Positions 1 to 64,000 of a DNA stretch of 64,000 nt are shown piece by piece. A program made the position numbers and the translations under genes. The notes beneath the pieces are model-generated. The model worked only from the letters and a program-made list of their open reading frames with translations. It did no database searches and was not told the DNA's origin. Source of the stretch: Carboxylicivirga sp. M1479 (lineage in GTDB: Bacteria; Bacteroidota; Bacteroidia; Bacteroidales; Marinilabiliaceae); contig NZ_VKDE01000003.1 of NCBI RefSeq assembly GCF_007097485.1, forward strand, positions 1 through 64,000, read 5' to 3'. The number at the start of each line of letters is the position of its first letter. Positions within the stretch are counted from its first letter, which is position 1.

Positions 1-131
1 ATGAAACTGACTTCAAACGCTAAGCACACAGGACTATTGCCTCGAGCATGAACATGAAAATTTAACTTCTTGGCGTTTACAACTTATTTTGAAACAAACT
101 CTATGTCAGAGAATAACAAAATTATAAACAC

Positions 132-1640
132 ATGAAAATATTTCCCGTATCCCAAATTTCATCCATTGATCAATATACGATAGAGCATGAGCCAATTGAC
201 TCTATTGACCTAATGGAACGTGCCTCTCAAGGGTTTTATGATTGTTTTATTGATTTATATCCCCATGGTGATGTAAGTATACTGGTTGGTCCTGGGAATA
301 ATGGTGGCGATGCTTTGGCGGTAGCGCGTATGTTGTATCTATCAGGCCGAAATGTTATTGCTTATGTAATGTCAAATGAAGATAAGCTAAGCCGCGATGC
401 TCAAATTAATCTTGTGCGATTAAGGGAATCGGGCTGTTCGATAATAATGCCGAATTCGACAAAAGACTTTATGTCTGTTGAGGAGAAGTGTGTGATTATT
501 GATGGTTTATTTGGTTCTGGACTTAATCGCCCCATCGAAGGTTTTTATAAGGAGGTGATACAATACGTCAACAGTATTGATGTTCCGGTAGTAAGTATAG
601 ACCTGCCATCAGGTTTGTTTGGTGAAGATAACCGAGCGAATGATCTAAGCGCCATTGTTATGGCCGACCACACCATCAGTTTTCAATTTCCAAAACTAGC
701 CTTCCTGTTGGCAGAGAATGAGCATTTTGTGGGGGCTTGGCAGGTAGTTGATATTGGACTACATCCTGCCATAATACACGAAACTAAGTCGGATTACTGC
801 TTTAGTGAACGCTTATTGTTAAAACGTTTATTAAAGAGTAGAAGCACTTTTACGCATAAAGGAGATTGTGGACATGCTTTATTATTAGCTGGTAGTGTGG
901 GTAAAATGGGAGCGGCCATTCTTTCATCTAAGGCTTGCTTAAAATCAGGAGTGGGCTTGTTAACAACGCATGTTCCCCGCATGGGATATAATGTCATTCA
1001 AATTACTACACCTGAGAGTATGGTAAGTATCGATCGATCGGAAATATTGATTTCTGAGTTTCCTGACCTGCATAACTTTTCAGCCATTGGTATTGGGCCG
1101 GGTATCGGTACTAAGCCTAATACACAATCGGCATTGCGCGATTTGTTAGAGTCCTTAAATGGAAAACCAATTGTTCTGGATGCTGATGCGCTAAATATAT
1201 TAGCCCTTGACGAGTCCTTGTGGTCGCTATTGCCAAATAATGCAGTACTAACACCTCACCCTGGTGAGTTTGATCGCTTGGCAGGATCAAGTTTGTCATC
1301 TTATGAGCGTTTGCGAAAAGCTAAGCGTCTGGCTGTCGATTTGGGCGTGACCATTGTGTTAAAAGGCGCTTTTACCGCTGTGATTGATAATAATGGACAT
1401 TGTTATTTCAACCCAACGGGCAATAGTGGAATGGCAACCGCTGGTAGTGGAGATGTATTAACAGGCATTATTCTGGCTTTTTTAACACAAGGGTATTCAG
1501 CCATTGAGGCAGCGCGTTTGGCTGTCTATTTACACGGTTCTTCTGCCGATATTGCCTTGCAAGAATCATCTGAAGAAGCAATTGTTGCTTCGGAAATAGT
1601 TGAGAATTTAGGTGCTGCATTTCAGCAAATAAGGCGATAA
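132..1640 (+). CDS. nnr: Bifunctional NAD(P)H-hydrate epimerase / ADP-dependent NAD(P)H-hydrate dehydratase
   Basis: A 502-residue cytoplasmic repair enzyme that restores hydrated, damaged NADH and NADPH. The N-terminal half (about residues 1-215) is the YjeF_N epimerase, with the glycine-rich segment GPGNNGGDALAVAR near residue 53. The C-terminal half (about 230-500) is the ribokinase-like dehydratase, with GPGIGTKPN, LDADALN, LTPHPGEFDRL and the nucleotide-binding TAGSGDVLTG. Both active halves look intact and the length is normal for the fused form. It stands alone, with a promoter for the next gene just after its stop. The ATG at 132 follows an A-rich leader, as is usual in Bacteroidota. 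Confidence 0.95.
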   Translation: MKIFPVSQISSIDQYTIEHEPIDSIDLMERASQGFYDCFIDLYPHGDVSILVGPGNNGGDALAVARMLYLSGRNVIAYVMSNEDKLSRDAQINLVRLRESGCSIIMPNSTKDFMSVEEKCVIIDGLFGSGLNRPIEGFYKEVIQYVNSIDVPVVSIDLPSGLFGEDNRANDLSAIVMADHTISFQFPKLAFLLAENEHFVGAWQVVDIGLHPAIIHETKSDYCFSERLLLKRLLKSRSTFTHKGDCGHALLLAGSVGKMGAAILSSKACLKSGVGLLTTHVPRMGYNVIQITTPESMVSIDRSEILISEFPDLHNFSAIGIGPGIGTKPNTQSALRDLLESLNGKPIVLDADALNILALDESLWSLLPNNAVLTPHPGEFDRLAGSSLSSYERLRKAKRLAVDLGVTIVLKGAFTAVIDNNGHCYFNPTGNSGMATAGSGDVLTGIILAFLTQGYSAIEAARLAVYLHGSSADIALQESSEEAIVASEIVENLGAAFQQIRR

Positions 1641-1648
1641 TTATCATC

Positions 1649-1678
1649 TTGGCTTTTAATTTTTTTCGTTTACCTTTG
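1649..1678 (+). promoter_or_regulatory. Bacteroidota-type promoter for the DUF4831 gene
   Basis: TTG at 1649-1651, a 19-base spacer, then TACCTTTG at 1671-1678. This matches the Bacteroidota primary sigma consensus TTG-N19-TAnnTTTG in both elements and in spacing. It gives a leader of about 110 bases before the ATG at 1796. Confidence 0.65.
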
Positions 1679-1795
1679 GTGTCCGTCGCAATTTCTTAAA
1701 ATGAGTGACGTTGTTTTTAAGTGTAGTCATTGAAAGTCATGTTTTTACAGGGCTGTTGAAAAAACGTTAATCGATAAAATAAAACAGTGATAGTA

Positions 1796-2896
1796 ATGAA
1801 GAAATTTTTTCTTGCCTTAGGCTTGGTTGCAGTACTTTCTTCGTGTGCTGTAGAACAAGTAATTCCTACCAAAGTAAACGTGCAAAATGTATCTGATATG
1901 CAAAATGCTACCAGCGATGCATTGTTGTATAATTTGCCATTGACAATGGTTCGAGTGAATGTAGAAGTTGAAAAAACGATTAATAAGGTGGGGCCTTTTT
2001 ATCGTTACTCCCAAAAAATGTTGAATGTGAGCGATGTTGTTACACAGGACAAGGAGGAGTGGCGTATTAAAGCGGTTTATATCCAAACTTTTGGTGTGCC
2101 TGATGAGAGCAAGCAATATGCCATTTCTTACTCGGGTAAAAGTTCAGCGCCTTTTGTAACGCTTACGCCAGAAGGGGTTTTAACCGGTATTAACAATGCT
2201 AGTGAATTGCAGGAGTCGCATCTTAAAGATTATACAGCTGAAGAGATACCTTCTGTTGAAGATGTGAATTTTAATGAGGTTGATATGATTGAGAAACAAT
2301 TATCAAAGACCTCGACAGCTGCCATGGCACAAGAAACAGCCAATTATATTTACAAGATACGTAAACGACGGTTTAAAATATTAGCTAGCGATTATGAGCA
2401 GTTGCCACCCGATGGTCATTCCTACGAGGTAATGGTGCGCGAATTGAATAAGCTGGAGGAAGAGCACATGGAGTTATTTGTGGGTAAGCGTCAAACCTAT
2501 TCAACTATTCAGTCTTTTGATATGGTTCCAGACAGAATGAGTACCAATAATGACGTATTATTTCGTTTCTCAACGGTTAATGGTATAGTTGATAAAATGG
2601 ATGTGAGTGGAGCGCCTGTTTACTTTGAATTGGAAGCATCAGAGGTGAAAGAGTTACCTAATGAGCCAGACGTGGTGGAAAAGGATGTGGAAGTAAGAAA
2701 TGGTTTGTTTTATTGTAAGCCTGGTAAAGTAACGGTTAAGGTGATTGATAAAAATAGGTTAATTAAAGAAACCGAGATTTATCTTGGGCAATACGGACAA
2801 GTTATCTCCATGCCATCAAATGTATTGGAGCAGGAGAATGTAAGTATCCGCTTGAATCCGGTTACTGGAGCATTGCAAAGTATCGAAAGAAAATAA
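1796..2896 (+). CDS. DUF4831 family lipoprotein
   Basis: A 366-residue envelope protein of unknown function. The N-terminus MKKFFLALGLVAVLSSCA is a lipoprotein signal peptide with a lipobox (LSSC), so the mature protein should be anchored by the lipid on that Cys. The body, with conserved text such as LPLTMVRVNVEVEKT and GPFYRYSQK, resembles the Bacteroidota family DUF4831. The reading frame extends to a GTG at 1787, but the ATG at 1796 starts directly at the signal peptide and is preferred. It has its own promoter upstream and is followed 34 bases later by pepD, so the two may be co-transcribed. Confidence 0.8.
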   Translation: MKKFFLALGLVAVLSSCAVEQVIPTKVNVQNVSDMQNATSDALLYNLPLTMVRVNVEVEKTINKVGPFYRYSQKMLNVSDVVTQDKEEWRIKAVYIQTFGVPDESKQYAISYSGKSSAPFVTLTPEGVLTGINNASELQESHLKDYTAEEIPSVEDVNFNEVDMIEKQLSKTSTAAMAQETANYIYKIRKRRFKILASDYEQLPPDGHSYEVMVRELNKLEEEHMELFVGKRQTYSTIQSFDMVPDRMSTNNDVLFRFSTVNGIVDKMDVSGAPVYFELEASEVKELPNEPDVVEKDVEVRNGLFYCKPGKVTVKVIDKNRLIKETEIYLGQYGQVISMPSNVLEQENVSIRLNPVTGALQSIERK

Positions 2897-2930
2897 TAAA
2901 TTATAAAATCCCTTTTTTAAACAATAAGTT

Positions 2931-4391
2931 ATGAGCGAAATAGCTAAGTTATCTCCCCAGGGACTATGGGAAAGCTTTTATAAATTGACACAAATTCCAC
3001 GCCCTTCTAAAAGAGAAGGAAAAGCCATTGATTTTATGGAGGAATTTGGTAAGTCACTTGGTTTAGAAACTATACGCGATGAAGTGGGTAACATCATCAT
3101 TCGTAAGCCAGCAACACCTGGCTATGAAAATCGTATGGGTGTTATTCTTCAGAGCCATATTGATATGGTGCCGCAGAAGAATAGTGATAAAGTTCACGAT
3201 TGGGATACCGACCCAATTGAAACTTTGATTGAAGATGGTTGGGTAACTGCTAATGGAACAACACTTGGTGCCGACAATGGTATTGGTGTAGCTGCAGCTA
3301 TGGCTGTTTTGCAAGCGACAGATATGGAGCATGGCCCTGTTGAGGCTTTAATTACCATGGATGAAGAAGCAGGTATGACAGGAGCCAATGAGCTTAAGCC
3401 TGGTTTATTAGAGGGAGATATCCTTTTAAACATGGATTCGGAAGATGAGGGTGAGCTTTATGTTGGTTGTGCAGGTGGTTGCGATGCCAATGTGAAATTT
3501 AATTATACCGAAGCTGAAGTGCCAGCTGAATCAGTAGCTTTCAAATTGTCGTTAACAGGTTTGAAAGGCGGTCACTCAGGTATGGATATCGTTCTTGGCC
3601 GTGGAAACGCCAATATATTAATGTTCCGCTTCTTAAAATTTGCAGTGGCTAATGATGATGCACGCTTAGCTTCTATCGATGGTGGTAGCTTGCGTAATGC
3701 TATCCCTCGCGAAGCATTTGCTGTGGTGACAGTGCCTGCTGCCAATGCTGACGAATTTATTGAGAGCATTGAAGAGTATGAAGAAATTTATAAGGCTGAG
3801 TTTGGTAGTGCTGAACCTTTCTTGAGTTTTGTTGCTGAGAAAACAGACATGCCTTCTTCTTTAATTGATGAAGTAACACAGGATGATTTAATCAATGGTA
3901 TCATCGCTGCTCCTAATGGTGTAATGCGTATGAGTACCGATATGGAAGGATTAACTGAAACTTCAACCAACTTGGCTATTGTTAAATCACGTGATGGCGA
4001 AGTTATTGTTCAGGCCTTAATGCGTAGTTCGGTTAATACAGCTATTGAAGCATTAGCATCTAAAATGGAGAGTGTATTCCGTTTGGCAGGTGCTGAAGTG
4101 TCATTTGGTGGTCAGTACCCAGGATGGAAGCCTAATTTAGATTCTCCAATCCTAAAAACCATGCAGGAAGTGTATAACAAGAAGTGGGGGAAAGTTCCTG
4201 AAATCAAAGCCATCCATGCAGGATTAGAGTGTGGTATTTTAGGGAGCGCTTATCCGCATTGGGATATGATTTCATTTGGACCAACCATTCGCTTCCCTCA
4301 CTCTCCGGATGAGAAAGTGAACATCGAAACAGTGTCTTTATTCTGGGAGTATTTGGCAGAGACATTGAAAAGTATACCAGTTAAAAAATAA
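2931..4391 (+). CDS. pepD: Aminoacyl-histidine dipeptidase (M20 family)
   Basis: A 486-residue cytosolic metallodipeptidase of the PepD/carnosinase branch of family M20, which hydrolyses Xaa-His and other dipeptides. Metal-binding and catalytic segments are visible: QSHIDMV (His76), TLGADNGIG (Asp115), MDEEAG (Glu145/Glu146), NMDSEDEGE (Asp169) and a late RFPHSPDE His. The length is normal. It is followed by a hairpin terminator and then by a transporter related to the eukaryotic dipeptide carrier MFSD1, which suggests a peptide uptake and hydrolysis pair. Confidence 0.93.
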   Translation: MSEIAKLSPQGLWESFYKLTQIPRPSKREGKAIDFMEEFGKSLGLETIRDEVGNIIIRKPATPGYENRMGVILQSHIDMVPQKNSDKVHDWDTDPIETLIEDGWVTANGTTLGADNGIGVAAAMAVLQATDMEHGPVEALITMDEEAGMTGANELKPGLLEGDILLNMDSEDEGELYVGCAGGCDANVKFNYTEAEVPAESVAFKLSLTGLKGGHSGMDIVLGRGNANILMFRFLKFAVANDDARLASIDGGSLRNAIPREAFAVVTVPAANADEFIESIEEYEEIYKAEFGSAEPFLSFVAEKTDMPSSLIDEVTQDDLINGIIAAPNGVMRMSTDMEGLTETSTNLAIVKSRDGEVIVQALMRSSVNTAIEALASKMESVFRLAGAEVSFGGQYPGWKPNLDSPILKTMQEVYNKKWGKVPEIKAIHAGLECGILGSAYPHWDMISFGPTIRFPHSPDEKVNIETVSLFWEYLAETLKSIPVKK

Positions 4392-4407
4392 TTTATCAAA
4401 TAAAGAT

Positions 4408-4437
4408 AGCTGCAACATAAGTTGTGGCTATTCTTTT
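4408..4437 (+). terminator. Hairpin terminator after pepD
   Basis: Nine-pair stem (AGCTGCAAC with GTTGTGGCT, two G-T wobbles) closed by an ATAA loop and followed by ATTCTTTT. It lies between pepD and the MFS gene and may be a partial terminator. Confidence 0.5.
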
Positions 4438-4464
4438 ATGTTCGTATAACTAACTACAATTGTA

Positions 4465-6024
4465 ATGACAGAAAAAGTACAAAAGACTTTGCGCGACTCC
4501 GCAGCGTTGCGTTGGTCGGCGTTAATCTTATTAAGTGCATTAACGTTTTCTACCTACTGGTTTCAGGATTTCTTCTCAGGACTAAAAGGTCTGATGGAGA
4601 CTGAAATGGGTATTGATAGTGAAGAGTTTGGTCGAATAATTGGCATGACTACGATTGCTAATATATTCGGGATGATTATTATTGGTGGTATCATACTAGA
4701 TAAATGGGGTATTCGTATTGCGGGTATCGTATTTGGATCGATTGCCACATTAGGTGGTGCCATTACAGCCGCGGCTGCTTCAGGATGGCTTGGAGATGAC
4801 CAATCAACGGTTGTTAATTATATGATATTAGGACGTATCCTTTTTGGTTCAGGTCTTGAAGTGTTGTGTGTGGTTGCTACTCGTACAATCGTTAAATGGT
4901 TTAAAGGTTATGAGTTGGCATTGGCAATGGCCATAAATATGGGCTTTGGCCGTTTAGGTTCAGCCATGGGTACGGCTTTGTCTCTTGATATTGGTGGAGG
5001 GCACGTTGCTCCTGCTGTAACTTTTGCTGCAACTCTTATTGGTTTAGCTTTAATCTTATTCTTGATTTATACTGTTTTTGATATTAAAATTGATAAGCAA
5101 GAAAAAGCTATTGCAGGTGAACAGGAGAAAGATGACTCAGAGGATTTCAAGTTTTCTGATCTTTTGGCATTGCTTAAGAACTCATCATTTATATACATCG
5201 CCTTGTTATGTGTTGCTTTTTATGCAGCTATTTTCCCGTTTATGATGTATGCGCCTGACTTGTTAATTAATAAGTTTGGATTTTCACAAGTATTGCCTGC
5301 CGCTGGAGAAGTTATCCTTTGGGGTAGTAAAGCCTTGGGAGCTGCAAGTGTATACGTGATTTTCTTCTTGTTTGCAATCTGCTTTGCTGTTGTGCCAAAC
5401 AATGTAAAGACCAAGGCTATGGCCTTAGGTATTAAGGTAGTTTCGGTTGTTCTTTTCGCCAGTTACCTTTTCTACATGAAAGATGTATTGGCCGTGTGGT
5501 TAACGAACGGTGCTAAAACAGCGAGTTTAATTCCTTTAGGAACCATTATTTTCACGCCAATATTCGGAAACTTTGTTGATAAAAAAGGTAAGGCAGCGTC
5601 ATTAATGATCCTAGGTTCATTACTATTGATTTTTGCTCACTTATCATTATCAGTACTCAACAATGTGATCATCGCCTATTTTGGTTTAGTTAGTTTAGGT
5701 GTTGCTTTCTCATTGGTGCCAGCTGCTATGTGGCCGTCGGTTGCTAAAATTATTCCTGAAAATCGTTTGGGTACAGCTTATGCATCCATGTTTACCTTAC
5801 AAAATTGGGGTCTTGGATTATTCTTCTGGGGTATTGGTGCTTTGTTGAAGTTTGTTAACAAGGATATATTACCAGCGATCGAAGCAGGTGATGCCGTATA
5901 TGACTATACTGTGCCAATCCTTATTTTGGTTGGTTGCGGTGTTATTTCTATTTTCTTATCATTTAAATTAAAGCAATCTGATAAGAAATATGGATATGGA
6001 CTTGAAAAAGGTTCTAACGATTAA
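4465..6024 (+). CDS. MFS transporter, MFSD1-like (probable small-peptide carrier)
   Basis: A 519-residue inner-membrane protein of the major facilitator superfamily. Many segments resemble animal MFSD1 as I recall it: GRILFGSGLEVL followed by VKWFKGYELALAMA, then FPFMMYAPDLLINKFGFS, TPIFGNFVDKKGKA, AAMWPSVAKIIPENRLGTAYA and LQNWGLGLF. MFSD1 has been described as a lysosomal dipeptide carrier, so peptide transport is inferred here. Relative to MFSD1 there is an insertion of about 90 residues between helices 7 and 8 that includes two further hydrophobic stretches, so 14 membrane segments are likely. The ATG at 4465 gives a short polar N-terminus before helix 1. The neighbouring dipeptidase supports a peptide role. 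Confidence 0.8.
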   Translation: MTEKVQKTLRDSAALRWSALILLSALTFSTYWFQDFFSGLKGLMETEMGIDSEEFGRIIGMTTIANIFGMIIIGGIILDKWGIRIAGIVFGSIATLGGAITAAAASGWLGDDQSTVVNYMILGRILFGSGLEVLCVVATRTIVKWFKGYELALAMAINMGFGRLGSAMGTALSLDIGGGHVAPAVTFAATLIGLALILFLIYTVFDIKIDKQEKAIAGEQEKDDSEDFKFSDLLALLKNSSFIYIALLCVAFYAAIFPFMMYAPDLLINKFGFSQVLPAAGEVILWGSKALGAASVYVIFFLFAICFAVVPNNVKTKAMALGIKVVSVVLFASYLFYMKDVLAVWLTNGAKTASLIPLGTIIFTPIFGNFVDKKGKAASLMILGSLLLIFAHLSLSVLNNVIIAYFGLVSLGVAFSLVPAAMWPSVAKIIPENRLGTAYASMFTLQNWGLGLFFWGIGALLKFVNKDILPAIEAGDAVYDYTVPILILVGCGVISIFLSFKLKQSDKKYGYGLEKGSND

Positions 6025-6048
6025 ATACATATTTTTCACGAAATAGAT

Positions 6049-6080
6049 GAAGCAGCTATCCTTTGGGTGGCTGCTTTTTT
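6049..6080 (+). terminator. Rho-independent terminator after the MFS gene
   Basis: Hairpin AGCAGC...GCTGCT with additional weaker inner pairs and a TTT loop, followed by a run of six T. It lies 25 bases after the stop codon of the transporter. Confidence 0.8.
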
Positions 6081-6194
6081 AATGCTTGAATGTATTTGTG
6101 TTCGATGAAACGTCATTTGTTTTAAAGGGGCGAGGCTTTATGGGATCATAGGATATTTCTGTGGATTAATATAATTTGTGAACGTAAGGAAGCA

Positions 6195-6383
6195 ATGAAA
6201 TTTACCTTGCTCAAACTACTGATTGAGATAGTAAAATTACCAATAGGAGGCCACTTTTTGCCAATGGGCGACCATTTGTTGCCAATTGAAATAATCAAAT
6301 TACCAATTGATTGGTACTAATTGCCGATTGCCTTCCTCAAATTACCAAAGGGATACAAAAAAGTCCCGATGGGCGGGTGTGAC
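6195..6383 (+). repeat. Nine-unit 21-nt periodic repeat encoding LP heptads
   Basis: Nine consecutive 21-base units start at 6195, 6216, 6237, 6258, 6279, 6300, 6321, 6342 and 6363. Most begin TTRCCRA and read as heptads starting with Leu-Pro: LPIGGHF, LPMGDHL, LPIEIIK, LPIDWY. An ATG at 6195 opens a 41-codon frame (MKFTLLK, LLIEIVK, then the LP heptads) that stops with TAA at 6318, and the heptad pattern resumes in the same frame after the stop (LPIAFLK, LPKGYKK). It sits between two convergent genes. Whether it is translated is unknown: it could be a decayed repeat gene or a DNA or RNA element with a 21-base period. Confidence 0.6.
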
Positions 6384-6398
6384 CTGCCTCGGGACTAG
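6362..6398 (+). terminator. Strong hairpin in the convergent intergenic region
   Basis: AGTCCCGA pairs perfectly with TCGGGACT, with a further inner stem GGCGGGT/ACCTGCC that has one wobble. There is no long T-run on the plus strand. It probably acts as a structural end for one of the convergent transcripts. Confidence 0.45.
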
Positions 6399-6409
6399 TA
6401 AAATCAAAG

Positions 6410-6446
6410 CAAAAAAAAGGCCACTCTTACGAATGGCCTTTTGAAA
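6410..6446 (-). terminator. Terminator of the purine permease operon
   Basis: Stem AAAGGCCA/TGGCCTTT preceded on the plus strand by A8, so on the minus strand the hairpin is followed by a U-run. It lies 17 bases beyond the permease stop codon. Confidence 0.75.
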
Positions 6447-6462
6447 TATAGAAATGTATTGT

Positions 6463-7764
6463 CTACATAAAAATAAACTTCATGGCAAATAAAACTGCCA
6501 ATACGTAGGCGATAATTGAGATGTCTTTGTGTTTACCGGTCAGTAATTTTAAAACTACATACGATAAAATACCAAATACAATACCTTCAGCAATAGAGAA
6601 AGTCAAAGGCATCATAATTAAAGTGAAGAATGCTGGAATAGATTCTGTGAAATCCTCTAAATCAAGATTCTGAATTGGTGTCATCATCATTACACCCACT
6701 AAAACCAAGGCAGGAGCTGTGGCTGCTGCAGGAATCATTAAGAATAACGGAGATAAGAACAGCGCTAAAATAAATAAACCAGCAGTTGTAAGAGCCGTTA
6801 AGCCAGTACGTCCGCCTTCGGCAACGCCGGCAGCAGATTCAACATAGGTTGTAACGGTTGAAGTACCAAGTGCTGCACCAACAGTTGTACCAATAGAATC
6901 GGCCATTAGCGCCTGCTTCACGTTTGGAATACGGCCGTCTTTGCCAATCATTTTTGCTTTTGTAGAAACACCAATAAGCGTTCCAACTGTATCAAACATA
7001 TCCACAAATAAGAATGTGAATAAGACAGTGATCATGGTGAAGATGCCTTCAGCACTGTTGATCCAACTCCAGTCAAATTTCCAGGCAATTGATGAGATAG
7101 ATGGTACAGAGAAATCGAAGTGTGGTAACTGTGTTACGCCTAATGGAATACCAACTACCGTAGTGATGACCATGCCAATCAATAAAGCACCCTTAACTTT
7201 AAGAGCTAATAATGCGCCAGTAAGCACAATACCACCCAAAGCTAGCAATACAACAGCACTTTTCATGTCACCTAAATGAACAAAAGTAGCGTCGTTGGCA
7301 ACAATAATGCCTGCGTTTTTCATACCAATAAAGGCAATGAATAATCCAATACCTACTGAAATGGCATTTTTGATGCTTCCAGGTATAGCATTGATAATTA
7401 GCTCGCGAATATTAAAGGCGGTCATTAATATAAATAAGATACCTTCAAGAAAAACGGCTGTTAAGGCAAATTCCCAAGACATGCCCATGCCAATACAAAC
7501 GCCAAAGGCGAAGAATGCATTTAGTCCCATTCCTGGAGCCAATGCAAAAGGTAACTTGGCCCATAAAGCCATTACTAAAGTACCAACGGCTGCCGAAAGA
7601 GCTGTTGCCGTAAATAATGCTCCTTTATCCATGCCAGTGGCCGATAGTATATCGGGGTTAACTGCAAGGATGTATGCCATTGTCATAAACGTAGTAATAC
7701 CAGCGATTACTTCCGTTTTAACATTGGTTTTATTTTCTGATAATTTGAAAAATTTCTCTAACAT
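6463..7764 (-). CDS. NCS2 family purine permease (AzgA/GhxP-like)
   Basis: A 433-residue inner-membrane symporter of the nucleobase:cation family 2, in the adenine/guanine/hypoxanthine (AzgA) branch. Typical segments are EVIAGITTFMTMAYILAVNP at the N-terminus, LPFALAPGMGLNAFFAF, VDMFDTVGTLIGVS and TSTVTTYVESAAGVAEGGRTG, all hallmarks of this branch. Length and helix count are normal. It is the second gene of a two-gene minus-strand unit, 17 bases after a DUF5020 outer-membrane protein, which suggests that base uptake is coupled across both membranes. Confidence 0.92.
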   Translation of the reverse strand: MLEKFFKLSENKTNVKTEVIAGITTFMTMAYILAVNPDILSATGMDKGALFTATALSAAVGTLVMALWAKLPFALAPGMGLNAFFAFGVCIGMGMSWEFALTAVFLEGILFILMTAFNIRELIINAIPGSIKNAISVGIGLFIAFIGMKNAGIIVANDATFVHLGDMKSAVVLLALGGIVLTGALLALKVKGALLIGMVITTVVGIPLGVTQLPHFDFSVPSISSIAWKFDWSWINSAEGIFTMITVLFTFLFVDMFDTVGTLIGVSTKAKMIGKDGRIPNVKQALMADSIGTTVGAALGTSTVTTYVESAAGVAEGGRTGLTALTTAGLFILALFLSPLFLMIPAAATAPALVLVGVMMMTPIQNLDLEDFTESIPAFFTLIMMPLTFSIAEGIVFGILSYVVLKLLTGKHKDISIIAYVLAVLFAMKFIFM

Positions 7765-7781
7765 ATTGTTGTTGCATTAAA

Positions 7782-8495
7782 TTAGAATGTCCACTTAGCA
7801 GCAAGGGTTGGGTTAACCATTATGCCATCGTTAAGACCAAAGTTATTGCTGATTTCGATTTCACCACCCAAAGAAAGCTTCTGGTTTACGTTATACCAAA
7901 GTTGTGGTTCCATTAGGAATACATATTCTTTGATGCCTGCGAAATCTCCATTGTCGTCAAGTACAGCAACATCTTCTCTCCAAAAATCAGCAAAGCCATT
8001 GAAAGTTAATTTACCTTCCATTAATTGAACAGCCCAAACTCCTGTAAGCTGGAAGCCTGTTAAATTATCACCGTCTTCTTTACCGTCTTTAATGTACTTT
8101 AAGTTAGCCTGTAGTGTAAATATTTTTGAAAAGTCACTTGAAGCAAAGGTGTATTGTCCACCGGCCAGCCAGGCATTTTTAATGGCGAACCCAGTTACAT
8201 TACCACTATTAAATTCAACACGAGGTTCGAATTTTTGAGTTTCTTTCCACTTAAAGCTTCTTGCAATCTCCCAATAAGCCAATGAAACACCATTGTCAAC
8301 ACCTCTTGAGTCATTGCTGTAGTCCATATCAACAAAAAAGAAAGTGCTACCATATTTATCTGGCTTAAACATCTCTAATGTTGTAGTAACCATTTTACGA
8401 TCTTTGCCAAAATCGTAATGAACTTGTAAGTTTTGAGCTTTGGCGAATGTTCCAATTGCCATCATAGCAATCAATGAAAATAGAATTCTTTTCAT
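7782..8495 (-). CDS. DUF5020 family outer-membrane channel-like protein
   Basis: A 237-residue protein with a cleavable signal peptide (MKRILFSLIAMMAIGTFAKA, then Q) and an alternating amphipathic pattern ending in aromatic Phe (AAKWTF), as expected of a small outer-membrane beta-barrel. It resembles DUF5020, a Bacteroidota family distantly like the nucleoside channel Tsx/OmpK. Directly downstream is a purine permease, so nucleoside or base passage across the outer membrane is the likely job. That role is inferred from context. The promoter lies in the divergent region shared with ileS. Confidence 0.8.
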   Translation of the reverse strand: MKRILFSLIAMMAIGTFAKAQNLQVHYDFGKDRKMVTTTLEMFKPDKYGSTFFFVDMDYSNDSRGVDNGVSLAYWEIARSFKWKETQKFEPRVEFNSGNVTGFAIKNAWLAGGQYTFASSDFSKIFTLQANLKYIKDGKEDGDNLTGFQLTGVWAVQLMEGKLTFNGFADFWREDVAVLDDNGDFAGIKEYVFLMEPQLWYNVNQKLSLGGEIEISNNFGLNDGIMVNPTLAAKWTF

Positions 8496-8538
8496 AATAA
8501 GTGCGTAATAAATTGTTTATACATAGTTATTGATGGCG

Positions 8539-8546
8539 CAAAAGTA
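8539..8546 (-). promoter_or_regulatory. TAnnTTTG promoter element for the DUF5020-permease unit
   Basis: On the minus strand the sequence reads TACTTTTG about 44 bases before the DUF5020 start codon. No good TTG element was found at the expected distance, and no purine riboswitch was recognised in the leader. Confidence 0.4.
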
Positions 8547-8666
8547 CATTTTTTATCAACGCATATAATGATTAAATTCTCTATTTGTTTTCTGGTTGGC
8601 TTATTTATAGTGATTAAAAGAAAAAATCAACTGTGCTTTTTATCATCTCAGTAAGGCGCTTAATCA

Positions 8667-8698
8667 TTTGGTTTTGACTATACCAACATCTATATTTG
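8667..8698 (+). promoter_or_regulatory. Bacteroidota-type promoter for ileS
   Basis: TTTG at 8667-8670, a 20-base spacer, then TATATTTG at 8691-8698. Transcription should begin near 8705, leaving a leader of about 30 bases before the ATG at 8737. The reading frame is open back to a TTG inside this promoter, so the promoter settles the start choice. Confidence 0.65.
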
Positions 8699-8736
8699 TA
8701 GACTTTTTAAAATTAGAGTCAAAAAATATAGAATTA

Positions 8737-11700
8737 ATGAGCGCAAAATTTCCGGAATATAAAGGATTAAACCTGTCGCAGGTAAATAAGGATATACTTA
8801 AGGCCTGGGAGGAAAACGGAGCATTTGAGAAGAGTGTTAGCACAAGGGAAGGTAAGCCTACATTTGTGTTTTATGAAGGGCCTCCATCCGCTAACGGAAT
8901 GCCAGGTATTCACCATGTGATGGCGCGTACCATTAAGGATATTTTTTGTCGTTTTAAAACCCAACAAGGCTTTCATGTAAAACGCAAGGCTGGTTGGGAT
9001 ACACATGGTTTGCCAGTTGAATTAGGCGTTGAAAAAGCTTTGGGTATTACTAAGGAAGACATTGGTAAAACAATTACCGTGTCGGAATACAACGAGGCTT
9101 GTCGTAAAGATGTGATGAAATACACGGATTTATGGGAAGATCTAACGCACAAAATGGGTTATTGGGTAGATATGGAAGATCCGTACATTACCTATGACAA
9201 CCGTTACATAGAAACACTTTGGTGGCTTTTAAAGGAGTTGTATAAGAAGGATATGCTCTACAAAGGTTATACTATTCAGCCATATTCACCTGCTGCAGGT
9301 ACCGGTTTAAGTACGCATGAACTAAACCAACCGGGTTGTTACCGCGATGTAAAAGATACAACTTGTACAGCACAATTTAAGATTGTTAGAAATGAGGCTT
9401 CTGAAAAGTTATTTAATAACGATGAAGAACTAAGTTTCTTAGCATGGACAACAACACCGTGGACTTTACCTTCGAACACTGCTTTGGCTGTTGGTCCAAA
9501 AATTGAATATGTAAAGGTTCAGTCGTATAACCCGTATACAGGTGCGCCTGTTTCGGTTATCGTAGCAAAATCTTTGCTTGATAATTATTTCAACCCTAAG
9601 AATGCAGAGCTGGATTTTGATGCTTATCAGTCTGGTGATAAAAAGATTCCTTTCAAAGTTGTTGCTAGTTATGTGGGAACAGACTTGGAAGGGGTTCGTT
9701 ACGAGCAGTTAATGCCGTGGGTGAAGCCTGATGGTGATGCTTTTCGTGTAATCCTTGGTGATTACGTAACTACTGAAGATGGTACTGGTATTGTTCATAT
9801 TGCGCCTACTTTTGGTGCTGATGATGATCGTGTTGCTAAGCAAGCTGGTATTGCACCACTTATTTTAATAGACACGGAGGGTAAGCGTCAGCCAATGGTT
9901 GATAAAACTGGTAAATTCTTTAAGATTGAGGATTTGGATGCTGAATTTGTTGCCAAGTTCGTGAATAAAGATACCTATGGCGAGTATGCAGGTCGTTTTG
10001 TGAAGAATGCCTATGATACTTCTTTGGCGGAAGATGCTCCTACGCTTGATGTGGATTTAGCGGTGATGCTGAAAAAGGAAAACAAGGCTTTCAAAGTAGA
10101 GAAGCATGTTCACAATTACCCACATTGCTGGCGTACTGATAAGCCAATATTATATTACCCATTGGACAGCTGGTTTATTAAAACAACGGCCGTGCGCGAT
10201 CGTATGATTGAGTTGAATAAAACCATTAATTGGAAGCCATCATCAACCGGAACAGGTCGTTTTGGTAAATGGTTAGAGAATTTGGTGGATTGGAATTTGA
10301 GTCGTTCGCGTTATTGGGGAACACCATTGCCAATCTGGAAATCAGAAGATGGAACAGAAGAAAAGTGCATTGGCTCTGTTGAAGAGTTGATGAATGAGAT
10401 AAATAAAGCCGTGGATGCCGGACTAATGGAGAAAAATCCGTTTGATGGTTTTGAAGTGGGTGATAATAGCAAAGATAATTACGATAAAATAGATTTGCAC
10501 CGTCACCACGTTGATGGCATTGTATTGCTTTCCGATAGTGGGCAGCCAATGCAACGCGAATCTGATTTGATTGATGTATGGTTCGATTCAGGTGCTATGC
10601 CATATGCGCAAATGCACTATCCATTCGAGAATAAAGAAGGTTTTGATCAGGTTTATCCTGCCGATTTTATTGCGGAGGGAGTTGATCAAACACGAGGATG
10701 GTTCTTTACATTGCATGCCATTGCAACCATGTTGTTTGATACTGTTGCTTTCAAGAATATTATTTCCAATGGATTGGTCTTGGATAAAAAAGGTAACAAA
10801 ATGTCCAAGCGCTTGGGTAATGGTGTTGATCCTTTTGAAGTGATTGAGAAATACGGTTCTGATCCATTGCGCTGGTACATGATTACCAATGCACAGCCTT
10901 GGGATAACCTTAAGTTCGATATCGCAGGTGTTGATGAAGTAAAACGTAAGTTCTTCGGAACATTATATAATACCTATTCTTTCTTTGCATTGTATGCCAA
11001 TGTTGATGGTTTTACCGGAAAAGAAGCATTGGTGCCAATTGAGAAGCGTTCAGAGATTGACCGTTGGGTCATGTCTTTGCTAAATTCATTGGTTAAGGAA
11101 GTAACGGAAAGCTATTCAAACTACGAGCCAACACGTGCTGGTCGCGCCATTCAGAATTTCGTTATGGAGAATCTGAGTAACTGGTATGTGCGTTTAAACC
11201 GTAAACGTTTCTGGGGTGGTGAAATGAACGAGGATAAGTTGGCGGCCTACCAAACATTGTATTCTTGCTTGGAAACAGTGGCTTTGCTTTCTGCTCCTAT
11301 CGCTCCATTCTTTACAGATCAGCTTTTTGCTGATTTAAACAAAATGTCAGGCAAGTATACCGATGTATCCGTTCATTTAGCTGAATTCCCAGGTTTTGAT
11401 GAGGGGATGATTGATAAAGCTTTGGAAGAGCGTATGGAATATGCCCAGTCGATTTCGTCAATGGTATTAGGTTTACGACGTAAAGTGAATTTAAAAGTGC
11501 GCCAGCCATTAAATAAAATAATGGTACCTGTTTTAGACGAAATCTTTGAGCATCAGTTGGAGGCTATTAAGGATTTGGTTCTGACTGAGGTGAATGTCAA
11601 GGAGATGGAGTATCTGAAAGAAGATGCCGGGGTCTTGGTGAAAAAAATTAAGCCAAACTTTAAAACCCTTGGTCCTAAGCATGGTAAAAATATGAAAGCA

Positions 11701-12168
11701 ATTTCAGGTGCTATAAATGCCATGGGTCAGGAAGAAATTGCTATCTTCGAGAAAGAAGAGCAATATGCATTGGATGTCAACGGACAATCCATTACACTAA
11801 CGCTGGAGGATGTAGAGATTATGTCAGAAGACATCCCAGGGTGGTTAGTAGCTAATGAGGGTAAGATAACAGTGGCTTTGGATATTAATGTAACTGAAGA
11901 ATTACGCGAAGAAGGTATTGCGCGTGAGTTTGTTAATCGTATTCAAAATCTACGTAAAGACTCAGGTTTTGATGTGACCGACAAAATTAAGTTGCAAATT
12001 CAAAAGCACGATGCCATTAATAGTGCCGTTGAAAAGCATGCTGAGTATATTGGAGCCCAAACATTAGCTGTTGAAGTAAAATTAGTGGAACAATGCAATA
12101 ATGATGGTGTCACAACCGTTGATATTGATGATGAAATAACCACCGCTATGTCTGTGCAAAAGGCATAA
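8737..12168 (+). CDS. ileS: Isoleucyl-tRNA synthetase with swapped GIHH signature (IleRS2-like)
   Basis: A 1143-residue class I synthetase charging tRNA-Ile in the cytoplasm. Visible parts are the N-terminal catalytic fold, the CP1 editing domain (about residues 190-400, with TTPWTLPSN at its entry), the KMSKR loop at 688-692 and a long C-terminal anticodon-binding region. The first signature motif, usually HxGH, reads Gly-Ile-His-His at residues 57-60, with positions one and three exchanged. Such GXHH forms of IleRS2 have been reported to be hyper-resistant to mupirocin. The start is set by MSAKFPEYKGLNL and the promoter; the open frame runs 23 codons further upstream but overlaps that promoter. 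Confidence 0.96.
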   Translation: MSAKFPEYKGLNLSQVNKDILKAWEENGAFEKSVSTREGKPTFVFYEGPPSANGMPGIHHVMARTIKDIFCRFKTQQGFHVKRKAGWDTHGLPVELGVEKALGITKEDIGKTITVSEYNEACRKDVMKYTDLWEDLTHKMGYWVDMEDPYITYDNRYIETLWWLLKELYKKDMLYKGYTIQPYSPAAGTGLSTHELNQPGCYRDVKDTTCTAQFKIVRNEASEKLFNNDEELSFLAWTTTPWTLPSNTALAVGPKIEYVKVQSYNPYTGAPVSVIVAKSLLDNYFNPKNAELDFDAYQSGDKKIPFKVVASYVGTDLEGVRYEQLMPWVKPDGDAFRVILGDYVTTEDGTGIVHIAPTFGADDDRVAKQAGIAPLILIDTEGKRQPMVDKTGKFFKIEDLDAEFVAKFVNKDTYGEYAGRFVKNAYDTSLAEDAPTLDVDLAVMLKKENKAFKVEKHVHNYPHCWRTDKPILYYPLDSWFIKTTAVRDRMIELNKTINWKPSSTGTGRFGKWLENLVDWNLSRSRYWGTPLPIWKSEDGTEEKCIGSVEELMNEINKAVDAGLMEKNPFDGFEVGDNSKDNYDKIDLHRHHVDGIVLLSDSGQPMQRESDLIDVWFDSGAMPYAQMHYPFENKEGFDQVYPADFIAEGVDQTRGWFFTLHAIATMLFDTVAFKNIISNGLVLDKKGNKMSKRLGNGVDPFEVIEKYGSDPLRWYMITNAQPWDNLKFDIAGVDEVKRKFFGTLYNTYSFFALYANVDGFTGKEALVPIEKRSEIDRWVMSLLNSLVKEVTESYSNYEPTRAGRAIQNFVMENLSNWYVRLNRKRFWGGEMNEDKLAAYQTLYSCLETVALLSAPIAPFFTDQLFADLNKMSGKYTDVSVHLAEFPGFDEGMIDKALEERMEYAQSISSMVLGLRRKVNLKVRQPLNKIMVPVLDEIFEHQLEAIKDLVLTEVNVKEMEYLKEDAGVLVKKIKPNFKTLGPKHGKNMKAISGAINAMGQEEIAIFEKEEQYALDVNGQSITLTLEDVEIMSEDIPGWLVANEGKITVALDINVTEELREEGIAREFVNRIQNLRKDSGFDVTDKIKLQIQKHDAINSAVEKHAEYIGAQTLAVEVKLVEQCNNDGVTTVDIDDEITTAMSVQKA

Positions 12169-12200
12169 GTGGACTATTTGATAACTAAAACTTAGTCATT

Positions 12201-12578
12201 ATGGCTGAAAAAACCCGTTACTCAGATGAAGAGCTTCAGGAATTCAAAGAGATTATCCTGAAGAAACTCGATAAAGCCAAGAAAGATTATGAATTGCTTC
12301 GTAATACCATCACACACCAGGATGGTAACGATACGCAAGATACATCACCTACCTTCAAAGTGCTGGAGGAAGGGGCTGCTGTATTATCAAAAGAAGAGGC
12401 TGGTAAATTGGCGCAACGTCAACAAAAGTTTATTCAGCACTTATCGGCTGCCTTGGTACGTATTGAAAACAAAACCTATGGAGTGTGTCGTGTCACTGGT
12501 AAATTGATTCCAAAAGAACGTTTGCAAGCGGTGCCACATGCGACCTTAAGTGTAGAAGCAAAGCAAGGGCAAAAGTAA
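12201..12578 (+). CDS. DksA/TraR-family protein lacking the zinc site
   Basis: A 125-residue protein with a long N-terminal helical region (about residues 8-80) and a C-terminal segment YGVCRVTGKLIPKERLQAVPHATLSV that follows the DksA zinc-finger pattern. Only one of the four usual cysteines remains, so metal binding is unlikely. DksA-like proteins bind RNA polymerase through its secondary channel, often with ppGpp; that role is inferred here. Bacteroidota commonly carry this cysteine-poor type next to ileS and lspA. It follows ileS by 32 bases and is probably co-transcribed. Confidence 0.85.
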   Translation: MAEKTRYSDEELQEFKEIILKKLDKAKKDYELLRNTITHQDGNDTQDTSPTFKVLEEGAAVLSKEEAGKLAQRQQKFIQHLSAALVRIENKTYGVCRVTGKLIPKERLQAVPHATLSVEAKQGQK

Positions 12579-12617
12579 AAGCCATTGGTTTGTGACTATT
12601 TCTTAGAAAATATATTG

Positions 12618-12656
12618 ATTGACCAATGAATTGCTATGTGTAATTCATTGGTCAAT
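12618..12656. promoter_or_regulatory. 15-bp perfect inverted repeat between the dksA-like gene and lspA
   Basis: ATTGACCAATGAATT at 12618-12632 and its exact complement at 12642-12656 are separated by nine bases. There is no T-run after it, so it is either a non-canonical terminator or RNA processing structure, or an operator in front of lspA. Confidence 0.5.
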
Positions 12657-12753
12657 TATGCGTTATAAAGTAATGGTAATAAAGTGTGTGTTTCTGTAAC
12701 CACATTCATTAATTCCCGTAATTACAGTCAATAAATATTTTAAAGCAATTACT

Positions 12754-13359
12754 ATGTCAGTATTGAAAAAGTCATTTCTCATCATATTTCTTATCCTGTT
12801 GATCGATCAACTTGCTAAGTTCTATATTAAAACACATATGATGCTTGGTGATGAAATTCCTGTTTTTGGTAATTGGTTTATCATTCATTTTGTCGAGAAT
12901 AATGGAATGGCCTTTGGTATGCAGTTGGCTGGTAAATTTGGTAAGGCTTTTTTAAGTATTTTCCGAATGATAGCTGTTGTGGGTATTGGCTGGTACATGG
13001 TTAATCTGAGTAAAAAAGATGCCCCAAAGGGTTTGATCTATTGTGTGGCTTTGGTGCTGGCTGGTGCTTTGGGTAATATTATTGATAGTGCTTTTTATGG
13101 TGTGATATTTAATCATAGTTACGGTCAGATTGCCACATTTATGCCTGAGGGAGGTGGGTACTCATCTTTCTTGCACGGTAAAGTGGTTGATATGCTGTAT
13201 TTCCCCTTGGTTGAGGGGCGTTATCCTGAGTGGTTCCCCTTTGTAGGTGGCAACCCTTTTATCTTTTTTCGCCCTGTTTTTAATATTGCAGACTCATCCA
13301 TTACCATCGGGATTTTTATAATATTATTCTTTCAGAAGCGTTTCTTTAAAGAGGAGTAG
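12754..13359 (+). CDS. lspA: Lipoprotein signal peptidase (signal peptidase II)
   Basis: A 201-residue inner-membrane aspartic protease that cleaves the signal peptide of diacylated prolipoproteins. Family motifs are in order: IDQLAKFYIK (helix 1), VENNGMAFGM, GALGNIID, KVVDMLYFP with catalytic Asp146, and VFNIADSSITIG with catalytic Asp180. It is longer than the E. coli enzyme because of an insertion between about residues 116 and 142 and a loop before the last helix, which is normal in Bacteroidota. The window encodes at least three lipoproteins that would need it. The ATG at 12754 begins the first helix directly. Confidence 0.95.
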   Translation: MSVLKKSFLIIFLILLIDQLAKFYIKTHMMLGDEIPVFGNWFIIHFVENNGMAFGMQLAGKFGKAFLSIFRMIAVVGIGWYMVNLSKKDAPKGLIYCVALVLAGALGNIIDSAFYGVIFNHSYGQIATFMPEGGGYSSFLHGKVVDMLYFPLVEGRYPEWFPFVGGNPFIFFRPVFNIADSSITIGIFIILFFQKRFFKEE

Positions 13360-13615
13360 TTTCCCTTAATGTTACGAGTTGTTAAAGCTTATTTGATATG
13401 TTGAAAAATATCTTTTTTAACATAGGATTATAGGCTATAATGCATAACTTCGCGCTGCCTTTGGTTTATGGGTGCTCATTGTGCTTGTAAGGCATTGGTT
13501 TTTAAATAGAAAGCTTTCTGTTTCCTGCTGTTTGCATTGGGAGTCAGGAAGCGATAGCGTACTGTTAAATCAACAATAGTACCTGATAAAGGTTCATTTA
13601 AAATTATAGTGACGT

Positions 13616-16036
13616 ATGAGTTTACGTTTGATATTATTTTCGTTGTTAGTTATTTTTGGTGCTCAGCTTGTGTTGCAGGCACAAAGTATCGACCCCAATT
13701 CTGTCGATGTGAAATCCATGAATGTGGATGATATGACCGATGCTCAAGTCTTGCGCATGGTGCAAGAGATGGAGAAGCGGGGGTTGTCAGAACAGCAGGC
13801 CATCGCACTTGCCCAGGCTCGTGGGATGAGTCAACAGCAGATTGCTAAATTAAGACAACGAATCAATGAGGTGAAACTATCAGGGGGATCTGATGCTACA
13901 AATCGAGGCGGCAGTGGAGCGATGACCGATGGGTATGGCATGGTGGAATCCATCAAGATGCCTGTTGATTCTGCAGTTGTCGATCAGCGTATTTTTGGTT
14001 TCTCCTTCTTTAATAATGAAAACCTGACCTTTGAACCCAACGTGAACATTCCGGTGCCACCATCCTATGTGCTTGGTGCTGGTGATGAATTATTAATCGA
14101 CGTATGGGGAGTATCTCAACAGAGCTACCAATTACTTGTTGATAAAAACGGATCTATTAACATTCCTAATGTAGGGCCCGTTCAAATTGGAGGCTTAACA
14201 CAAGAAGCAGCCCAAAAGCGCGTATTTAATAAGCTAACTTCAATTTATAGCGACCTGAAATCTTCAAACCCACGTACGTTTGCCACCATTAATGTGGGTA
14301 CGGTTAAGTCCATTAAAGTCAATGTGATTGGGGAAGTGTTTTTACCAGGGACCTATACCTTGCCTGGTACGGCATCTGCTTTTAATGCTTTGTATTTATC
14401 CGGTGGCCCTAACAAAGATGGTTCTTTTCGTAATATCCAAGTAATACGTAATGGTGAAATTATTGCCGAGTTGGATGTGTATGAATTTTTGTTGAGAGGT
14501 AAGAGTGATATAAACATTCCTTTAAGTGATAACGATATTGTTTTGATACCGACCTATGAAAAACGAATCAAAATAGCAGGCGAATTTAAACGCAATGGAT
14601 TGTTCGAAGCCAAAGATCAAGAGGTGGTGAGTGATATGATTGAGTTCGCTGGTGGTTTTACTGAGGATGCCTATTCTCAGCGTATTGAATTATACCGTAC
14701 CACATCCAAACAACGTTCATTTAAAGATGTAATGGCTAATAGTTACGATCAGGTAATGTTGCAGAGTGGTGATAGTATTGTGGCTGGTGTCGTGTTAGAA
14801 CGGTACGAGAACAAAGTTAGTATTGAAGGGGCTGTTTATCGACCAGGGAATTACGAATTAACAGAAGGCTTAAGTCTAAAGCAATTGATTGATAAGGCGG
14901 ATGGCGTTAGGGAAGATGTATTTCTTAATCGTGGTTTAATTACGCGCCTAATGGATGACCTAAGTTTGCAAAACATCACCTTTAACGTACAAGAAATACT
15001 TCGTGGAGATCAGGACATCGCCTTGCAGCGTGAAGATATCATCACCATATCATCGATTGAGGATTTAAGAGAAATAAGGACGGTAGAAATATTTGGCGAG
15101 GTGCAATACCCCGGTGAGTTTGACTTCAATCAGGAAATGACTTTGTCAGATTTGGTATTTAAAGCAGGTGGTTTTAAAGAATCTGCTTCAGAGGCTTTCA
15201 TTGAAATTTCACGCCGTTTAAGTCATGATGAAGCACAAAAGTCAGGCAATAAAATAGCACACGTCTACCAATTCTCCATATCCCGACAGCTAAAGATGCA
15301 CGGTGAGGATGCACAGTTTAGCTTACAACCATTTGATCAGGTCTTTGTAAGGCAGGCACCCGGTTTCGAAACGAAATCAATCATTAATGTGTATGGAGAG
15401 GTGAATTATGCCGGCTCTTTCAGTTTAACCTCCAAAAACGAGCGGGTATCGACCATAATAACCCGCGCTGGAGGCTTGTCGCCAGATGCCTACCCTAAAG
15501 GAGCTATGTTGACCCGTAAGGTGGAGGTATCGCAAAAAGTAAAGCGATTAAGAGAGCAACTCGTTGCATCAGATACCTCATTGGTATTCTCAGATCTAGG
15601 TTTCGATGTGGTGAGCATTGATTTGGAACAAATTCTTAAGAATCCAGGGACGAAAGAAGATATCTTTTTGCAAGATGGTGATGAATTAGTCATTCCCCGT
15701 CAGTTACAAACAGTAAAGGTAAGCGGAGGCGTACTAAATCCCTTATCAGTATCATACATAGAGGGTAAGAATATGAAGCACTATGTGCGTTCCGGTGGTG
15801 GTTTTGATTTGCGAGCAAAAAAAGGAAAAGTATATGTGATTTATCCCAATGGAGCAGCTGCTTCAACAAAAAACTTCTTGTTTTTTAGGAGCTACCCCAA
15901 GATAATGCCAGGGTCTGAAGTTGTGGTGCCACAGAAACCCGTCAAAGAACCAATCCCTGCATCTGCCTGGATTGCGATGGCTAGCGCCTTGGCTTCATTG
16001 TCACTCACGATTGTTACAATTGTTGACAGAATGTAG
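13616..16036 (+). CDS. Wza-like polysaccharide export protein with SLBB repeats
   Basis: An 806-residue outer-membrane polysaccharide channel of the OPX family. It has a signal peptide (MSLRLILFSLLVIFGAQLVLQAQ), a region rich in Gln and Met (about 30-90), and a Poly_export domain (about 140-230, VPPSYVLGAGDELLIDVWG). Several SLBB domains follow (recognisable by VNVIGEVFLPGTYTLPG, VSIEGAVYRPGNYELTEG, VEIFGEVQYPGEF, INVYGEVNYAGSFSLT), and a C-terminal hydrophobic helix near 785-800. The extra SLBB repeats make it about twice the size of E. coli Wza, which is usual in Bacteroidota. It opens the polysaccharide locus and pairs with the Wzz protein downstream. Confidence 0.92.
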   Translation: MSLRLILFSLLVIFGAQLVLQAQSIDPNSVDVKSMNVDDMTDAQVLRMVQEMEKRGLSEQQAIALAQARGMSQQQIAKLRQRINEVKLSGGSDATNRGGSGAMTDGYGMVESIKMPVDSAVVDQRIFGFSFFNNENLTFEPNVNIPVPPSYVLGAGDELLIDVWGVSQQSYQLLVDKNGSINIPNVGPVQIGGLTQEAAQKRVFNKLTSIYSDLKSSNPRTFATINVGTVKSIKVNVIGEVFLPGTYTLPGTASAFNALYLSGGPNKDGSFRNIQVIRNGEIIAELDVYEFLLRGKSDINIPLSDNDIVLIPTYEKRIKIAGEFKRNGLFEAKDQEVVSDMIEFAGGFTEDAYSQRIELYRTTSKQRSFKDVMANSYDQVMLQSGDSIVAGVVLERYENKVSIEGAVYRPGNYELTEGLSLKQLIDKADGVREDVFLNRGLITRLMDDLSLQNITFNVQEILRGDQDIALQREDIITISSIEDLREIRTVEIFGEVQYPGEFDFNQEMTLSDLVFKAGGFKESASEAFIEISRRLSHDEAQKSGNKIAHVYQFSISRQLKMHGEDAQFSLQPFDQVFVRQAPGFETKSIINVYGEVNYAGSFSLTSKNERVSTIITRAGGLSPDAYPKGAMLTRKVEVSQKVKRLREQLVASDTSLVFSDLGFDVVSIDLEQILKNPGTKEDIFLQDGDELVIPRQLQTVKVSGGVLNPLSVSYIEGKNMKHYVRSGGGFDLRAKKGKVYVIYPNGAAASTKNFLFFRSYPKIMPGSEVVVPQKPVKEPIPASAWIAMASALASLSLTIVTIVDRM

Positions 16037-16060
16037 GGAGGGTGAAAAAGACAAAAAAGT

Positions 16061-16177
16061 AACCGCATATTGCACGGATTATCACAGAAAAAGAAATAGC
16101 TATGCCATTTCAATTAATAAATGTAAAACAACGCAGTTGTTTTCAAATCCGTGTTAATCAGCGTCAATCAGCGGACA
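16061..16177. repeat. Structured repeat field 1, unit 1
   Basis: Begins AACCGCA and ends CAGCGGACA. It holds an AAATAGC-TAT-GCCATTT hairpin (one mismatch) and an AACAAC-GCA-GTTGTT hairpin between outer arms that are imperfect complements of each other. Confidence 0.75.
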
Positions 16178-16217
16178 AAGGAAAGTAAAACATATACCTG
16201 TGGATGAAAGAATAATC

Positions 16218-16345
16218 AACCACAGATTACACAGATTAACACAGAAAAGAAATAGCTATGCTATTTCATAAAGGAAAAGCGAATAGGATATATACGAAAT
16301 AACGAAGTTTTTTAATCCGTGCTAATCAGCGTCAATCTGTGGACA
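16218..16345. repeat. Structured repeat field 1, unit 2
   Basis: Outer left arm AACCACAGATTACACAGATT and outer right arm ending CTGTGGACA are imperfect complements; both ends carry TGTGG/CCACA where other units have TGCGG/CCGCA, a paired change. First inner hairpin AAATAGC-TAT-GCTATTT; the second is degenerate (AACGAAGTT). Confidence 0.8.
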
Positions 16346-16417
16346 AAGAAAGTAAAGTATCTATTTGTGGATAAAGAAACGATAGAGTGCTATTAATAAG
16401 ATAATAGAATAGTATAA

Positions 16418-16795
16418 ATGACAATATTACCTGATAAGGAAAAGACCTATAAAATAATTGGTTGTTGCATGGAAGTGCATTCCGAACTAGGTGGAGGCAT
16501 GTTAGAACCAATTTATCAGGAAGCACTAGCTATTGAATTGGCTAATAAGCAGGTTTCATTCAAACGAGAAGAAGCGTTAAGAGTATATTACAAAGGAGTT
16601 GAATTAAACAAACGGTATAAAGCCGATTTTGTCTGTTACGATGAAATTATAATAGAATTAAAAGCGGTTTCTGAGCTGACAGATGAACACATGGCACAAG
16701 TGATAAATTATTTAAAGATAACCGGAAAGAAACTGGCATTACTTGTTAATTTTGGAAATGAATCATTGGAATACAAGAGAGTCATTAATTCATAA
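16418..16795 (+). CDS. GxxExxY protein, PD-(D/E)XK nuclease-like (copy 1)
   Basis: A 125-residue member of the GxxExxY family, small proteins assigned to the PD-(D/E)XK nuclease fold, with no established function. The name-giving motif is Gly27-x-x-Glu30-x-x-Tyr33. Possible catalytic residues are Asp70 (ADFVC) and Glu80-x-Lys82 (IELKA), all present, so the active site looks intact. It has no signal peptide. The gene sits alone between the export protein and wzz and is flanked on both sides by units of one structured repeat family (two before, three after). A second copy at 44883 keeps the same residues at the same positions. Nucleic acid cleavage or repeat processing is only a hypothesis. Confidence 0.88.
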   Translation: MTILPDKEKTYKIIGCCMEVHSELGGGMLEPIYQEALAIELANKQVSFKREEALRVYYKGVELNKRYKADFVCYDEIIIELKAVSELTDEHMAQVINYLKITGKKLALLVNFGNESLEYKRVINS

Positions 16796-16866
16796 GTAAG
16801 CACTAATAGAAATAATATTAGACCATAGATTAACGGGTGTGAACTTTAAAGAAAAGGAAAAAAAGT

Positions 16867-16973
16867 AACCGCAGGTTATCACAGAAAAGAAATAGCTTAG
16901 CTATTTCAATTAATAAACTTAAAACGACGCAGTTGTTTTTAAATCCGTGTTAATCAGTGAATATCTGCGGACA
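16867..16973. repeat. Structured repeat field 1, unit 3
   Basis: Starts AACCGCAGGTTATCACAG and ends CTGCGGACA. Inner hairpins are AAATAGC-TTA-GCTATTT and AACGAC-GCA-GTTGTT. The left arm is about 12 bases shorter than in other units. With units 4 and 5 it forms a tandem array with a period of about 235 bases. Confidence 0.8.
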
Positions 16974-17099
16974 GCGAAAAGGAAAGTATAGAATCGCAGA
17001 TTAAACAGATGGTCATTAAAAAGAGAACTGACAATTATTTAGATTCAAAAGATACCGTGTTAAGCGGCAGACTGGATAAATAGAGAAAAGGAAAAAAAT

Positions 17100-17224
17100 A
17101 ACCGCAGATTACACAGATTAACACAGAAGAGAAATAGCGATGCTATTTAAAAAAGAAAGGATTACGATTTAAGGAACAACACAGTTGTTTAAAATCCGTG
17201 TTCATCAGCGAAAATCTGCGGACA
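17100..17224. repeat. Structured repeat field 1, unit 4
   Basis: Left arm AACCGCAGATTACACAGATT, inner hairpins AAATAGC-GAT-GCTATTT and AACAAC-ACA-GTTGTT, right arm ending AAAATCTGCGGACA. Between units 3-4 and 4-5 a second shared segment recurs (around 16980-17050 and 17234-17300, containing GGTCATTAAAAAG or its variant and GACAATTATTTAGATT). Confidence 0.8.
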
Positions 17225-17335
17225 GAGAAAAAGAAAGTATTGAATCGCAGATTAGATAGACTGTCATTAAAAAGGGAAACGACAATTATTTAGATTAAAA
17301 GAGCATCATATAAATTGGTAAGAATAAAAAAAAGT

Positions 17336-17461
17336 AACCACAGATTTCACAGATTAACACAGAAAAGAAATAGCGATGCTATTTAAAAAATGAGAGGATT
17401 ACGATTTAAGGAACGACACAGTTGTTTCAAATCCGTGTTAATCAGCGAAAATCTGCGGACA
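17336..17461. repeat. Structured repeat field 1, unit 5
   Basis: Left arm AACCACAGATTTCACAGATT, inner hairpins AAATAGC-GAT-GCTATTT and AACGAC-ACA-GTTGTT, right arm ending AAAATCTGCGGACA. It ends 40 bases before the wzz start codon. Confidence 0.8.
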
Positions 17462-17501
17462 GAAGAAAATATAATTCATATCTGCGGAAAAAGTTCATTA
17501 T

Positions 17502-18611
17502 ATGAATACAGAAAATACAAACGATAACTTACAAATCATCAAAGACGATGAAATAGACCTTATCGCCCTCGTCAAAACAATCTGGAATGGTCGAAAGACC
17601 ATTTATTATTCCATTGGCGTAGCTGTAATTATTGGCTTAATCATTGCCTTTACCAGTCCAGTAAAATACCAGGCATACTCTACCCTTATCCCTTCTGAAG
17701 AAAAAAAAGGAGGAATGGGTAACCTAGGAGCATTAGCAGGTATGGCAGGTATTAATCTCGGTTCCATGATGGGCGGTACATCTGGCATTCCAGCTGAGGT
17801 GTATCCGCAGGTGGTTAATTCTTATCCCTTTAAAAAAGAGATGGTGCATCAGAAGTTTCATTTTGAAGACTATACTGAACCAATTTCATTGTACGAATAT
17901 GCTTTGGCTGATACAATAGAATCTCTTGGTAGCAAAGTGGCTAAATATACTATTCGTTTGCCCTGGACCATTAAAGATGCTCTAAGTGGTGGAAACGAGG
18001 ACCTTAAAACTGAATTACCCGATTATGGGGTACTCCAATTATCTGAAGAGGAGTTACGTGCCATGGCAGCAGTAGAACAGGTGATAGTTATTGAAGTGGA
18101 TAAAAAAACGGGACTAATCAATGTGTCAGCCGAAGTGGGTGAACCAGTTTTGGTAGCTCAGTTCGTGCAAAAAGCTGTTGAGTTATTGCAAAACTATGTG
18201 ATCCGTTACAAAACCAAACAGGCACGTGAACACCTGGAGTTTATACAAAAGCAATACGACCAAAAGAAAGAGATATACGAACAGTCACAAGGGCGCTTAT
18301 ATGCATACAAAGACAAGCATCGTAACATGGTGTCGGAACGTGTTAATTTAGAGTTTCAACGCTTAAGTGATGATTACGATATGTCATCAACCGTTTTTAA
18401 AGGTTTGGCTCAGCAATTGGAACAGGCCAAGATTGCGGTGAATGAGCAAACGCCTGCCTTCACCATCTTGGAACCAGCCAAAGTGCCAATTGATAAAAGT
18501 GGACCGAAGAAAAAGATTATTTTAGTGGTGAGTGTGTTTTTAGGTGGGTTTGTTGGATTAGGAGTTGTGTTTGGTAAGTTGGTGTGGTCAAGTGTGAAAA
18601 ATAATTTTTAA
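17502..18611 (+). CDS. wzz: Wzz/GNVR chain-length determinant (polysaccharide co-polymerase)
   Basis: A 369-residue inner-membrane protein that sets the length of Wzy-made polysaccharide. There is a short cytoplasmic N-terminus, a membrane helix at about residues 36-54, a periplasmic region with a long coiled coil (about 220-310, with [15 protein letters not shown]), the conserved proline-containing stretch [16 protein letters not shown], and a second helix at about 342-362. It carries no C-terminal Wzc-type tyrosine kinase, so it is a kinase-less type. It starts 12 bases before ugd and is probably in one transcript with it. Confidence 0.9.
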
Positions 18612-18622
18612 TCTTATATAAA

Positions 18623-20029
18623 ATGAATATCCCTAATAATATTACAAATATTTGCTGCATTGGTGCCGGTTATGTTGGTGGTCCAACCATGGCTGTAATC
18701 GCACAAAAGTGTCCTGAAATAAAGGTAACTGTTGTGGACATTAATCAGCAACGTATTGCAGATTGGAACACTGAAAATTTAGATAAGCTGCCTATCTACG
18801 AACCAGGCTTGAAAGAGGTGGTACAGGAAGCTCGTGATAGAAATTTATTTTTTTCTGCAGAAGTGGATAAAGCTATTGACGAGGCACAAATGATATTTAT
18901 CTCTGTGAACACGCCAACTAAGACCTATGGGGTGGGTAAAGGCATGGCCGCCGATCTAAAGTATGTAGAATTATGTGCTCGAAAAATCGCAAAGGTGGCT
19001 ACATCTGATAAAATAGTAGTTGAGAAATCAACATTACCTGTAAGAACAGCTGAATCCATTAAAACAATATTGGACGCTGAAGGGAAAAATGTAAACTTTA
19101 AAGTGTTATCAAATCCTGAATTTTTGGCTGAAGGAACAGCCATTGATGACTTACACAATGCCGACCGTGTACTAATTGGTGGAGATCAGGATGAAGATGG
19201 ACTAAAAGCCATTCAAAGCTTGGTAAACGTATATTCACATTGGTTGCCATTAGAACGTATTCTCACAACCAATGTATGGTCTTCTGAGCTATCTAAGTTA
19301 ACTGCAAATGCATTCTTAGCCCAAAGGGTATCTTCTATTAATGCTATGTCTGCCCTTTGTGAACAGACGGGTGCCAATGTGGACGAGATTGCCAATGCTA
19401 TAGGATCGGATAGTCGGATTGGTCCTAAATTTTTAAAAGCATCTGTTGGTTTTGGCGGTTCTTGTTTTCAAAAAGATATTTTAAATCTAGTTTATATCGC
19501 TCGTTCATACGGTTTAGGTGAAGTGGCCGATTATTGGGAACAGGTTATTAAATTAAACGATTATCAAAAGCGTCGTTTTGCAGAAAAGATTGTCAAGACG
19601 CTTTTTAATACAGTATCAGGTAAAAAGATTGCGATGCTTGGATGGGCCTTTAAACAGGATACCAATGATACCAGAGAGTCAGCTGCGATATATGTTGCGG
19701 ATTACTTACTAAATGAACAGGCAGAATTAGTAATTTACGATCCCAAGGTTAAAGCCGGACAGATATATACTGATTTGGATTATTTAAGTACCCGATCAGA
19801 AGAAGAAAATAAACGACTAATAACTATTGTTAATGATCCATATGAAGCGATGGACGATTCGCATGCTGTGGCAATTTTGACTGAGTGGGATGAGTTTAAA
19901 GCATACGATTGGAAAAGAGTATATAATTGTATGAAAAAGCCAGCATTCGTGTTTGATGGTAGGAACATATTAAATATACGTATAATGGATGAAGTTGGTT
20001 TTGAATTGTACACAATTGGAAGGGGCTAA
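18623..20029 (+). CDS. ugd: UDP-glucose 6-dehydrogenase
   Basis: A 468-residue enzyme oxidising UDP-glucose to UDP-glucuronate with two NAD+. The Rossmann motif is [16 protein letters not shown] near residue 11; the catalytic cysteine lies in [12 protein letters not shown] at about residue 277; the C-terminal half holds a second nucleotide-binding fold ([19 protein letters not shown]). Length and text are closer to the animal and plant type of UGDH than to the shorter 390-residue bacterial type. It supplies glucuronate to the glycosyltransferases and so the likely substrate moiety of the C5-epimerase at 31988. Confidence 0.95.
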
Positions 20030-20622
20030 AATAAATCCAATGCTAATAATATGCCTTTTAATTATTTTTTATGGAATGGTAGATTAATTTCATTGATCAG
20101 AAAGAATTGTAGGGATAGATAATAATTAGTAGAGTTAATACTAGAGTGTACATTAGTAATGTTTATATCTTTTGGTGTTCATATATGGTTGATGATCTCA
20201 ACTCACTGTGTAATCATGGCTTAGCGAGTTGTAGTAATGCATTGGTTGAATACGAAATTAAGATTGATTCTGTCGCATTACGAAAATAGGGGAGGTAATA
20301 TTGTTTAGCATATCAAGAGCAAGTGATTTTTAATAATTTTATGTATTTTACAATGGGGTAATTATTTTAAATGTAATTGAATCACGTCAAGTGTTAATCC
20401 GATCTAAGTCTTAGATCCATTAACTCAATTCAGAATTTAATCATAATTAGTAAGGGCATTAGATATAGAAAAGAATCAGCTCAATCAATAAATGATAGTT
20501 TCTTTGGAGGCTCTGTAACTTATGCGGTATATGCCCTAGGAAAATTATAATCGTAGATATTGTAATCCACTAAAAGGTATTTAATTATCGTTAGCTCTTA
20601 ACTAAAAGTAACAGCAGTAAAA
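20030..20622. other. 593-base intergenic stretch without a recognised gene
   Basis: Read on both strands. It is AT-rich with many stops and has no convincing coding frame, terminator, riboswitch or copy of the structured repeats. It presumably holds the promoter of the cysD unit, but no clear TAnnTTTG element at a sensible distance was found. Confidence 0.6.
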
Positions 20623-21540
20623 ATGAACGAAAAAGTAGATTATAAGATTTCTCACTTAAAAGAACTAGAAGCGGAAGCTATTCATATTATTCGAGAGGTG
20701 GCTGCCGAATTTGAGAATCCAGTAATGCTCTATTCCATTGGTAAAGACTCATCGGTGATGGTTCGCCTTGCCGAAAAAGCTTTTGCTCCGGGGAAAGTGC
20801 CATTCCCATTGATGCACATTGATTCGAAATGGAAGTTTAAAGAGATGATTGAATTCCGTGACCAATATGCGAAAGAAAAGAATTGGGATCTTATAGTACA
20901 CCACAATAAGGAAGGTTTTAATTCAGGCATTGGCCCTTTCTCTCATGGCAGCAAGGTGCATACTGATGTTATGAAAACACAAGCTCTTTTGGATGGGCTT
21001 AATAAGTTTGGCTTTGATGCGGCTTTTGGTGGAGCACGTAGAGATGAGGAGAAGTCGCGTGCAAAAGAACGCATATTCTCATTTCGGGATAAGAATCACC
21101 AGTGGGATCCTAAAAATCAACGCCCCGAGCTATGGGATATCTATAATACAAAAGTACACAAGGGTGAATCAATCCGTGTATTTCCAATCTCCAACTGGAC
21201 AGAATTGGATGTTTGGCAATACATTCGTCTAGAAAATATACCTATTGTTCCACTTTATTTTGCAAAAGAGCGACTTGTGATTGAGCAAGATGGTAATTTG
21301 ATTCTTGTAGACGATCATCGTATGCCTAAAGAATTGGCAGATACAGCGGAGAAGCGTATGGTACGCTTTCGTACTTTAGGATGTTATCCTCTAACAGGTG
21401 CGGTAGAATCGAATGCCACATCGGTAGAAGATATCGTTGAAGAGATGATGACCGTAAAGGTCTCAGAACGTACAACACGCGTCATTGACTTCGACCAAGA
21501 TGGAAGCATGGAGCAAAAGAAACGAGAAGGGTATTTTTAA
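20623..21540 (+). CDS. cysD: Sulfate adenylyltransferase subunit 2 (CysD)
   Basis: A 305-residue catalytic subunit of ATP sulfurylase, making adenosine 5'-phosphosulfate from sulfate and ATP. The PP-loop [13 protein letters not shown] near residue 38 and the conserved [28 protein letters not shown] and [16 protein letters not shown] are present. The length is normal. It is followed 92 bases later by cysN. Lying inside a polysaccharide locus rather than with reductive sulfate genes, it may supply activated sulfate for sugar sulfation; this is inference from position. Confidence 0.95.
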
Positions 21541-21632
21541 AAGTACTAGGAATTCATGCTAAAATGTAATGTAATCATACGAAAAACGTTAAAGTTAATT
21601 TATAATAATTAGGGGGTAAAACACTAATAATA

Positions 21633-23150
21633 ATGCTAAACGAAGCAACATTAAATATAAAAGAATTTCTCGCTCAAGATGAGAAAAAAGACTTACTTCG
21701 CCTATTAACTGCAGGATCGGTGGATGATGGAAAGTCAACATTGATTGGTCGATTATTGTTTGATAGTAAAAAACTATACGAAGATCAGCTCGATGCTTTA
21801 GAACGGGATAGTAAACGCGTCGGGAATGCGGGTGAAGAGATTGATTACGCATTGTTACTCGATGGTCTAAAGGCCGAAAGAGAGCAGGGTATAACCATCG
21901 ATGTGGCCTACCGCTATTTCTCCACCAATAAACGAAAGTTTATTATTGCAGATACCCCAGGGCACGAGCAGTACACTCGAAATATGATTACAGGCGGATC
22001 TACTGCGAACCTTGCTATAATTTTAGTGGATGCACGTACCGGCGTTATCACACAAACCAAACGACATACTTTTATTGCATCATTGCTTGGGATAAAACAC
22101 GTAGTATTAGCCGTGAATAAGATGGACTTGGTAGGTTATAGTGAAGAGCGTTATATGGAGATATGCAAAGAGTATGCAATCTTTGCAAAGGAATTAAATG
22201 TTAAGAATTTCTATACCTTCCCATTGTCAGCATTAAAGGGAGATAATGTTGTTGATCGATCGAAAAATACTTCATGGTATAAGGGAGAATGCTTACTCGA
22301 ATTCCTTGAGAAGGTTGAAATCTCAAAGGATCGCAACTATGATACCTTGCGTTACCCTGTCCAGTATGTCAATAGACCAAATCTAGATTTCCGTGGCTTT
22401 TGTGGTAAAGTAAGCTCAGGGCTTGTTAAAAAAGGAGATGTCATAGTAGCATTGCCCTCAGGTAAAAGCTCTACTGTAACGGGAATTCACACCTACGATG
22501 GAGAAGTAGATAAAGCTTTTCCACCCCAATCTGTAACACTTACTCTTGCAGATGAAATTGATATTTCACGTGGCGATATGATTGTGCATCAAGCGAACCA
22601 ACCCGTTGTAACGCAAAGTATTACTGCCATGTTGGTTTGGATGGATGAGAAACCACTCAATAAGAGCACTCAGTTTTATTTGAAGCATGCCAACAATAGC
22701 ACCAAAGCACTTATAACATCTATACGCCACAGAGTTGATGTAAATACCTTGGAAACAAGTAGTGTTGATTCTCTAGAGTTGAATGCTATAGCATCTGTAG
22801 AGATTCATACAGTGCAACCAATCCTTGTAGATAAATATCAAGACCTAAAAGACTCAGGTGCATTTATCCTTATCGATCCAATAAATCATAATACGATAGC
22901 TGTAGGGATGATTAGTGAGGCTGAAGCTGGGTCTAAGGCTGAGTTTAAGTCTGAAGGGGAGGTTTTTACGGTAAATTCAAATACTGAACTAGAGATCAAA
23001 ACCCAAGAGCTAATAGCTAATGGCCGAAGACCTATAGTTTTAATACAAGAAGAACTTGGACTGTCCGAGGAGCAACTTGAAAAGGTTATTGGATGTCTTT
23101 CTAAACAAGAATTTTGTGTAGTTCTCTTGGATAATCTGGAACAAAACTAA
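21633..23150 (+). CDS. cysN: Sulfate adenylyltransferase subunit 1, GTPase (CysN)
   Basis: A 505-residue regulatory GTPase of ATP sulfurylase, related to EF-Tu. G motifs are visible: [15 protein letters not shown] (G1), [12 protein letters not shown] (G3) and NKMDLV (G4), followed by two beta-barrel domains. It is not fused to a CysC APS kinase and no separate cysC is seen in the window, so PAPS formation would need a kinase encoded elsewhere. cysQ, which clears the by-product of sulfotransferases, is at 58688. The next gene starts 18 bases downstream. Confidence 0.95.
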
Positions 23151-23168
23151 AGATTCTAACTATTTTAC

Positions 23169-24278
23169 ATGGATAATAAAAAAGTATTTGTAACACAGCC
23201 GGCATTGCCTGATCTTGAGGATTTTATTCCATATATAGAGCAGATTTGGAATAACAATATACTGACAAATAATGGCCCCTTTCATCAAAAGCTAGAAGAG
23301 GAATTAGCTAAATACCTAAACGTTCCTTATGTTTCATTATTTGCGAACGGTACACTTGCCTTGTTAACTGCATTGCAGGTTTTAAGGATAACTGGTGAAG
23401 TGATTACAACTCCTTATTCTTTTGTAGCAACATCGCATTGCCTATTATGGAATCAGTTAACACCGGTATTTGTTGACATTGAAAAGAATTTCTGTAATAT
23501 AGATGCGGAAAAGATAGAGGAAGCAATCACACCTAAAACTTCGGCAATATTGCCTGTACACGTATATGGTAATCCATGTGCAGTTGAGCGTATTCAAGAA
23601 ATATCTGATACCTATGGTTTAAAAACCATATATGATGCTGCGCATGCTTTTGGTGTGAATTATAAGGATACCAGTATTCTGAATTATGGGGATTTATCGA
23701 TTCTAAGTTTCCATGCAACTAAAGTGTACAATACCATTGAGGGAGGAGCTATTATAAGTCACGATTTAGCGACTAAAAAACGTATAGATTACTTAAAAAA
23801 TTTCGGATTTGCAGGCGAAACAAAAGTTGTGGCTCCTGGGATTAACTCTAAGATGAATGAGTTGCAAGCTGCTTATGGTTTGTTACAGTTGAAGAATCAT
23901 GAGCACAATGTGACTGAAAGGAAACGTGTGGCTGATACATACCAAAAACTACTAGAAGAAATTGATGGAATACGACTATTATCAGAACAAGAGCAAACAA
24001 TTGGTAATTATGCATATTTTCCAATTTTTGTGAATGGTAATGATTATGGAAGCACAAGGGATCAACTTTATGAAAAGCTAAAGAAACACAATATATATGG
24101 GCGAAGGTATTTTTACCCCCTAATTAGTGAGTTCCCAATGTATAAAGGATATGATTCTGCAAAAACACATAATTTACCTAATGCAACTAAAATAGCAGAG
24201 CAGGTTATTTGTTTACCAATTTATCCAACTTTAGAACAAGCTGAAATCGAAAGAATATGTTACATAATTAAAAAATAG
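23169..24278 (+). CDS. DegT/DnrJ/EryC1-family sugar aminotransferase
   Basis: A 369-residue PLP enzyme that puts an amino group on a nucleotide-linked keto-sugar. The PLP-binding lysine is Lys185 in SFHATKVYNTIEGG and the cofactor-contacting Asp156 lies in YDAAHAFG. The sequence is closest in style to VioA/FdtB types that act on dTDP-4-keto- or 3-keto-6-deoxyhexose, the intermediate that RmlA and RmlB in this locus make. With the acyltransferase cassette at 25755-28396 it probably makes an N-acylated amino-deoxy sugar. The exact regiochemistry cannot be read from sequence. Confidence 0.88.
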   Translation: MDNKKVFVTQPALPDLEDFIPYIEQIWNNNILTNNGPFHQKLEEELAKYLNVPYVSLFANGTLALLTALQVLRITGEVITTPYSFVATSHCLLWNQLTPVFVDIEKNFCNIDAEKIEEAITPKTSAILPVHVYGNPCAVERIQEISDTYGLKTIYDAAHAFGVNYKDTSILNYGDLSILSFHATKVYNTIEGGAIISHDLATKKRIDYLKNFGFAGETKVVAPGINSKMNELQAAYGLLQLKNHEHNVTERKRVADTYQKLLEEIDGIRLLSEQEQTIGNYAYFPIFVNGNDYGSTRDQLYEKLKKHNIYGRRYFYPLISEFPMYKGYDSAKTHNLPNATKIAEQVICLPIYPTLEQAEIERICYIIKK

Positions 24279-24291
24279 CACATTGAGTTCA

Positions 24292-25716
24292 ATGTTAAAA
24301 CAGAGAGCTGTTAAAGGTGTTATGTGGAGCGCGATACAGCGTTTTTCGTCACAAGGTGTACAGTTTGTACTTGGGCTTATACTTGCTCGACTACTTTCGC
24401 CCTCTGACTATGGACTCATAGGGATGCTAGCCATATTCTTAGCGATTTCGGATACTTTTATTGATAGTGGTTTTTCTACGGCTTTAGTGCAAAAAAAAGA
24501 TTGTGATGAATTAGATTATTCGACCAGTTTCTATTTTAGTGGTGCTGTTGGGTTTTTATTCTATGCCCTTCTTTTCTTATTTGCACCTTTGATAGCGGGT
24601 TTTTATGACGAACCTCAACTGGTGCAACTAACACGAGTTCTTGGTTTGACCTTAATCGTTAATTCTTTAGCGATAGTACAAAGAGCCAAGTTTACCATTA
24701 ATATTGATTTTAAATCGCAAACAAAAGCAGCGGTGAGTGCGATTGTTATTTCAGGTGGTGTAGGTATATATTTAGCATATGCTGGCTTTGGAGTTTGGGC
24801 ACTAGTGGTCCAGAATTTGCTTCGGAGAAGCTTAGACCTGATTATACTCTGGTGTATCTCTAAATGGATGCCTCGTCATGGCTTTTCTTTCCAGCGCTTT
24901 AAGGATTTATTTTCTTTTGGCTCCAAACTATTACTCTCTGGTTTACTAGATACGTTTTTTAAGAATATCTTTACAATTGTAATAGGGAAGGTTTTTTCGG
25001 CTCAATCGCTTGGCTTTTTTACGCGTGCCAAGCAGTTTTCAGAGTTTCCATCATCTAATATCACCACGATTATACAACGCGTAACCTTTCCTGTGCTGAG
25101 TGTGGTGCAAAACGATGATTTTCGTCTACGCGAAGGGTACCGTAAGATTATTCGTATGGCAGCATTGGTTGTTTTTCCCTTAATGATGGGACTGGCTGCT
25201 TTGGCCAAACCTCTAGTCATTACGATTTTGACGGCCAAGTGGAGTGAAACAGTTTGGATGCTACAAATTATGTGTTTTGCAATGATGTGGTACCCTATCC
25301 ATGCCATCAATCTCAATGTGATAAATGTCAAAGGACGATCGGATCTCTTCTTGAGATTAGAGGTGATAAAAAAAGTGATTACAATTATCATGTTAGTAAT
25401 TACCATACCAATAGGCATAAAGGCTATGCTTATTGGTCAAATCGCAACATCCTTGTTGGCATTGATAATTAATACTTACTATACTAAGCGAATAATTAAT
25501 TATGGATTTTGGCAGCAGATGAAGGATATTGGTCCCGTCTTGTTATTAAGCCTAGTGATGGGGGCTTTTGTTTATTTGACAACAGGAATAACAAGCTCAA
25601 AACTCTGGCAATTATCCATTGGTTCTTTTTCTGGGCTACTCTTATATGGAGGAATAGCATGGGGCTTTAATATCGGCAATGTCCGATTGATTAAGGATAT
25701 TATCCCCAAGAATTAG
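24292..25716 (+). CDS. wzx: Wzx-type lipid-linked oligosaccharide flippase
   Basis: A 474-residue polytopic inner-membrane protein of the polysaccharide transporter/MOP superfamily, which flips undecaprenyl-linked repeat units. The N-terminus MLKQRAVKGVMWSAIQRFSSQGVQF and the ILARLLSPSDYGLIGM stretch are typical. There are about 12-14 hydrophobic helices. The frame is open to a TTG at 24283, but the ATG at 24292 is preferred. It follows the aminotransferase closely and is followed by a promoter for the acyl-sugar cassette. Confidence 0.9.
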   Translation: MLKQRAVKGVMWSAIQRFSSQGVQFVLGLILARLLSPSDYGLIGMLAIFLAISDTFIDSGFSTALVQKKDCDELDYSTSFYFSGAVGFLFYALLFLFAPLIAGFYDEPQLVQLTRVLGLTLIVNSLAIVQRAKFTINIDFKSQTKAAVSAIVISGGVGIYLAYAGFGVWALVVQNLLRRSLDLIILWCISKWMPRHGFSFQRFKDLFSFGSKLLLSGLLDTFFKNIFTIVIGKVFSAQSLGFFTRAKQFSEFPSSNITTIIQRVTFPVLSVVQNDDFRLREGYRKIIRMAALVVFPLMMGLAALAKPLVITILTAKWSETVWMLQIMCFAMMWYPIHAINLNVINVKGRSDLFLRLEVIKKVITIIMLVITIPIGIKAMLIGQIATSLLALIINTYYTKRIINYGFWQQMKDIGPVLLLSLVMGAFVYLTTGITSSKLWQLSIGSFSGLLLYGGIAWGFNIGNVRLIKDIIPKN

Positions 25717-25726
25717 GTCATTGTTG

Positions 25727-25734
25727 TATCTTTG
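25727..25734 (+). promoter_or_regulatory. TAnnTTTG promoter element before the acyl-sugar cassette
   Basis: TATCTTTG, 20 bases before the start codon of the LpxD-like gene and followed by CAAAATAATAAATTACC. The -33 side is weak. It suggests that the acyl-sugar cassette can be transcribed on its own. Confidence 0.5.
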
Positions 25735-25754
25735 CAAAATAATAAATTACCAAA

Positions 25755-26633
25755 ATGAGACTAAGAGAAGTATTTGACAAGGAACAGCTTGTGAGAGATA
25801 GGGAAATAAGCTCGACTTATTCTCCACATCACACTACGAAACAGTCCATAGCTTATGCTACAGATGCATTAGCCATTGAGAATCTCAATAAAAATGAGCT
25901 GGTAACTGCAGTGATTACAAAAGAAGATCTTATTGAGCTTGTAGCTGATGATATGGGGCTAATTGTAAGTGAGCACCCACAGAAGTGCTATTATGAGCTG
26001 CACAACCGTTTAGTCAGGATGGAGAAGCTTCGATTAGTCACGACAGATTATGTCGACGAAACAGCTGAGATTCACCCCACGGCTGTGGTATCACCAAAGG
26101 TGCAAATAGGTAAAAATGTCAAAATTGGTGCTGGTACCATCATCAAGGATAATACGATAATAGGCGATCATTGCGTGATCGACGACTATGTCGTAATTGG
26201 CTCTGGCGGCATGCAAAATACCACCGTTGATGGCCTCGTTTTCTTTTTAGAAACTGCCGGAGGGGTTAAAATTGAAGAAAACTGCCACATTCTTACCGGA
26301 GCTATTATCCAAAAGCCCTACCATGCCTTCTTCACTCATATTGGTGCTAATACAAAGATTAGTAACCGTTGCGTTATAGGCCATGGCAGCCAGGTAGGTG
26401 CAAATGTAATGATAGCAGGGTCTTGCCAGATCGCCGGCAATGTCAACATTGGTCACTCGGTATGGATAGGTCCTTCATCCACCATTAGCGATAGCATTAC
26501 AATAGGCAACAATGCCAAGGTGCGTTTGGGAAGTGTGGTGATAAATAACATTGCAGAAAATGCCGATGTCTCGGGCTACTTTGCCTATAGTCACAAGCGG
26601 AATATGTTAAACTTTCTAAAATCAAAAAAATGA
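25755..26633 (+). CDS. LpxD-like left-handed beta-helix N-acyltransferase
   Basis: A 292-residue protein whose residues 105-275 are hexapeptide repeats of the left-handed beta-helix type (HPTAVV, VQIGKNV, IGAGTII, IIGDHCVI, IGANTKI and so on). They resemble LpxD, which transfers a hydroxyacyl group from acyl carrier protein to an amino-sugar nitrogen. A candidate catalytic His lies in PYHAFFTHIG or in CVIGHGSQVG. It is not the housekeeping LpxD, because it is in a polysaccharide locus with its own ketoacyl synthase and acyl carrier protein. Likely job: N-acylation of the sugar made by the aminotransferase at 23169 with an unusual acyl chain. It overlaps the next gene by four bases. Confidence 0.8.
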   Translation: MRLREVFDKEQLVRDREISSTYSPHHTTKQSIAYATDALAIENLNKNELVTAVITKEDLIELVADDMGLIVSEHPQKCYYELHNRLVRMEKLRLVTTDYVDETAEIHPTAVVSPKVQIGKNVKIGAGTIIKDNTIIGDHCVIDDYVVIGSGGMQNTTVDGLVFFLETAGGVKIEENCHILTGAIIQKPYHAFFTHIGANTKISNRCVIGHGSQVGANVMIAGSCQIAGNVNIGHSVWIGPSSTISDSITIGNNAKVRLGSVVINNIAENADVSGYFAYSHKRNMLNFLKSKK

Positions 26634-27220
26634 AAAATATTAAATTAAAATTTTCGTTTAAAGGCAAGAGAAGCTATGTACAAGGGCCGGATATTTTTGA
26701 TGCCGTTGTCGACGCATTGGCTTTAAAGGAACAATCGGTAAAAAACATAAAGTACAGTGCACATAATTGGATTAGAAACAATGCGACACTCATATTAGAC
26801 CCTGAAGAGGAGATCGAGAAATACGACTCTCTCATTACTTACTATATCGAAGATGTATTACACAAGGCCTACGTGGTAGATAATGGCGTCAAGATTGACA
26901 GCAGAAGTGATTATTCCGAGGACTATGTATTCAGCAATTCAGAGATTGAAGGCGACACTATTAAGCTTAACTACAATACTAAAGGCTATACTTTTAGCGA
27001 GCTGGTTGTATCCATGAACAAATGCTACATGCAAGACATGCACAGCGAGGGCAAATGGATTGTGACCAAGTTTGAGTACGCTACCCTAGATGGTATTGCC
27101 GATTACATGACTAAAGATGTAACGATCCTGTTACAAAAGAATCTCAATAATAAGTTAACAAAAAGTGAAATCTTGATTAATAATAAACCAGTCGGTTATA
27201 TTTATTTTTCATTAGTTTAA
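26630..27220 (+). CDS. Uncharacterised protein of the acyl-sugar cassette
   Basis: A 196-residue soluble protein that I do not recognise. It has no signal peptide or membrane segment. It begins with a basic strand-rich stretch (KLKFSFKGKRSYVQGPDIFDAV) and has an acidic middle (LDPEEEIEKYDSLITYYIED). The start overlaps the acyltransferase stop (ATGA) and the KAS III gene follows four bases later, so it is translationally coupled to acyl-transfer genes. An enzyme acting on the acyl-ACP, such as a hot-dog dehydratase, is a guess from context only. Confidence 0.75.
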   Translation: MKNIKLKFSFKGKRSYVQGPDIFDAVVDALALKEQSVKNIKYSAHNWIRNNATLILDPEEEIEKYDSLITYYIEDVLHKAYVVDNGVKIDSRSDYSEDYVFSNSEIEGDTIKLNYNTKGYTFSELVVSMNKCYMQDMHSEGKWIVTKFEYATLDGIADYMTKDVTILLQKNLNNKLTKSEILINNKPVGYIYFSLV

Positions 27221-27224
27221 AGCT

Positions 27225-28145
27225 ATGCTGGGAATACAAAACATAGGCACTTACTTGCCAAAAAACATATTGTCTAATTACGATCTAAAAGAGAAGTTTG
27301 AGATGGATGACTTCTTTATTCAAAATAAAATTGGCGTAGAATATGTTACACGTAAAGACAAGGGTGAGGATAGTTCTGACATGGGGGTAAAAGCCTATCG
27401 TAATTTGCAAGAAAAAGCGGGCTTTGCATCCGAGGATCTCGAATGTTTGATCGTCATCACACAAAATCCGGACTATAACATACCACACACCTCTGCAATG
27501 ATACACGGTAAGCTCGATCTGCCGGAGAGCTGTGCTAGCTTCGATGTCTCACTAGGCTGCTCCGGTTTTGTTTATGGATTGTCCGTCATTACCGCATTTA
27601 TGACGCAAAACGGAATGAAAAAAGGCGTATTGATCACCGCAGATCCTTACTCCAAAGTACTGGACACCGAAGATAAAAACACCTCTGTACTTTTTGGGGA
27701 CGGAGCCACGGCAACCTTGATTTCTGATGCCCCTGTATTTACCAGCGAGCGTTTTTCTTTTGGAACTTCCGGCAAGGGTCATGAAGGTTTGATTTGTCGC
27801 AATGGACAGTTGTTTATGAGTGGCCACGCCATCTTCAATTTTGCAGCTAAGACCGTGCCTAAAGACGTAAAGAAACTGCTAGAACAATGCAACCAGAGCA
27901 CCGATAGTGTCGATCGCTTTGTCTTTCACCAAGGGAGCAAGTATATCGTTGATACTTTACGAAAGCGCCTTAAAATTGCAGAGGATAAAGTGCCGTTCAA
28001 AATCAATGCCTATGGCAATACTGTTTCATCATCAATTCCCTTTATTTTAGCCGAAATGCTGGATGACACAAGTATAAATACCTGCTTGATTTCAGGCTTT
28101 GGAGTAGGCCTGTCCTGGTCAAGTGCATTGTTAAACAGATTGTAA
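27225..28145 (+). CDS. 3-oxoacyl-ACP synthase III family protein (FabH-like)
   Basis: A 306-residue thiolase-fold condensing enzyme. The FabH catalytic triad is complete: Cys112 in SLGCSGFVYGL, His235 in FVFHQGS and Asn265 in NAYGNTVSSSIP. In fatty acid synthesis FabH starts chains from acyl-CoA and malonyl-ACP. Here, inside a polysaccharide locus and beside a private acyl carrier protein, it probably builds a short, hydroxylated or keto acyl group for sugar decoration. The closest precedent that I know of is the dihydroxyhexanoyl-Qui4N of Flavobacterium psychrophilum lipopolysaccharide. Confidence 0.9.
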   Translation: MLGIQNIGTYLPKNILSNYDLKEKFEMDDFFIQNKIGVEYVTRKDKGEDSSDMGVKAYRNLQEKAGFASEDLECLIVITQNPDYNIPHTSAMIHGKLDLPESCASFDVSLGCSGFVYGLSVITAFMTQNGMKKGVLITADPYSKVLDTEDKNTSVLFGDGATATLISDAPVFTSERFSFGTSGKGHEGLICRNGQLFMSGHAIFNFAAKTVPKDVKKLLEQCNQSTDSVDRFVFHQGSKYIVDTLRKRLKIAEDKVPFKINAYGNTVSSSIPFILAEMLDDTSINTCLISGFGVGLSWSSALLNRL

Positions 28146-28165
28146 AATTTAAAAACGATAATAAG

Positions 28166-28396
28166 ATGAAACTAACAGAAGAAAACATTATTGAATTACT
28201 TAAGAAAGAACTAGAAGGACAGATCGATTTCGGAACATTTAAGAATGACATCCCCATGACAGATCAAGGGGTGGACTCCCTTGATAAGCTGACTCTTTTT
28301 TTGAGTCTTGAAGAACACTACGGGATTAAGATTGAAGAAGAAGAAATAGACAGAATCAACACGGTTAATGAGATCCTTGCTTTTGTCAATAAATAA
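28166..28396 (+). CDS. Acyl carrier protein
   Basis: A 76-residue acidic four-helix carrier protein. The phosphopantetheine attachment site is Ser38 in GVDSLDKL, in the right place for the family. It lies 20 bases after the KAS III gene and is the last gene of the acyl-sugar cassette, followed by a long hairpin. A carrier dedicated to sugar acylation is inferred; the general fatty-acid acpP would be elsewhere in the genome. Confidence 0.9.
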   Translation: MKLTEENIIELLKKELEGQIDFGTFKNDIPMTDQGVDSLDKLTLFLSLEEHYGIKIEEEEIDRINTVNEILAFVNK

Positions 28397-28422
28397 TGTC
28401 AATACTGATACTCAAGTTATTT

Positions 28423-28466
28423 AGAGCAGGTGTAATGTTGCAACTAGTGGTGTCTAAACCTGCTCT
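28423..28466 (+). terminator. Hairpin after the acyl carrier protein gene
   Basis: AGAGCAGGT and ACCTGCTCT form a perfect nine-pair stem closing a 26-base loop, followed by a short TTTG. Probable terminator of the acyl-sugar cassette. Confidence 0.55.
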
Positions 28467-28522
28467 TTGAGCTGTGTATTTTATTTTGTCCAATAGGGAT
28501 AGCTTATTTTTTAAAGATAGAG

Positions 28523-29449
28523 ATGAATAGCAAACAAGTAATGGTAAGTATTTGTTGCCAGACCTATAATCATGCGGGTTATATACAGGAGGCTTTAGAT
28601 AGTTTTCTAATGCAAGAGACAGATTTTACGTTTGAAATTCTACTGAGAGACGATGCATCTACAGATGGTACGGCAGAAATCTGTAAGGATTATGCGAGTA
28701 AATATCCGGATAAGGTAAACCTATTAGCATATGATGAGAATCAATACACTAAAGGTGTTAAGCCACTGGTTGATAATATAAAACGAGCTAGGGGTAAATA
28801 TATAGCCCTTTGCGAAGGGGATGACTATTGGACAGATCCATATAAGTTGCAAAAACAGGTTGATTTTTTAGAAGAGAATGAGGAGTATTCAGGTTGTGGG
28901 CATCAGGCAATACGAATCAACGAAATAGAATCTACCGAGAAGGTATTTTTTAAAAATGTTGCACCTACATTACATCTAAAAGATATATTATTTCACAGAA
29001 AACTTCATACTGCTTCCTTAATGTTTCGCTCATGTATTACGAAAGAAAATAAATTTCCTTCAAATATATTTTCAGGTGACAGAGCTTTAAATTTTCTTAT
29101 AGCTTCTAAAGGTCCTATATGTTTTTTAGCAGATACAATGTGTGTTTACCGAAAAAATGCTGGAGGTATATCCTCAAAGGTAACTGTTGATATGTTGAAA
29201 AACGATTTTAACATGATTCCTTGGCTTTATGATATTAATCATAATTTCCCAAGAAGTACTTATAAATCCATCATTTATAAAACCTTATTTGAATATCCTA
29301 ACCATATTGGGTTTTGGAGCTTTCTTAAATATTACTGTTTATATCTGTTTTATTCATTTTCTTATTTTCCGAAAAATATTATCCCTGTTGCGAAATTTAC
29401 AGTTGGTAAGCTATATGTAACAATTCGAGGAATGATTAAAAATAGATAA
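28523..29449 (+). CDS. Glycosyltransferase family 2 (GT-A fold)
   Basis: A 308-residue inverting glycosyltransferase of the surface polysaccharide pathway. The nucleotide-sugar fold starts SICCQTYNHAGYIQEALDS, with RDDASTDGT and the metal-binding GDDYW (DxD equivalent) near residue 97. The C-terminus has a hydrophobic stretch (YYCLYLFYSFSYF) that may touch the membrane. The donor and acceptor cannot be read from sequence. Confidence 0.88.
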   Translation: MNSKQVMVSICCQTYNHAGYIQEALDSFLMQETDFTFEILLRDDASTDGTAEICKDYASKYPDKVNLLAYDENQYTKGVKPLVDNIKRARGKYIALCEGDDYWTDPYKLQKQVDFLEENEEYSGCGHQAIRINEIESTEKVFFKNVAPTLHLKDILFHRKLHTASLMFRSCITKENKFPSNIFSGDRALNFLIASKGPICFLADTMCVYRKNAGGISSKVTVDMLKNDFNMIPWLYDINHNFPRSTYKSIIYKTLFEYPNHIGFWSFLKYYCLYLFYSFSYFPKNIIPVAKFTVGKLYVTIRGMIKNR

Positions 29450-29760
29450 TGATTTTTCAGATAACAAAATAACGCTTATAGCACATACTGAGACTATTAA
29501 TACTTCTGATCGTAAAGTGCAAGATATCAGCTGAAGATAACTTAACAGTTTTAAGCAGAATGGTTTTCACAATTTACGTTATCTATAATACTCAGCCGTC
29601 TTTATATTTTTAATATACAGAATTGGCTTTTAGATGTAGGAACGAGATATACTAAAGTCTATATACCTTAGGACTATTCATGCAAGTAAAAAAGTCATAA
29701 AGAACTAATATAATCCACAACCGATTTTAAGCAAGGTATTATATTACAACACTGATTTAA
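29450..29760. other. 311-base AT-rich intergenic stretch
   Basis: No coding frame, clear terminator or repeat unit was seen here. It separates two glycosyltransferase genes and marks a drop in GC content that continues through the following genes. Confidence 0.5.
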
Positions 29761-30630
29761 ATGAATACATTTATAATACTACATTATCAAGTATATAAAG
29801 ATACAATTGAATGTGTAAACTCAATTTTTGATTCGATAAAAAGAGATGATTATAATATAGTTATTGTAGATAATCATTCTCCTAATAATAGTAGTCTAAT
29901 TTTACAAGATAAATATAAAGACAATCCTAAAGTTACTGTTTTAGAGCAAAGAAAGAATTTAGGGTTTGCCAAAGGTAATAATGTTGGATGCCAATATGCG
30001 TTCGAAAACTACAATCCAGATTTCTATATCGTTATAAACAATGACACGATAATAGAAGACCGAATGTTCGTAGATCAAATACAAAAGATATATAAACAAA
30101 CTGATTTTGATATGCTGGGACCTTGTATTTGGTCAATTAATGACAGAGTCGATCAAAATCCTGTGCCTAACCCGACAGACTCAATGAAAAAAAGCTTTAA
30201 GGCACTTATATATAATATCCTCTTGTTTGTTTTAAATTTTATTAATAAGGATACACTGTTAATTGAATATGTAGATAATAAACGAAAGCTGAAAAATAAA
30301 AAAAGGCATACCTGTATAGAAGAGTTCGAAACAAATCAAGCAGTAAAGCTTCATGGTGCGGCTATTATTTTTTCAAAAAAGTATTATCTCAAATATCATA
30401 ACGCATTTGATCCAAGAACCTTTATGTATGGCGAAGAAGATATCTTATATTCACGAGTAAGGAGACATGAATTAACAGCTATATATAATCCTGATTTAAA
30501 AATTCTACACAAAGAAGATGCAGCTTCAAACTCTGTTATAACAAGCAACCAACTAAGACGACGGTTCAAGTTTAAACATTCAATATGGTCTTCTTTTGTG
30601 CTACTGCGGATATATATTGCAAAATATTAA
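29761..30630 (+). CDS. Glycosyltransferase family 2, rhamnosyltransferase-like
   Basis: A 289-residue GT-A enzyme of the WbbL type. Visible are FIILHYQVYKDTIECVNSI at the N-terminus, VIVDNHSPNNSS, the donor-site NNDTII in place of DxD, and the late YGEEDILYSRVRR acid motif. WbbL-like enzymes often use dTDP-rhamnose, which fits the rml genes at 38350-41647, but this is not decisive. The gene is markedly AT-rich compared with the acyl cassette, which may point to separate acquisition. Confidence 0.85.
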   Translation: MNTFIILHYQVYKDTIECVNSIFDSIKRDDYNIVIVDNHSPNNSSLILQDKYKDNPKVTVLEQRKNLGFAKGNNVGCQYAFENYNPDFYIVINNDTIIEDRMFVDQIQKIYKQTDFDMLGPCIWSINDRVDQNPVPNPTDSMKKSFKALIYNILLFVLNFINKDTLLIEYVDNKRKLKNKKRHTCIEEFETNQAVKLHGAAIIFSKKYYLKYHNAFDPRTFMYGEEDILYSRVRRHELTAIYNPDLKILHKEDAASNSVITSNQLRRRFKFKHSIWSSFVLLRIYIAKY

Positions 30631-30732
30631 TAGGGATTTTCGAAAAAATGCAAACTTTAAGTTTTCGAGTTGATAATATATTTTTAATGAGTTCTGCGTC
30701 AGTAAAAAGAAGTGTTTCTCTAAGTTAGATTA

Positions 30733-32013
30733 ATGTCATTATTCAAACTAAAACTAAATATAGCAGATGTTATTTTCTTAGGAGTTGTATATTCTTTTAT
30801 ATTATATGTTTTTGAAGCACCTATAAGATTATATACCGATAGGATGGGTTTAGGCTTCTTTATATATACAAAAGATCTCATCCTACTAGTAGTAGCTATG
30901 TTGTTAATAGTTAGAAAGAACAAGACTGTTGTTGTAAATAAAATCATGATTCTGTTTGTCGTCATCTTATCATTCTATGGCGCAATTGCATTACTAAATG
31001 GGGTTGTGTATAAGCAAGTATTTTTTGGCTATAAAATATATATATCTTTCTTTATCGGTATTCAAAGCTATCGCTTTTTGCCACAGTTAAGTAGTCGTTT
31101 CTTAAAAGCAATTAATTGGTTAGCTTTCTTTAGTTGTATTGGTTTACTGCTGAATGTATTCTATAGTTTTCCATGGGAGCGCACTGGAATGGATATTGGA
31201 GGCGTTACGGTTGATCTATCGAGATCTGCACATGCTGCCGGTGGATTTAAACGTTTAGCTGGATTTGGAAGAAATTGGTCCAATCCAGCTTATTTTGCTT
31301 TAATTGCTACCGTTTTGAACTATAGTTTTTTAGAGAAATGGAAAGTAAGACATTTTTTATTGACAATACTGTTCTTTATCGGGATGTTAATATCAACTAA
31401 TAAGGGTGCTATTGGTTCCTTTGTGTTAATATCAATGTTTGTTTTAATAAAAAGGCGAACTCCTAATGTAATATTGAAGTCTTGTATTTTAGGATTATTA
31501 TTGTTACTCGTAATTTTACCAATTTTAAGCTGGAGTAATTTGTTTGTAATTGATAATAATATGCCCTTTGTGTATCGAATTGTGTTTTCCTCATTTAAAG
31601 TTAGAGTCGAAGAGGTATGGCCTCAAGCATTAGACTTAATTAAGAATCATGGTGATTTGCTATTCGGGCGAGGAATTGGTGGAATTGGGGCTTCACAAAT
31701 TATTTTTGAACCATTACTTTATCATCCTGCGGACAATTTATTTATTTATCTATATGGACTTGTAGGTGTTTTTTCAATTGTTATATTGACATATTTTGGT
31801 GTGAAAATCATCGCTCTTTCGATCAAGATGAGTAAGGTAGGAACATTTACCGCATTACTTACAATTTGCTTTCTAGGAATCGGAATTATTGGGACTGCCC
31901 TAGAGAATGGAGTTTTGAACTTCTTTTTTGGACTAATGTTTGCTTCACTATATCATCAAAAAATAAAAGTACCTAGAATATTTTCATATGAAAGCAGCAA
32001 CAAAATCATATAA
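30733..32013 (+). CDS. O-antigen polymerase-like membrane protein (Wzy candidate 1)
   Basis: A 426-residue polytopic inner-membrane protein with about 10-12 hydrophobic helices and a large periplasmic loop in the middle to late part (about residues 270-330, including LLFGRGIGGIGAS and LYHPADNLFIYLYG). This is the O-antigen ligase/polymerase pattern, where the H-x-x-x-D-x-x-x-x segment is common. Likely role: polymerisation of the flipped repeat units in the periplasm. A second candidate is at 37150. Its 3' end overlaps the epimerase gene by 26 bases. Confidence 0.8.
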   Translation: MSLFKLKLNIADVIFLGVVYSFILYVFEAPIRLYTDRMGLGFFIYTKDLILLVVAMLLIVRKNKTVVVNKIMILFVVILSFYGAIALLNGVVYKQVFFGYKIYISFFIGIQSYRFLPQLSSRFLKAINWLAFFSCIGLLLNVFYSFPWERTGMDIGGVTVDLSRSAHAAGGFKRLAGFGRNWSNPAYFALIATVLNYSFLEKWKVRHFLLTILFFIGMLISTNKGAIGSFVLISMFVLIKRRTPNVILKSCILGLLLLLVILPILSWSNLFVIDNNMPFVYRIVFSSFKVRVEEVWPQALDLIKNHGDLLFGRGIGGIGASQIIFEPLLYHPADNLFIYLYGLVGVFSIVILTYFGVKIIALSIKMSKVGTFTALLTICFLGIGIIGTALENGVLNFFFGLMFASLYHQKIKVPRIFSYESSNKII

Positions 32014-32953
32014 ATCTTTAAATACGTTTAAGCAATATTATACGCTTCAATCTACGGATTATTGGCATATTAAGTACCCATTAAATTCTGATCCACAAAA
32101 TTATTATTGGGATATGTCAGAGAAAGCCATTCAGTGCGAGTTGGAACGTGATAATGAAGGGCTTACTCAATATGTTGGAGAGGATGGAGGTACTTATTAT
32201 TCTTCTATTGAATTAATTCAATATGCTATGGCCTCCTTTCAGGCGCATATCAAAACGAAGGAGAAATATTGGTTGAACGAATGTATTTTGCATACAAACA
32301 AGTATTTGTCACTTGCTACTCAATATAAAAACGCAACTTTTACAGTTCTAAACAAATACCCTGTTGCTCTATACGGATTAAAAAATGAATGGCCAAGTGC
32401 CTTATCCTTGGGTGTAGCTTTGTCTTTATTGACAAGGCTATACACTCTGTCGGAAGAGGATAGCTATTTAGATGCGGCAATAAAGTTATTTGCTAATTTC
32501 AAACTCACGGTTGAAGAAGGTGGAGTTTTAAGAAATGTAAAAATAAATGATACTGGATGTAAAGTTAGTGTGTTAGAGGAGTACCCTTCTGAGGAACTGT
32601 CTGGAGTTTTAAACGGTCATATTACTGCTTTATGGGGATTATATGATTTAGGTAAACATTACGAGGAGAGTAATCGACTGTTTAATGAGTTGTCCTCACA
32701 ATTAGCAGATAATATTTCACTCTGGGATGAAAAAAAATGGAGCAATTATGATATAACGTACTTAACAGGAAAGAAGAAGAACCTGGCTAGTATCCATTAT
32801 CATATGCTACATGTACAGCAATTATTTGTAATGTTCCAGTTGACAGGTGATCAAAGATTTAGTGCAAGTGTAGAGAATATGATCCGGCAAAAATATAGTC
32901 TGTTCTGTAGGGTGTATGGGTTAGTTAATAAGTTAGTATTTAGATTATTTTAG
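31988..32953 (+). CDS. D-glucuronyl C5-epimerase family protein
   Basis: A 321-residue protein matching the C-terminal catalytic domain of heparan sulfate glucuronyl C5-epimerase, which turns glucuronate into iduronate within a polymer. Segments resembling the animal enzyme are EWPSALSLGVALSLLTRLY, VLEEYPSEELSGVLNGHI (catalytic Tyr region), LWGLYDLGKHYEES and LASIHYHMLHVQQL. It has no signal peptide and no membrane helix, so it should be cytoplasmic and would act on lipid-linked oligosaccharide before flipping. Ugd at 18623 supplies glucuronate. It overlaps the wzy gene before it and has glycosyltransferases after it. The epimerase call is strong as a family; the substrate is inferred. Confidence 0.85.
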   Translation: MKAATKSYKSLNTFKQYYTLQSTDYWHIKYPLNSDPQNYYWDMSEKAIQCELERDNEGLTQYVGEDGGTYYSSIELIQYAMASFQAHIKTKEKYWLNECILHTNKYLSLATQYKNATFTVLNKYPVALYGLKNEWPSALSLGVALSLLTRLYTLSEEDSYLDAAIKLFANFKLTVEEGGVLRNVKINDTGCKVSVLEEYPSEELSGVLNGHITALWGLYDLGKHYEESNRLFNELSSQLADNISLWDEKKWSNYDITYLTGKKKNLASIHYHMLHVQQLFVMFQLTGDQRFSASVENMIRQKYSLFCRVYGLVNKLVFRLF

Positions 32954-32956
32954 TAG

Positions 32957-34135
32957 ATGAGTTATAAGTTTGATAATAAAAAGGTCGTTGTTTGTATTTC
33001 AAATGATAGTTACGATGCTGATATTTGGACCAATAAGCAGCACTTGATGAGTCGCTTATCAAAAGTTGATGATTATTCTGTTGTTTATATTGATCAAGGA
33101 TTGTCAACTAGTTATTTAAGAAAACTAATTCGACAAAAACAGTTTTTATCAATCTTTAAAATTATTCAAAAAAGAACTGATAGTTTGTTGACGGTTTCTT
33201 TACCGCTACCATTAATCAAAGGTGGGATTTTAAAAAAGGCGAGTTGGTATCTTATTGCGAGAGCTTGTAATTACATGTTCCGTAATCAGGAAGTTATTTA
33301 TTGGATATACCAACCGCAAGCTTATTACTTTACTAAGTACATAAAGCGCGGGAAGTTGTTATATGATTGTGTGGATGAATTTGCTACACAACCTTTTTTT
33401 AAGAATAACTCTTCGAGAAGGAAAGAGTTGGAGATAATAGAACCTAAACTTGTCAAATCAGTTGATTATGTGACAGCCACATCAAATTCAATTTACGAAG
33501 ACAAAAAGATTATAAATGCAAATTGTAAGTGTATTCATAATGTTGGTGATTTTGTGCACTTTGCTAATCCTGATGCATCTATTGTCATAGACGAAAAGTG
33601 GGTCAAAGATCAGAGATGTAAGGTGATGTTTACTGGTGTAGTTGATAACTATAAAACTGACCTTGAGATAATTTTAAAGGTTGCATCGGATACAATTGAT
33701 AGTCATTTGTTTGTTTTTGTTGGCCCCAATCGAATTGGCAACAAAACATTGGAACATAAAATTAATCAATCAGAGAATATAATATTGCTGGGTTATAGAG
33801 AGTATCAACAAGTATCTGTTTATTTGTCTCATGCCGATATATTATGGTTGCCATATTTGAAAAGCTCTCATACAGAGAGGGTATTTCCTTTGAAAATATT
33901 TGAGTATTTAGCTTCCGGTAAACCTGTTATCGCCAAGAACTTATCCAGTATTCAGCAATATACCGCGTATTTGAATACATATAGCGATTTAGGTAGTCTT
34001 AAAGAGTTGTTAGCTTGTATCTTGTTAGAGGATAATTCTGATAAAAAAGAACAAAGAATAAAAATAGCAAGTCAAAACACATGGGAATCACGACTTAATA
34101 AGATCCTCCATTTTATTGGTGAGAAACCTCAGTAG
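32957..34135 (+). CDS. Glycosyltransferase, GT-B fold, TuaH-like
   Basis: A 392-residue enzyme with a two-domain GT-B layout. The linker-like stretch LLYDCVDEFATQP is typical of TuaH-type glycosyltransferases of teichuronic acid synthesis, and the C-terminal donor site has PLKIFEYLASGKPVIAKNL. The start codon lies three bases after the epimerase stop, so it is tightly coupled. TuaH makes a glucuronate-containing polymer, which would fit Ugd and the C5-epimerase here, but the donor is not provable from sequence. Confidence 0.85.
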   Translation: MSYKFDNKKVVVCISNDSYDADIWTNKQHLMSRLSKVDDYSVVYIDQGLSTSYLRKLIRQKQFLSIFKIIQKRTDSLLTVSLPLPLIKGGILKKASWYLIARACNYMFRNQEVIYWIYQPQAYYFTKYIKRGKLLYDCVDEFATQPFFKNNSSRRKELEIIEPKLVKSVDYVTATSNSIYEDKKIINANCKCIHNVGDFVHFANPDASIVIDEKWVKDQRCKVMFTGVVDNYKTDLEIILKVASDTIDSHLFVFVGPNRIGNKTLEHKINQSENIILLGYREYQQVSVYLSHADILWLPYLKSSHTERVFPLKIFEYLASGKPVIAKNLSSIQQYTAYLNTYSDLGSLKELLACILLEDNSDKKEQRIKIASQNTWESRLNKILHFIGEKPQ

Positions 34136-34146
34136 AATAAATTAAA

Positions 34147-35277
34147 ATGAAAATACTCATATTATCTAAAGATTATCCACCAACCATTGGAGGTGTTGAA
34201 AATTACTCCTATTATATTGCTGAGGGTTTAGGACGAAATAATGATGTTCAGGTACTAACATTTAAAGGTCGTGATAAGGAAAATACCTGGCCGGATACAG
34301 TTCGTGTTAAGCGAATTAGTTTAGGGATTAAAGTTCCTGAAGCAGTAAAAGGATTATTTCTAGTTTTGTATTTGTTTTTTAATGCATTAATTAAGAAACC
34401 GGATTATGTATTTGCCACAACATGGAAAGTTGGTTATCCGGCAATGTTGCTAAAAAAACTATTTTCGTACAAGCTGGTAATCACATGTCATGGTGCTGAA
34501 ATAACCAGACATAAGGATTCATCAGATACTATGGATCGAATGAAGGAAACCTTGTCTGTAGCTGACCAACTAATCGCAGTAAGCGAATTTACTAAAGCAA
34601 AGACAATTGAATATGCTAGTGTTTCAGCTGATAAAGTAACCGTTGTTCCAAATGGAGTAGATTTATCAAAGATGAATGTTATTCCTAAGGAAAAAGCTCG
34701 AAAAAGAATAGGTTTTGAAAAAGATTGTTTTTATGCTTTAACAGTTTCGAGAGTCGATAGCCGCAAGGGGCATGAAAAAGTATTAAGTGCCATCCCTTCT
34801 ATTCTTGATAAATATCCTCATTTTCGCTATGTAATAGTTGGTAATGGGCCCGAAAAAGAAAAATTACAGAAGTTATGTGTAGAATTGGGTATTGATAGTA
34901 TTGTAAGGTTTGCAGGTTATGTTGAGTCAGAATTATTAGACTATTACTATTCTGCTGCTGATACCTTTGTCATGATAAATACTATGACTGATGATAAGGA
35001 TTTTGAGGGATTTGGCCTGGTTTTCGCCGAAGCAGGTTATTATGGCTTACCATTAATTGGCGGAAATAACTCTGGTCCTAAGGAGGTTATTGTGCATAAT
35101 GAAAGTGGATTCTTGATAAACGGTGATGTTGACAGTGTAGTAGCTTCTGTCACTACGCTAATGAGGGATGCTGAATCGTGCAAGAAGCTTGGAGAAAAAG
35201 CCAAGGAACTTACGTGCAAGAGGTTTAGTGTGGATTACATGGTTGAAAATACAAACTTACTGCTTAATGAACTTTAG
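34147..35277 (+). CDS. Glycosyltransferase family 4
   Basis: A 376-residue retaining GT-B glycosyltransferase. Family marks are KDYPPTIGGVENYSYYIAEGL (acceptor loop), VVPNGVDLSKM, SRVDSRKGHEKVL and the E-x7-E donor motif in EGFGLVFAEAGYYGLPLIGG. It starts 11 bases after the previous glycosyltransferase. Specific sugar unknown. Confidence 0.93.
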   Translation: MKILILSKDYPPTIGGVENYSYYIAEGLGRNNDVQVLTFKGRDKENTWPDTVRVKRISLGIKVPEAVKGLFLVLYLFFNALIKKPDYVFATTWKVGYPAMLLKKLFSYKLVITCHGAEITRHKDSSDTMDRMKETLSVADQLIAVSEFTKAKTIEYASVSADKVTVVPNGVDLSKMNVIPKEKARKRIGFEKDCFYALTVSRVDSRKGHEKVLSAIPSILDKYPHFRYVIVGNGPEKEKLQKLCVELGIDSIVRFAGYVESELLDYYYSAADTFVMINTMTDDKDFEGFGLVFAEAGYYGLPLIGGNNSGPKEVIVHNESGFLINGDVDSVVASVTTLMRDAESCKKLGEKAKELTCKRFSVDYMVENTNLLLNEL

Positions 35278-35334
35278 TAGTATCTTTGTATAAAACTAAT
35301 TTATGAGAGGTAAGTGATCAATTTATATTAGTAT

Positions 35335-36135
35335 ATGATTCTCAACAAAGTAAATAAGAAAGAGCCATTAATGGTAAGTATAGTAACTCCCATGTATAAT
35401 TCGGCAAAGTTTATTGAAACTACCATAATCTCAGTTATCAATCAGACTTATAATAATTGGGAGTTAATAATTGTTGATGATTGCTCAACTGATAAATCAA
35501 TAGACATTGTAAGGGGATTTGCAGAGAAGGATGATCGGATTAAGTTATTAGAGCAGCCCAATAATCAAGGAGCCGGAGTTGCGCGAAATGTGGGAATGGA
35601 TCATGCTAAGGGTGAATTTATAGCATTCCTGGATGCAGATGATTATTGGGACGAAAAAAAAATAGAGATTCAAGTCAATTCAATTAATAAAAATCAATGG
35701 GCAGGTTCTTTTTCTTGGTACAAAAATGTTAACGAGGATGGTAATGGTGCTACAAGTTTTGTTGTGCCTTCAAGATTAAGCTTTAAACGACTTAGATTCA
35801 ACAATTACATCTTAACCTCTTCATTAATGCTTAAGAGAGAGGTTGTTAAAGATGTCCGTTTCCCTTTAATGAGAAAAAGGCAAGATTGGATATTTTTTTT
35901 AGAGATTTTAAAGCGTACACAATATCTTTATTGTGTAGATGAATTACTTGTGTTCTACAGAAAAAGTTCAAACTCATTAAGCTCAAACAAACTTAGATTA
36001 ATAAAAGCGAACTTTGAAGTTATTTCAAATTATTTTTATGATGGAAATAAATTAAAAGGTGGTTTGCATTTTATTATATTTCTAATGTATTATTTTCATA
36101 ATAAGCTATTTTTGTTGAGGAAAACAAACCAGTAG
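35335..36135 (+). CDS. Glycosyltransferase family 2 (GT-A fold)
   Basis: A 266-residue transferase with SIVTPMYNSAKFIETTI, VDDCSTDKS, GVARNVGMDHAKGEFIAFLDADDYW (DxD at DAD) and a C-terminal hydrophobic helix (FIIFLMYYF). Similar short enzymes are common as the last-acting transferase in Bacteroidota capsule loci. The start at 35335 adds 12 residues before the fold; an internal ATG at 35371 is possible. Confidence 0.9.
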   Translation: MILNKVNKKEPLMVSIVTPMYNSAKFIETTIISVINQTYNNWELIIVDDCSTDKSIDIVRGFAEKDDRIKLLEQPNNQGAGVARNVGMDHAKGEFIAFLDADDYWDEKKIEIQVNSINKNQWAGSFSWYKNVNEDGNGATSFVVPSRLSFKRLRFNNYILTSSLMLKREVVKDVRFPLMRKRQDWIFFLEILKRTQYLYCVDELLVFYRKSSNSLSSNKLRLIKANFEVISNYFYDGNKLKGGLHFIIFLMYYFHNKLFLLRKTNQ

Positions 36136-36177
36136 CATAGTAATTTAGAAGAAGCCTTTAGGTTTAGGATTTTTAAG

Positions 36178-37122
36178 ATGAAGTATATAATATTTGGTTC
36201 AGAGGGTTTTATTGGGAGTCACTTTAAAAGTTACATTCAAGGAAATAACCTAGGAGAAGTTGTAGAATACGACATTAGAAAAGATATAAGTTATGATGTC
36301 AGAGAGAAAATAGAAATTGAAGGTGAATTTTCGGAGGATGATATAATAATCAATTTGGCAGCAGTTCATACAACGCCAGGTCATCCGGATTACGAATATT
36401 TTGAGACGAACATAAAAGGTGCTGAAAATATTTGTCAGTTTGCGGAAGATAATGGCATAAAAACTATTGTTTTTACAAGTTCTATTGCTCCTTATGGTGC
36501 ATCCGAAGATGTAAAAACAGAAATGACATTGCCAACTCCTAACACGCCATATGGTATATCAAAACTAGTTGCAGAAAATATTCATAAGATATGGCAAGCC
36601 AAAGAGAGCGATACTAGAAAACTTCTAATATTACGCCCAGGAGTTGTTTTCGGCAAAGGTGAAAATGGTAATTTTACCCGGCTTTATAAAGCCTTAGCTA
36701 AGGGCGTATTTTTTTACCCGGGACGAAAGGATACAATTAAAGGATGTATTTACGTTAAAGATTTAGTTGATATTACTCATTGTTTAATAGCAGGGTACTC
36801 ATTTGGAGTACAGTTATTTAATTTCACTTATGCTCCGCCGTTGAGTATTAAGCAAATTGTGCAAAGTATTTCTAATGTTATAGAATGTAAAGATCCAACC
36901 CTTATGATTAATGGAGAAATACTTAAAATATCGGCCTTGATCATCGGTGCTATGGGAGGTAAAAAGAAAGGTATACATCCAGATCGAGTTAAAAAATTAA
37001 TGATTTCAACTAATATTAGTGGTCTAAAACTTTTTGATCAAATAAAAGGTAATTATAAATATGGTTTTGAAGAGGGACTTCTAGATTGGTTTCAAGACTG
37101 TGAGTTTAAAGGTCTCTTTTAA
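36178..37122 (+). CDS. NAD-dependent epimerase/dehydratase
   Basis: A 314-residue extended short-chain dehydrogenase acting on a nucleotide sugar. The cofactor motif is FGSEGFIGSHF near residue 7, the catalytic segment is FTSSIAPYG followed by PYGISKLVAEN (Tyr-x-x-x-Lys). The C-terminal half has PGRKDTIKGCIYVKDLVD, which is typical of sugar epimerases and reductases. Exact product unknown. It could make a further deoxy-sugar or epimerise a hexose for this polysaccharide. Confidence 0.88.
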   Translation: MKYIIFGSEGFIGSHFKSYIQGNNLGEVVEYDIRKDISYDVREKIEIEGEFSEDDIIINLAAVHTTPGHPDYEYFETNIKGAENICQFAEDNGIKTIVFTSSIAPYGASEDVKTEMTLPTPNTPYGISKLVAENIHKIWQAKESDTRKLLILRPGVVFGKGENGNFTRLYKALAKGVFFYPGRKDTIKGCIYVKDLVDITHCLIAGYSFGVQLFNFTYAPPLSIKQIVQSISNVIECKDPTLMINGEILKISALIIGAMGGKKKGIHPDRVKKLMISTNISGLKLFDQIKGNYKYGFEEGLLDWFQDCEFKGLF

Positions 37123-37149
37123 TATGTTTATTTAATAGAAACTATAACC

Positions 37150-38349
37150 TTGCTAAAGCTACTTAATCAAATAAGTTTTTACGTAAGATTTTATTACGTT
37201 GAGATAATAGTCTTTACCTTATTTGCAGTTGATGCATATAGCTTTTACCTTGATAGCAGTCAGGGGCTAGAGGAAAGAAATAGGTTTTCATTTTTTTTTA
37301 GGGCCGCTGTTGAGCTTGGTGGAATACTAATGATTTTTTTTAATAAAACTTATAAGAAAAAACATTTGTATCATATAATTATATTAATTGCCTTGCCTGT
37401 TATGTGGTTGTCTATTTCATGGATGATTAATGATTCATACTCGATTAATACGTATAATGCATTTCAAATAATTAAAGAAAGTAACAAGTATATTTTTCCG
37501 ATCATTTTATTTTGGACATTTAGTTTATCATCAAGTAAATACCAATTTAAAATTCTCGAAATAATATATATACTCGCTGCCTTAGTTGTTATCTATGCTT
37601 TTGTAACTGATAATTCTCTATTTTATACATACGGTCCAAGGCGCTTTGGCTATAAGCCCATGATTGCGGCTCATAATGAGATATCACTGTTCTGGATAAT
37701 AGGGATAGTCTATTTTCTTAAAAAGATTAAAGATGATTTTAATATTTGGAATTTAGTAATTATATCAATCTTGTTATTTGCTTCAATTCTTTTGGGGACA
37801 AAGGTAATTTTATTGTTTTTCACCTGTCTAACCCTTTGGTTGTTAATTGATGTGGTTAAGTTATCTTTTTTTTTAAAAGGAGTGATTTTTGTTCTATCCC
37901 TCTTTCTACTTATTCTTTTCGTTACTTATACAGGTGTATATGATTTCTTTAAAGAAATATATATATCTGATGGTTTGCTTACCTCTTTAACATCTTTGCG
38001 AAGTGATATATTTGTAGAAAGAGTTATTCCAACAGTCTATAGTTGGGAGTGGTATAACTTTATTATTGGAGGATATTATTTGAAACTTCCAATTGCTGAA
38101 ATGGACTTAATTGATTTGTTTGTTTTTTATGGTATATGTGGTTCTATAGTATATTTTGTTTTGATTTTTGGAACAATATTCAAATTTGATTTAAATAATC
38201 GTTTAGCCTGGTTTTTTGTCGGTGCCTATATTTTAATAGGTTCTTTAGCCGGACACTTTTTTACATCAGGAACCAATGCAGCCTATATTGCGTTACTTTG
38301 TTTGTTTCTGCAAAAGGGAGATAAATATTATAATTTAAAGAAAGTTTAA
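37150..38349 (+). CDS. O-antigen polymerase-like membrane protein (Wzy candidate 2)
   Basis: A 399-residue polytopic protein with roughly ten hydrophobic helices and no recognised motif. The size, the helix pattern and its place among transferases fit a Wzy polymerase or O-antigen ligase. No ATG is available near the start. TTG at 37150 begins a sensible first helix region, and the frame upstream is open only to the stop of the preceding gene at 37122. It is among the most AT-rich genes of the window. Its stop is directly followed by the rmlA ATG. Confidence 0.75.
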   Translation: MLKLLNQISFYVRFYYVEIIVFTLFAVDAYSFYLDSSQGLEERNRFSFFFRAAVELGGILMIFFNKTYKKKHLYHIIILIALPVMWLSISWMINDSYSINTYNAFQIIKESNKYIFPIILFWTFSLSSSKYQFKILEIIYILAALVVIYAFVTDNSLFYTYGPRRFGYKPMIAAHNEISLFWIIGIVYFLKKIKDDFNIWNLVIISILLFASILLGTKVILLFFTCLTLWLLIDVVKLSFFLKGVIFVLSLFLLILFVTYTGVYDFFKEIYISDGLLTSLTSLRSDIFVERVIPTVYSWEWYNFIIGGYYLKLPIAEMDLIDLFVFYGICGSIVYFVLIFGTIFKFDLNNRLAWFFVGAYILIGSLAGHFFTSGTNAAYIALLCLFLQKGDKYYNLKKV

Positions 38350-39225
38350 ATGAAAGGAATTATACTTGCTGGAGGATCCGGCACTCGTTTACATCCCATT
38401 ACACTAGCTACTTCAAAACAATTATTACCGGTTTTTGATAAACCCATGATTTATTACCCATTGTCAGTTTTGATGTTGGCAGGTATTAAAGAGGTGTTAA
38501 TTATTACCACTCCTGAAGATCAGGCTGGATTTATTCGTTTATTGGGCGATGGGAGTCAATGGGGAATTCATCTTGAGTATGTCGTTCAACCTTCACCCGA
38601 TGGTTTGGCACAAGCTTTTATATTAGGGGAAGAGTTTATTGGCAATGACGATGTTTGTTTAGTATTGGGTGATAACATTTTCTATGGACATGGTTTTGTT
38701 GAATTATTAGCTAATGCTGTACAAACGGTGTCACAAGCAAACAAAGCAGCCGTATTTGGTTATTATGTGAATGACCCGGAACGTTATGGTGTTTGTACTT
38801 TTGACGAAGGAGGTAATGTAACAAGCATTGAAGAGAAGCCCGAGCATCCCAAATCGAATTATGCGGTAGTAGGCTTGTATTTCTATCCTAATGATGTGAT
38901 TAAAGTCGCTAAAGGAATAAAGCCAAGTTTAAGAGGAGAGTTGGAGATAACAACCGTTAACCAGGAATATTTGGAAGAAGAACGTTTGAGGGTGGAGTTG
39001 ATGGGGCGTGGTTTTGCCTGGTTAGATACAGGTACTCATGAATCCTTATTAGAAGCGAGCCATTTTGTGGAGACTTTAGAAAAGCGTATTGGATTGAAGG
39101 TAGCATGCCCTGAAGAAATTGCGTATCATCGGAATTGGATAACTAGAGAACAATTGCTTGAGCTAGCGAAGAAATTGTCCAAAAATCAATACGGTGAATA
39201 CTTGTTGTCTTTAGCTAAAAAATAA
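38350..39225 (+). CDS. rmlA: Glucose-1-phosphate thymidylyltransferase
   Basis: A 291-residue enzyme making dTDP-glucose, first step towards dTDP-rhamnose and other 6-deoxy sugars. The N-terminal nucleotidyl motif [32 protein letters not shown] and [17 protein letters not shown] are all present and the length is standard. It starts one base after the previous stop and begins the rmlA-C-D-B run. Confidence 0.97.
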
Positions 39226-39227
39226 TA

Positions 39228-39776
39228 ATGCAATTTATCAAGACAGAATTAGATGGTTGTGTCATCATAGAGCCTAAAGTGTTTGGTGATCAGCGTGGAT
39301 ACTTTTTTGAGTCTTTCAATCAAAAACAGTTTGAAGACAACATAGGGAAAGTAAATTTCGTTCAGGACAATGAATCACGCTCAAGTTATGGTGTTCTAAG
39401 AGGCCTTCATTTTCAATTGCCACCATACAATCAAGCAAAACTAGTACGTTGTATAGAGGGAGAAGTGTTAGATGTAGCTGTTGATATACGTAAAGGATCC
39501 CCTACATTTGGAAAACATGTAGCTGTTAAATTGTCAGATGAAAACAAACGCCAGTTATTTGTACCCAGGGGGTTTGCACATGGTTTCGTCGTTCTTAGTA
39601 AATCGGCCATTTTCTCTTATAAAGTAGACAATTGGTATGCCCCTGAGCATGATTCGGGAATTGCTTGGAATGATCCGGGATTAAATATAGATTGGCAAAT
39701 AGAAGAAGAGTCGATTCTTTTATCTGGAAAAGATAAGTTATTGCAAGTAATGTCGGACACGGAAATACCCTTTTAG
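39228..39776 (+). CDS. rmlC: dTDP-4-dehydrorhamnose 3,5-epimerase
   Basis: A 182-residue cupin enzyme of dTDP-L-rhamnose synthesis. Conserved blocks are DQRGYFFESFN, VLRGLHFQLPPYNQAKLVRC (catalytic His), VDIRKGSPTFGKHV, FVPRGFAHGFVVLS and YAPEHDSGIAWNDP. Its stop abuts the start of rmlD (TAGATG). Confidence 0.97.
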   Translation: MQFIKTELDGCVIIEPKVFGDQRGYFFESFNQKQFEDNIGKVNFVQDNESRSSYGVLRGLHFQLPPYNQAKLVRCIEGEVLDVAVDIRKGSPTFGKHVAVKLSDENKRQLFVPRGFAHGFVVLSKSAIFSYKVDNWYAPEHDSGIAWNDPGLNIDWQIEEESILLSGKDKLLQVMSDTEIPF

Positions 39777-40643
39777 ATGAATATTTTAGTTACAGGAGCC
39801 AATGGCCAATTAGGCTCAGAATTAAGAGAATTATCCGTTTCCAGTGATGACCTTTTTGTATTTACCGATGTCAATGAATTGGATTTATGTAATGAAGCCG
39901 ATATAATTTCTTTCCTCGGTCATCAACCGATTGATGTCATTATTAATTGCGTTGCTTATACAGCTGTGGATAAAGCAGAGACAGATATTAAATCTGCTTA
40001 GATGGTCAATGCGATTGCTGTGAAAAATTTAGTTGAGGCAGCATTAAAATATGATATACGATTAATACATGTTTCAACAGATTATGTCTTCAATGGGCAG
40101 TTCTTTAAACCTTTAAAGGAAGATGATGCAGTTTCACCACTAGGTGTTTACGGCAGCACCAAACGTAAAGGTGAGAACTACATACTGGAATCTGAAGTGA
40201 AAGGTATTGTTATCCGAACCTCATGGTTATATTCATCATATGGCAATAATTTTGTAAAGACAATGATGAACCTAGGGAAGGAACGTGAGGAACTTGTTGT
40301 CATCTTTGATCAGGTTGGCACACCTACTTATGCCAAAGACCTCGCAAAAGCAATTTTGCATATTTGTTATGTGGAGTCACCCGAAACAAGTAACAACTTA
40401 TACCACTATTCCAACGAAGGAGTGGCGTCCTGGTATGATTTTGCCAAGGCTATCATGGAGTTATCCACTACTAATTGTTCTGTTAAGCCTATTGAAACAA
40501 AAGATTATCCGACACCGGCAGCCCGACCTTATTATTCAGTTATGAATAAAAGCAAAATAAAAGATGAGTATAAAATAACAATTCCTTACTGGAGAGATGC
40601 GCTTCGGGAATGCATTGAAAAGATTAAAAAGAAAGAAATATGA
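39777..40643 (+). pseudogene. rmlD: dTDP-4-dehydrorhamnose reductase gene interrupted by an amber codon
   Basis: One uninterrupted reading frame of 288 codons except for TAG at 39999-40001. The first part (74 residues) has the Rossmann motif MNILVTGANGQLGSEL. The second part begins with ATG directly after the stop (MVNAIAVKNLVEAA) and has VSTDYVFNG and YGSTKRKGE (Tyr-x-x-x-Lys). Homologues usually have Tyr or a similar residue at the TAG position (AY before the NAxAVxNL block), so a single change TAT or TAC to TAG explains it. Possibilities are a true nonsense mutation, reinitiation at the adjacent ATG, stop readthrough, or a sequencing error. The end overlaps rmlB (ATGA). Confidence 0.85.
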
Positions 40644-41647
40644 AGTCAATTTTAGTAACAGGAGGCGCAGGTTTTATTGGCGCTAATTTTGTGCCTTATT
40701 TTATTCAGAAGTATTCGGATTATAAAATCATAAATTTGGATAAGCTAACCTATGCAGGAAACTTAAATAATCTTGCAGAAGTGGATAGTTCGGCTAACTA
40801 TGAGTTTGTTCAAGGGGATATCTGTAATCGAGAACTGATCGAGTATTTATTTACGACCTATGATATCAGAGGCGTTATTCATTTTGCGGCAGAGAGCCAT
40901 GTTGATAATTCCATTTCAGGACCTGAGATTTTCATCAAGACAAATGTCAATGGAACATTCACCCTGTTGGATGTTGCTAAAAAATATTGGATGGATGCGC
41001 CATTTGCTTATAAAGAAGGGTATGAAGGATGCCGTTTTCATCATATCTCTACCGATGAAGTGTATGGTACATTAGGCGAAACTGGTTTATTCAGGGAGGA
41101 TACGCCTTATGCTCCCAATAGTCCGTACTCATCCTCGAAAGCTAGCTCTGATATGTTAGTTCGTGCTTACTTTCATACATACGGAATGAATGTGACGACT
41201 AGTAATTGTAGTAACAATTATGGTCCTAAACAGCATAACGAGAAGTTAATCCCAACAATCGTACGAAAAGCACTATCAGGGGAGAATATTCCTATTTATG
41301 GTGATGGTAAAAATGTGCGCGATTGGTTGTATGTACTTGATCATTGCACCGGCATTGACTTGGTTTATCACAAAGGGCGATCTGGTGAGACATACAATAT
41401 TGGCGGCCGAAATGAACGAGACAATCTGTTTATCGTTAATCATATTTGTGAAACATTAGATGGTAAATGCCCTAGGCATGATGGTAGCTCTTATAAAGAG
41501 TTAATCACTTTTGTAAAGGATAGAGCTGGGCATGATAAGCGCTATGCTATTGATGCCACAAAAATTGAAACGGAACTAGGCTGGAAAGCTGATGAGAACT
41601 TTGAGACTGGTATCGTAAAGACGATTGATTGGTATTTAGCTCGATAA
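40640..41647 (+). CDS. rmlB: dTDP-glucose 4,6-dehydratase
   Basis: A 335-residue short-chain dehydratase forming dTDP-4-keto-6-deoxyglucose, shared by rhamnose and 4-amino-sugar routes. GGAGFIGANFVPYF, VIHFAAESHVDNSI, HISTDEVYGTL, YSSSKASSD (Tyr-x-x-x-Lys) and NNYGPKQHNEKLIPT are present. Its start overlaps the rmlD end by four bases. A terminator follows, which closes this transcription unit. Confidence 0.97.
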   Translation: MKSILVTGGAGFIGANFVPYFIQKYSDYKIINLDKLTYAGNLNNLAEVDSSANYEFVQGDICNRELIEYLFTTYDIRGVIHFAAESHVDNSISGPEIFIKTNVNGTFTLLDVAKKYWMDAPFAYKEGYEGCRFHHISTDEVYGTLGETGLFREDTPYAPNSPYSSSKASSDMLVRAYFHTYGMNVTTSNCSNNYGPKQHNEKLIPTIVRKALSGENIPIYGDGKNVRDWLYVLDHCTGIDLVYHKGRSGETYNIGGRNERDNLFIVNHICETLDGKCPRHDGSSYKELITFVKDRAGHDKRYAIDATKIETELGWKADENFETGIVKTIDWYLAR

Positions 41648-41670
41648 AATATTAAAGCATATAGTGAGTC

Positions 41671-41702
41671 AACCCATCTCGATAGAGGTGGGTTTTCTTT
41701 TG
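41671..41702 (+). terminator. Rho-independent terminator after rmlB
   Basis: AACCCATCTC-GATA-GAGGTGGGTT stem followed by TTCTTTT, 23 bases after the rmlB stop. Confidence 0.85.
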
Positions 41703-41765
41703 CTTTAAACTTTAGAGCAGCATCTCTATATCTCTTTCATACCATCTCAATACCAACACTGCACT

Positions 41766-41852
41766 AAACTCAAAGTAAAGTCATATTTAACTCATACTAA
41801 ACTCATATTAAATTCGATTTCAATTGAGTTTAATTTGACTTAAGTCTGTGTT
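41766..41852 (+). promoter_or_regulatory. 11-bp iterons with an inverted partner upstream of the DUF6266 gene
   Basis: Five units with an exact 11-base period start at 41766, 41777, 41788, 41799 and 41810: AAACTCA, AAAGTCA, TAACTCA, AAACTCA, AAATTCG, each followed by four A/T-rich bases. Immediately downstream, around 41828-41848, the inverted form (TTGAGTTTAATTTGACTTAAG) appears, so the region can fold back. One helical turn per unit suggests a protein-binding array. Confidence 0.55.
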
Positions 41853-42014
41853 TGTTTTAACTTGAATATGATTTTATGCATAGGAAGGTAGCTTGTCGCC
41901 ATCTAGCTGTCCCGAAAGTGACGTAAAGAAGTACTTGATTTTTGATGTGTTGATTTGCAAAAAATGTACGTATTCTAATTTCAATTGTCTAATCATCTAA
42001 CAATCGATAAAACT

Positions 42015-42626
42015 ATGGCACGATATAATAGTAATGATGGTTCCTCAGGGAGAATTGGTAATGTAGTAAACTACCAAATGTACGGTAATAGCTACGCACG
42101 TTCCTTGCCAGGGAGTTATAGGGATAAAAAATCAGAGAAACAATTGGCGCAGCGCCAGAAAATGGAGTTGGTGAATGGCTTTCTAGGGCCCTATAAAGAT
42201 GTGGTGAGAATAACATTTCAAAAGGAAGCTGTTGGTCGCTCTGCTTATATGGCGGCCAAGTCCTATAATATGCTCAATGCTGTTGGTGGTGAATATCCAG
42301 AACAGCACATTGATTACACAAAGGCTTTAGTTAGTATGGGGAATGTTTCTTTACCATCGGAAGCTTGTGTCGAGCGGACTGAGGAGGGGCTGTTGTTTCA
42401 ATGGAAAGATGATGGACGAGAAAGTCCTTTCGATACCTTGTTTTTGATTGCCAATGAGCGAGGACAATACAACACAGAGTATAAGCAAACCGAAGCAGAA
42501 CGAAGAGATGAGTCTTACTTGTGGAAGTTTGATTATTGTGGCACAGAACAATATGATATTTGCTTGGTGTTCCGGGATTACAAGGAGAGAGGTTTCAGTA
42601 ATAGCTTGTGGTTGGGATTGGTTTAG
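42015..42626 (+). CDS. DUF6266 family protein
   Basis: A 203-residue protein with the N-terminal pattern of DUF6266: MARYNSNDGSSGRIGNVVNY, YARSLPGSYRDKKSEKQLAQRQKM. This is a Bacteroidota family of unknown function often found in several scattered copies. No signal peptide is present. The frame is open to a TTG at 41985, but the ATG at 42015 begins the conserved text. It stands alone between the rml operon and repeat field 2, downstream of an 11-bp iteron array. Confidence 0.82.
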   Translation: MARYNSNDGSSGRIGNVVNYQMYGNSYARSLPGSYRDKKSEKQLAQRQKMELVNGFLGPYKDVVRITFQKEAVGRSAYMAAKSYNMLNAVGGEYPEQHIDYTKALVSMGNVSLPSEACVERTEEGLLFQWKDDGRESPFDTLFLIANERGQYNTEYKQTEAERRDESYLWKFDYCGTEQYDICLVFRDYKERGFSNSLWLGLV

Positions 42627-42639
42627 AGATAAGAAATGA

Positions 42640-43560
42640 GTAAAGAGAGGTGAGAGAAGAGTCTTTCGCAATGGCTGTAAAGAAAAGTAGCCGACTAATA
42701 ATTTTGTATAACTACCATATTTCCGAAGGAAATAAATCTGTGCACATCAGCGAAATTCTGCGGACAAGAAATGGTAAGTTGAGTATTTCTAGCAAAGGTT
42801 GGAAAGAATAGAAAGCATCAAGGTTGTGATAATATTTTTTTTAGCAAGATGTGAATTGAGGTAGCTTTTGAGTGAATATCGGAGCTGAATGGTTCCCTTC
42901 GCGTTCTCGTTTGCCTCTGCGGTAAATTTTTGTAAAAGTTGTTTAAGTTTCCAAAGGAAACTTATCTGTGGACATCCGCGAAAAACCTGCGGACAAGAAA
43001 AAAGAAAGCAATAAGAGGAGAGTTGTGAGAAATGAGTTTTTCACGCAAAGTTCGCAAAGGGATCTATCAATATACTTTCGTTCTTAGTGATAATTATTTT
43101 ACTAAAAGCGGTCGCTAGACATATTTAGAACCACAGTATCTTCTCCGCGTTCTCCTTTTCCTCTGCGGTAAAATTTTTATAGTTGTTCCAAGTTTTCGAA
43201 GAAAACATATCTGTGTACATCAGCGTAAATCTGCGGGTAAGAAAAAAAGAAAGTAATGAGAGGAGAGATGTGAGCAATGAGTTTTTCACGCAAAGTTCGC
43301 AAAGGGATCTATCAATAAGCTTGGCGTATTGGCGAATGTTTTAGCGCACATCGCGAGAAGCGTTTATCTAAATGCGATCACAATTTACTTTTTGATATAC
43401 AGTATCTTCTCAGCGTACTCCTTTAACTCTGCGGTAAAACTTTTTTTAAAGTTTCCAAAGGAAACGAATCTGTGTACATCAGCGCAAATCAGCGGGCAAG
43501 AAAAAAGAAAGCGATAAGAGGAGAGTTGTGAGAAATGAGTTTTGTACGCAGAGGGCTCAA
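42640..43560. repeat. Structured repeat field 2 upstream of gmd
   Basis: Four copies of a block made of a short hairpin (42719-42733, 42947-42961, 43192-43206, 43451-43465), then ATCTGTGnACATCnGCG and CTGCGG. Three of them are preceded by a TCTGCGGTAAA block preceded by an imperfect CTCCGCGTTCTCCTTT (42896, 43140, 43406). A TTTTTCACGCAAAGTTCGCA block lies at 43037 and 43281. The period is about 240-265 bases. The right-end motif is shared with field 1. Short frames inside are not coding. Confidence 0.8.
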
Positions 43561-43714
43561 GGATTAAAGTATTATTAAGCTAGCAAAGAGCCATCCTTTT
43601 TGGAAATAATTGAATATAAGACGATATTTGTACTTCAAATAATAATTATCAGGAAGATACTTTATCAATAGGGGGCATTTTCCGACTTCTACTTTTAAAA
43701 AATAAACACATACT

Positions 43715-44830
43715 ATGCCCAAAATAGCACTCATAACCGGTATAACCGGACAGGACGGCGCTTACCTTGCCGAATTTTTATTGAAGAAAGGTTACATCGT
43801 TCATGGTGTTAAGCGTCGTTCATCTTTGTTTAATACCGATCGTATTGACCATTTGTACCAGGATCCGCATGTGGAGAACCGTAACTTGATCTTGCACTAC
43901 GGGGATTTAACCGATTCGATGAACCTGACACGTATTATTCAAGAGGTGCAGCCAGATGAGATATACAATCTGGCGGCCATGAGTCATGTGAAAGTGAGTT
44001 TTGATACTCCTGAATATACTGCCAATGCGGATGGCTTGGGTACCTTGCGTATTTTGGAAGCTGTTCGTCTTTTGGGCTTGACGGAGAAAACACGTATTTA
44101 TCAGGCCTCCACATCAGAGTTGTACGGTTTGGTGCAGCAGGTGCCGCAGTCGGAGTCAACACCATTTTACCCACGCAGTCCTTACGCAGTGGCTAAGATG
44201 TATGCCTACTGGATAACAGTTAATTACCGTGAGGCCTACAACATGTATGCATGTAATGGTATTTTGTTTAACCACGAAAGTCCTTTACGAGGAGAGACCT
44301 TTGTAACCCGTAAAATTACTCGTGCGGTGTCTAAGATTGGCATGGGCATGCAAGATTGCCTCTACCTTGGTAACATGGATGCCAAACGTGACTGGGGACA
44401 TGCCAAAGACTATATCAAAGCGATGTGGTTAATCCTGCAACAAGACACACCAGAAGATTTTGTGATTGCCACCGGGGTAACCACCAAAGTACGTGATTTT
44501 GTACGCATGGCTTTTGCTGAAGTGGGCATCGAACTAGAGTTTACGGGTGAGACAGAAAATGAAGTGGGTAAGGTAGTGGCGTGTAATATGCCAGAATACC
44601 AAGTTGAGATAGGTACTGAAGTTGTGAAGGTTGATCCTCAATACTATCGTCCAACAGAGGTTGAATTGTTGATTGGTGATCCAACTAAGTCTAATGAGAA
44701 ATTGGGATGGACACCAGAATATGACCTGGAGGCATTGGTCAAGGACATGATGCAATCAGATATTCACCTGATGAAAAAAGACAAGTATTTGAAAGATGGC
44801 GGTTACGAGACTTTGAATTATTTCGAGTAA
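43715..44830 (+). CDS. gmd: GDP-mannose 4,6-dehydratase
   Basis: A 371-residue enzyme making GDP-4-keto-6-deoxymannose, the precursor of GDP-L-fucose. Cofactor motif [15 protein letters not shown] near residue 8, [19 protein letters not shown], and [10 protein letters not shown] with the catalytic Tyr-x-x-x-Lys. The length is standard. It is separated from its partner fcl by a GxxExxY gene. Confidence 0.97.
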
Positions 44831-44882
44831 TTTACACGAATATGGCGAAGGTATTGCGAATGAAACGAACTAGGTAGGTGGG

Positions 44883-45275
44883 ATGACAGACATAATTTAT
44901 AAGGAAGAAAGTTATAAAGTCATTGGTGCCTGCATGGCTGTTCATTCGCAACTGGGGCCTGGATTTCTTGAGGCTGTTTATCAAGAAGCATTGGAAAGAG
45001 AGTTTTCAAAGCAAGAAATTCCCTTTGAGCGTCAAAAGAAGTTGACAATTTATTATGATAGGAAACCCTTGAGGAAATATTATATAGTTGATTTTGTTTG
45101 TTATGGAGCAATCGTGGTTGAAATAAAATCAACCAATTCTTTTGTAAAGAATCAATATGATCAGACGGGTAATTATTTACGAGCTATCAATCATAGACTT
45201 GGGATATTGGTCAACTTTGGTACGGCTTCTTTATCCTATAAACGTATTATCAATCCACAATATTCGAATAATTAG
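44883..45275 (+). CDS. GxxExxY protein, PD-(D/E)XK nuclease-like (copy 2)
   Basis: A 130-residue member of the GxxExxY family. Gly27-x-x-Glu30-x-x-Tyr33, Asp70 (VDFVC) and Glu80-x-Lys82 (VEIKS) are at exactly the same positions as in copy 1 at 16418, although the rest has diverged. The possible nuclease site is therefore kept in both. It is inserted between gmd and fcl, genes that normally lie side by side, and repeat field 2 ends 155 bases before gmd. Function unknown. Confidence 0.88.
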   Translation: MTDIIYKEESYKVIGACMAVHSQLGPGFLEAVYQEALEREFSKQEIPFERQKKLTIYYDRKPLRKYYIVDFVCYGAIVVEIKSTNSFVKNQYDQTGNYLRAINHRLGILVNFGTASLSYKRIINPQYSNN

Positions 45276-45323
45276 AAAGGTGTATTCGCACAATTCGCAA
45301 TAATTAGTACAATTCGTAAGTAT

Positions 45324-46445
45324 ATGAAATATACAGAAAAGATATACATAGCTGGCCATCGTGGCCTGGTAGGTTCAGCCTTATGGAAGACCCTGCAAAA
45401 TAAAGGCTATACCAATTTAATAGGACGTTCAATTGACGAGCTAAACCTGATGGATTCCGAAGCGGTTAATCAATTTTTTAAAGCCGAGAAACCGGATTAT
45501 GTGATATTGGCAGCTGCGAAGGTGGGCGGTATTGTGGCCAATAATACCTATCGGGGACAGTTCATTTACGAGAACCTAATGATACAAAACAATGTGATTC
45601 ACTCGGCTTATGTACATGGTGTGAAGAAACTATTGTTTTTAGGTTCTACATGTATTTACCCTAAGCAGGCACCACAGCCCATGCCGGAAGATTGTTTGTT
45701 GACATCTCCCCTGGAATATACCAATGAGCCCTATGCCATTGCTAAGATTGCTGGGATTAAAATGTGTGAGTCTTACAACTTGCAGTATGGAACCAATTTT
45801 ATTTCGGTGATGCCAACGAATTTGTACGGTCCAAACGATAATTTTGACTTGGAGAAGTCTCATGTCTTACCTGCTTTGGTACGTAAAAATCACCTGGGTA
45901 AATGCCTTCAAAATAATGACTGGACAGCCTTGCGTGCTGATTTGGATAAAAATCCGATTGAAGGCATTAATGGTAGTCACTCCGAAGAAGAAATACTCAA
46001 TAAGCTTGATAAATACGGCATTCGTTTAAATTCGTTTAATTCGGATGACCATTTGCCTAATTCGCGAGTAAGTATAGAGATTTGGGGGACAGGCAAGCCC
46101 ATGCGCGAATTCCTTTGGTCGGAAGAGATGGCGGCTGCTTGTGTGTATGTGATGGAGAAAGTCGATTTTAAAGATACTTATGCGTCGACTGACTCTGCGA
46201 ACAAAAGTGAAGTCAGAAATACACACATCAACATAGGAACAGGTAAGGAAATTTCCATTAAGCAATTGGCTGAGACCATCAAAGAGAAAGTTGGTTTTGA
46301 GGGTGATTTGATTTTTAATTCCGATAAGCCCGATGGTACCATGCGTAAACTCACCGATCCGACAAAGATTCATGACTTAGGTTGGCATCACCAGATAGAT
46401 GTCGAAGAGGGAATAGAGAAGATGTATCAGTGGTATGTAAATTAG
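45324..46445 (+). CDS. fcl: GDP-L-fucose synthase
   Basis: A 373-residue epimerase/reductase completing GDP-L-fucose. AGHRGLVGSALWKTL, LGSTCIYPKQAPQPMPEDCL, YAIAKIAGIKMCE (Tyr-x-x-x-Lys) and MPTNLYGPNDNFD are clear. It carries an insertion of about 45 residues after HVLPALVRK (about residues 190-235) that is usual for Bacteroidota forms and makes it longer than the 320-residue E. coli enzyme. With gmd and manC it forms a fucose supply set. Confidence 0.95.
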   Translation: MKYTEKIYIAGHRGLVGSALWKTLQNKGYTNLIGRSIDELNLMDSEAVNQFFKAEKPDYVILAAAKVGGIVANNTYRGQFIYENLMIQNNVIHSAYVHGVKKLLFLGSTCIYPKQAPQPMPEDCLLTSPLEYTNEPYAIAKIAGIKMCESYNLQYGTNFISVMPTNLYGPNDNFDLEKSHVLPALVRKNHLGKCLQNNDWTALRADLDKNPIEGINGSHSEEEILNKLDKYGIRLNSFNSDDHLPNSRVSIEIWGTGKPMREFLWSEEMAAACVYVMEKVDFKDTYASTDSANKSEVRNTHINIGTGKEISIKQLAETIKEKVGFEGDLIFNSDKPDGTMRKLTDPTKIHDLGWHHQIDVEEGIEKMYQWYVN

Positions 46446-46480
46446 ATGTGAGAGTAGAGTAATGAGTGGTGAGTAATGTA

Positions 46481-46584
46481 ATACCATTTAAATATTAAAA
46501 TGTGCTGGTATAATGCCGATACATATTCTTAGTGCTTTTAGGAGTGAAGCGAACGAAAGGCGCATTTTGAATAGTAATCGGTAT
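46481..46584. repeat. Imperfect palindromic element between fcl and manC
   Basis: Left arm ATACC...AAAATGTGC (46481-46505) and right arm GCGCATTTT...GGTAT (46560-46584) are complementary at 17 of 25 positions. The interior also repeats GGTATAAT directly (46507 and 46580). Purine-rich GTGAG/ATGAG text lies outside on the left, with its complement (CATCTCTCCCTTCTCACGAC) on the right. It could be a remnant of a small non-autonomous element. Confidence 0.4.
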
Positions 46585-46658
46585 AATTCTACCATGGGTC
46601 AGATAAATAAATTTTTTCATCTCTCCCTTCTCACGACTCAGCTCGAAAACAATAAGCT

Positions 46659-47708
46659 ATGAACAACAACTACCTAGTAATAATGGCCGGCGGCATAGGT
46701 TCCCGCTTTTGGCCCATGAGCACGCCGGAAACACCGAAGCAATTTTTGGATATTCTGGGAACAGGACAAACCATGATTCAGCAGACGATCAATCGTTTGC
46801 ACGGTATTGTGCCGATTGAAAATGTATACATTGTTACCGGGAAGCGCTACAAAGCTTTGATTAAAGAACAGCTGCCCGAGATCAAGGACGAGCAGATCTT
46901 AATGGAGCCTTGCATGCGTAATACAGCTCCCTGTATTGCCTATGCGGTCTATAAGATTAATCAGCAGAATCCGGATGCTAACATTGTTGTAGCGCCATCT
47001 GATCATTTAATTACCAAAGAAGAGGCATTTAGAAAGGTCATTCAGGACGGGCTAGATTTTGTGAGTACCAATGATGTTTTACTGACTTTAGGTATTCATC
47101 CTCATCGACCGGAAACGGGCTATGGTTATATTCAGGCAGGTGCTAGTGTTAATGATGTTATTAATACCGTACAAGCTTTTAAAGAAAAGCCCAATCTGGC
47201 GACAGCTGAGAATTATTTATCAGAGGGTAATTTCTTTTGGAATGCTGGTATATTCTTGTGGTCATCAAAGAGTATCCTGAACGCTTTTGAAAGTTATCTA
47301 CCGGAGCTTGCTAAAATATTTAAAGCAGGTGAAACAGTCTATTATACCAATGGAGAGCAGGCTTTTGTGGATAGTCAATTTCCACAATGTGAGAATATAT
47401 CCATCGACTATGGCATAATGGAGCATGCCAATAATATTTACGTGATGCCAGCGGATTTTGGCTGGTCTGATTTGGGTACCTGGGGCAGCCTATGGGAAAA
47501 GAGAGAGAAGGATGAAGCCGGCAATACGGTAGTTGGCGATGCTGTGAAGACTTATGATTGTGAAAATAACATCATCACAATCCCCGATGGGCGTAAAGTG
47601 GTGTTACAAGGTTTAAAGGATTGTATCGTGACGGAAGCCAACGGTGTGTTTATGGTATGCCAGAAAAAAGAGGAGCAACGAATCAAAGAGTTTCAAAAAG
47701 AGAGTTAA
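46659..47708 (+). CDS. manC: Mannose-1-phosphate guanylyltransferase
   Basis: A 349-residue nucleotidyltransferase making GDP-mannose for the fucose branch. MAGGIGSRFWPMSTPETPKQF is the nucleotide and metal site; VAPSDHLI, NFFWNAGIFLW and DFGWSDLGTWGSLW follow. It lacks the C-terminal phosphomannose isomerase domain found in bifunctional enzymes. It is the last sugar-nucleotide gene of the locus. Confidence 0.96.
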   Translation: MNNNYLVIMAGGIGSRFWPMSTPETPKQFLDILGTGQTMIQQTINRLHGIVPIENVYIVTGKRYKALIKEQLPEIKDEQILMEPCMRNTAPCIAYAVYKINQQNPDANIVVAPSDHLITKEEAFRKVIQDGLDFVSTNDVLLTLGIHPHRPETGYGYIQAGASVNDVINTVQAFKEKPNLATAENYLSEGNFFWNAGIFLWSSKSILNAFESYLPELAKIFKAGETVYYTNGEQAFVDSQFPQCENISIDYGIMEHANNIYVMPADFGWSDLGTWGSLWEKREKDEAGNTVVGDAVKTYDCENNIITIPDGRKVVLQGLKDCIVTEANGVFMVCQKKEEQRIKEFQKES

Positions 47709-47936
47709 TCATACCAAAAAATAATCTTCCTTCCTAATTAGTCTCTGCAAGAAAACTCAGATATTTCTCAAGTGATTGGATGGAGAAGTTAAATTTCAAG
47801 GCTTGGTCTTTTCTGAAAATCTAGGAGTTTACTTTTGTAAATGACTGTTTTCAAAAAGGGCGTAACGAAGAAATTGGACTTTTCGGGCAAGCACTAATTA
47901 TTTGTAAGATTAGGAGGAGTTCCAAACTACACAAAT

Positions 47937-47963
47937 AGCGCAAGGAGACATTTCCCTTGCGCT
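47937..47963 (+). terminator. Hairpin between convergent manC and the T9SS cargo gene
   Basis: AGCGCAAGG pairs with CCTTGCGCT around a nine-base loop, followed on the plus strand by the T-rich CTTTACGTTTATTGTTTTC. The 311-base convergent region (47709-48019) otherwise shows no gene. Confidence 0.65.
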
Positions 47964-48019
47964 CTTTACGTTTATTGTTTTCAATAAAGAGAAATAAGAC
48001 CTTACTTTTTATTACTCAA

Positions 48020-48994
48020 CTATTGGATTACTATCTTTTTACACGCCTTGCTATTGTCTTCAAAAGTGACATGCAATAAATAGATTCCTTTACTTAAAGC
48101 TGATACAGGAACAACTATTTGTTTGCTTCGCTCATCAATTTGTTTAACGATTTGGCCAGTGGTATCATAAATCATCAGGTGTTTAACAGTTTTGTCACTG
48201 TTAAAAGTAAAGAATTCTTTTACAGGATGTGGCACAATGCTGCAGGTGCTTAGAGTTGGACTTGTAATTGAGGTTGGTGTGTCATTAAAGCGGATGCTGA
48301 TATTGTCTATTGCTATTTCATCACGTGAGCCAGAACCACCTGCATCATCAATGGTAAATTTGAGGTAAAAAGTAGCACTATTGGGTATGTTCTGATTTTG
48401 ACTCAAATTTTGCTCCTGCTTGATCCATGTGGGTGTTGCTTCAGCTACTTCCTGAGTCAGGTAATCTGTGGAGGCTTTGGGCGTGTAATCAATAGAATTC
48501 TCAGAAGTGGATAAATTTACACTACAAGAGCGATTTTGATCGTTATACTCGTAAATATCGTACGAGATGTCGATTGAATTAACAACGCCACCTGTATTAT
48601 TAATTATTTTAATTATGATGTCACCAGGAGTTAGGTCTGTGCCACCGGGTTGCAGGCCTAGTGCATAATCATTTTCAGCCACTTTAAAGGCATAAATACC
48701 ACCTGTGCCAACTCCTCCTTCTGATGCTCCTCTGGCAAAATCACCATCAAGCTTGGTCTCGCCCAAAAGTACATCGCCATCGGAAAAGCCTGTGATTATT
48801 AGTCCGTCAGAATCAAGTTGTCCTTCGTTAGGAGAGGGAGAGAAACCAGATGCATTAAAAATTCCATTGTTGATGCCGTCTAATGTCTGATCAAAAGTAA
48901 TAACATCGGCTTGGTTAATTGTAGTAATTGAAAGTTGTGCAAATGCAGATGCGCAGATTAATAGCAGACTTGCTAAGAGTAATATTCTATTCAT
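48020..48994 (-). CDS. Secreted protein with T9SS type A sorting domain
   Basis: A 324-residue exported protein. Signal peptide MNRILLLASLLLICASAFA, a beta-rich central region (about 20-235) with Gly/Asp-rich text such as DNISIRFNDTPTS, and a C-terminal domain of about 75 residues (SIVPHPVKEFF, LMIYDTTGQIVKQID, LSKGIYLLHVTFEDNSKACKKIVIQ). That domain is the type A sorting signal of the type IX secretion system. It should be moved across the outer membrane and released or anchored. The function of the central region is unknown. Confidence 0.88.
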   Translation of the reverse strand: MNRILLLASLLLICASAFAQLSITTINQADVITFDQTLDGINNGIFNASGFSPSPNEGQLDSDGLIITGFSDGDVLLGETKLDGDFARGASEGGVGTGGIYAFKVAENDYALGLQPGGTDLTPGDIIIKIINNTGGVVNSIDISYDIYEYNDQNRSCSVNLSTSENSIDYTPKASTDYLTQEVAEATPTWIKQEQNLSQNQNIPNSATFYLKFTIDDAGGSGSRDEIAIDNISIRFNDTPTSITSPTLSTCSIVPHPVKEFFTFNSDKTVKHLMIYDTTGQIVKQIDERSKQIVVPVSALSKGIYLLHVTFEDNSKACKKIVIQ

Positions 48995-49109
48995 AATTCT
49001 ATTTTATTGGTTAAACAGAATCAATTTACATATTCAGGATTACTATGTCCAATTAATTGAGGAGAAAATTCTCTATTTGATTTGTCAAGTGACAAAAAAA
49101 GAGAAGAGA

Positions 49110-50150
49110 GAGGAGTAAAGAGTATTTTAGATAAAGCCGAAAATAGTTTTTACGCTAAGTTCGACAGGTATATTAACAGACAAACAGTTTCGTACAAGAA
49201 CTATTTTTACGAAGTAAAATAATCTGCGTCAATCTGCTGACAAAAAGAGGAGAGAAAAGAGGGAGGTGTATTGTACGCAATGCCTCGGATTCTTTTTCGG
49301 TAAGTTCGTCAAGGAATAATTTTGATTAGGAGGTTAATTCTCGCCGCATTCTCCTTCAACTCTGCGGTAAAATATTTTTATGAGTGCTCTAAACTTTCCG
49401 CAAGGAAACAAAGCTGCGTTTATCTGTGTCAAACTGTGGGCAAAAAAAAGAGAAGAGAGTGGAGAATAGAGTGTTTTAGACAAGGCCGAAATTAGTTTTT
49501 TACGCTAAGTTCGACAGGTATATTAACAAGCAAACGTTTTTCGTACAAGAATCATTTTTACGAAGTAAAACAAATCAGTGTAAATCTGCGTGTAAAAAGA
49601 AGAGAGAAAAAAGAGATGAGTATTGTACGCAAAGGCCGCGAAGAATTAAATGAGTCAAGGTCGCCAAGTAATAATTTTAGATTATGATGTGGATTCTCTC
49701 CGCGTTCTCCTTTAACTCTGCAGTAAAAATTTTTATAGAGTGCACTTAAGTTTCCGAAGGAAACAAATCTGTGCTTATCTGTGGACAAAAATAGAGAAGA
49801 GAGGACAGAAGAGAGTATTTCAGGCAAAGGCCGAAAATAGTTTTTTTGGCTAAGTTTGACAGGTATATTAACAAGCAAACGCTTTTCGTACAAGAATCAT
49901 TTTTACGAAAAAAAATAATCAGTGTCAATCTGCGGGTAAAAAGAGGAGAGAAAAAAGAGATGAGTATTGTACGCAAAGGCCGCGAAGAATTATATAAGTC
50001 AAGGTCGCCAAGTAATAATTTTAGATTAGGAGGTGGATTCTCTCCGCGTTCTCCTTTAACTCTCCGGTAAAACATTTTTTTTAGAGTTTTCTTAAGTTTT
50101 CAAAGGAAAACAAATCTGTGTATATCAGCGTTAATCTGCGGGCAAATAAA
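49110..50150. repeat. Structured repeat field 3, three tandem copies of about 347 bases
   Basis: The block GCTAAGTTCGACAGGTATAT recurs at 49153, 49503 and, with one change, about 49849. A TCTCCTTyAACTCTsCrGTAAAA block, preceded by CCGCrTTC, recurs near 49345, 49699 and 50043. The short hairpin recurs at 49394-49409, 49750-49764 and 50096-50111. A TACGCAAAGGCCGCGAAGAATT block lies at about 49626 and 49971. The right-end motif ATCTGTG...CTGCGGGC is shared with fields 1 and 2. Frames on the minus strand here are by-products of the repeat. No GxxExxY gene adjoins this field. Confidence 0.8.
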
Positions 50151-50277
50151 GAGAAGATGGTTAGTTTTTAAAGGTTCACGTTACGAACAGTTAATGCTTT
50201 GTTCTATTCAATACATTCAACAAAGATTGGTCGCTCAGCAATGATTGTTTATAAAAGAAGTTACAATGACTATTGAA

Positions 50278-51333
50278 TTATTCGAAACGCTGAAACAGGT
50301 CGTTTATCTTTTTCTCGAAAATATCAAAAGCAAATTGCTTTTTGACAAGCTGAAAAGCTTTTTCTCCTTTGCTTGATATGGAGCCCTTTTTCTCAATCAG
50401 TTCAGTTAGTTTAGCCGTGATTTTGTCCACAGACCGTTCAACAAGAAACCCTGTCTCTTCATCCTTGATCAGCTCTTTTATGCCGCCAGTGTCAGTTGAT
50501 AGTACTGGTATGCCTATAGTCATGGCTTCTAATATGCTGTTGGAGATACCCTCACGTTCTGATAGAAGAACAAATAAATCAGCATTTTTCATTAAGTCAC
50601 AGGGGTGATCAACAAAACCCGTAAAACGAATGATTGTATTCAGTCCAAGTTTTTCACACTGGCGTTCAAATTCCTGTTCATTGCGCCCTTCTCCAATAAT
50701 TTGCACTTCAAGCCTTTTTCTTAGCTCTTCATCCAATCCCCTGATAGCGTCGATTAATAAACCATAACCCTTTTGTCGTGTGATGCGTCCACTGCTTACG
50801 ATTTTGAATGTGTCGAGTTGTGTTTTTGGTGCTAAGTGATTGTTCGAAGTAAATCCTGGTATGCCATTGTAAAGCACATGTATTGGATGCTTGCTAAAGA
50901 TGGAGTTGTGTTGTAGCTCTTTTTTTAAATAATGGGCATTGACAATTAGGCCGTCGTTTAAATCACGATAATTTAATTGATGCCAAAAAGGAATATTCAT
51001 CTTACGACTGACACCTAAGCGCATAAGATGTTTAATACCCAACTGGCGGGCAATGATCCCACACATAAAGTATTCCTTCTTCTTCGTGCTGACGATCAGG
51101 TCGATTTTATTTGTCTTGATGAATGCTTTGAGCTTCAGAAATGTGTAGGCATCAAAGTAGGAAGCAAAAGGTAAAGTTCTTGCTCCACTATGTTGTCCAA
51201 ATTTAGGGAGGAGTTTCTCTGATTTGCCAATGAAGAATAGCTGGTGGTTTTTTGAAAGTGCCGACATCGCCATGGATGTCCATTTTTCGTTGCCGCCCCA
51301 GGCTTTAGCTGAGCATACAAATAAGATGTTCAT
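50278..51333 (-). CDS. Glycosyltransferase family 4
   Basis: A 351-residue GT-B transferase. The N-terminus MNILFVCSAKAWGGNEKW is typical of lipopolysaccharide core or capsule transferases. The donor half has SSGRITRQKGYGLLIDAI, RFTGFVDHPCDLM and the E-x7-E motif in SEREGISNSILEAMTIGIPVL. It is the last gene of a four-gene minus-strand unit, seven bases after a GT2 gene. A role in LPS core assembly is likely from the neighbours. Confidence 0.92.
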   Translation of the reverse strand: MNILFVCSAKAWGGNEKWTSMAMSALSKNHQLFFIGKSEKLLPKFGQHSGARTLPFASYFDAYTFLKLKAFIKTNKIDLIVSTKKKEYFMCGIIARQLGIKHLMRLGVSRKMNIPFWHQLNYRDLNDGLIVNAHYLKKELQHNSIFSKHPIHVLYNGIPGFTSNNHLAPKTQLDTFKIVSSGRITRQKGYGLLIDAIRGLDEELRKRLEVQIIGEGRNEQEFERQCEKLGLNTIIRFTGFVDHPCDLMKNADLFVLLSEREGISNSILEAMTIGIPVLSTDTGGIKELIKDEETGFLVERSVDKITAKLTELIEKKGSISSKGEKAFQLVKKQFAFDIFEKKINDLFQRFE

Positions 51334-51340
51334 AGTCTAT

Positions 51341-52108
51341 TTATTCTAAGCCCTTAATGGCTCTGATTCGACCTTCTAAGATAGTGTCGGCGTATAATTT
51401 CTGATTGCTGCCGTAGTTGTTGCGTAAACCTTCATCACCATGATAAAGATGGTTGGCAATAGCATAAAACTTGAGGTTATAGGCCTCAATACCCGCGTGG
51501 ATTAGTCGGATAGCAAACTCTTTGTCATCAGGACCTTTACCTACCATGCTTTCTTCAAATCCATTGATTCTGAAAGCATCGTCCCGCCAATAGGCCATGT
51601 TGCAACCCCGTACTCCTTTTACTTTTTTTGCATCGTAGAGTAAATGTTGGTGGGCCACGGCAATCATTTTATTCCTAAAGTTAGGAATGTTCGCATAGTT
51701 AAGCTTCTGACAATATTTTTCGGTGTCGGATGATGAAATGTCAGTTCGTCGACCAATAACCAGGCGATTAGCTTTGGCAAACTGTATGTGGTCTCTCACA
51801 AAATTTTCATCACACAAAATATCCCCATCAATCTGTATAACGTATGGGTATTTCGCAACTTTAATTGCTTTATTACGGATGGCATTGATGCGATAACCCT
51901 CATCCTCTTGCCATACATGAATTAAGGGGCAAGGAAAGTTCTCTTTCATGCGCTCTACTACAAGCTTTGTTTCGTTGCCAGATCCGTCATCTGCCACAAT
52001 TACTTCATCGGGCATGTGCGTTTGTTTACTGATGCTTAGTAAGCAAAGTTGTAATGCTTCTGACCAATTGTATGTGGTTAAAAATAAGGAGACCTTTGGA
52101 GTTTGCAT
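51341..52108 (-). CDS. Glycosyltransferase family 2 with galactosyltransferase-type C-terminus
   Basis: A 255-residue transferase. GT-A start VSLFLTTYNWSEALQLCLLS, VADDGSGNET, the metal site QIDGDIL (DxD) and the late GVRGCNMAYWRDDAFRINGF and GKGPDDKEFAIRL text typical of the beta-1,4-galactosyltransferase-like C-terminal domain. In Bacteroidota such genes usually act on LPS core or protein O-glycans. It lies nine bases after the GIN-domain lipoprotein gene. Confidence 0.9.
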   Translation of the reverse strand: MQTPKVSLFLTTYNWSEALQLCLLSISKQTHMPDEVIVADDGSGNETKLVVERMKENFPCPLIHVWQEDEGYRINAIRNKAIKVAKYPYVIQIDGDILCDENFVRDHIQFAKANRLVIGRRTDISSSDTEKYCQKLNYANIPNFRNKMIAVAHQHLLYDAKKVKGVRGCNMAYWRDDAFRINGFEESMVGKGPDDKEFAIRLIHAGIEAYNLKFYAIANHLYHGDEGLRNNYGSNQKLYADTILEGRIRAIKGLE

Positions 52109-52117
52109 GAGTGTGAA

Positions 52118-52879
52118 TTAATCAAGGTTAATAACTTTTCCGGTGCAATTGAGATAGGGCACTTTTATGCATTGGTGGCTTACTACGGCTCCACCCTGGT
52201 AGTAGGTATTGCCCGAGGAGTAGGTGTCGACCTTAAGGTTTGTGCTGGCATGAACTTTGCAGCTGCCGATAGACATATGTTTTATTTTACAATTGCTAGT
52301 TATTAACTTTAGTGCATCAACATTAACGCTGCCTTCGAGCACAATAAATGCCTGATTTGTTAGCCCACTTAAATGGTAATTACCAATGTTGTTGTTGCCA
52401 TGTACTCTGAGTTGAATAGATTGGCAATAAAGATCTAGTTCTATTTCCGCAAACTTTGCTCCTCCATTTATAAGCATCGTGAAATGATCCGCTTTTATAG
52501 TCTCCGGTGCTTCCAGTTCAATCGCCATGTTGGCAGTTAATCGAGTCAGGTGCTTGGCTGAAATACCAATTTCAATCAGTTTACTTTTTTGCAGAAAGTT
52601 TTTCTTAGTATGACTAATGGTTAAAGCACCATCGTCGGTGCTGAGTTCCAGGTTGTCAACCAGTCGTTTCTGTCCACTTATGCTGACGATGTTACTTTCC
52701 TTGTTATGCAATACTATACGGCATGGGGCATCGGCAACAATATGAGAAATAATCCCTAATTCCATCGTTTGGTCAATCACTTCATCATCACCCATTAAAT
52801 TTTGAATGTATTCACACGATCCCAATAGCATACATACAGCAACTAGGAGTGTGATTTTAAGTGGTGTATATTGGTTCAT
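52118..52879 (-). CDS. GIN-domain (DUF2807) lipoprotein
   Basis: A 253-residue envelope protein. Signal peptide with lipobox (LLVAVCMLLGSC, Cys about residue 22). The body is an alternating beta pattern with IVADAPCRIVLHNKE near the start and many short strands, as in the putative auto-transporter adhesin head GIN domain (DUF2807), a right-handed beta-helix of unknown function. The start overlaps the stop of the deacylase gene (TAATG), so the two are translationally coupled. Confidence 0.75.
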   Translation of the reverse strand: MNQYTPLKITLLVAVCMLLGSCEYIQNLMGDDEVIDQTMELGIISHIVADAPCRIVLHNKESNIVSISGQKRLVDNLELSTDDGALTISHTKKNFLQKSKLIEIGISAKHLTRLTANMAIELEAPETIKADHFTMLINGGAKFAEIELDLYCQSIQLRVHGNNNIGNYHLSGLTNQAFIVLEGSVNVDALKLITSNCKIKHMSIGSCKVHASTNLKVDTYSSGNTYYQGGAVVSHQCIKVPYLNCTGKVINLD

Positions 52880-54021
52880 TATTGTTTGTCTCTTTTATAA
52901 TTAATTCGATATCCCAGCCCGAATTCTAAAAATTCGGAGCGGAAGAAGCTGGCTTTGACGCTGAAGTTAGCGATTAAATTTTTGCCTAGGTAATGTCTGA
53001 TGCCCATACGTGGATAAACTGGTTGTGGTGGATCGATGTTGGTGTGTAGGTATGCACCAATGTTGACGAAAAGGGTAGTTTTGCCGAGGAAGACATTGTA
53101 GGATGCAAACAAAGCATTAAATAAGTAATGTCTGCTGGAGAACTGAATGTCTCCATTTGAATCTTCATAGGCCTCCCAACTGTGGGGTGCCGTTTCTGAA
53201 TAAAACTGATCATAACCTAAGCCGATGGCGCGTTTTTCATTCAGATACCAAAGGTGGTTAATGCTCAGACTTCCATTCCAATAAAGGGTTGTGTTATAGG
53301 GAGTGCTCTGGCTGCGTCCTACACTGCCTACAATTATTATCTCGCGGTGTTCGCTGTTAGGGGGTGTGGTTTGGGCTAATATGGGCGTTAAGGCTTCATT
53401 AAAATGATACTTGGTTCCAAAGCCAGCAGTAAAGGTATTGACGCCATGGTTCGGTTTTCTGGCTGCGCCATTGGATAAATGCGTTAAAGTGGCACTCAAG
53501 GCTAAAGAAAAACGATTAGATATACGATAATCAAGCGATATGTCAAGCCCGATATAGGCGTTGAGGTGAGAGCTAAATACGGTATTGTAGGTATTGGTTT
53601 CGATGTCGAAAGGCTTGGTGGCATAGCCGATGCCCATTGAAACCCGGTTTTTTATCGATAGTTTGGGTGATCGGTGAATGTTGTAATTAATGAAAGGATA
53701 GATGGCTATGCCAGAACCAAAAATATCTTTATTGCCAAATGTGCCATAGTAAAAACCAAGGCCTATCTCGGGATAATTGAAATAGCTCTCCCAACTATCA
53801 GGTGAAAACAAGGCGCGGCTATAGGTGAGCTCAAGTCCACCTGAAAAATCCTCGATAAAATACATCATGTTAACATGATGAGGAACCACGATGCCTCCAT
53901 GGAGTTTGGCACCCAAGTACGTGTGTTCGGGTTTTGCATTGTCTGTGCTAGTAGGGGTTTGCGAATGCAAAGCTAAAGTTCCAAAGCAACAAGCAACGAT
54001 ATAGCAAACAAGGTTTTTCAA
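52879..54021 (-). CDS. Acyloxyacyl hydrolase, PagL-like lipid A 3-O-deacylase
   Basis: A roughly 380-residue outer-membrane protein. The PagL-family part carries the catalytic His-x-Ser segment in LTHLSNGAARKPNHGVNT; after it the beta-strand pattern continues, making the protein about twice the size of Pseudomonas PagL. The frame is open to an ATG at 54093, but a TTG at 54021 begins a clean signal peptide (KNLVCYIVACCFGTLALHSQ), and a promoter-like TATCTTCG lies between the two, so the TTG start is preferred. Likely role: removing an acyl chain from lipid A. Confidence 0.72.
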   Translation of the reverse strand: MKNLVCYIVACCFGTLALHSQTPTSTDNAKPEHTYLGAKLHGGIVVPHHVNMMYFIEDFSGGLELTYSRALFSPDSWESYFNYPEIGLGFYYGTFGNKDIFGSGIAIYPFINYNIHRSPKLSIKNRVSMGIGYATKPFDIETNTYNTVFSSHLNAYIGLDISLDYRISNRFSLALSATLTHLSNGAARKPNHGVNTFTAGFGTKYHFNEALTPILAQTTPPNSEHREIIIVGSVGRSQSTPYNTTLYWNGSLSINHLWYLNEKRAIGLGYDQFYSETAPHSWEAYEDSNGDIQFSSRHYLFNALFASYNVFLGKTTLFVNIGAYLHTNIDPPQPVYPRMGIRHYLGKNLIANFSVKASFFRSEFLEFGLGYRINYKRDKQ

Positions 54022-54048
54022 GGTCGGTAATAGTTTGTTTTGGTGCTG

Positions 54049-54056
54049 CGAAGATA
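54049..54056 (-). promoter_or_regulatory. Probable -7 element for the deacylase operon
   Basis: On the minus strand TATCTTCG, one mismatch from TAnnTTTG, followed by CAGCACC. It lies 28 bases before the proposed TTG start and inside the longer open frame, so it argues against the ATG at 54093. Confidence 0.35.
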
Positions 54057-54128
54057 GTAAAAAGATGATATGTTTAATAGTGCTTTGTAGCATCCTTTCA
54101 TCCTAATATTACGCATGGATTTTAATAG

Positions 54129-54136
54129 TACCTTTG
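54129..54136 (+). promoter_or_regulatory. TAnnTTTG promoter element for wzi
   Basis: TACCTTTG, 34 bases before the wzi start codon. The -33 element is not obvious. Confidence 0.45.
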
Positions 54137-54170
54137 ATGCTGGAATTATAAACAACAAGTATATAAATTA

Positions 54171-55802
54171 ATGATTCATAAATTAAGTAATCAATTAATG
54201 ATTGTTTTGCTTTGCTTTACGGTGTTTAATACTGCAAAAGCTCAGGAAAATAACTTAAAAGCAGATCTTAGTTTTCATACATTGGGCTCTACTGATGATG
54301 TACGCCCCATGTGGTTAGTTGCGAATGAATGGGGGAAGTTTGAACAGTTTGGCTATTCTGAAACCTTGCTTGAATTGGGAGCTGATTATGAGGTCTTAAA
54401 CAATAAGAATGTGGCACTGAATATAGGAGTAAGGGGGCTGCTTAATGCCAATGTGTCGAACAGTATTTTGCAGGAAGCTTATGTAAAAGGAAAGTTGTGG
54501 TTTATTGATTTTTCATTGGGTAAGGAGCAGTTTTCTCCAGTTATTATCAACGATGAATTAAGTTCTGGTATGTTTCTGATGAATTCAAATGCCCGACCAG
54601 TACCCAAGGTCAATATGGGTATTTTTGATTATTTACCATTGGGCTTTACAAATGATTGGGTGGAGATTAAAGGTGGGATGTCCCAAGGCTGGTTGAACGA
54701 CGATCGCATTGAGAAGGGGAATAGTGCCAGTGATGTGCTGCTTCACGAAAAGTTTGCTTACCTACGCGTTGGCGGATTAAAACTAAAGCCTTATGCCGGT
54801 TTAATGCATTCTGCATTGTTCGGAGGAACACGACCCAATGGTACTGAAATTCCAATTGATTTTTGGGCAACATTCACCGCTAAAGGATCAGCGTCCTTGG
54901 GAGGAGGTGAGGAAACGAATGCTGCAGGAGCTCATATGGGATTGTGGGATTTTGGTTTTAACTGGGATAACAATTTTGCAGATGTGCATTTCTATTGGCA
55001 AATGCCCTTTGCAGATGCTTCGGGTATGCGGTTTTACAATGGATACAATAAGGACTATAGCTTGGGCGTATTGTTGGAGCCGAAAGATTTAAAGTGGTTG
55101 CAGGGTTTTTCGTTTGAAGTGTTTCGTACAGATCATCAGTCTGGCTATGGAATTCCTGACCCACTTTATCCAGTGGCTTATAACGGGCATCCACAAGGTT
55201 CGATTATTTGGATGCATGAGATTGAGGACGATTTGGATGGCTTTATGTACGAGGTGTTTGGTGAGACTAAAACCGGATGGACAGAAGATGAGGTTAGCCG
55301 TTACCTTGAGGTAGAGTTAAATGAGGGTTACGCTTATGGTGGACGCGATGATTACATGAATAACGGTAGTTATTACAATGGTTGGATTTATCATGGCAAT
55401 AATATGGGGACGCCTCTGTATCATACGGCTACAAAAGTGAGAAAATACGCTTCGCCGTGGGATGAATATGATCAGGTTTTGTTCTACAATAACCGGGTGA
55501 ATGGTTTTCATTTGGGAGCAAGTGGCTATATATTACCTGTATTGAAGTATCGTATTAAAACAAGCTACACCCTAAATAAGGGAAGCTATGCTGAGGAGTT
55601 TAGAGGTCGATCAAGCTGGGAGGAGACAGAGAGTTATTTTTTCAAAAGCACTAAACGTCAAATGTATTCGATGTTAGAGATAGATTGGCAAACCAATTGG
55701 CTGGAAGGATTTTATGTGAAAGGGAAAATCGCTTTTGATGTGGGCCAATTGTATAATTCTGTTGGAGGCCAACTTAGTTTGGTTTACATTCCAGCATTTT
55801 AA
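54171..55802 (+). CDS. wzi: Wzi family capsule assembly protein
   Basis: A 543-residue outer-membrane beta-barrel of the Wzi family, which attaches capsule to the cell surface. Signal peptide MIHKLSNQLMIVLLCFTVFNTAKAQ. Then a barrel pattern with DDVRPMWLVANEWGKFEQFG, FSLGKEQFSPVI, GMFLMNSNARPVPKVNMG and a terminal aromatic ending (LVYIPAF). The length is close to other Bacteroidota members. It fits the polysaccharide locus at 13.6-47.7 kb even though it lies outside it, just before the initiating transferase. Confidence 0.9.
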   Translation: MIHKLSNQLMIVLLCFTVFNTAKAQENNLKADLSFHTLGSTDDVRPMWLVANEWGKFEQFGYSETLLELGADYEVLNNKNVALNIGVRGLLNANVSNSILQEAYVKGKLWFIDFSLGKEQFSPVIINDELSSGMFLMNSNARPVPKVNMGIFDYLPLGFTNDWVEIKGGMSQGWLNDDRIEKGNSASDVLLHEKFAYLRVGGLKLKPYAGLMHSALFGGTRPNGTEIPIDFWATFTAKGSASLGGGEETNAAGAHMGLWDFGFNWDNNFADVHFYWQMPFADASGMRFYNGYNKDYSLGVLLEPKDLKWLQGFSFEVFRTDHQSGYGIPDPLYPVAYNGHPQGSIIWMHEIEDDLDGFMYEVFGETKTGWTEDEVSRYLEVELNEGYAYGGRDDYMNNGSYYNGWIYHGNNMGTPLYHTATKVRKYASPWDEYDQVLFYNNRVNGFHLGASGYILPVLKYRIKTSYTLNKGSYAEEFRGRSSWEETESYFFKSTKRQMYSMLEIDWQTNWLEGFYVKGKIAFDVGQLYNSVGGQLSLVYIPAF

Positions 55803-55837
55803 TAGACCAAGAAGTCACTTTTGTATAGGTAATTCCT

Positions 55838-55845
55838 TATTTTTG
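55838..55845 (+). promoter_or_regulatory. TAnnTTTG promoter element for wcaJ
   Basis: TATTTTTG followed by CACAAAATAAAACGC, 23 bases before the ATG at 55869. Confidence 0.45.
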
Positions 55846-55868
55846 CACAAAATAAAACGCATGCACGA

Positions 55869-57266
55869 ATGTTAAAGGAGAAAGAAAGAGTTGTCAATAA
55901 TTTTCTGGCAATAGTTGATGCTGTCCTTGCTTGGATTTCTTTAGATATAGCTTTTTATCTTTATTTTGGTCAATTTACTTTCCTAAGTAATAAAGATTCC
56001 ATCATCCTCCATCTAGTGGTTTTAGGTTTGTGGTTCTTTCTTTCTAAAGCGTTTAGGGCTAATGAAATCTATCGATCAAGACCATATTCCATATTGTTGT
56101 TTAATGTTACTGCAGCCACTACTATTGGCGTGGGGATTTTAGCTTTGGCGGTTTTTGTATTTAACCTGCATTACATCGGAGTTGTTCCACTCATCTATTT
56201 TGGTGGTGTGTCCGCATTGGTTTTGTTTACTTTAAAGGTTTTGTTCTTTACCTATATTAAGGGAGCTAGGCGTAAGGGGCTGAATTCGAGGAATATTCTT
56301 GTTGTAGGTGATGTGTCTGCAATGAGTTTTATTAATCAGGTGCTCAACTACGATGAGTGGGGCTACCGAATTGTGGGTGTTATTGGCAATGATGAGTTAA
56401 AGGAGCGCATAGGACAACGGGTGACAATGTTGCCTGAAGGTTCTAATATTGATAAGATCATCGAAGAGAAAACCATTGATGAAGTTATTTATTGTTGCGA
56501 AAAAGCGCGCATGGAAGACATCATGGTCATCTTAACAAGTTGTAATGAGTTAGGTGTTATCTTCCGAATGTCATCGCCATTTTTTAATATGCTAACGAAC
56601 AAGACTCACTTGCATTATTTCGATACAATCCCGGTTTTAACTATTTCCAATACGCCGATGGATTACCTTTTGCTAAAGTTCAAGAGTGTATTTGATTTTT
56701 TTGTTTCATTTTTTACCATCACCATCTTTTCACCACTTTTTATAGGTATTGCTCTTGGGATTAAATTAAGTTCTAAAGGTCCTATCTTTTTTAAACAGAA
56801 GCGTGTGGGTATGCGTGGACGTAAGTTTTGGGTGTATAAGTTTCGTACCATGGTGACCAATGCTGAGGACTTGAAAGCCAGTTTGATGGAGAAGAACGAG
56901 ATGGATGGCCCGGCTTTTAAAATGGAACGCGATCCTCGCATTACAGGTATTGGTCATTTTTTACGTAAGACGAGTTTGGATGAGTTGCCGCAGTTCTTTA
57001 ATGTGATGTTGGGCGACATGTCTATTGTAGGGCCTCGTCCGCCAGTACCATCAGAAGTAAAAGAGTATGAGCGCTGGCAGCTCCGTCGTTTATCAATGAA
57101 ACCTGGTATTACTTGTATCTGGCAAATTTCACCCAACAGAAACGATGTGTCCTTTGAGGATTGGATGCGTATGGATCTTGAGTATATAGATAATTGGTCT
57201 TTACGTTTAGATTTTGTCATTGTTCTCAAAACCATCCGTACCATGTTAAGGGCAGATGGTAGATAA
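55869..57266 (+). CDS. wcaJ: Undecaprenyl-phosphate sugar phosphotransferase (WcaJ-like)
   Basis: A 465-residue initiating enzyme that moves a sugar-1-phosphate onto undecaprenyl phosphate. N-terminal membrane helices (about residues 15-130), a CoA-binding-like domain (about 140-250, NILVVGDVSAMSFIN), a reentrant helix near 275-300 and the catalytic bacterial sugar transferase domain. That domain is recognised by SKGPIFFKQKRVGMRGRKFWVYKFRTM, RKTSLDELPQF and MSIVGPRPPVPSEV. It would start each repeat unit of the polysaccharide. It overlaps the next gene by 11 bases. Confidence 0.94.
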   Translation: MLKEKERVVNNFLAIVDAVLAWISLDIAFYLYFGQFTFLSNKDSIILHLVVLGLWFFLSKAFRANEIYRSRPYSILLFNVTAATTIGVGILALAVFVFNLHYIGVVPLIYFGGVSALVLFTLKVLFFTYIKGARRKGLNSRNILVVGDVSAMSFINQVLNYDEWGYRIVGVIGNDELKERIGQRVTMLPEGSNIDKIIEEKTIDEVIYCCEKARMEDIMVILTSCNELGVIFRMSSPFFNMLTNKTHLHYFDTIPVLTISNTPMDYLLLKFKSVFDFFVSFFTITIFSPLFIGIALGIKLSSKGPIFFKQKRVGMRGRKFWVYKFRTMVTNAEDLKASLMEKNEMDGPAFKMERDPRITGIGHFLRKTSLDELPQFFNVMLGDMSIVGPRPPVPSEVKEYERWQLRRLSMKPGITCIWQISPNRNDVSFEDWMRMDLEYIDNWSLRLDFVIVLKTIRTMLRADGR

Positions 57267-58086
57267 AAAAGTTAGTATGCTGAAAATATTTATGTACATA
57301 TCACTAGTTGTTCTTTTATTCAGTTGCTCAACGCGCCCGAGTGTGCCGCGTGACTTGCCTCAGGAAGAGCTAATGGCTGAAGTGCTAGCCGATATGTATC
57401 AGGTGGAGAGCTTACTTGGTCAAACGCGTTTGTCCTATAATTCAAGCAAGGAAGATAAAGTGTCAGGGTATTACCGTTTTATCCTTGATCAGCACCAAAT
57501 GACCAAGGCGGAGTTTGATACGGCCATGTCATGGTACTCTGCTCATCCAACGGTTTTGTCAGATGTATACGAAGAAGTGGTAGAGATACTAAGCAGGCGA
57601 GATGCCGAGCTAAAGAATGAAGTGAACAGGCAGAAGGAAGATGCCCAGGCTCAAAAAGCCAATAAGCTAGCTGGTAGGATGAGTCTTTGGGAGGATTCTA
57701 CCAAGTTTAACCTGCCCTTTGAAGCGAATGATTCATTGGATAACCGAATTCCTTTTCATGTTAAGGTTGATTCTTTAAAAGGTGGTATTATTCGTTTGTA
57801 TGCTGGTTACACCTTTAAAGAAGGTGGTTTTTTGGATAGTGCTCAAATAAAATTATTGGCCTGTTATGCCGATAGTACCATTGATACGGTTTCCTATCAA
57901 ATTCATAAGTCGTTTAAGCGTGTTAATGGTAATTTGAGTCATCAAATTGGCCAGGCCAAGTCCTTGATTGAACTCAAAGGGTATTTATTTGATCACGATA
58001 CAAGTAAATACTCCACCGTGTCTGTTGAAGATGTGAAGTTGACTTTTATCCCTACTTTAAGGGCAGAGGAATTGATGATTGATTAA
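57256..58086 (+). CDS. DUF4296 domain lipoprotein
   Basis: A 276-residue envelope lipoprotein of unknown function. The lipobox follows the hydrophobic stretch MLKIFMYISLVVLLFSC. The N-terminal part (about 30-120, LPQEELMAEVLADMYQVESLL and YYRFILDQHQMTKAEFDTAMSWY) is the DUF4296 helical domain, and a coiled stretch RRDAELKNEVNRQKED follows. The ATG at 57256 adds seven residues; ATG at 57277 would begin the signal peptide directly. It is coupled by overlap to both neighbours. Confidence 0.82.
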   Translation: MVDKKVSMLKIFMYISLVVLLFSCSTRPSVPRDLPQEELMAEVLADMYQVESLLGQTRLSYNSSKEDKVSGYYRFILDQHQMTKAEFDTAMSWYSAHPTVLSDVYEEVVEILSRRDAELKNEVNRQKEDAQAQKANKLAGRMSLWEDSTKFNLPFEANDSLDNRIPFHVKVDSLKGGIIRLYAGYTFKEGGFLDSAQIKLLACYADSTIDTVSYQIHKSFKRVNGNLSHQIGQAKSLIELKGYLFDHDTSKYSTVSVEDVKLTFIPTLRAEELMID

Positions 58087-58589
58087 TGCGAAAAGTTAGT
58101 GCTCATTATTATTTGCGTTCGGATGGTTCTTTTGGAAAACGTCCCATCATAAGCCTTGATTGTGATGGGCGTATTGCTTCAGTCGTTGAAAAAGGCGATG
58201 ATTTTAAAGAAGAGCCAAGCCTGGAATATTACCCTGGAATATTAATCCCTGGCTTTGTTGCCTCAATTGGTCGTGCGAGTAAAAGTTTGTCTAAATTAGT
58301 CATTGTAAATGGGGTTTTGCGTTTGCAGCAAGAATCAGAATTACTGTCAAGTGAAGAATACCTAAAGCCTTGGGAGATATTAAAGCAATTGTCAACAGCA
58401 TCTTCAAGTGAGTATACTCTGGGGCACTATTTGTTAAAGCATACTTTTCAAGCGGCTCAGTTGCTTGAGCAAGCCGAGTGGGGTGTTCTCCGAGCGGGTG
58501 CTAACCCTGGTTTGTTAGTGTTGCAAAATATTGACCTAAGAAATATGGCCCTCAGTCCTCAGTCCTCATTCAAAATAATTCAGAGATGA
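58086..58589 (+). CDS. Amidohydrolase-like protein lacking the catalytic barrel
   Basis: A 167-residue protein. Residues 1-60 resemble the N-terminal composite domain of Bacteroidota amidohydrolases, up to YPGILIPGFV, where family members continue with NAHCH. Here the text goes on ASIGRASKSLS, so the metal-binding His pair is absent. The C-terminus (about 130-167, WGVLRAGANPGLLVLQNIDLRNMALSPQSSFKII) resembles the family's terminal strands. About 250-300 residues of TIM barrel are missing without a frameshift, so catalysis is unlikely. A binding role, or a fold kept by tandem duplication and loss, is a guess. It abuts the DUF4296 gene. Confidence 0.55.
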   Translation: MRKVSAHYYLRSDGSFGKRPIISLDCDGRIASVVEKGDDFKEEPSLEYYPGILIPGFVASIGRASKSLSKLVIVNGVLRLQQESELLSSEEYLKPWEILKQLSTASSSEYTLGHYLLKHTFQAAQLLEQAEWGVLRAGANPGLLVLQNIDLRNMALSPQSSFKIIQR

Positions 58590-58687
58590 AACGACCATGT
58601 AAATTTGATCATCCAATTTGACACATAAGGGGATGATGAAATTTATTTTGAGAGTTCCAACTGGCAAATGACGATAAACCTATACAG

Positions 58688-59518
58688 ATGAAGCAACTTT
58701 TACAAATAGCGATTAAAGCATCATTGATAGCAGGTAAGGAAATATTGCATGTTTTCAATTCCGATGATTTTGGAGTGCGATTAAAAAGTGACGACTCTCC
58801 TTTGACGGAAGCGGATTTAAAGAGTCATCAGGTAATTGAATCTGCCTTATTGTCTACGGGTATCGATATATTGAGTGAAGAAGGCGATGAAATTGATTTT
58901 GAGGATCGAAAAACTTGGAACAAGTTATGGATCGTTGATCCACTGGATGGAACCAAGGAGTTTATAAAGCGTAGTGGAGAATTCACGGTTAACATAGCTT
59001 TGGTCGATGGGCAAAAGCCTGTAATGGGCGTGGTATTTGCGCCTTATTTAGGCTGTTTGTATTGGGGCGATGAATCAGGTGCTTATAAAGTAGATTTATC
59101 AGACGATTGGATCAATAAACATATGGATGCCTTGATGGAAGAGCTAGTACCTAAACAATTGCCACTTCGGCAACCTGATGTGTGTACGGTTGTAGCCAGT
59201 GTTAGTCATTTTTCGGCAGAGACAGAGAAGTACATAAGTGCTTTAAAGAAGAAGGTAGGCGAAGTTGAACTGGTGTCACGAGGCAGTTCTTTGAAAATGT
59301 GTTTGGTAGCTGAGGGTTCGGCCCATTTGTATCCGCGCCTTGGACCAACAATGGAATGGGATACAGCAGCGGGGCAGGCTGTTGTTGAGGCTGCTGGTGG
59401 TCAGCTATACGATTGGGCGACAAAACAGCCTATGCAATATAATCGTCAGGATCTATTGAATGGCTGGTTTTTAGCTGTTGGTAAAGATGTGTCAATTGAT
59501 GATTATTGGTTGTTGTAA
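58688..59518 (+). CDS. cysQ: 3'(2'),5'-bisphosphate nucleotidase (CysQ)
   Basis: A 276-residue inositol-monophosphatase-fold enzyme hydrolysing adenosine 3',5'-bisphosphate, the by-product of PAPS use. SDDSPLTEADLKSH, LSEEGDEIDFEDR, the metal site WIVDPLDGTKEFIKRSGEFTVNIAL and MEWDTAAGQAVVEAAGG are present. The length is normal. It fits cysD and cysN at 20.6-23.2 kb as support for sulfate transfer, although it may also serve general sulfur metabolism. Confidence 0.93.
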   Translation: MKQLLQIAIKASLIAGKEILHVFNSDDFGVRLKSDDSPLTEADLKSHQVIESALLSTGIDILSEEGDEIDFEDRKTWNKLWIVDPLDGTKEFIKRSGEFTVNIALVDGQKPVMGVVFAPYLGCLYWGDESGAYKVDLSDDWINKHMDALMEELVPKQLPLRQPDVCTVVASVSHFSAETEKYISALKKKVGEVELVSRGSSLKMCLVAEGSAHLYPRLGPTMEWDTAAGQAVVEAAGGQLYDWATKQPMQYNRQDLLNGWFLAVGKDVSIDDYWLL

Positions 59519-59623
59519 GTGGCTTTTCATCTACTGACTTTTTAATCATTACTTTTCTTAGTTAAAGAATTATAAATCGCAATTGAAAAACTGATTTTTA
59601 TCACAATACCGCTATTAATTTTT

Positions 59624-59631
59624 TATCTTTG
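59624..59631 (+). promoter_or_regulatory. TAnnTTTG promoter element for pgk
   Basis: TATCTTTG followed by CGCTCATTG, 33 bases before the pgk start codon. Confidence 0.55.
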
Positions 59632-59664
59632 CGCTCATTGTTGAATTATTAAAATCACTACACA

Positions 59665-60840
59665 ATGGCTGCAATTGACAGTTACAACTTCGCAGGAAAA
59701 AAGGCCATCATCCGCGTGGACTTTAACGTGCCTTTGAATGATAAATTTGAAATTACTGATGATACACGTATTCGTGCTGCAGTACCTACTATTAAAAAGG
59801 TATTAGCCGACGGAGGTGCTGTTATTCTAATGTCTCATTTAGGTCGTCCAAAAGGCGAAGCTAAAGAAGAGTTTTCTTTAAAGCACATTGTAGCTCACCT
59901 ATCAGCTACCTTAGGTGTTGATGTGAAAATGGCACCAGATTGTATTGGTGATGATGTGAAAGCAATGGCTTCAGGCCTTAAGGGTGGTGAGGTTTTATTA
60001 CTTGAGAACCTACGTTTCCATAATGAAGAAACTAAGGGGGATGAAGGTTTCGCTAAGAAATTAGCTGAATTGGCTGATGTATATGTAAACGATGCCTTTG
60101 GTACAGCTCACCGTGCCCATGCCTCTACTACCATTATTGCTCAGTTTATGGATGAGAAAATGGCAGGTTACTTATTGGATAAGGAAATTAAATTCCTGGG
60201 CGATACTGTTGCTAATGCTGAAAAGCCATTTGTTGCAATTGTTGGTGGAGCCAAGGTGTCTGGTAAGTTAGAAGTGTTAAAGTCGTTAATCACTAAGGTT
60301 GATACAATCTTAATCGGTGGTGGTATGGCTTACACATTCTTAAAAGCTCAAGGATATAATGTGGGTAACTCACTTGTTGAGGAAGATTTAGTTGATACTG
60401 CGAAACAGATTTTGGTTGATGCTGAGAAAAATGGCGTTAACTTCATGTTACCAGTTGATAACTTAGCAGCTGATAAATTTGCTGATGACGCTGATATAAT
60501 GGAAGTAGGATGTGATATTCCTGAAGGTCGTATGGCTTTAGATGTTGGTCCTAAAACAACAGCTGCTTATTCTGCTGAAATAGCAGGTGCTAAAACAGTT
60601 GTTTGGAATGGTCCTATGGGATGTTTCGAAATGCCTAACTTCTCAAAAGGAACATTTGGCGTTTGTCAGGCTGTAGCTGATTCATCGGCTGTTTCTATTA
60701 TTGGTGGTGGAGACTCTGTTGCTGCTGTTAATCAAAGTGGTTTGGCCGATAAAATGAGCCATATCTCTACTGGAGGTGGTGCTTCTCTTGAATTCTTAGA
60801 AGGAAAAGAATTACCAGGTGTAAAAGCCATTCGCGGATAA
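59665..60840 (+). CDS. pgk: Phosphoglycerate kinase
   Basis: A 391-residue glycolytic kinase. KKAIIRVDFNVPLND, MSHLGRPKG, LLENLRFHNEE, NDAFGTAHRAHAST, VGGAKVSGKLEVL, ILIGGGMAYTFL, VWNGPMGCFE and IIGGGDSVAAV are all in order. Full length, stand-alone, with its own promoter and terminator. Confidence 0.99.
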   Translation: MAAIDSYNFAGKKAIIRVDFNVPLNDKFEITDDTRIRAAVPTIKKVLADGGAVILMSHLGRPKGEAKEEFSLKHIVAHLSATLGVDVKMAPDCIGDDVKAMASGLKGGEVLLLENLRFHNEETKGDEGFAKKLAELADVYVNDAFGTAHRAHASTTIIAQFMDEKMAGYLLDKEIKFLGDTVANAEKPFVAIVGGAKVSGKLEVLKSLITKVDTILIGGGMAYTFLKAQGYNVGNSLVEEDLVDTAKQILVDAEKNGVNFMLPVDNLAADKFADDADIMEVGCDIPEGRMALDVGPKTTAAYSAEIAGAKTVVWNGPMGCFEMPNFSKGTFGVCQAVADSSAVSIIGGGDSVAAVNQSGLADKMSHISTGGGASLEFLEGKELPGVKAIRG

Positions 60841-60862
60841 GTTTTATCTGAAGATATATTTC

Positions 60863-60894
60863 CAAAGCCTGTTAGCGTAAGTTGACGGGCTTTG
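60863..60894 (+). terminator. Rho-independent terminator after pgk
   Basis: CAAAGCC...GGCTTTG stem with additional partial inner pairs, followed by TTGTGTTTTG. Confidence 0.65.
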
Positions 60895-61003
60895 TTGTGT
60901 TTTGTAGTTGTGTAATTGGTTCCTTTAGCTTTGTCGTATATTTTCTGATTAACTCAGACTTTATAAATCTTAAATCGATCATCATATATCCTAAATCATC
61001 CTT

Positions 61004-61011
61004 TATCTTTG
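61004..61011 (+). promoter_or_regulatory. TAnnTTTG promoter element for waaA
   Basis: TATCTTTG followed by TTCAAAATAATTAAAAC, 17 bases before the waaA start codon. Confidence 0.55.
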
Positions 61012-61028
61012 TTCAAAATAATTAAAAC

Positions 61029-62252
61029 ATGACATTCTTGTACAATATTGGCATAGCGCTGTATTCTTGTTTGATAAATATAGTTGCGCCTTTTAATGCT
61101 AAGGCGAGGCTGCTTAAAGAAGGAAGAAGAGAATCGCTTCAACGCTTGAAGACACTGAAGTTGGATGGTCCTGTGGTGTGGGTGCATGCCGCTAGCCTGG
61201 GAGAGTTTGAGCAGGGAAGACCGATTATTGAAAAGATTAAAGCAGATCATCCGCAATATAAGGTGGTCTTGACTTTCTTTTCGCCATCGGGCTATGAGGT
61301 GAGAAAGAACTTTGATTTGGCCGATCATGTGTTGTATATGCCGGCTGATACAAAAAAGAATGCTAGAAAGTTTGTGGAGGCCATACGGCCAGAAAAGGTA
61401 TTCTTTATTAAATACGAATTTTGGCATCATTTCTTAAGTGAATTGTCAAAGCTAAGTATTCCTGTGTACGGAGTTTCAATGATCTTTAGGAAAGAGCAGG
61501 GTTTCTTTAAGGGATATGGAGCTTGGTTTAGGAATGTGCTAAAGGCATTTACAAAGTTTTATGTGCAAGATGAGGTATCTGGAGAATTATTGAGTGGAAT
61601 AGGCTTTAATAATTATGTTGTCTCTGGAGATACGCGCTTTGATAGGGTGCGCAACATTGCCTTGGAGTCAAAGAATTTCGATGTTGTTGAGAATTTTGTA
61701 GGGGATAGTCAGCAGGTGATTGTGGCTGGCAGTACCTGGGCGGCAGATGAAGATATATTGATTGATTACTTGCAGACAAATGAGCAAGTGAAGTTAATTA
61801 TTGCTCCGCATGAAATTCACAAAGAACATATTCAACAAATAGAAGCAAAGCTGAAAGTACCTTATCAAAAGTATACATGTACTGAAAATGACCTTGTTCA
61901 TGCCCGTGTTTTAATTGTGGATACGATTGGTATGTTATCATCTATCTATAAATACGGACAAGTGGCCTATATAGGTGGTGGTTTTGGAGTTGGAATACAC
62001 AATACTTTAGAAGCGGCTACCTATGGAATGCCAGTTTTGTTCGGGCCTAATTTTCGAAAGTTTAAAGAGGCGCGTGACTTAATTGATTTGCGAGGCGGCT
62101 TCTCAATCAAAAGTGCTGGTGAATTTAACGAATTAGCCAATCAGCTTTTTTCAGATGCAACATATCTAAAGAGTACTTCGGATAAATCTAAAGCTTATGT
62201 TGATAAAATGTGTGGTGCTACCAAGCAAATAATGACGGAGGTATTTGCTTAG
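61029..62252 (+). CDS. waaA: 3-deoxy-D-manno-octulosonic acid (Kdo) transferase
   Basis: A 407-residue GT30 enzyme attaching Kdo to the lipid A precursor. An N-terminal membrane segment (about 1-20), the acceptor-side block VWVHAASLGEFEQGRPII (catalytic Glu), KVVLTFFSPSGYEV, FIKYEFWHHF, and the donor-side YIGGGFGVGIHNTLEAATYGMPVLFGP are clear. It belongs with the other envelope genes of the region. It has its own promoter and terminator. Confidence 0.96.
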   Translation: MTFLYNIGIALYSCLINIVAPFNAKARLLKEGRRESLQRLKTLKLDGPVVWVHAASLGEFEQGRPIIEKIKADHPQYKVVLTFFSPSGYEVRKNFDLADHVLYMPADTKKNARKFVEAIRPEKVFFIKYEFWHHFLSELSKLSIPVYGVSMIFRKEQGFFKGYGAWFRNVLKAFTKFYVQDEVSGELLSGIGFNNYVVSGDTRFDRVRNIALESKNFDVVENFVGDSQQVIVAGSTWAADEDILIDYLQTNEQVKLIIAPHEIHKEHIQQIEAKLKVPYQKYTCTENDLVHARVLIVDTIGMLSSIYKYGQVAYIGGGFGVGIHNTLEAATYGMPVLFGPNFRKFKEARDLIDLRGGFSIKSAGEFNELANQLFSDATYLKSTSDKSKAYVDKMCGATKQIMTEVFA

Positions 62253-62286
62253 TTAGTGTTGATATTAAAGGGAAATAATATTTCTT

Positions 62287-62317
62287 AAGCCGATGCTCAT
62301 TGATCATCGGCTTTTTT
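62287..62317 (+). terminator. Rho-independent terminator after waaA
   Basis: AAGCCGATG and CATCGGCTT form a perfect nine-pair stem around a nine-base loop, followed by TTTT. Confidence 0.88.
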
Positions 62318-62495
62318 ATTTTTTCTCTTTTAACAAGTTGTTGATAAGATTCCAAATTATGGATTTTGCGTGTGATTTTAAGAGCGGGATTTACTGTTCT
62401 TTGGGTTTTAAAACATTAATAATGCAGCAACTTCAAGGGTTTTGTAAAATGCAATAGTGTATGGTGGTTTTTATTGTTGTGTTGATAAAAAATAT

Positions 62496-62579
62496 AGTTT
62501 TGGACAACTTTTTGAATTTGTAAAAATTCTAATGGAATGATAGTGAGGAGCGTGACCAAAAGTTTTGGACAACTTTTTG
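62496..62579. promoter_or_regulatory. Duplicated palindromic site upstream of nrdJ
   Basis: AGTTTTGGACAACTTTTTG occurs identically at 62496-62514 and 62561-62579, 65 bases apart. Copy 2 with its flank reads AAAAGTT-TTGGAC-AACTTTT, an inverted repeat. It may be an operator pair for nrdJ. No cobalamin riboswitch was recognised in the 62318-62699 leader and no gene is seen there. Confidence 0.45.
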
Positions 62580-62699
62580 TGATTGTTGAAAACTAAAGTT
62601 GTTCGCGATTGATGGCTTTCCTACCTTGCAGTCATATAAAAGAGGGAATATAAAAACACTAAATACCATTTTATCAACGTCTTAAATTTTTGTGAGCAA

Positions 62700-64000
62700 A
62701 TGGCTGTTAAAGAAATTGACCAAAAAACCGAAAATGTGAGTAAAACATTTACTAATGATGAAGCTTTTAAAGCATCGCTTGAGTATTTTCAAGGAGATGA
62801 GTTGGCCGCACGCGTGTGGGTTAATAAATATGCTTTGAAAGATTCAGATGGTAATATTTATGAGTCTAATCCTGATGAAATGCATTGGCGATTGGCTCGT
62901 GAGATTGCACGCATAGAAGAGAAGTATCCGAACCCAATGACAGTGACGAAGCTGTATGATCTATTAAAGAATTTTAAATACATCGTACCGCAGGGAGGTC
63001 CAATGTCGGGCATTGGTAATAATAACCAAATTGCTTCTTTATCCAATTGTTTTGTAATTGGAGATGATGGACCATCGGACTCATACGGTGGGATCATGAA
63101 GGTTGATCAGGAGCAGGTTCAGTTAATGAAACGTCGTGGTGGAGTAGGTCATGATTTATCACACATTCGCCCGAAAGGATCGCCAGTGAAGAATTCAGCG
63201 CTTACATCAACAGGCGTAGTGCCGTTTATGGAGCGTTTTAGCAATTCAACACGCGAAGTAGCTCAGGATGGTCGTCGTGGTGCTTTAATGTTAAGCGTAT
63301 CGATTAAGCACCCCGATTCGGAGTCTTTTATCGATGCTAAAATGGAGCAGGGTAAAGTAACAGGTGCCAATGTGTCGGTTAAAATTGACGATGATTTTAT
63401 GCAGGCTGTTGTTGATGGGGAAAAATACACACAGCATTATCCTGTTCATGCAAAAGATCCTAAGTACAAAAAAGATATTGATGCAACGGCTCTTTGGTCA
63501 AAGATTGTTCATAATGCATGGAAGTCGGCTGAGCCAGGTATCCTATTCTGGGATACAATTATTAAAGAGTCGGTGCCAGATTGTTATGCTGATTTAGGTT
63601 ATCGTACTGTGTCAACTAATCCATGTGGGGAAATTCCATTGTGCCCCTATGATAGTTGTCGTTTAATCGCTTTAAATCTCTATTCATATGTAGAGAATCC
63701 ATTTACTGAAAAGGCGAAATTTAATTTCAAATTATTCCGTGAGCATGTTGGTTATGCACAGCGTATTATGGATGATATTATTGATCTGGAATTGGAAAAG
63801 ATTGATGGTATCCTGAATAAAATCAAGTCAGATCCTGAGAGTGCTGTTGTTAAACGTGTGGAGCGCGAGTTATGGGAAAATATCCGCCAAAAGGCCGATG
63901 AAGGACGTCGTACAGGTGTTGGTATTACTGCTGAAGGTGATATGTTAGCAGCGCTTGATTTACAATATGGTAGCGATGTTGCTGTTGATTTTTCGATTGA
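62700..64000 (+). CDS. nrdJ: Adenosylcobalamin-dependent ribonucleotide reductase, class II (partial)
   Basis: The first 433 codons of a class II ribonucleoside-diphosphate reductase; the gene runs off the window. MAVKEIDQKTENVS is the start, after TGTGAGCAA. Class II marks are FKYIVPQGGPMSGIGNNNQIASLSNCFVIG (substrate-site Cys), QLMKRRGGVGHDLSHIRPKG, NSTREVAQDGRRGALMLS and the active-site stretch STNPCGEIPLCPYDSCRL. It makes deoxyribonucleotides without oxygen and needs vitamin B12. Confidence 0.92.
   Translation, partial: MAVKEIDQKTENVSKTFTNDEAFKASLEYFQGDELAARVWVNKYALKDSDGNIYESNPDEMHWRLAREIARIEEKYPNPMTVTKLYDLLKNFKYIVPQGGPMSGIGNNNQIASLSNCFVIGDDGPSDSYGGIMKVDQEQVQLMKRRGGVGHDLSHIRPKGSPVKNSALTSTGVVPFMERFSNSTREVAQDGRRGALMLSVSIKHPDSESFIDAKMEQGKVTGANVSVKIDDDFMQAVVDGEKYTQHYPVHAKDPKYKKDIDATALWSKIVHNAWKSAEPGILFWDTIIKESVPDCYADLGYRTVSTNPCGEIPLCPYDSCRLIALNLYSYVENPFTEKAKFNFKLFREHVGYAQRIMDDIIDLELEKIDGILNKIKSDPESAVVKRVERELWENIRQKADEGRRTGVGITAEGDMLAALDLQYGSDVAVDFSI

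Follow-up and report, generated by a model that had tools for sequence, protein, structure and literature searches.

In insertion sequence/MITE pairs, a single gene is bordered by terminal inverted repeats and accompanied by derivatives that lack it; integron attC sites are folded, with one strand better paired than the other, and belong to cassette arrays that carry toxin-antitoxin-like genes. Small PD-(D/E)XK proteins occur in multiple copies in the Rpn-type 'recombination-promoting nuclease' families, for which we know of no cognate repeats. In the RAYT/REP system, as far as the available portions of two papers describe it, one nuclease-type gene accompanies each repeat family and is flanked by copies of it, a genome may hold several gene types, each with its own repeat, and further copies are dispersed between genes and are able to fold as single strands (PMC6006769, PMC3733652).

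The window analysed here is a stretch of 64,000 nucleotides from Carboxylicivirga sp. M1479 (contig NZ_VKDE01000003.1). Positions 16061-17461 hold five units of 107-128 bp each, which flank an intact GxxExxY gene. The spacer that they occupy has a polysaccharide-export gene (13616-16036) on one side and a Wzz-like gene (17502-18611) on the other, both named from their translations. A sequence-only reading of the window had described five units on one plan, two before and three after the gene, and the coordinates confirm this arrangement:

16061..16177, + strand: structured unit 1, CAGAT flavour, with two inner hairpins (sequence and repeat search)
16218..16345, + strand: structured unit 2, ends CCACAG...CTGTGG, hairpin 2 imperfect (sequence and repeat search)
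16418..16795, + strand: GxxExxY gene, encoding a 125-residue protein of predicted PD-(D/E)XK nuclease fold (list of open reading frames, profiles, alignments and structure model)
16867..16973, + strand: structured unit 3, left arm shortened (sequence and repeat search)
about 16990..17070, limits approximate, + strand: decayed unit between units 3 and 4 (by reading; repeat family D5)
17100..17224, + strand: structured unit 4 (sequence and repeat search)
about 17240..17315, limits approximate, + strand: decayed unit between units 4 and 5 (by reading; repeat family D5)
17336..17461, + strand: structured unit 5 (sequence and repeat search)

An outer arm of a window unit comprises at most three sub-repeats (CRCAGATTnn in left arms, AATCnGYGnn in right arms), and the arms enclose one or two inner hairpins (hairpin 1, AAATAGC-nnn-GCTATTT; hairpin 2, AACnAC-nnn-GTTGTT). 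The common plan read earlier, imperfect arms around both hairpins, was recovered with exceptions in units 1, 2 and 3; hairpin 1 of unit 1 and hairpin 2 of unit 2 each carry a mismatch. The two ends had also been said to change together, which is true of unit 2 (CCACAG with CTGTGG) but not of unit 5, where CCACAG faces CTGCGG. An Rfam search returned only two matches, far under the gathering scores and both outside the units, and when window-type unit DNA was compared with its own genome, this locus alone was matched at E 0.001.

The window protein belongs to the GxxExxY family TIGR04256 (150.2 bits, cut-off 35) and to PF13366, PDDEXK_3 (140 bits, cut-off 22). Residues E30, D70, E80, K82 and Q94 are invariant in both GxxExxY alignments, and the invariant D70 and E80/K82 (ExK), together with a structure model (pLDDT 93.5), agree with a predicted PD-(D/E)XK nuclease fold. 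The best PDB matches of the model were lambda exonuclease (E 2e-4) and the Cas4-like SSO0001, with LHK exonuclease also matched; lambda exonuclease and 4ic1 gave E values of 2e-4 to 4e-4 and TM scores of 0.57-0.59 by query length, in superpositions that were loose (rmsd 12-15). An archaeal Holliday-junction resolvase ranked 32nd among the structure matches (E 0.098), and a profile search against PDB sequences produced no significant match (best E 0.51; T7 endonuclease I, 0.53). GxxExxY genes are present in 42 of 60 genomes, the window's own included, and often in several copies. A search with the window protein showed them to be rare on plasmids, with hits in 8 of 72,556 records, each of them non-mobilizable, and three contigs of a viral collection (L111-L113) each encode a relative. 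We found no description of GxxExxY function in the open-access literature, the available portions of the open-access texts that mention the family say nothing about repeats, and searches confined to open-access sources found no printed description of the gene-repeat pairing.

The M1479 genome has four GxxExxY genes. The one at C1:121029 lies beside different units of the same plan (CCGCAGATAACGCAGATAGACGCAGA...ATCAGCGAAAATCAGCGGAATCAGCGGG), the one on C71 has a CAGAG-type pair, and the second gene of the window, at 44883-45275 on the + strand (C54:44907), has weak CGAAT arms only. This second gene is bordered by gmd-like and fcl-like genes, named by reading. Upstream of it, positions 42950-43640 hold about three tandem copies of roughly 245 bp which are composites of CAGAT, CAGAG and CAAAG half-units, and a triple CGAAT arm lies at 46020-46043, within the coding region of the fcl-like gene.

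The physical association of units and gene was assessed with a word-agnostic detector, which requires any 5-mer to be repeated at a distance of 8-11 bp and then to occur again as its reverse complement; on shuffled loci it found 0 and 2 units. Across 149 GxxExxY loci, units were 10-11 times commoner in the first 150 bp from the gene than at distances above 600 bp. The 73 loci from relatives held 0.74 units/kb at 0-150 bp, 0.33 at 150-300 bp and 0.07 beyond 600 bp (9 units in 126 kb), and the 76 loci from many phyla held 0.58, 0.23 and 0.05, respectively (the last being 13 units in 250 kb). This detector, a strict one, placed a unit within 450 bp of the gene in 19/73 and 16/76 of these loci. 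Core-word arms were then counted at threshold 3 in flanks matched for little coding sequence, using other genes of the same loci for comparison; two loci (L015 and L055) have one gene in common, and four cross-phyla loci that repeated relatives' loci were excluded. With a flavour list compiled post hoc, after the flanks had been viewed, and with flanks within one gene cluster not being independent, arms were present at 42/91 GxxExxY flanks versus 9/45 flanks of other genes (P 0.0023), and at 34/69 versus 11/135 in a second locus set (P 7e-11). The corresponding values without matching were 45/142 versus 9/71 and 51/146 versus 17/257. Other multi-copy small gene families of the same 60 genomes served as controls: four-helix-bundle genes had arms at 1/58 flanks (29 of 30 loci usable), on which count a link between these genes and the arms was rejected, and RAYT-type Y1_Tnp genes had them at 0/52 flanks at threshold 3 and at 2/52 at threshold 2 (28 of 30 loci usable).

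Genome-wide, two triple-arm patterns matched 288 and 186 times in the 60 genomes, versus 32 and 21 times for the reversed control. Among the 150 matches listed for each, 14 CGAAT and 28 CAGAT arms lay within 700 bp of a GxxExxY gene, where uniform placement predicts 0.26 and 0.22; taken as clusters, the values were 7/103 and 14/107 (expected 0.19 and 0.14). Most arms among the matches listed lay farther than 700 bp from the nearest GxxExxY gene (136/150 CGAAT, 122/150 CAGAT). The number of arms per genome also differed with gene presence (P 0.022 and 0.048), a correlation that we discounted because matches of the reversed control differ in the same way (31:1, 20:1). A generic inverted-repeat score showed no enrichment at GxxExxY flanks over those of other genes (P 0.14 and 0.47) and was superseded by the detectors that require repeated sub-words. 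The enrichment check proposed by the sequence-only reading was therefore positive with sub-word detectors, core-word arms and control families, the generic score being the exception. The link between gene and repeat, which had then been an inference, is supported both by this near-gene enrichment and by the way in which the repeats follow the protein clades.

The arms consist of about three sub-repeats of 9-10 bp, and the word that these contain (CAGAT, CGAAT, CAAAT and others), here called the flavour, tracks the clade of the protein and not the genome. In an autocorrelation analysis, the spacing of identical 6-mers peaked at 9-10 and 18-20 bp. A single clear flavour could be assigned to 80 of 148 distinct GxxExxY proteins; of the others, 3 were mixed, 28 were weak and 37 had no arms. 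On the protein tree, which rests on few columns and leaves many forks unresolved, six flavours required 11 changes (the minimum possible being 5), as compared to 39.5 in shuffles, of which 0/200 were as low. The match between flavour and clade was weaker but retained when near-copies were removed, with 13 changes versus 22.1 for 44 proteins under 65% identity and 11 versus 16.2 for 32 proteins under 60% (0/200 shuffles as low in either case); it is carried by CAGAT and CGAAT and not by the small groups. One clade of 15 CAGAT proteins (support 88) unites records labelled Planctomycetota, Phycisphaerae, Lentisphaerae, Prosthecobacter, Chloroflexi, Hydrogenedentota, Acidobacteria and Deltaproteobacteria, many of them metagenome bins whose titles may be wrong. 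For the relatives, the nearest protein in another genome had the same flavour in 32 of 36 cases, and two GxxExxY genes of one genome shared theirs only 7 times out of 27. Between genomes, protein pairs with more than 65% identity had matching flavours in 51 of 52 cases. Within 20 kb of a single contig (G035:C4, L196), one gene type has CAGAT arms and another CGAAT arms. Each gene type thus comes with its own repeat family, as in a REPtron.

The sequence-only reading overlooked that the gene itself often lies between the arms, which then form its terminal inverted repeats. We tabulated the nearest same-flavour arms in 81 labelled rows, one of which is a neighbouring gene under a common locus label, and found the order '> gene <' in 31 and '< gene >' in 10, with the remaining rows being '> >' (10), '< <' (5), one-sided (24) or without arms (1). 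When both arms lay within 60 bp of the gene, '> gene <' outnumbered '< gene >' by 20 to 3 (P 0.0005), the two like orientations occurring 4 times and once, and representatives under 65% identity gave 9 versus 2. The 20 compact inverted-repeat elements measure 447-532 bp and contain this nuclease gene alone; in L114, a 26-bp perfect terminal repeat lies directly at the start and stop codons. Terminal inverted repeats around a gene, as in insertion sequences, were therefore found in 20 loci but not in the window, where complete units stand on either side of the gene. Inspection of the 10-bp flanks by eye showed no evident target-site duplication at the 20 compact elements, whose ends are uncertain by some bases. 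Because the gene lies inside an arm pair in so many loci, the window units look like gene-less versions of the nuclease element. A Flavobacteriaceae bin and Salegentibacter echinorum (L167 and L180) each have a GxxExxY element in what seems to be one and the same cysD-cysN operon spacer.

Congeners differ at the sites in question. The Wzz-like gene was found in 13 of 14 genomes of the genus searched. The spacer between wza and wzz is 12-56 bp long in six congeners and holds units and gene in five genomes (M1479 itself, G004, G008, G011 and G012). In G010 it contains a relic of another flavour, and in G009, the sister of gene-bearing G011 (support 100/99), the units persist without the gene. 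The gpsA-pgi spacer measures 72-100 bp in G004, G006 and G009 and is occupied in M1479 and G011; G008 has an arm, a gene remnant and a unit there, G010 and G012 have arm relics, and in G003 (177 bp) and G005 (197 bp) no arms were seen by eye, three further loci having no readable spacer. Filled and empty sites, as known from insertion sequences, thus occur at both spacers. In another genome, G022, a repeat of roughly 270 bp with ends CTAGTGCT...AGCACTAG carries a CGAAT unit in its middle (L259-L280), and 12 of the 20 places examined match at least 265 of 267 positions. We rejected this dispersal as a case of unit spread, since at the 20 examined places the units ride in a larger inverted-repeat element; units can evidently hitch-hike in such a mobile repeat.

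Folding was examined in the units themselves. RNAalifold on 12 window-family units supported hairpin 1 only, with a single both-sided change, so that the covariation anticipated by the sequence-only reading is present but weak in this family. Across flavours, 17 of 44 units had perfect inner hairpins (stem of at least 6) where base shuffles gave 3.65, and 8 of 44 had two hairpins where shuffles gave 0.11. In the same number of units, transition-type arm mismatches that keep G.T pairs numbered 55 on the strand opposite the gene and 15 on the other (CAGAT 17:1, CGAAT 34:11); the window likewise favours the opposite strand, by 12:1. We treat this asymmetry as a lead only, because letters within arms are not independent. 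As the G.T-compatible mismatches lie mainly on the non-coding strand, sense RNA pairs worse. The earlier suggestion of a processed RNA is not supported, since this 55:15 preference for the opposite strand and the units of G009, which persist without the gene, speak against it.

Physical association, the match of flavour and clade, the anatomy of the element and the site differences between congeners are established. They make it probable that gene and units are inherited together as a single module, a PD-(D/E)XK nuclease with a cognate DNA repeat, which resembles RAYT/REP but is unrelated to it. Enrichment and flavour match also bear out the earlier view of a structured, apparently non-autonomous repeat tied to a small nuclease with REP/RAYT-like logic. 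The pairing of hairpin repeats with a small nuclease suggests an undescribed miniature mobile or formerly mobile element. The full form would be an element of 450-530 bp in which the nuclease gene is preceded by a left arm of about three sub-repeats of 9-10 bp and followed by an inverted right arm, and the gene-less units would be derivatives in which short hairpins have replaced the gene and which multiply locally and disperse, like REPs beside a RAYT gene. The nuclease may recognise the sub-repeats, about one per turn of DNA, most probably when the arm pair is folded or extruded, with the non-coding strand being the better paired. It would then cut the folded unit, and repair or copying of the cut could spread or amplify units and gene. 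In the window, the module would have entered the wza-wzz-like operon spacer and subsequently grown to five units. It is tempting to speculate, although we would put this at somewhat under an even chance, that GxxExxY elements represent a novel kind of minimal, autonomously mobile DNA. Such an element would have a single PD-(D/E)XK nuclease of about 125 residues set between terminal inverted repeats of about three one-turn sub-repeats, a flavour code read by each protein clade, and gene-less cloverleaf derivatives across many bacterial phyla.

The units might instead be integron-like recombination sites, folded as single strands and shuffling gene cassettes, with GxxExxY as a cassette or helper. 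The strand asymmetry of arm pairing would fit, as would two arrays (G017:C19, L194; G035:C4, L196) in which short genes of common orientation, many of them toxin-antitoxin-like, have units between them; but loci such as that of the window units and the gpsA-pgi spacers contain GxxExxY as their sole cassette, and the flavour tracks GxxExxY, so that we consider this reading unlikely. The genes in the two arrays include HEPN/MNT, Zeta, PIN, DUF3368, DUF5615 and AlbA, separated by half-units of several flavours, and L194 also contains a TGTCATTCTGAACGAAGTGAAGAATCTC-type repeat. In L013 and L196, GxxExxY units are followed downstream by truncated 5' copies of an ABC-transporter gene and then by a more complete one, which gives the impression that segments bounded by units were duplicated or exchanged. 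Less probable still is a hot-spot coincidence, in which repeats and GxxExxY genes gather in variable intergenic places without acting on one another. It could account for the many listed arms that sit elsewhere, for the other small genes flanked by units in some arrays and for the generic inverted-repeat score, but not readily for the two control families without arms (1/58 and 0/52 flanks), the agreement of flavour with protein clade or the gene's position within one arm pair.

That the protein regulates its own expression through the units, as operators or other control elements, is improbable to a similar or slightly greater degree: the innermost sub-repeat reaches the assumed start codon in 4 of 20 compact elements (L118, L120, L167 and L180), yet arms are equally common downstream and upstream (119 and 116) and there are units a long way from the gene. 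A nuclease gene accompanied by tandem structured repeats also recalls a type III toxin-antitoxin arrangement, with repeat RNA processed by the nuclease and restraining it. We regard this as very unlikely, given repeats on both sides of the gene that have diverged from one another, their retention without the gene in G009 and G.U-compatible pairing chiefly on the antisense strand. Finally, the units could be REPs of a RAYT (HUH) transposase with GxxExxY as a bystander, and the available text of one paper does describe a RAYT subclass, 2.6, as mostly from Bacteroidetes and with atypical flanking structures (PMC6006769). This is almost certainly wrong: the absence of arms at 52 flanks of 28 Y1_Tnp genes at threshold 3 (two at threshold 2) refutes a RAYT origin for these 28, examined out of more than 150 matches.

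A co-inherited module of nuclease and repeat matters because the tie supplies a candidate substrate for GxxExxY proteins and natural pairs of protein and target word, a possible recognition code. It would explain the structured intergenic repeats beside these genes in Bacteroidota, Planctomycetota, Verrucomicrobia-type, Acidobacteria and other records and, if true, would be a PD-(D/E)XK-based counterpart to REP/RAYT. Like insertion sequence/MITE pairs, GxxExxY elements have terminal inverted repeats and gene-less derivatives, but in contrast to insertion sequences they measure only about 490 bp, contain a PD-(D/E)XK gene alone and are putatively mobile. Their units share with integron attC sites a better-paired strand and arrays with toxin-antitoxin-like genes and differ in tracking GxxExxY; Rpn proteins are likewise small, multi-copy and of the PD-(D/E)XK type, but their family models are different. 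As far as the available text on RAYT/REP allows the comparison, the module resembles a REPtron in having one gene per repeat family, repeats of its own, dispersed copies and repeats able to fold as single strands. At threshold 3, none of the 52 examined Y1_Tnp flanks carried arms, and the module falls outside the REPtrons because its gene is not HUH and the examined HUH genes lack arms. RAYT/REP is built on an HUH protein, whereas the GxxExxY module is built on a PD-(D/E)XK protein (PF13366), has arms of about three 9-10-bp sub-repeats and often carries its gene within the arm pair.
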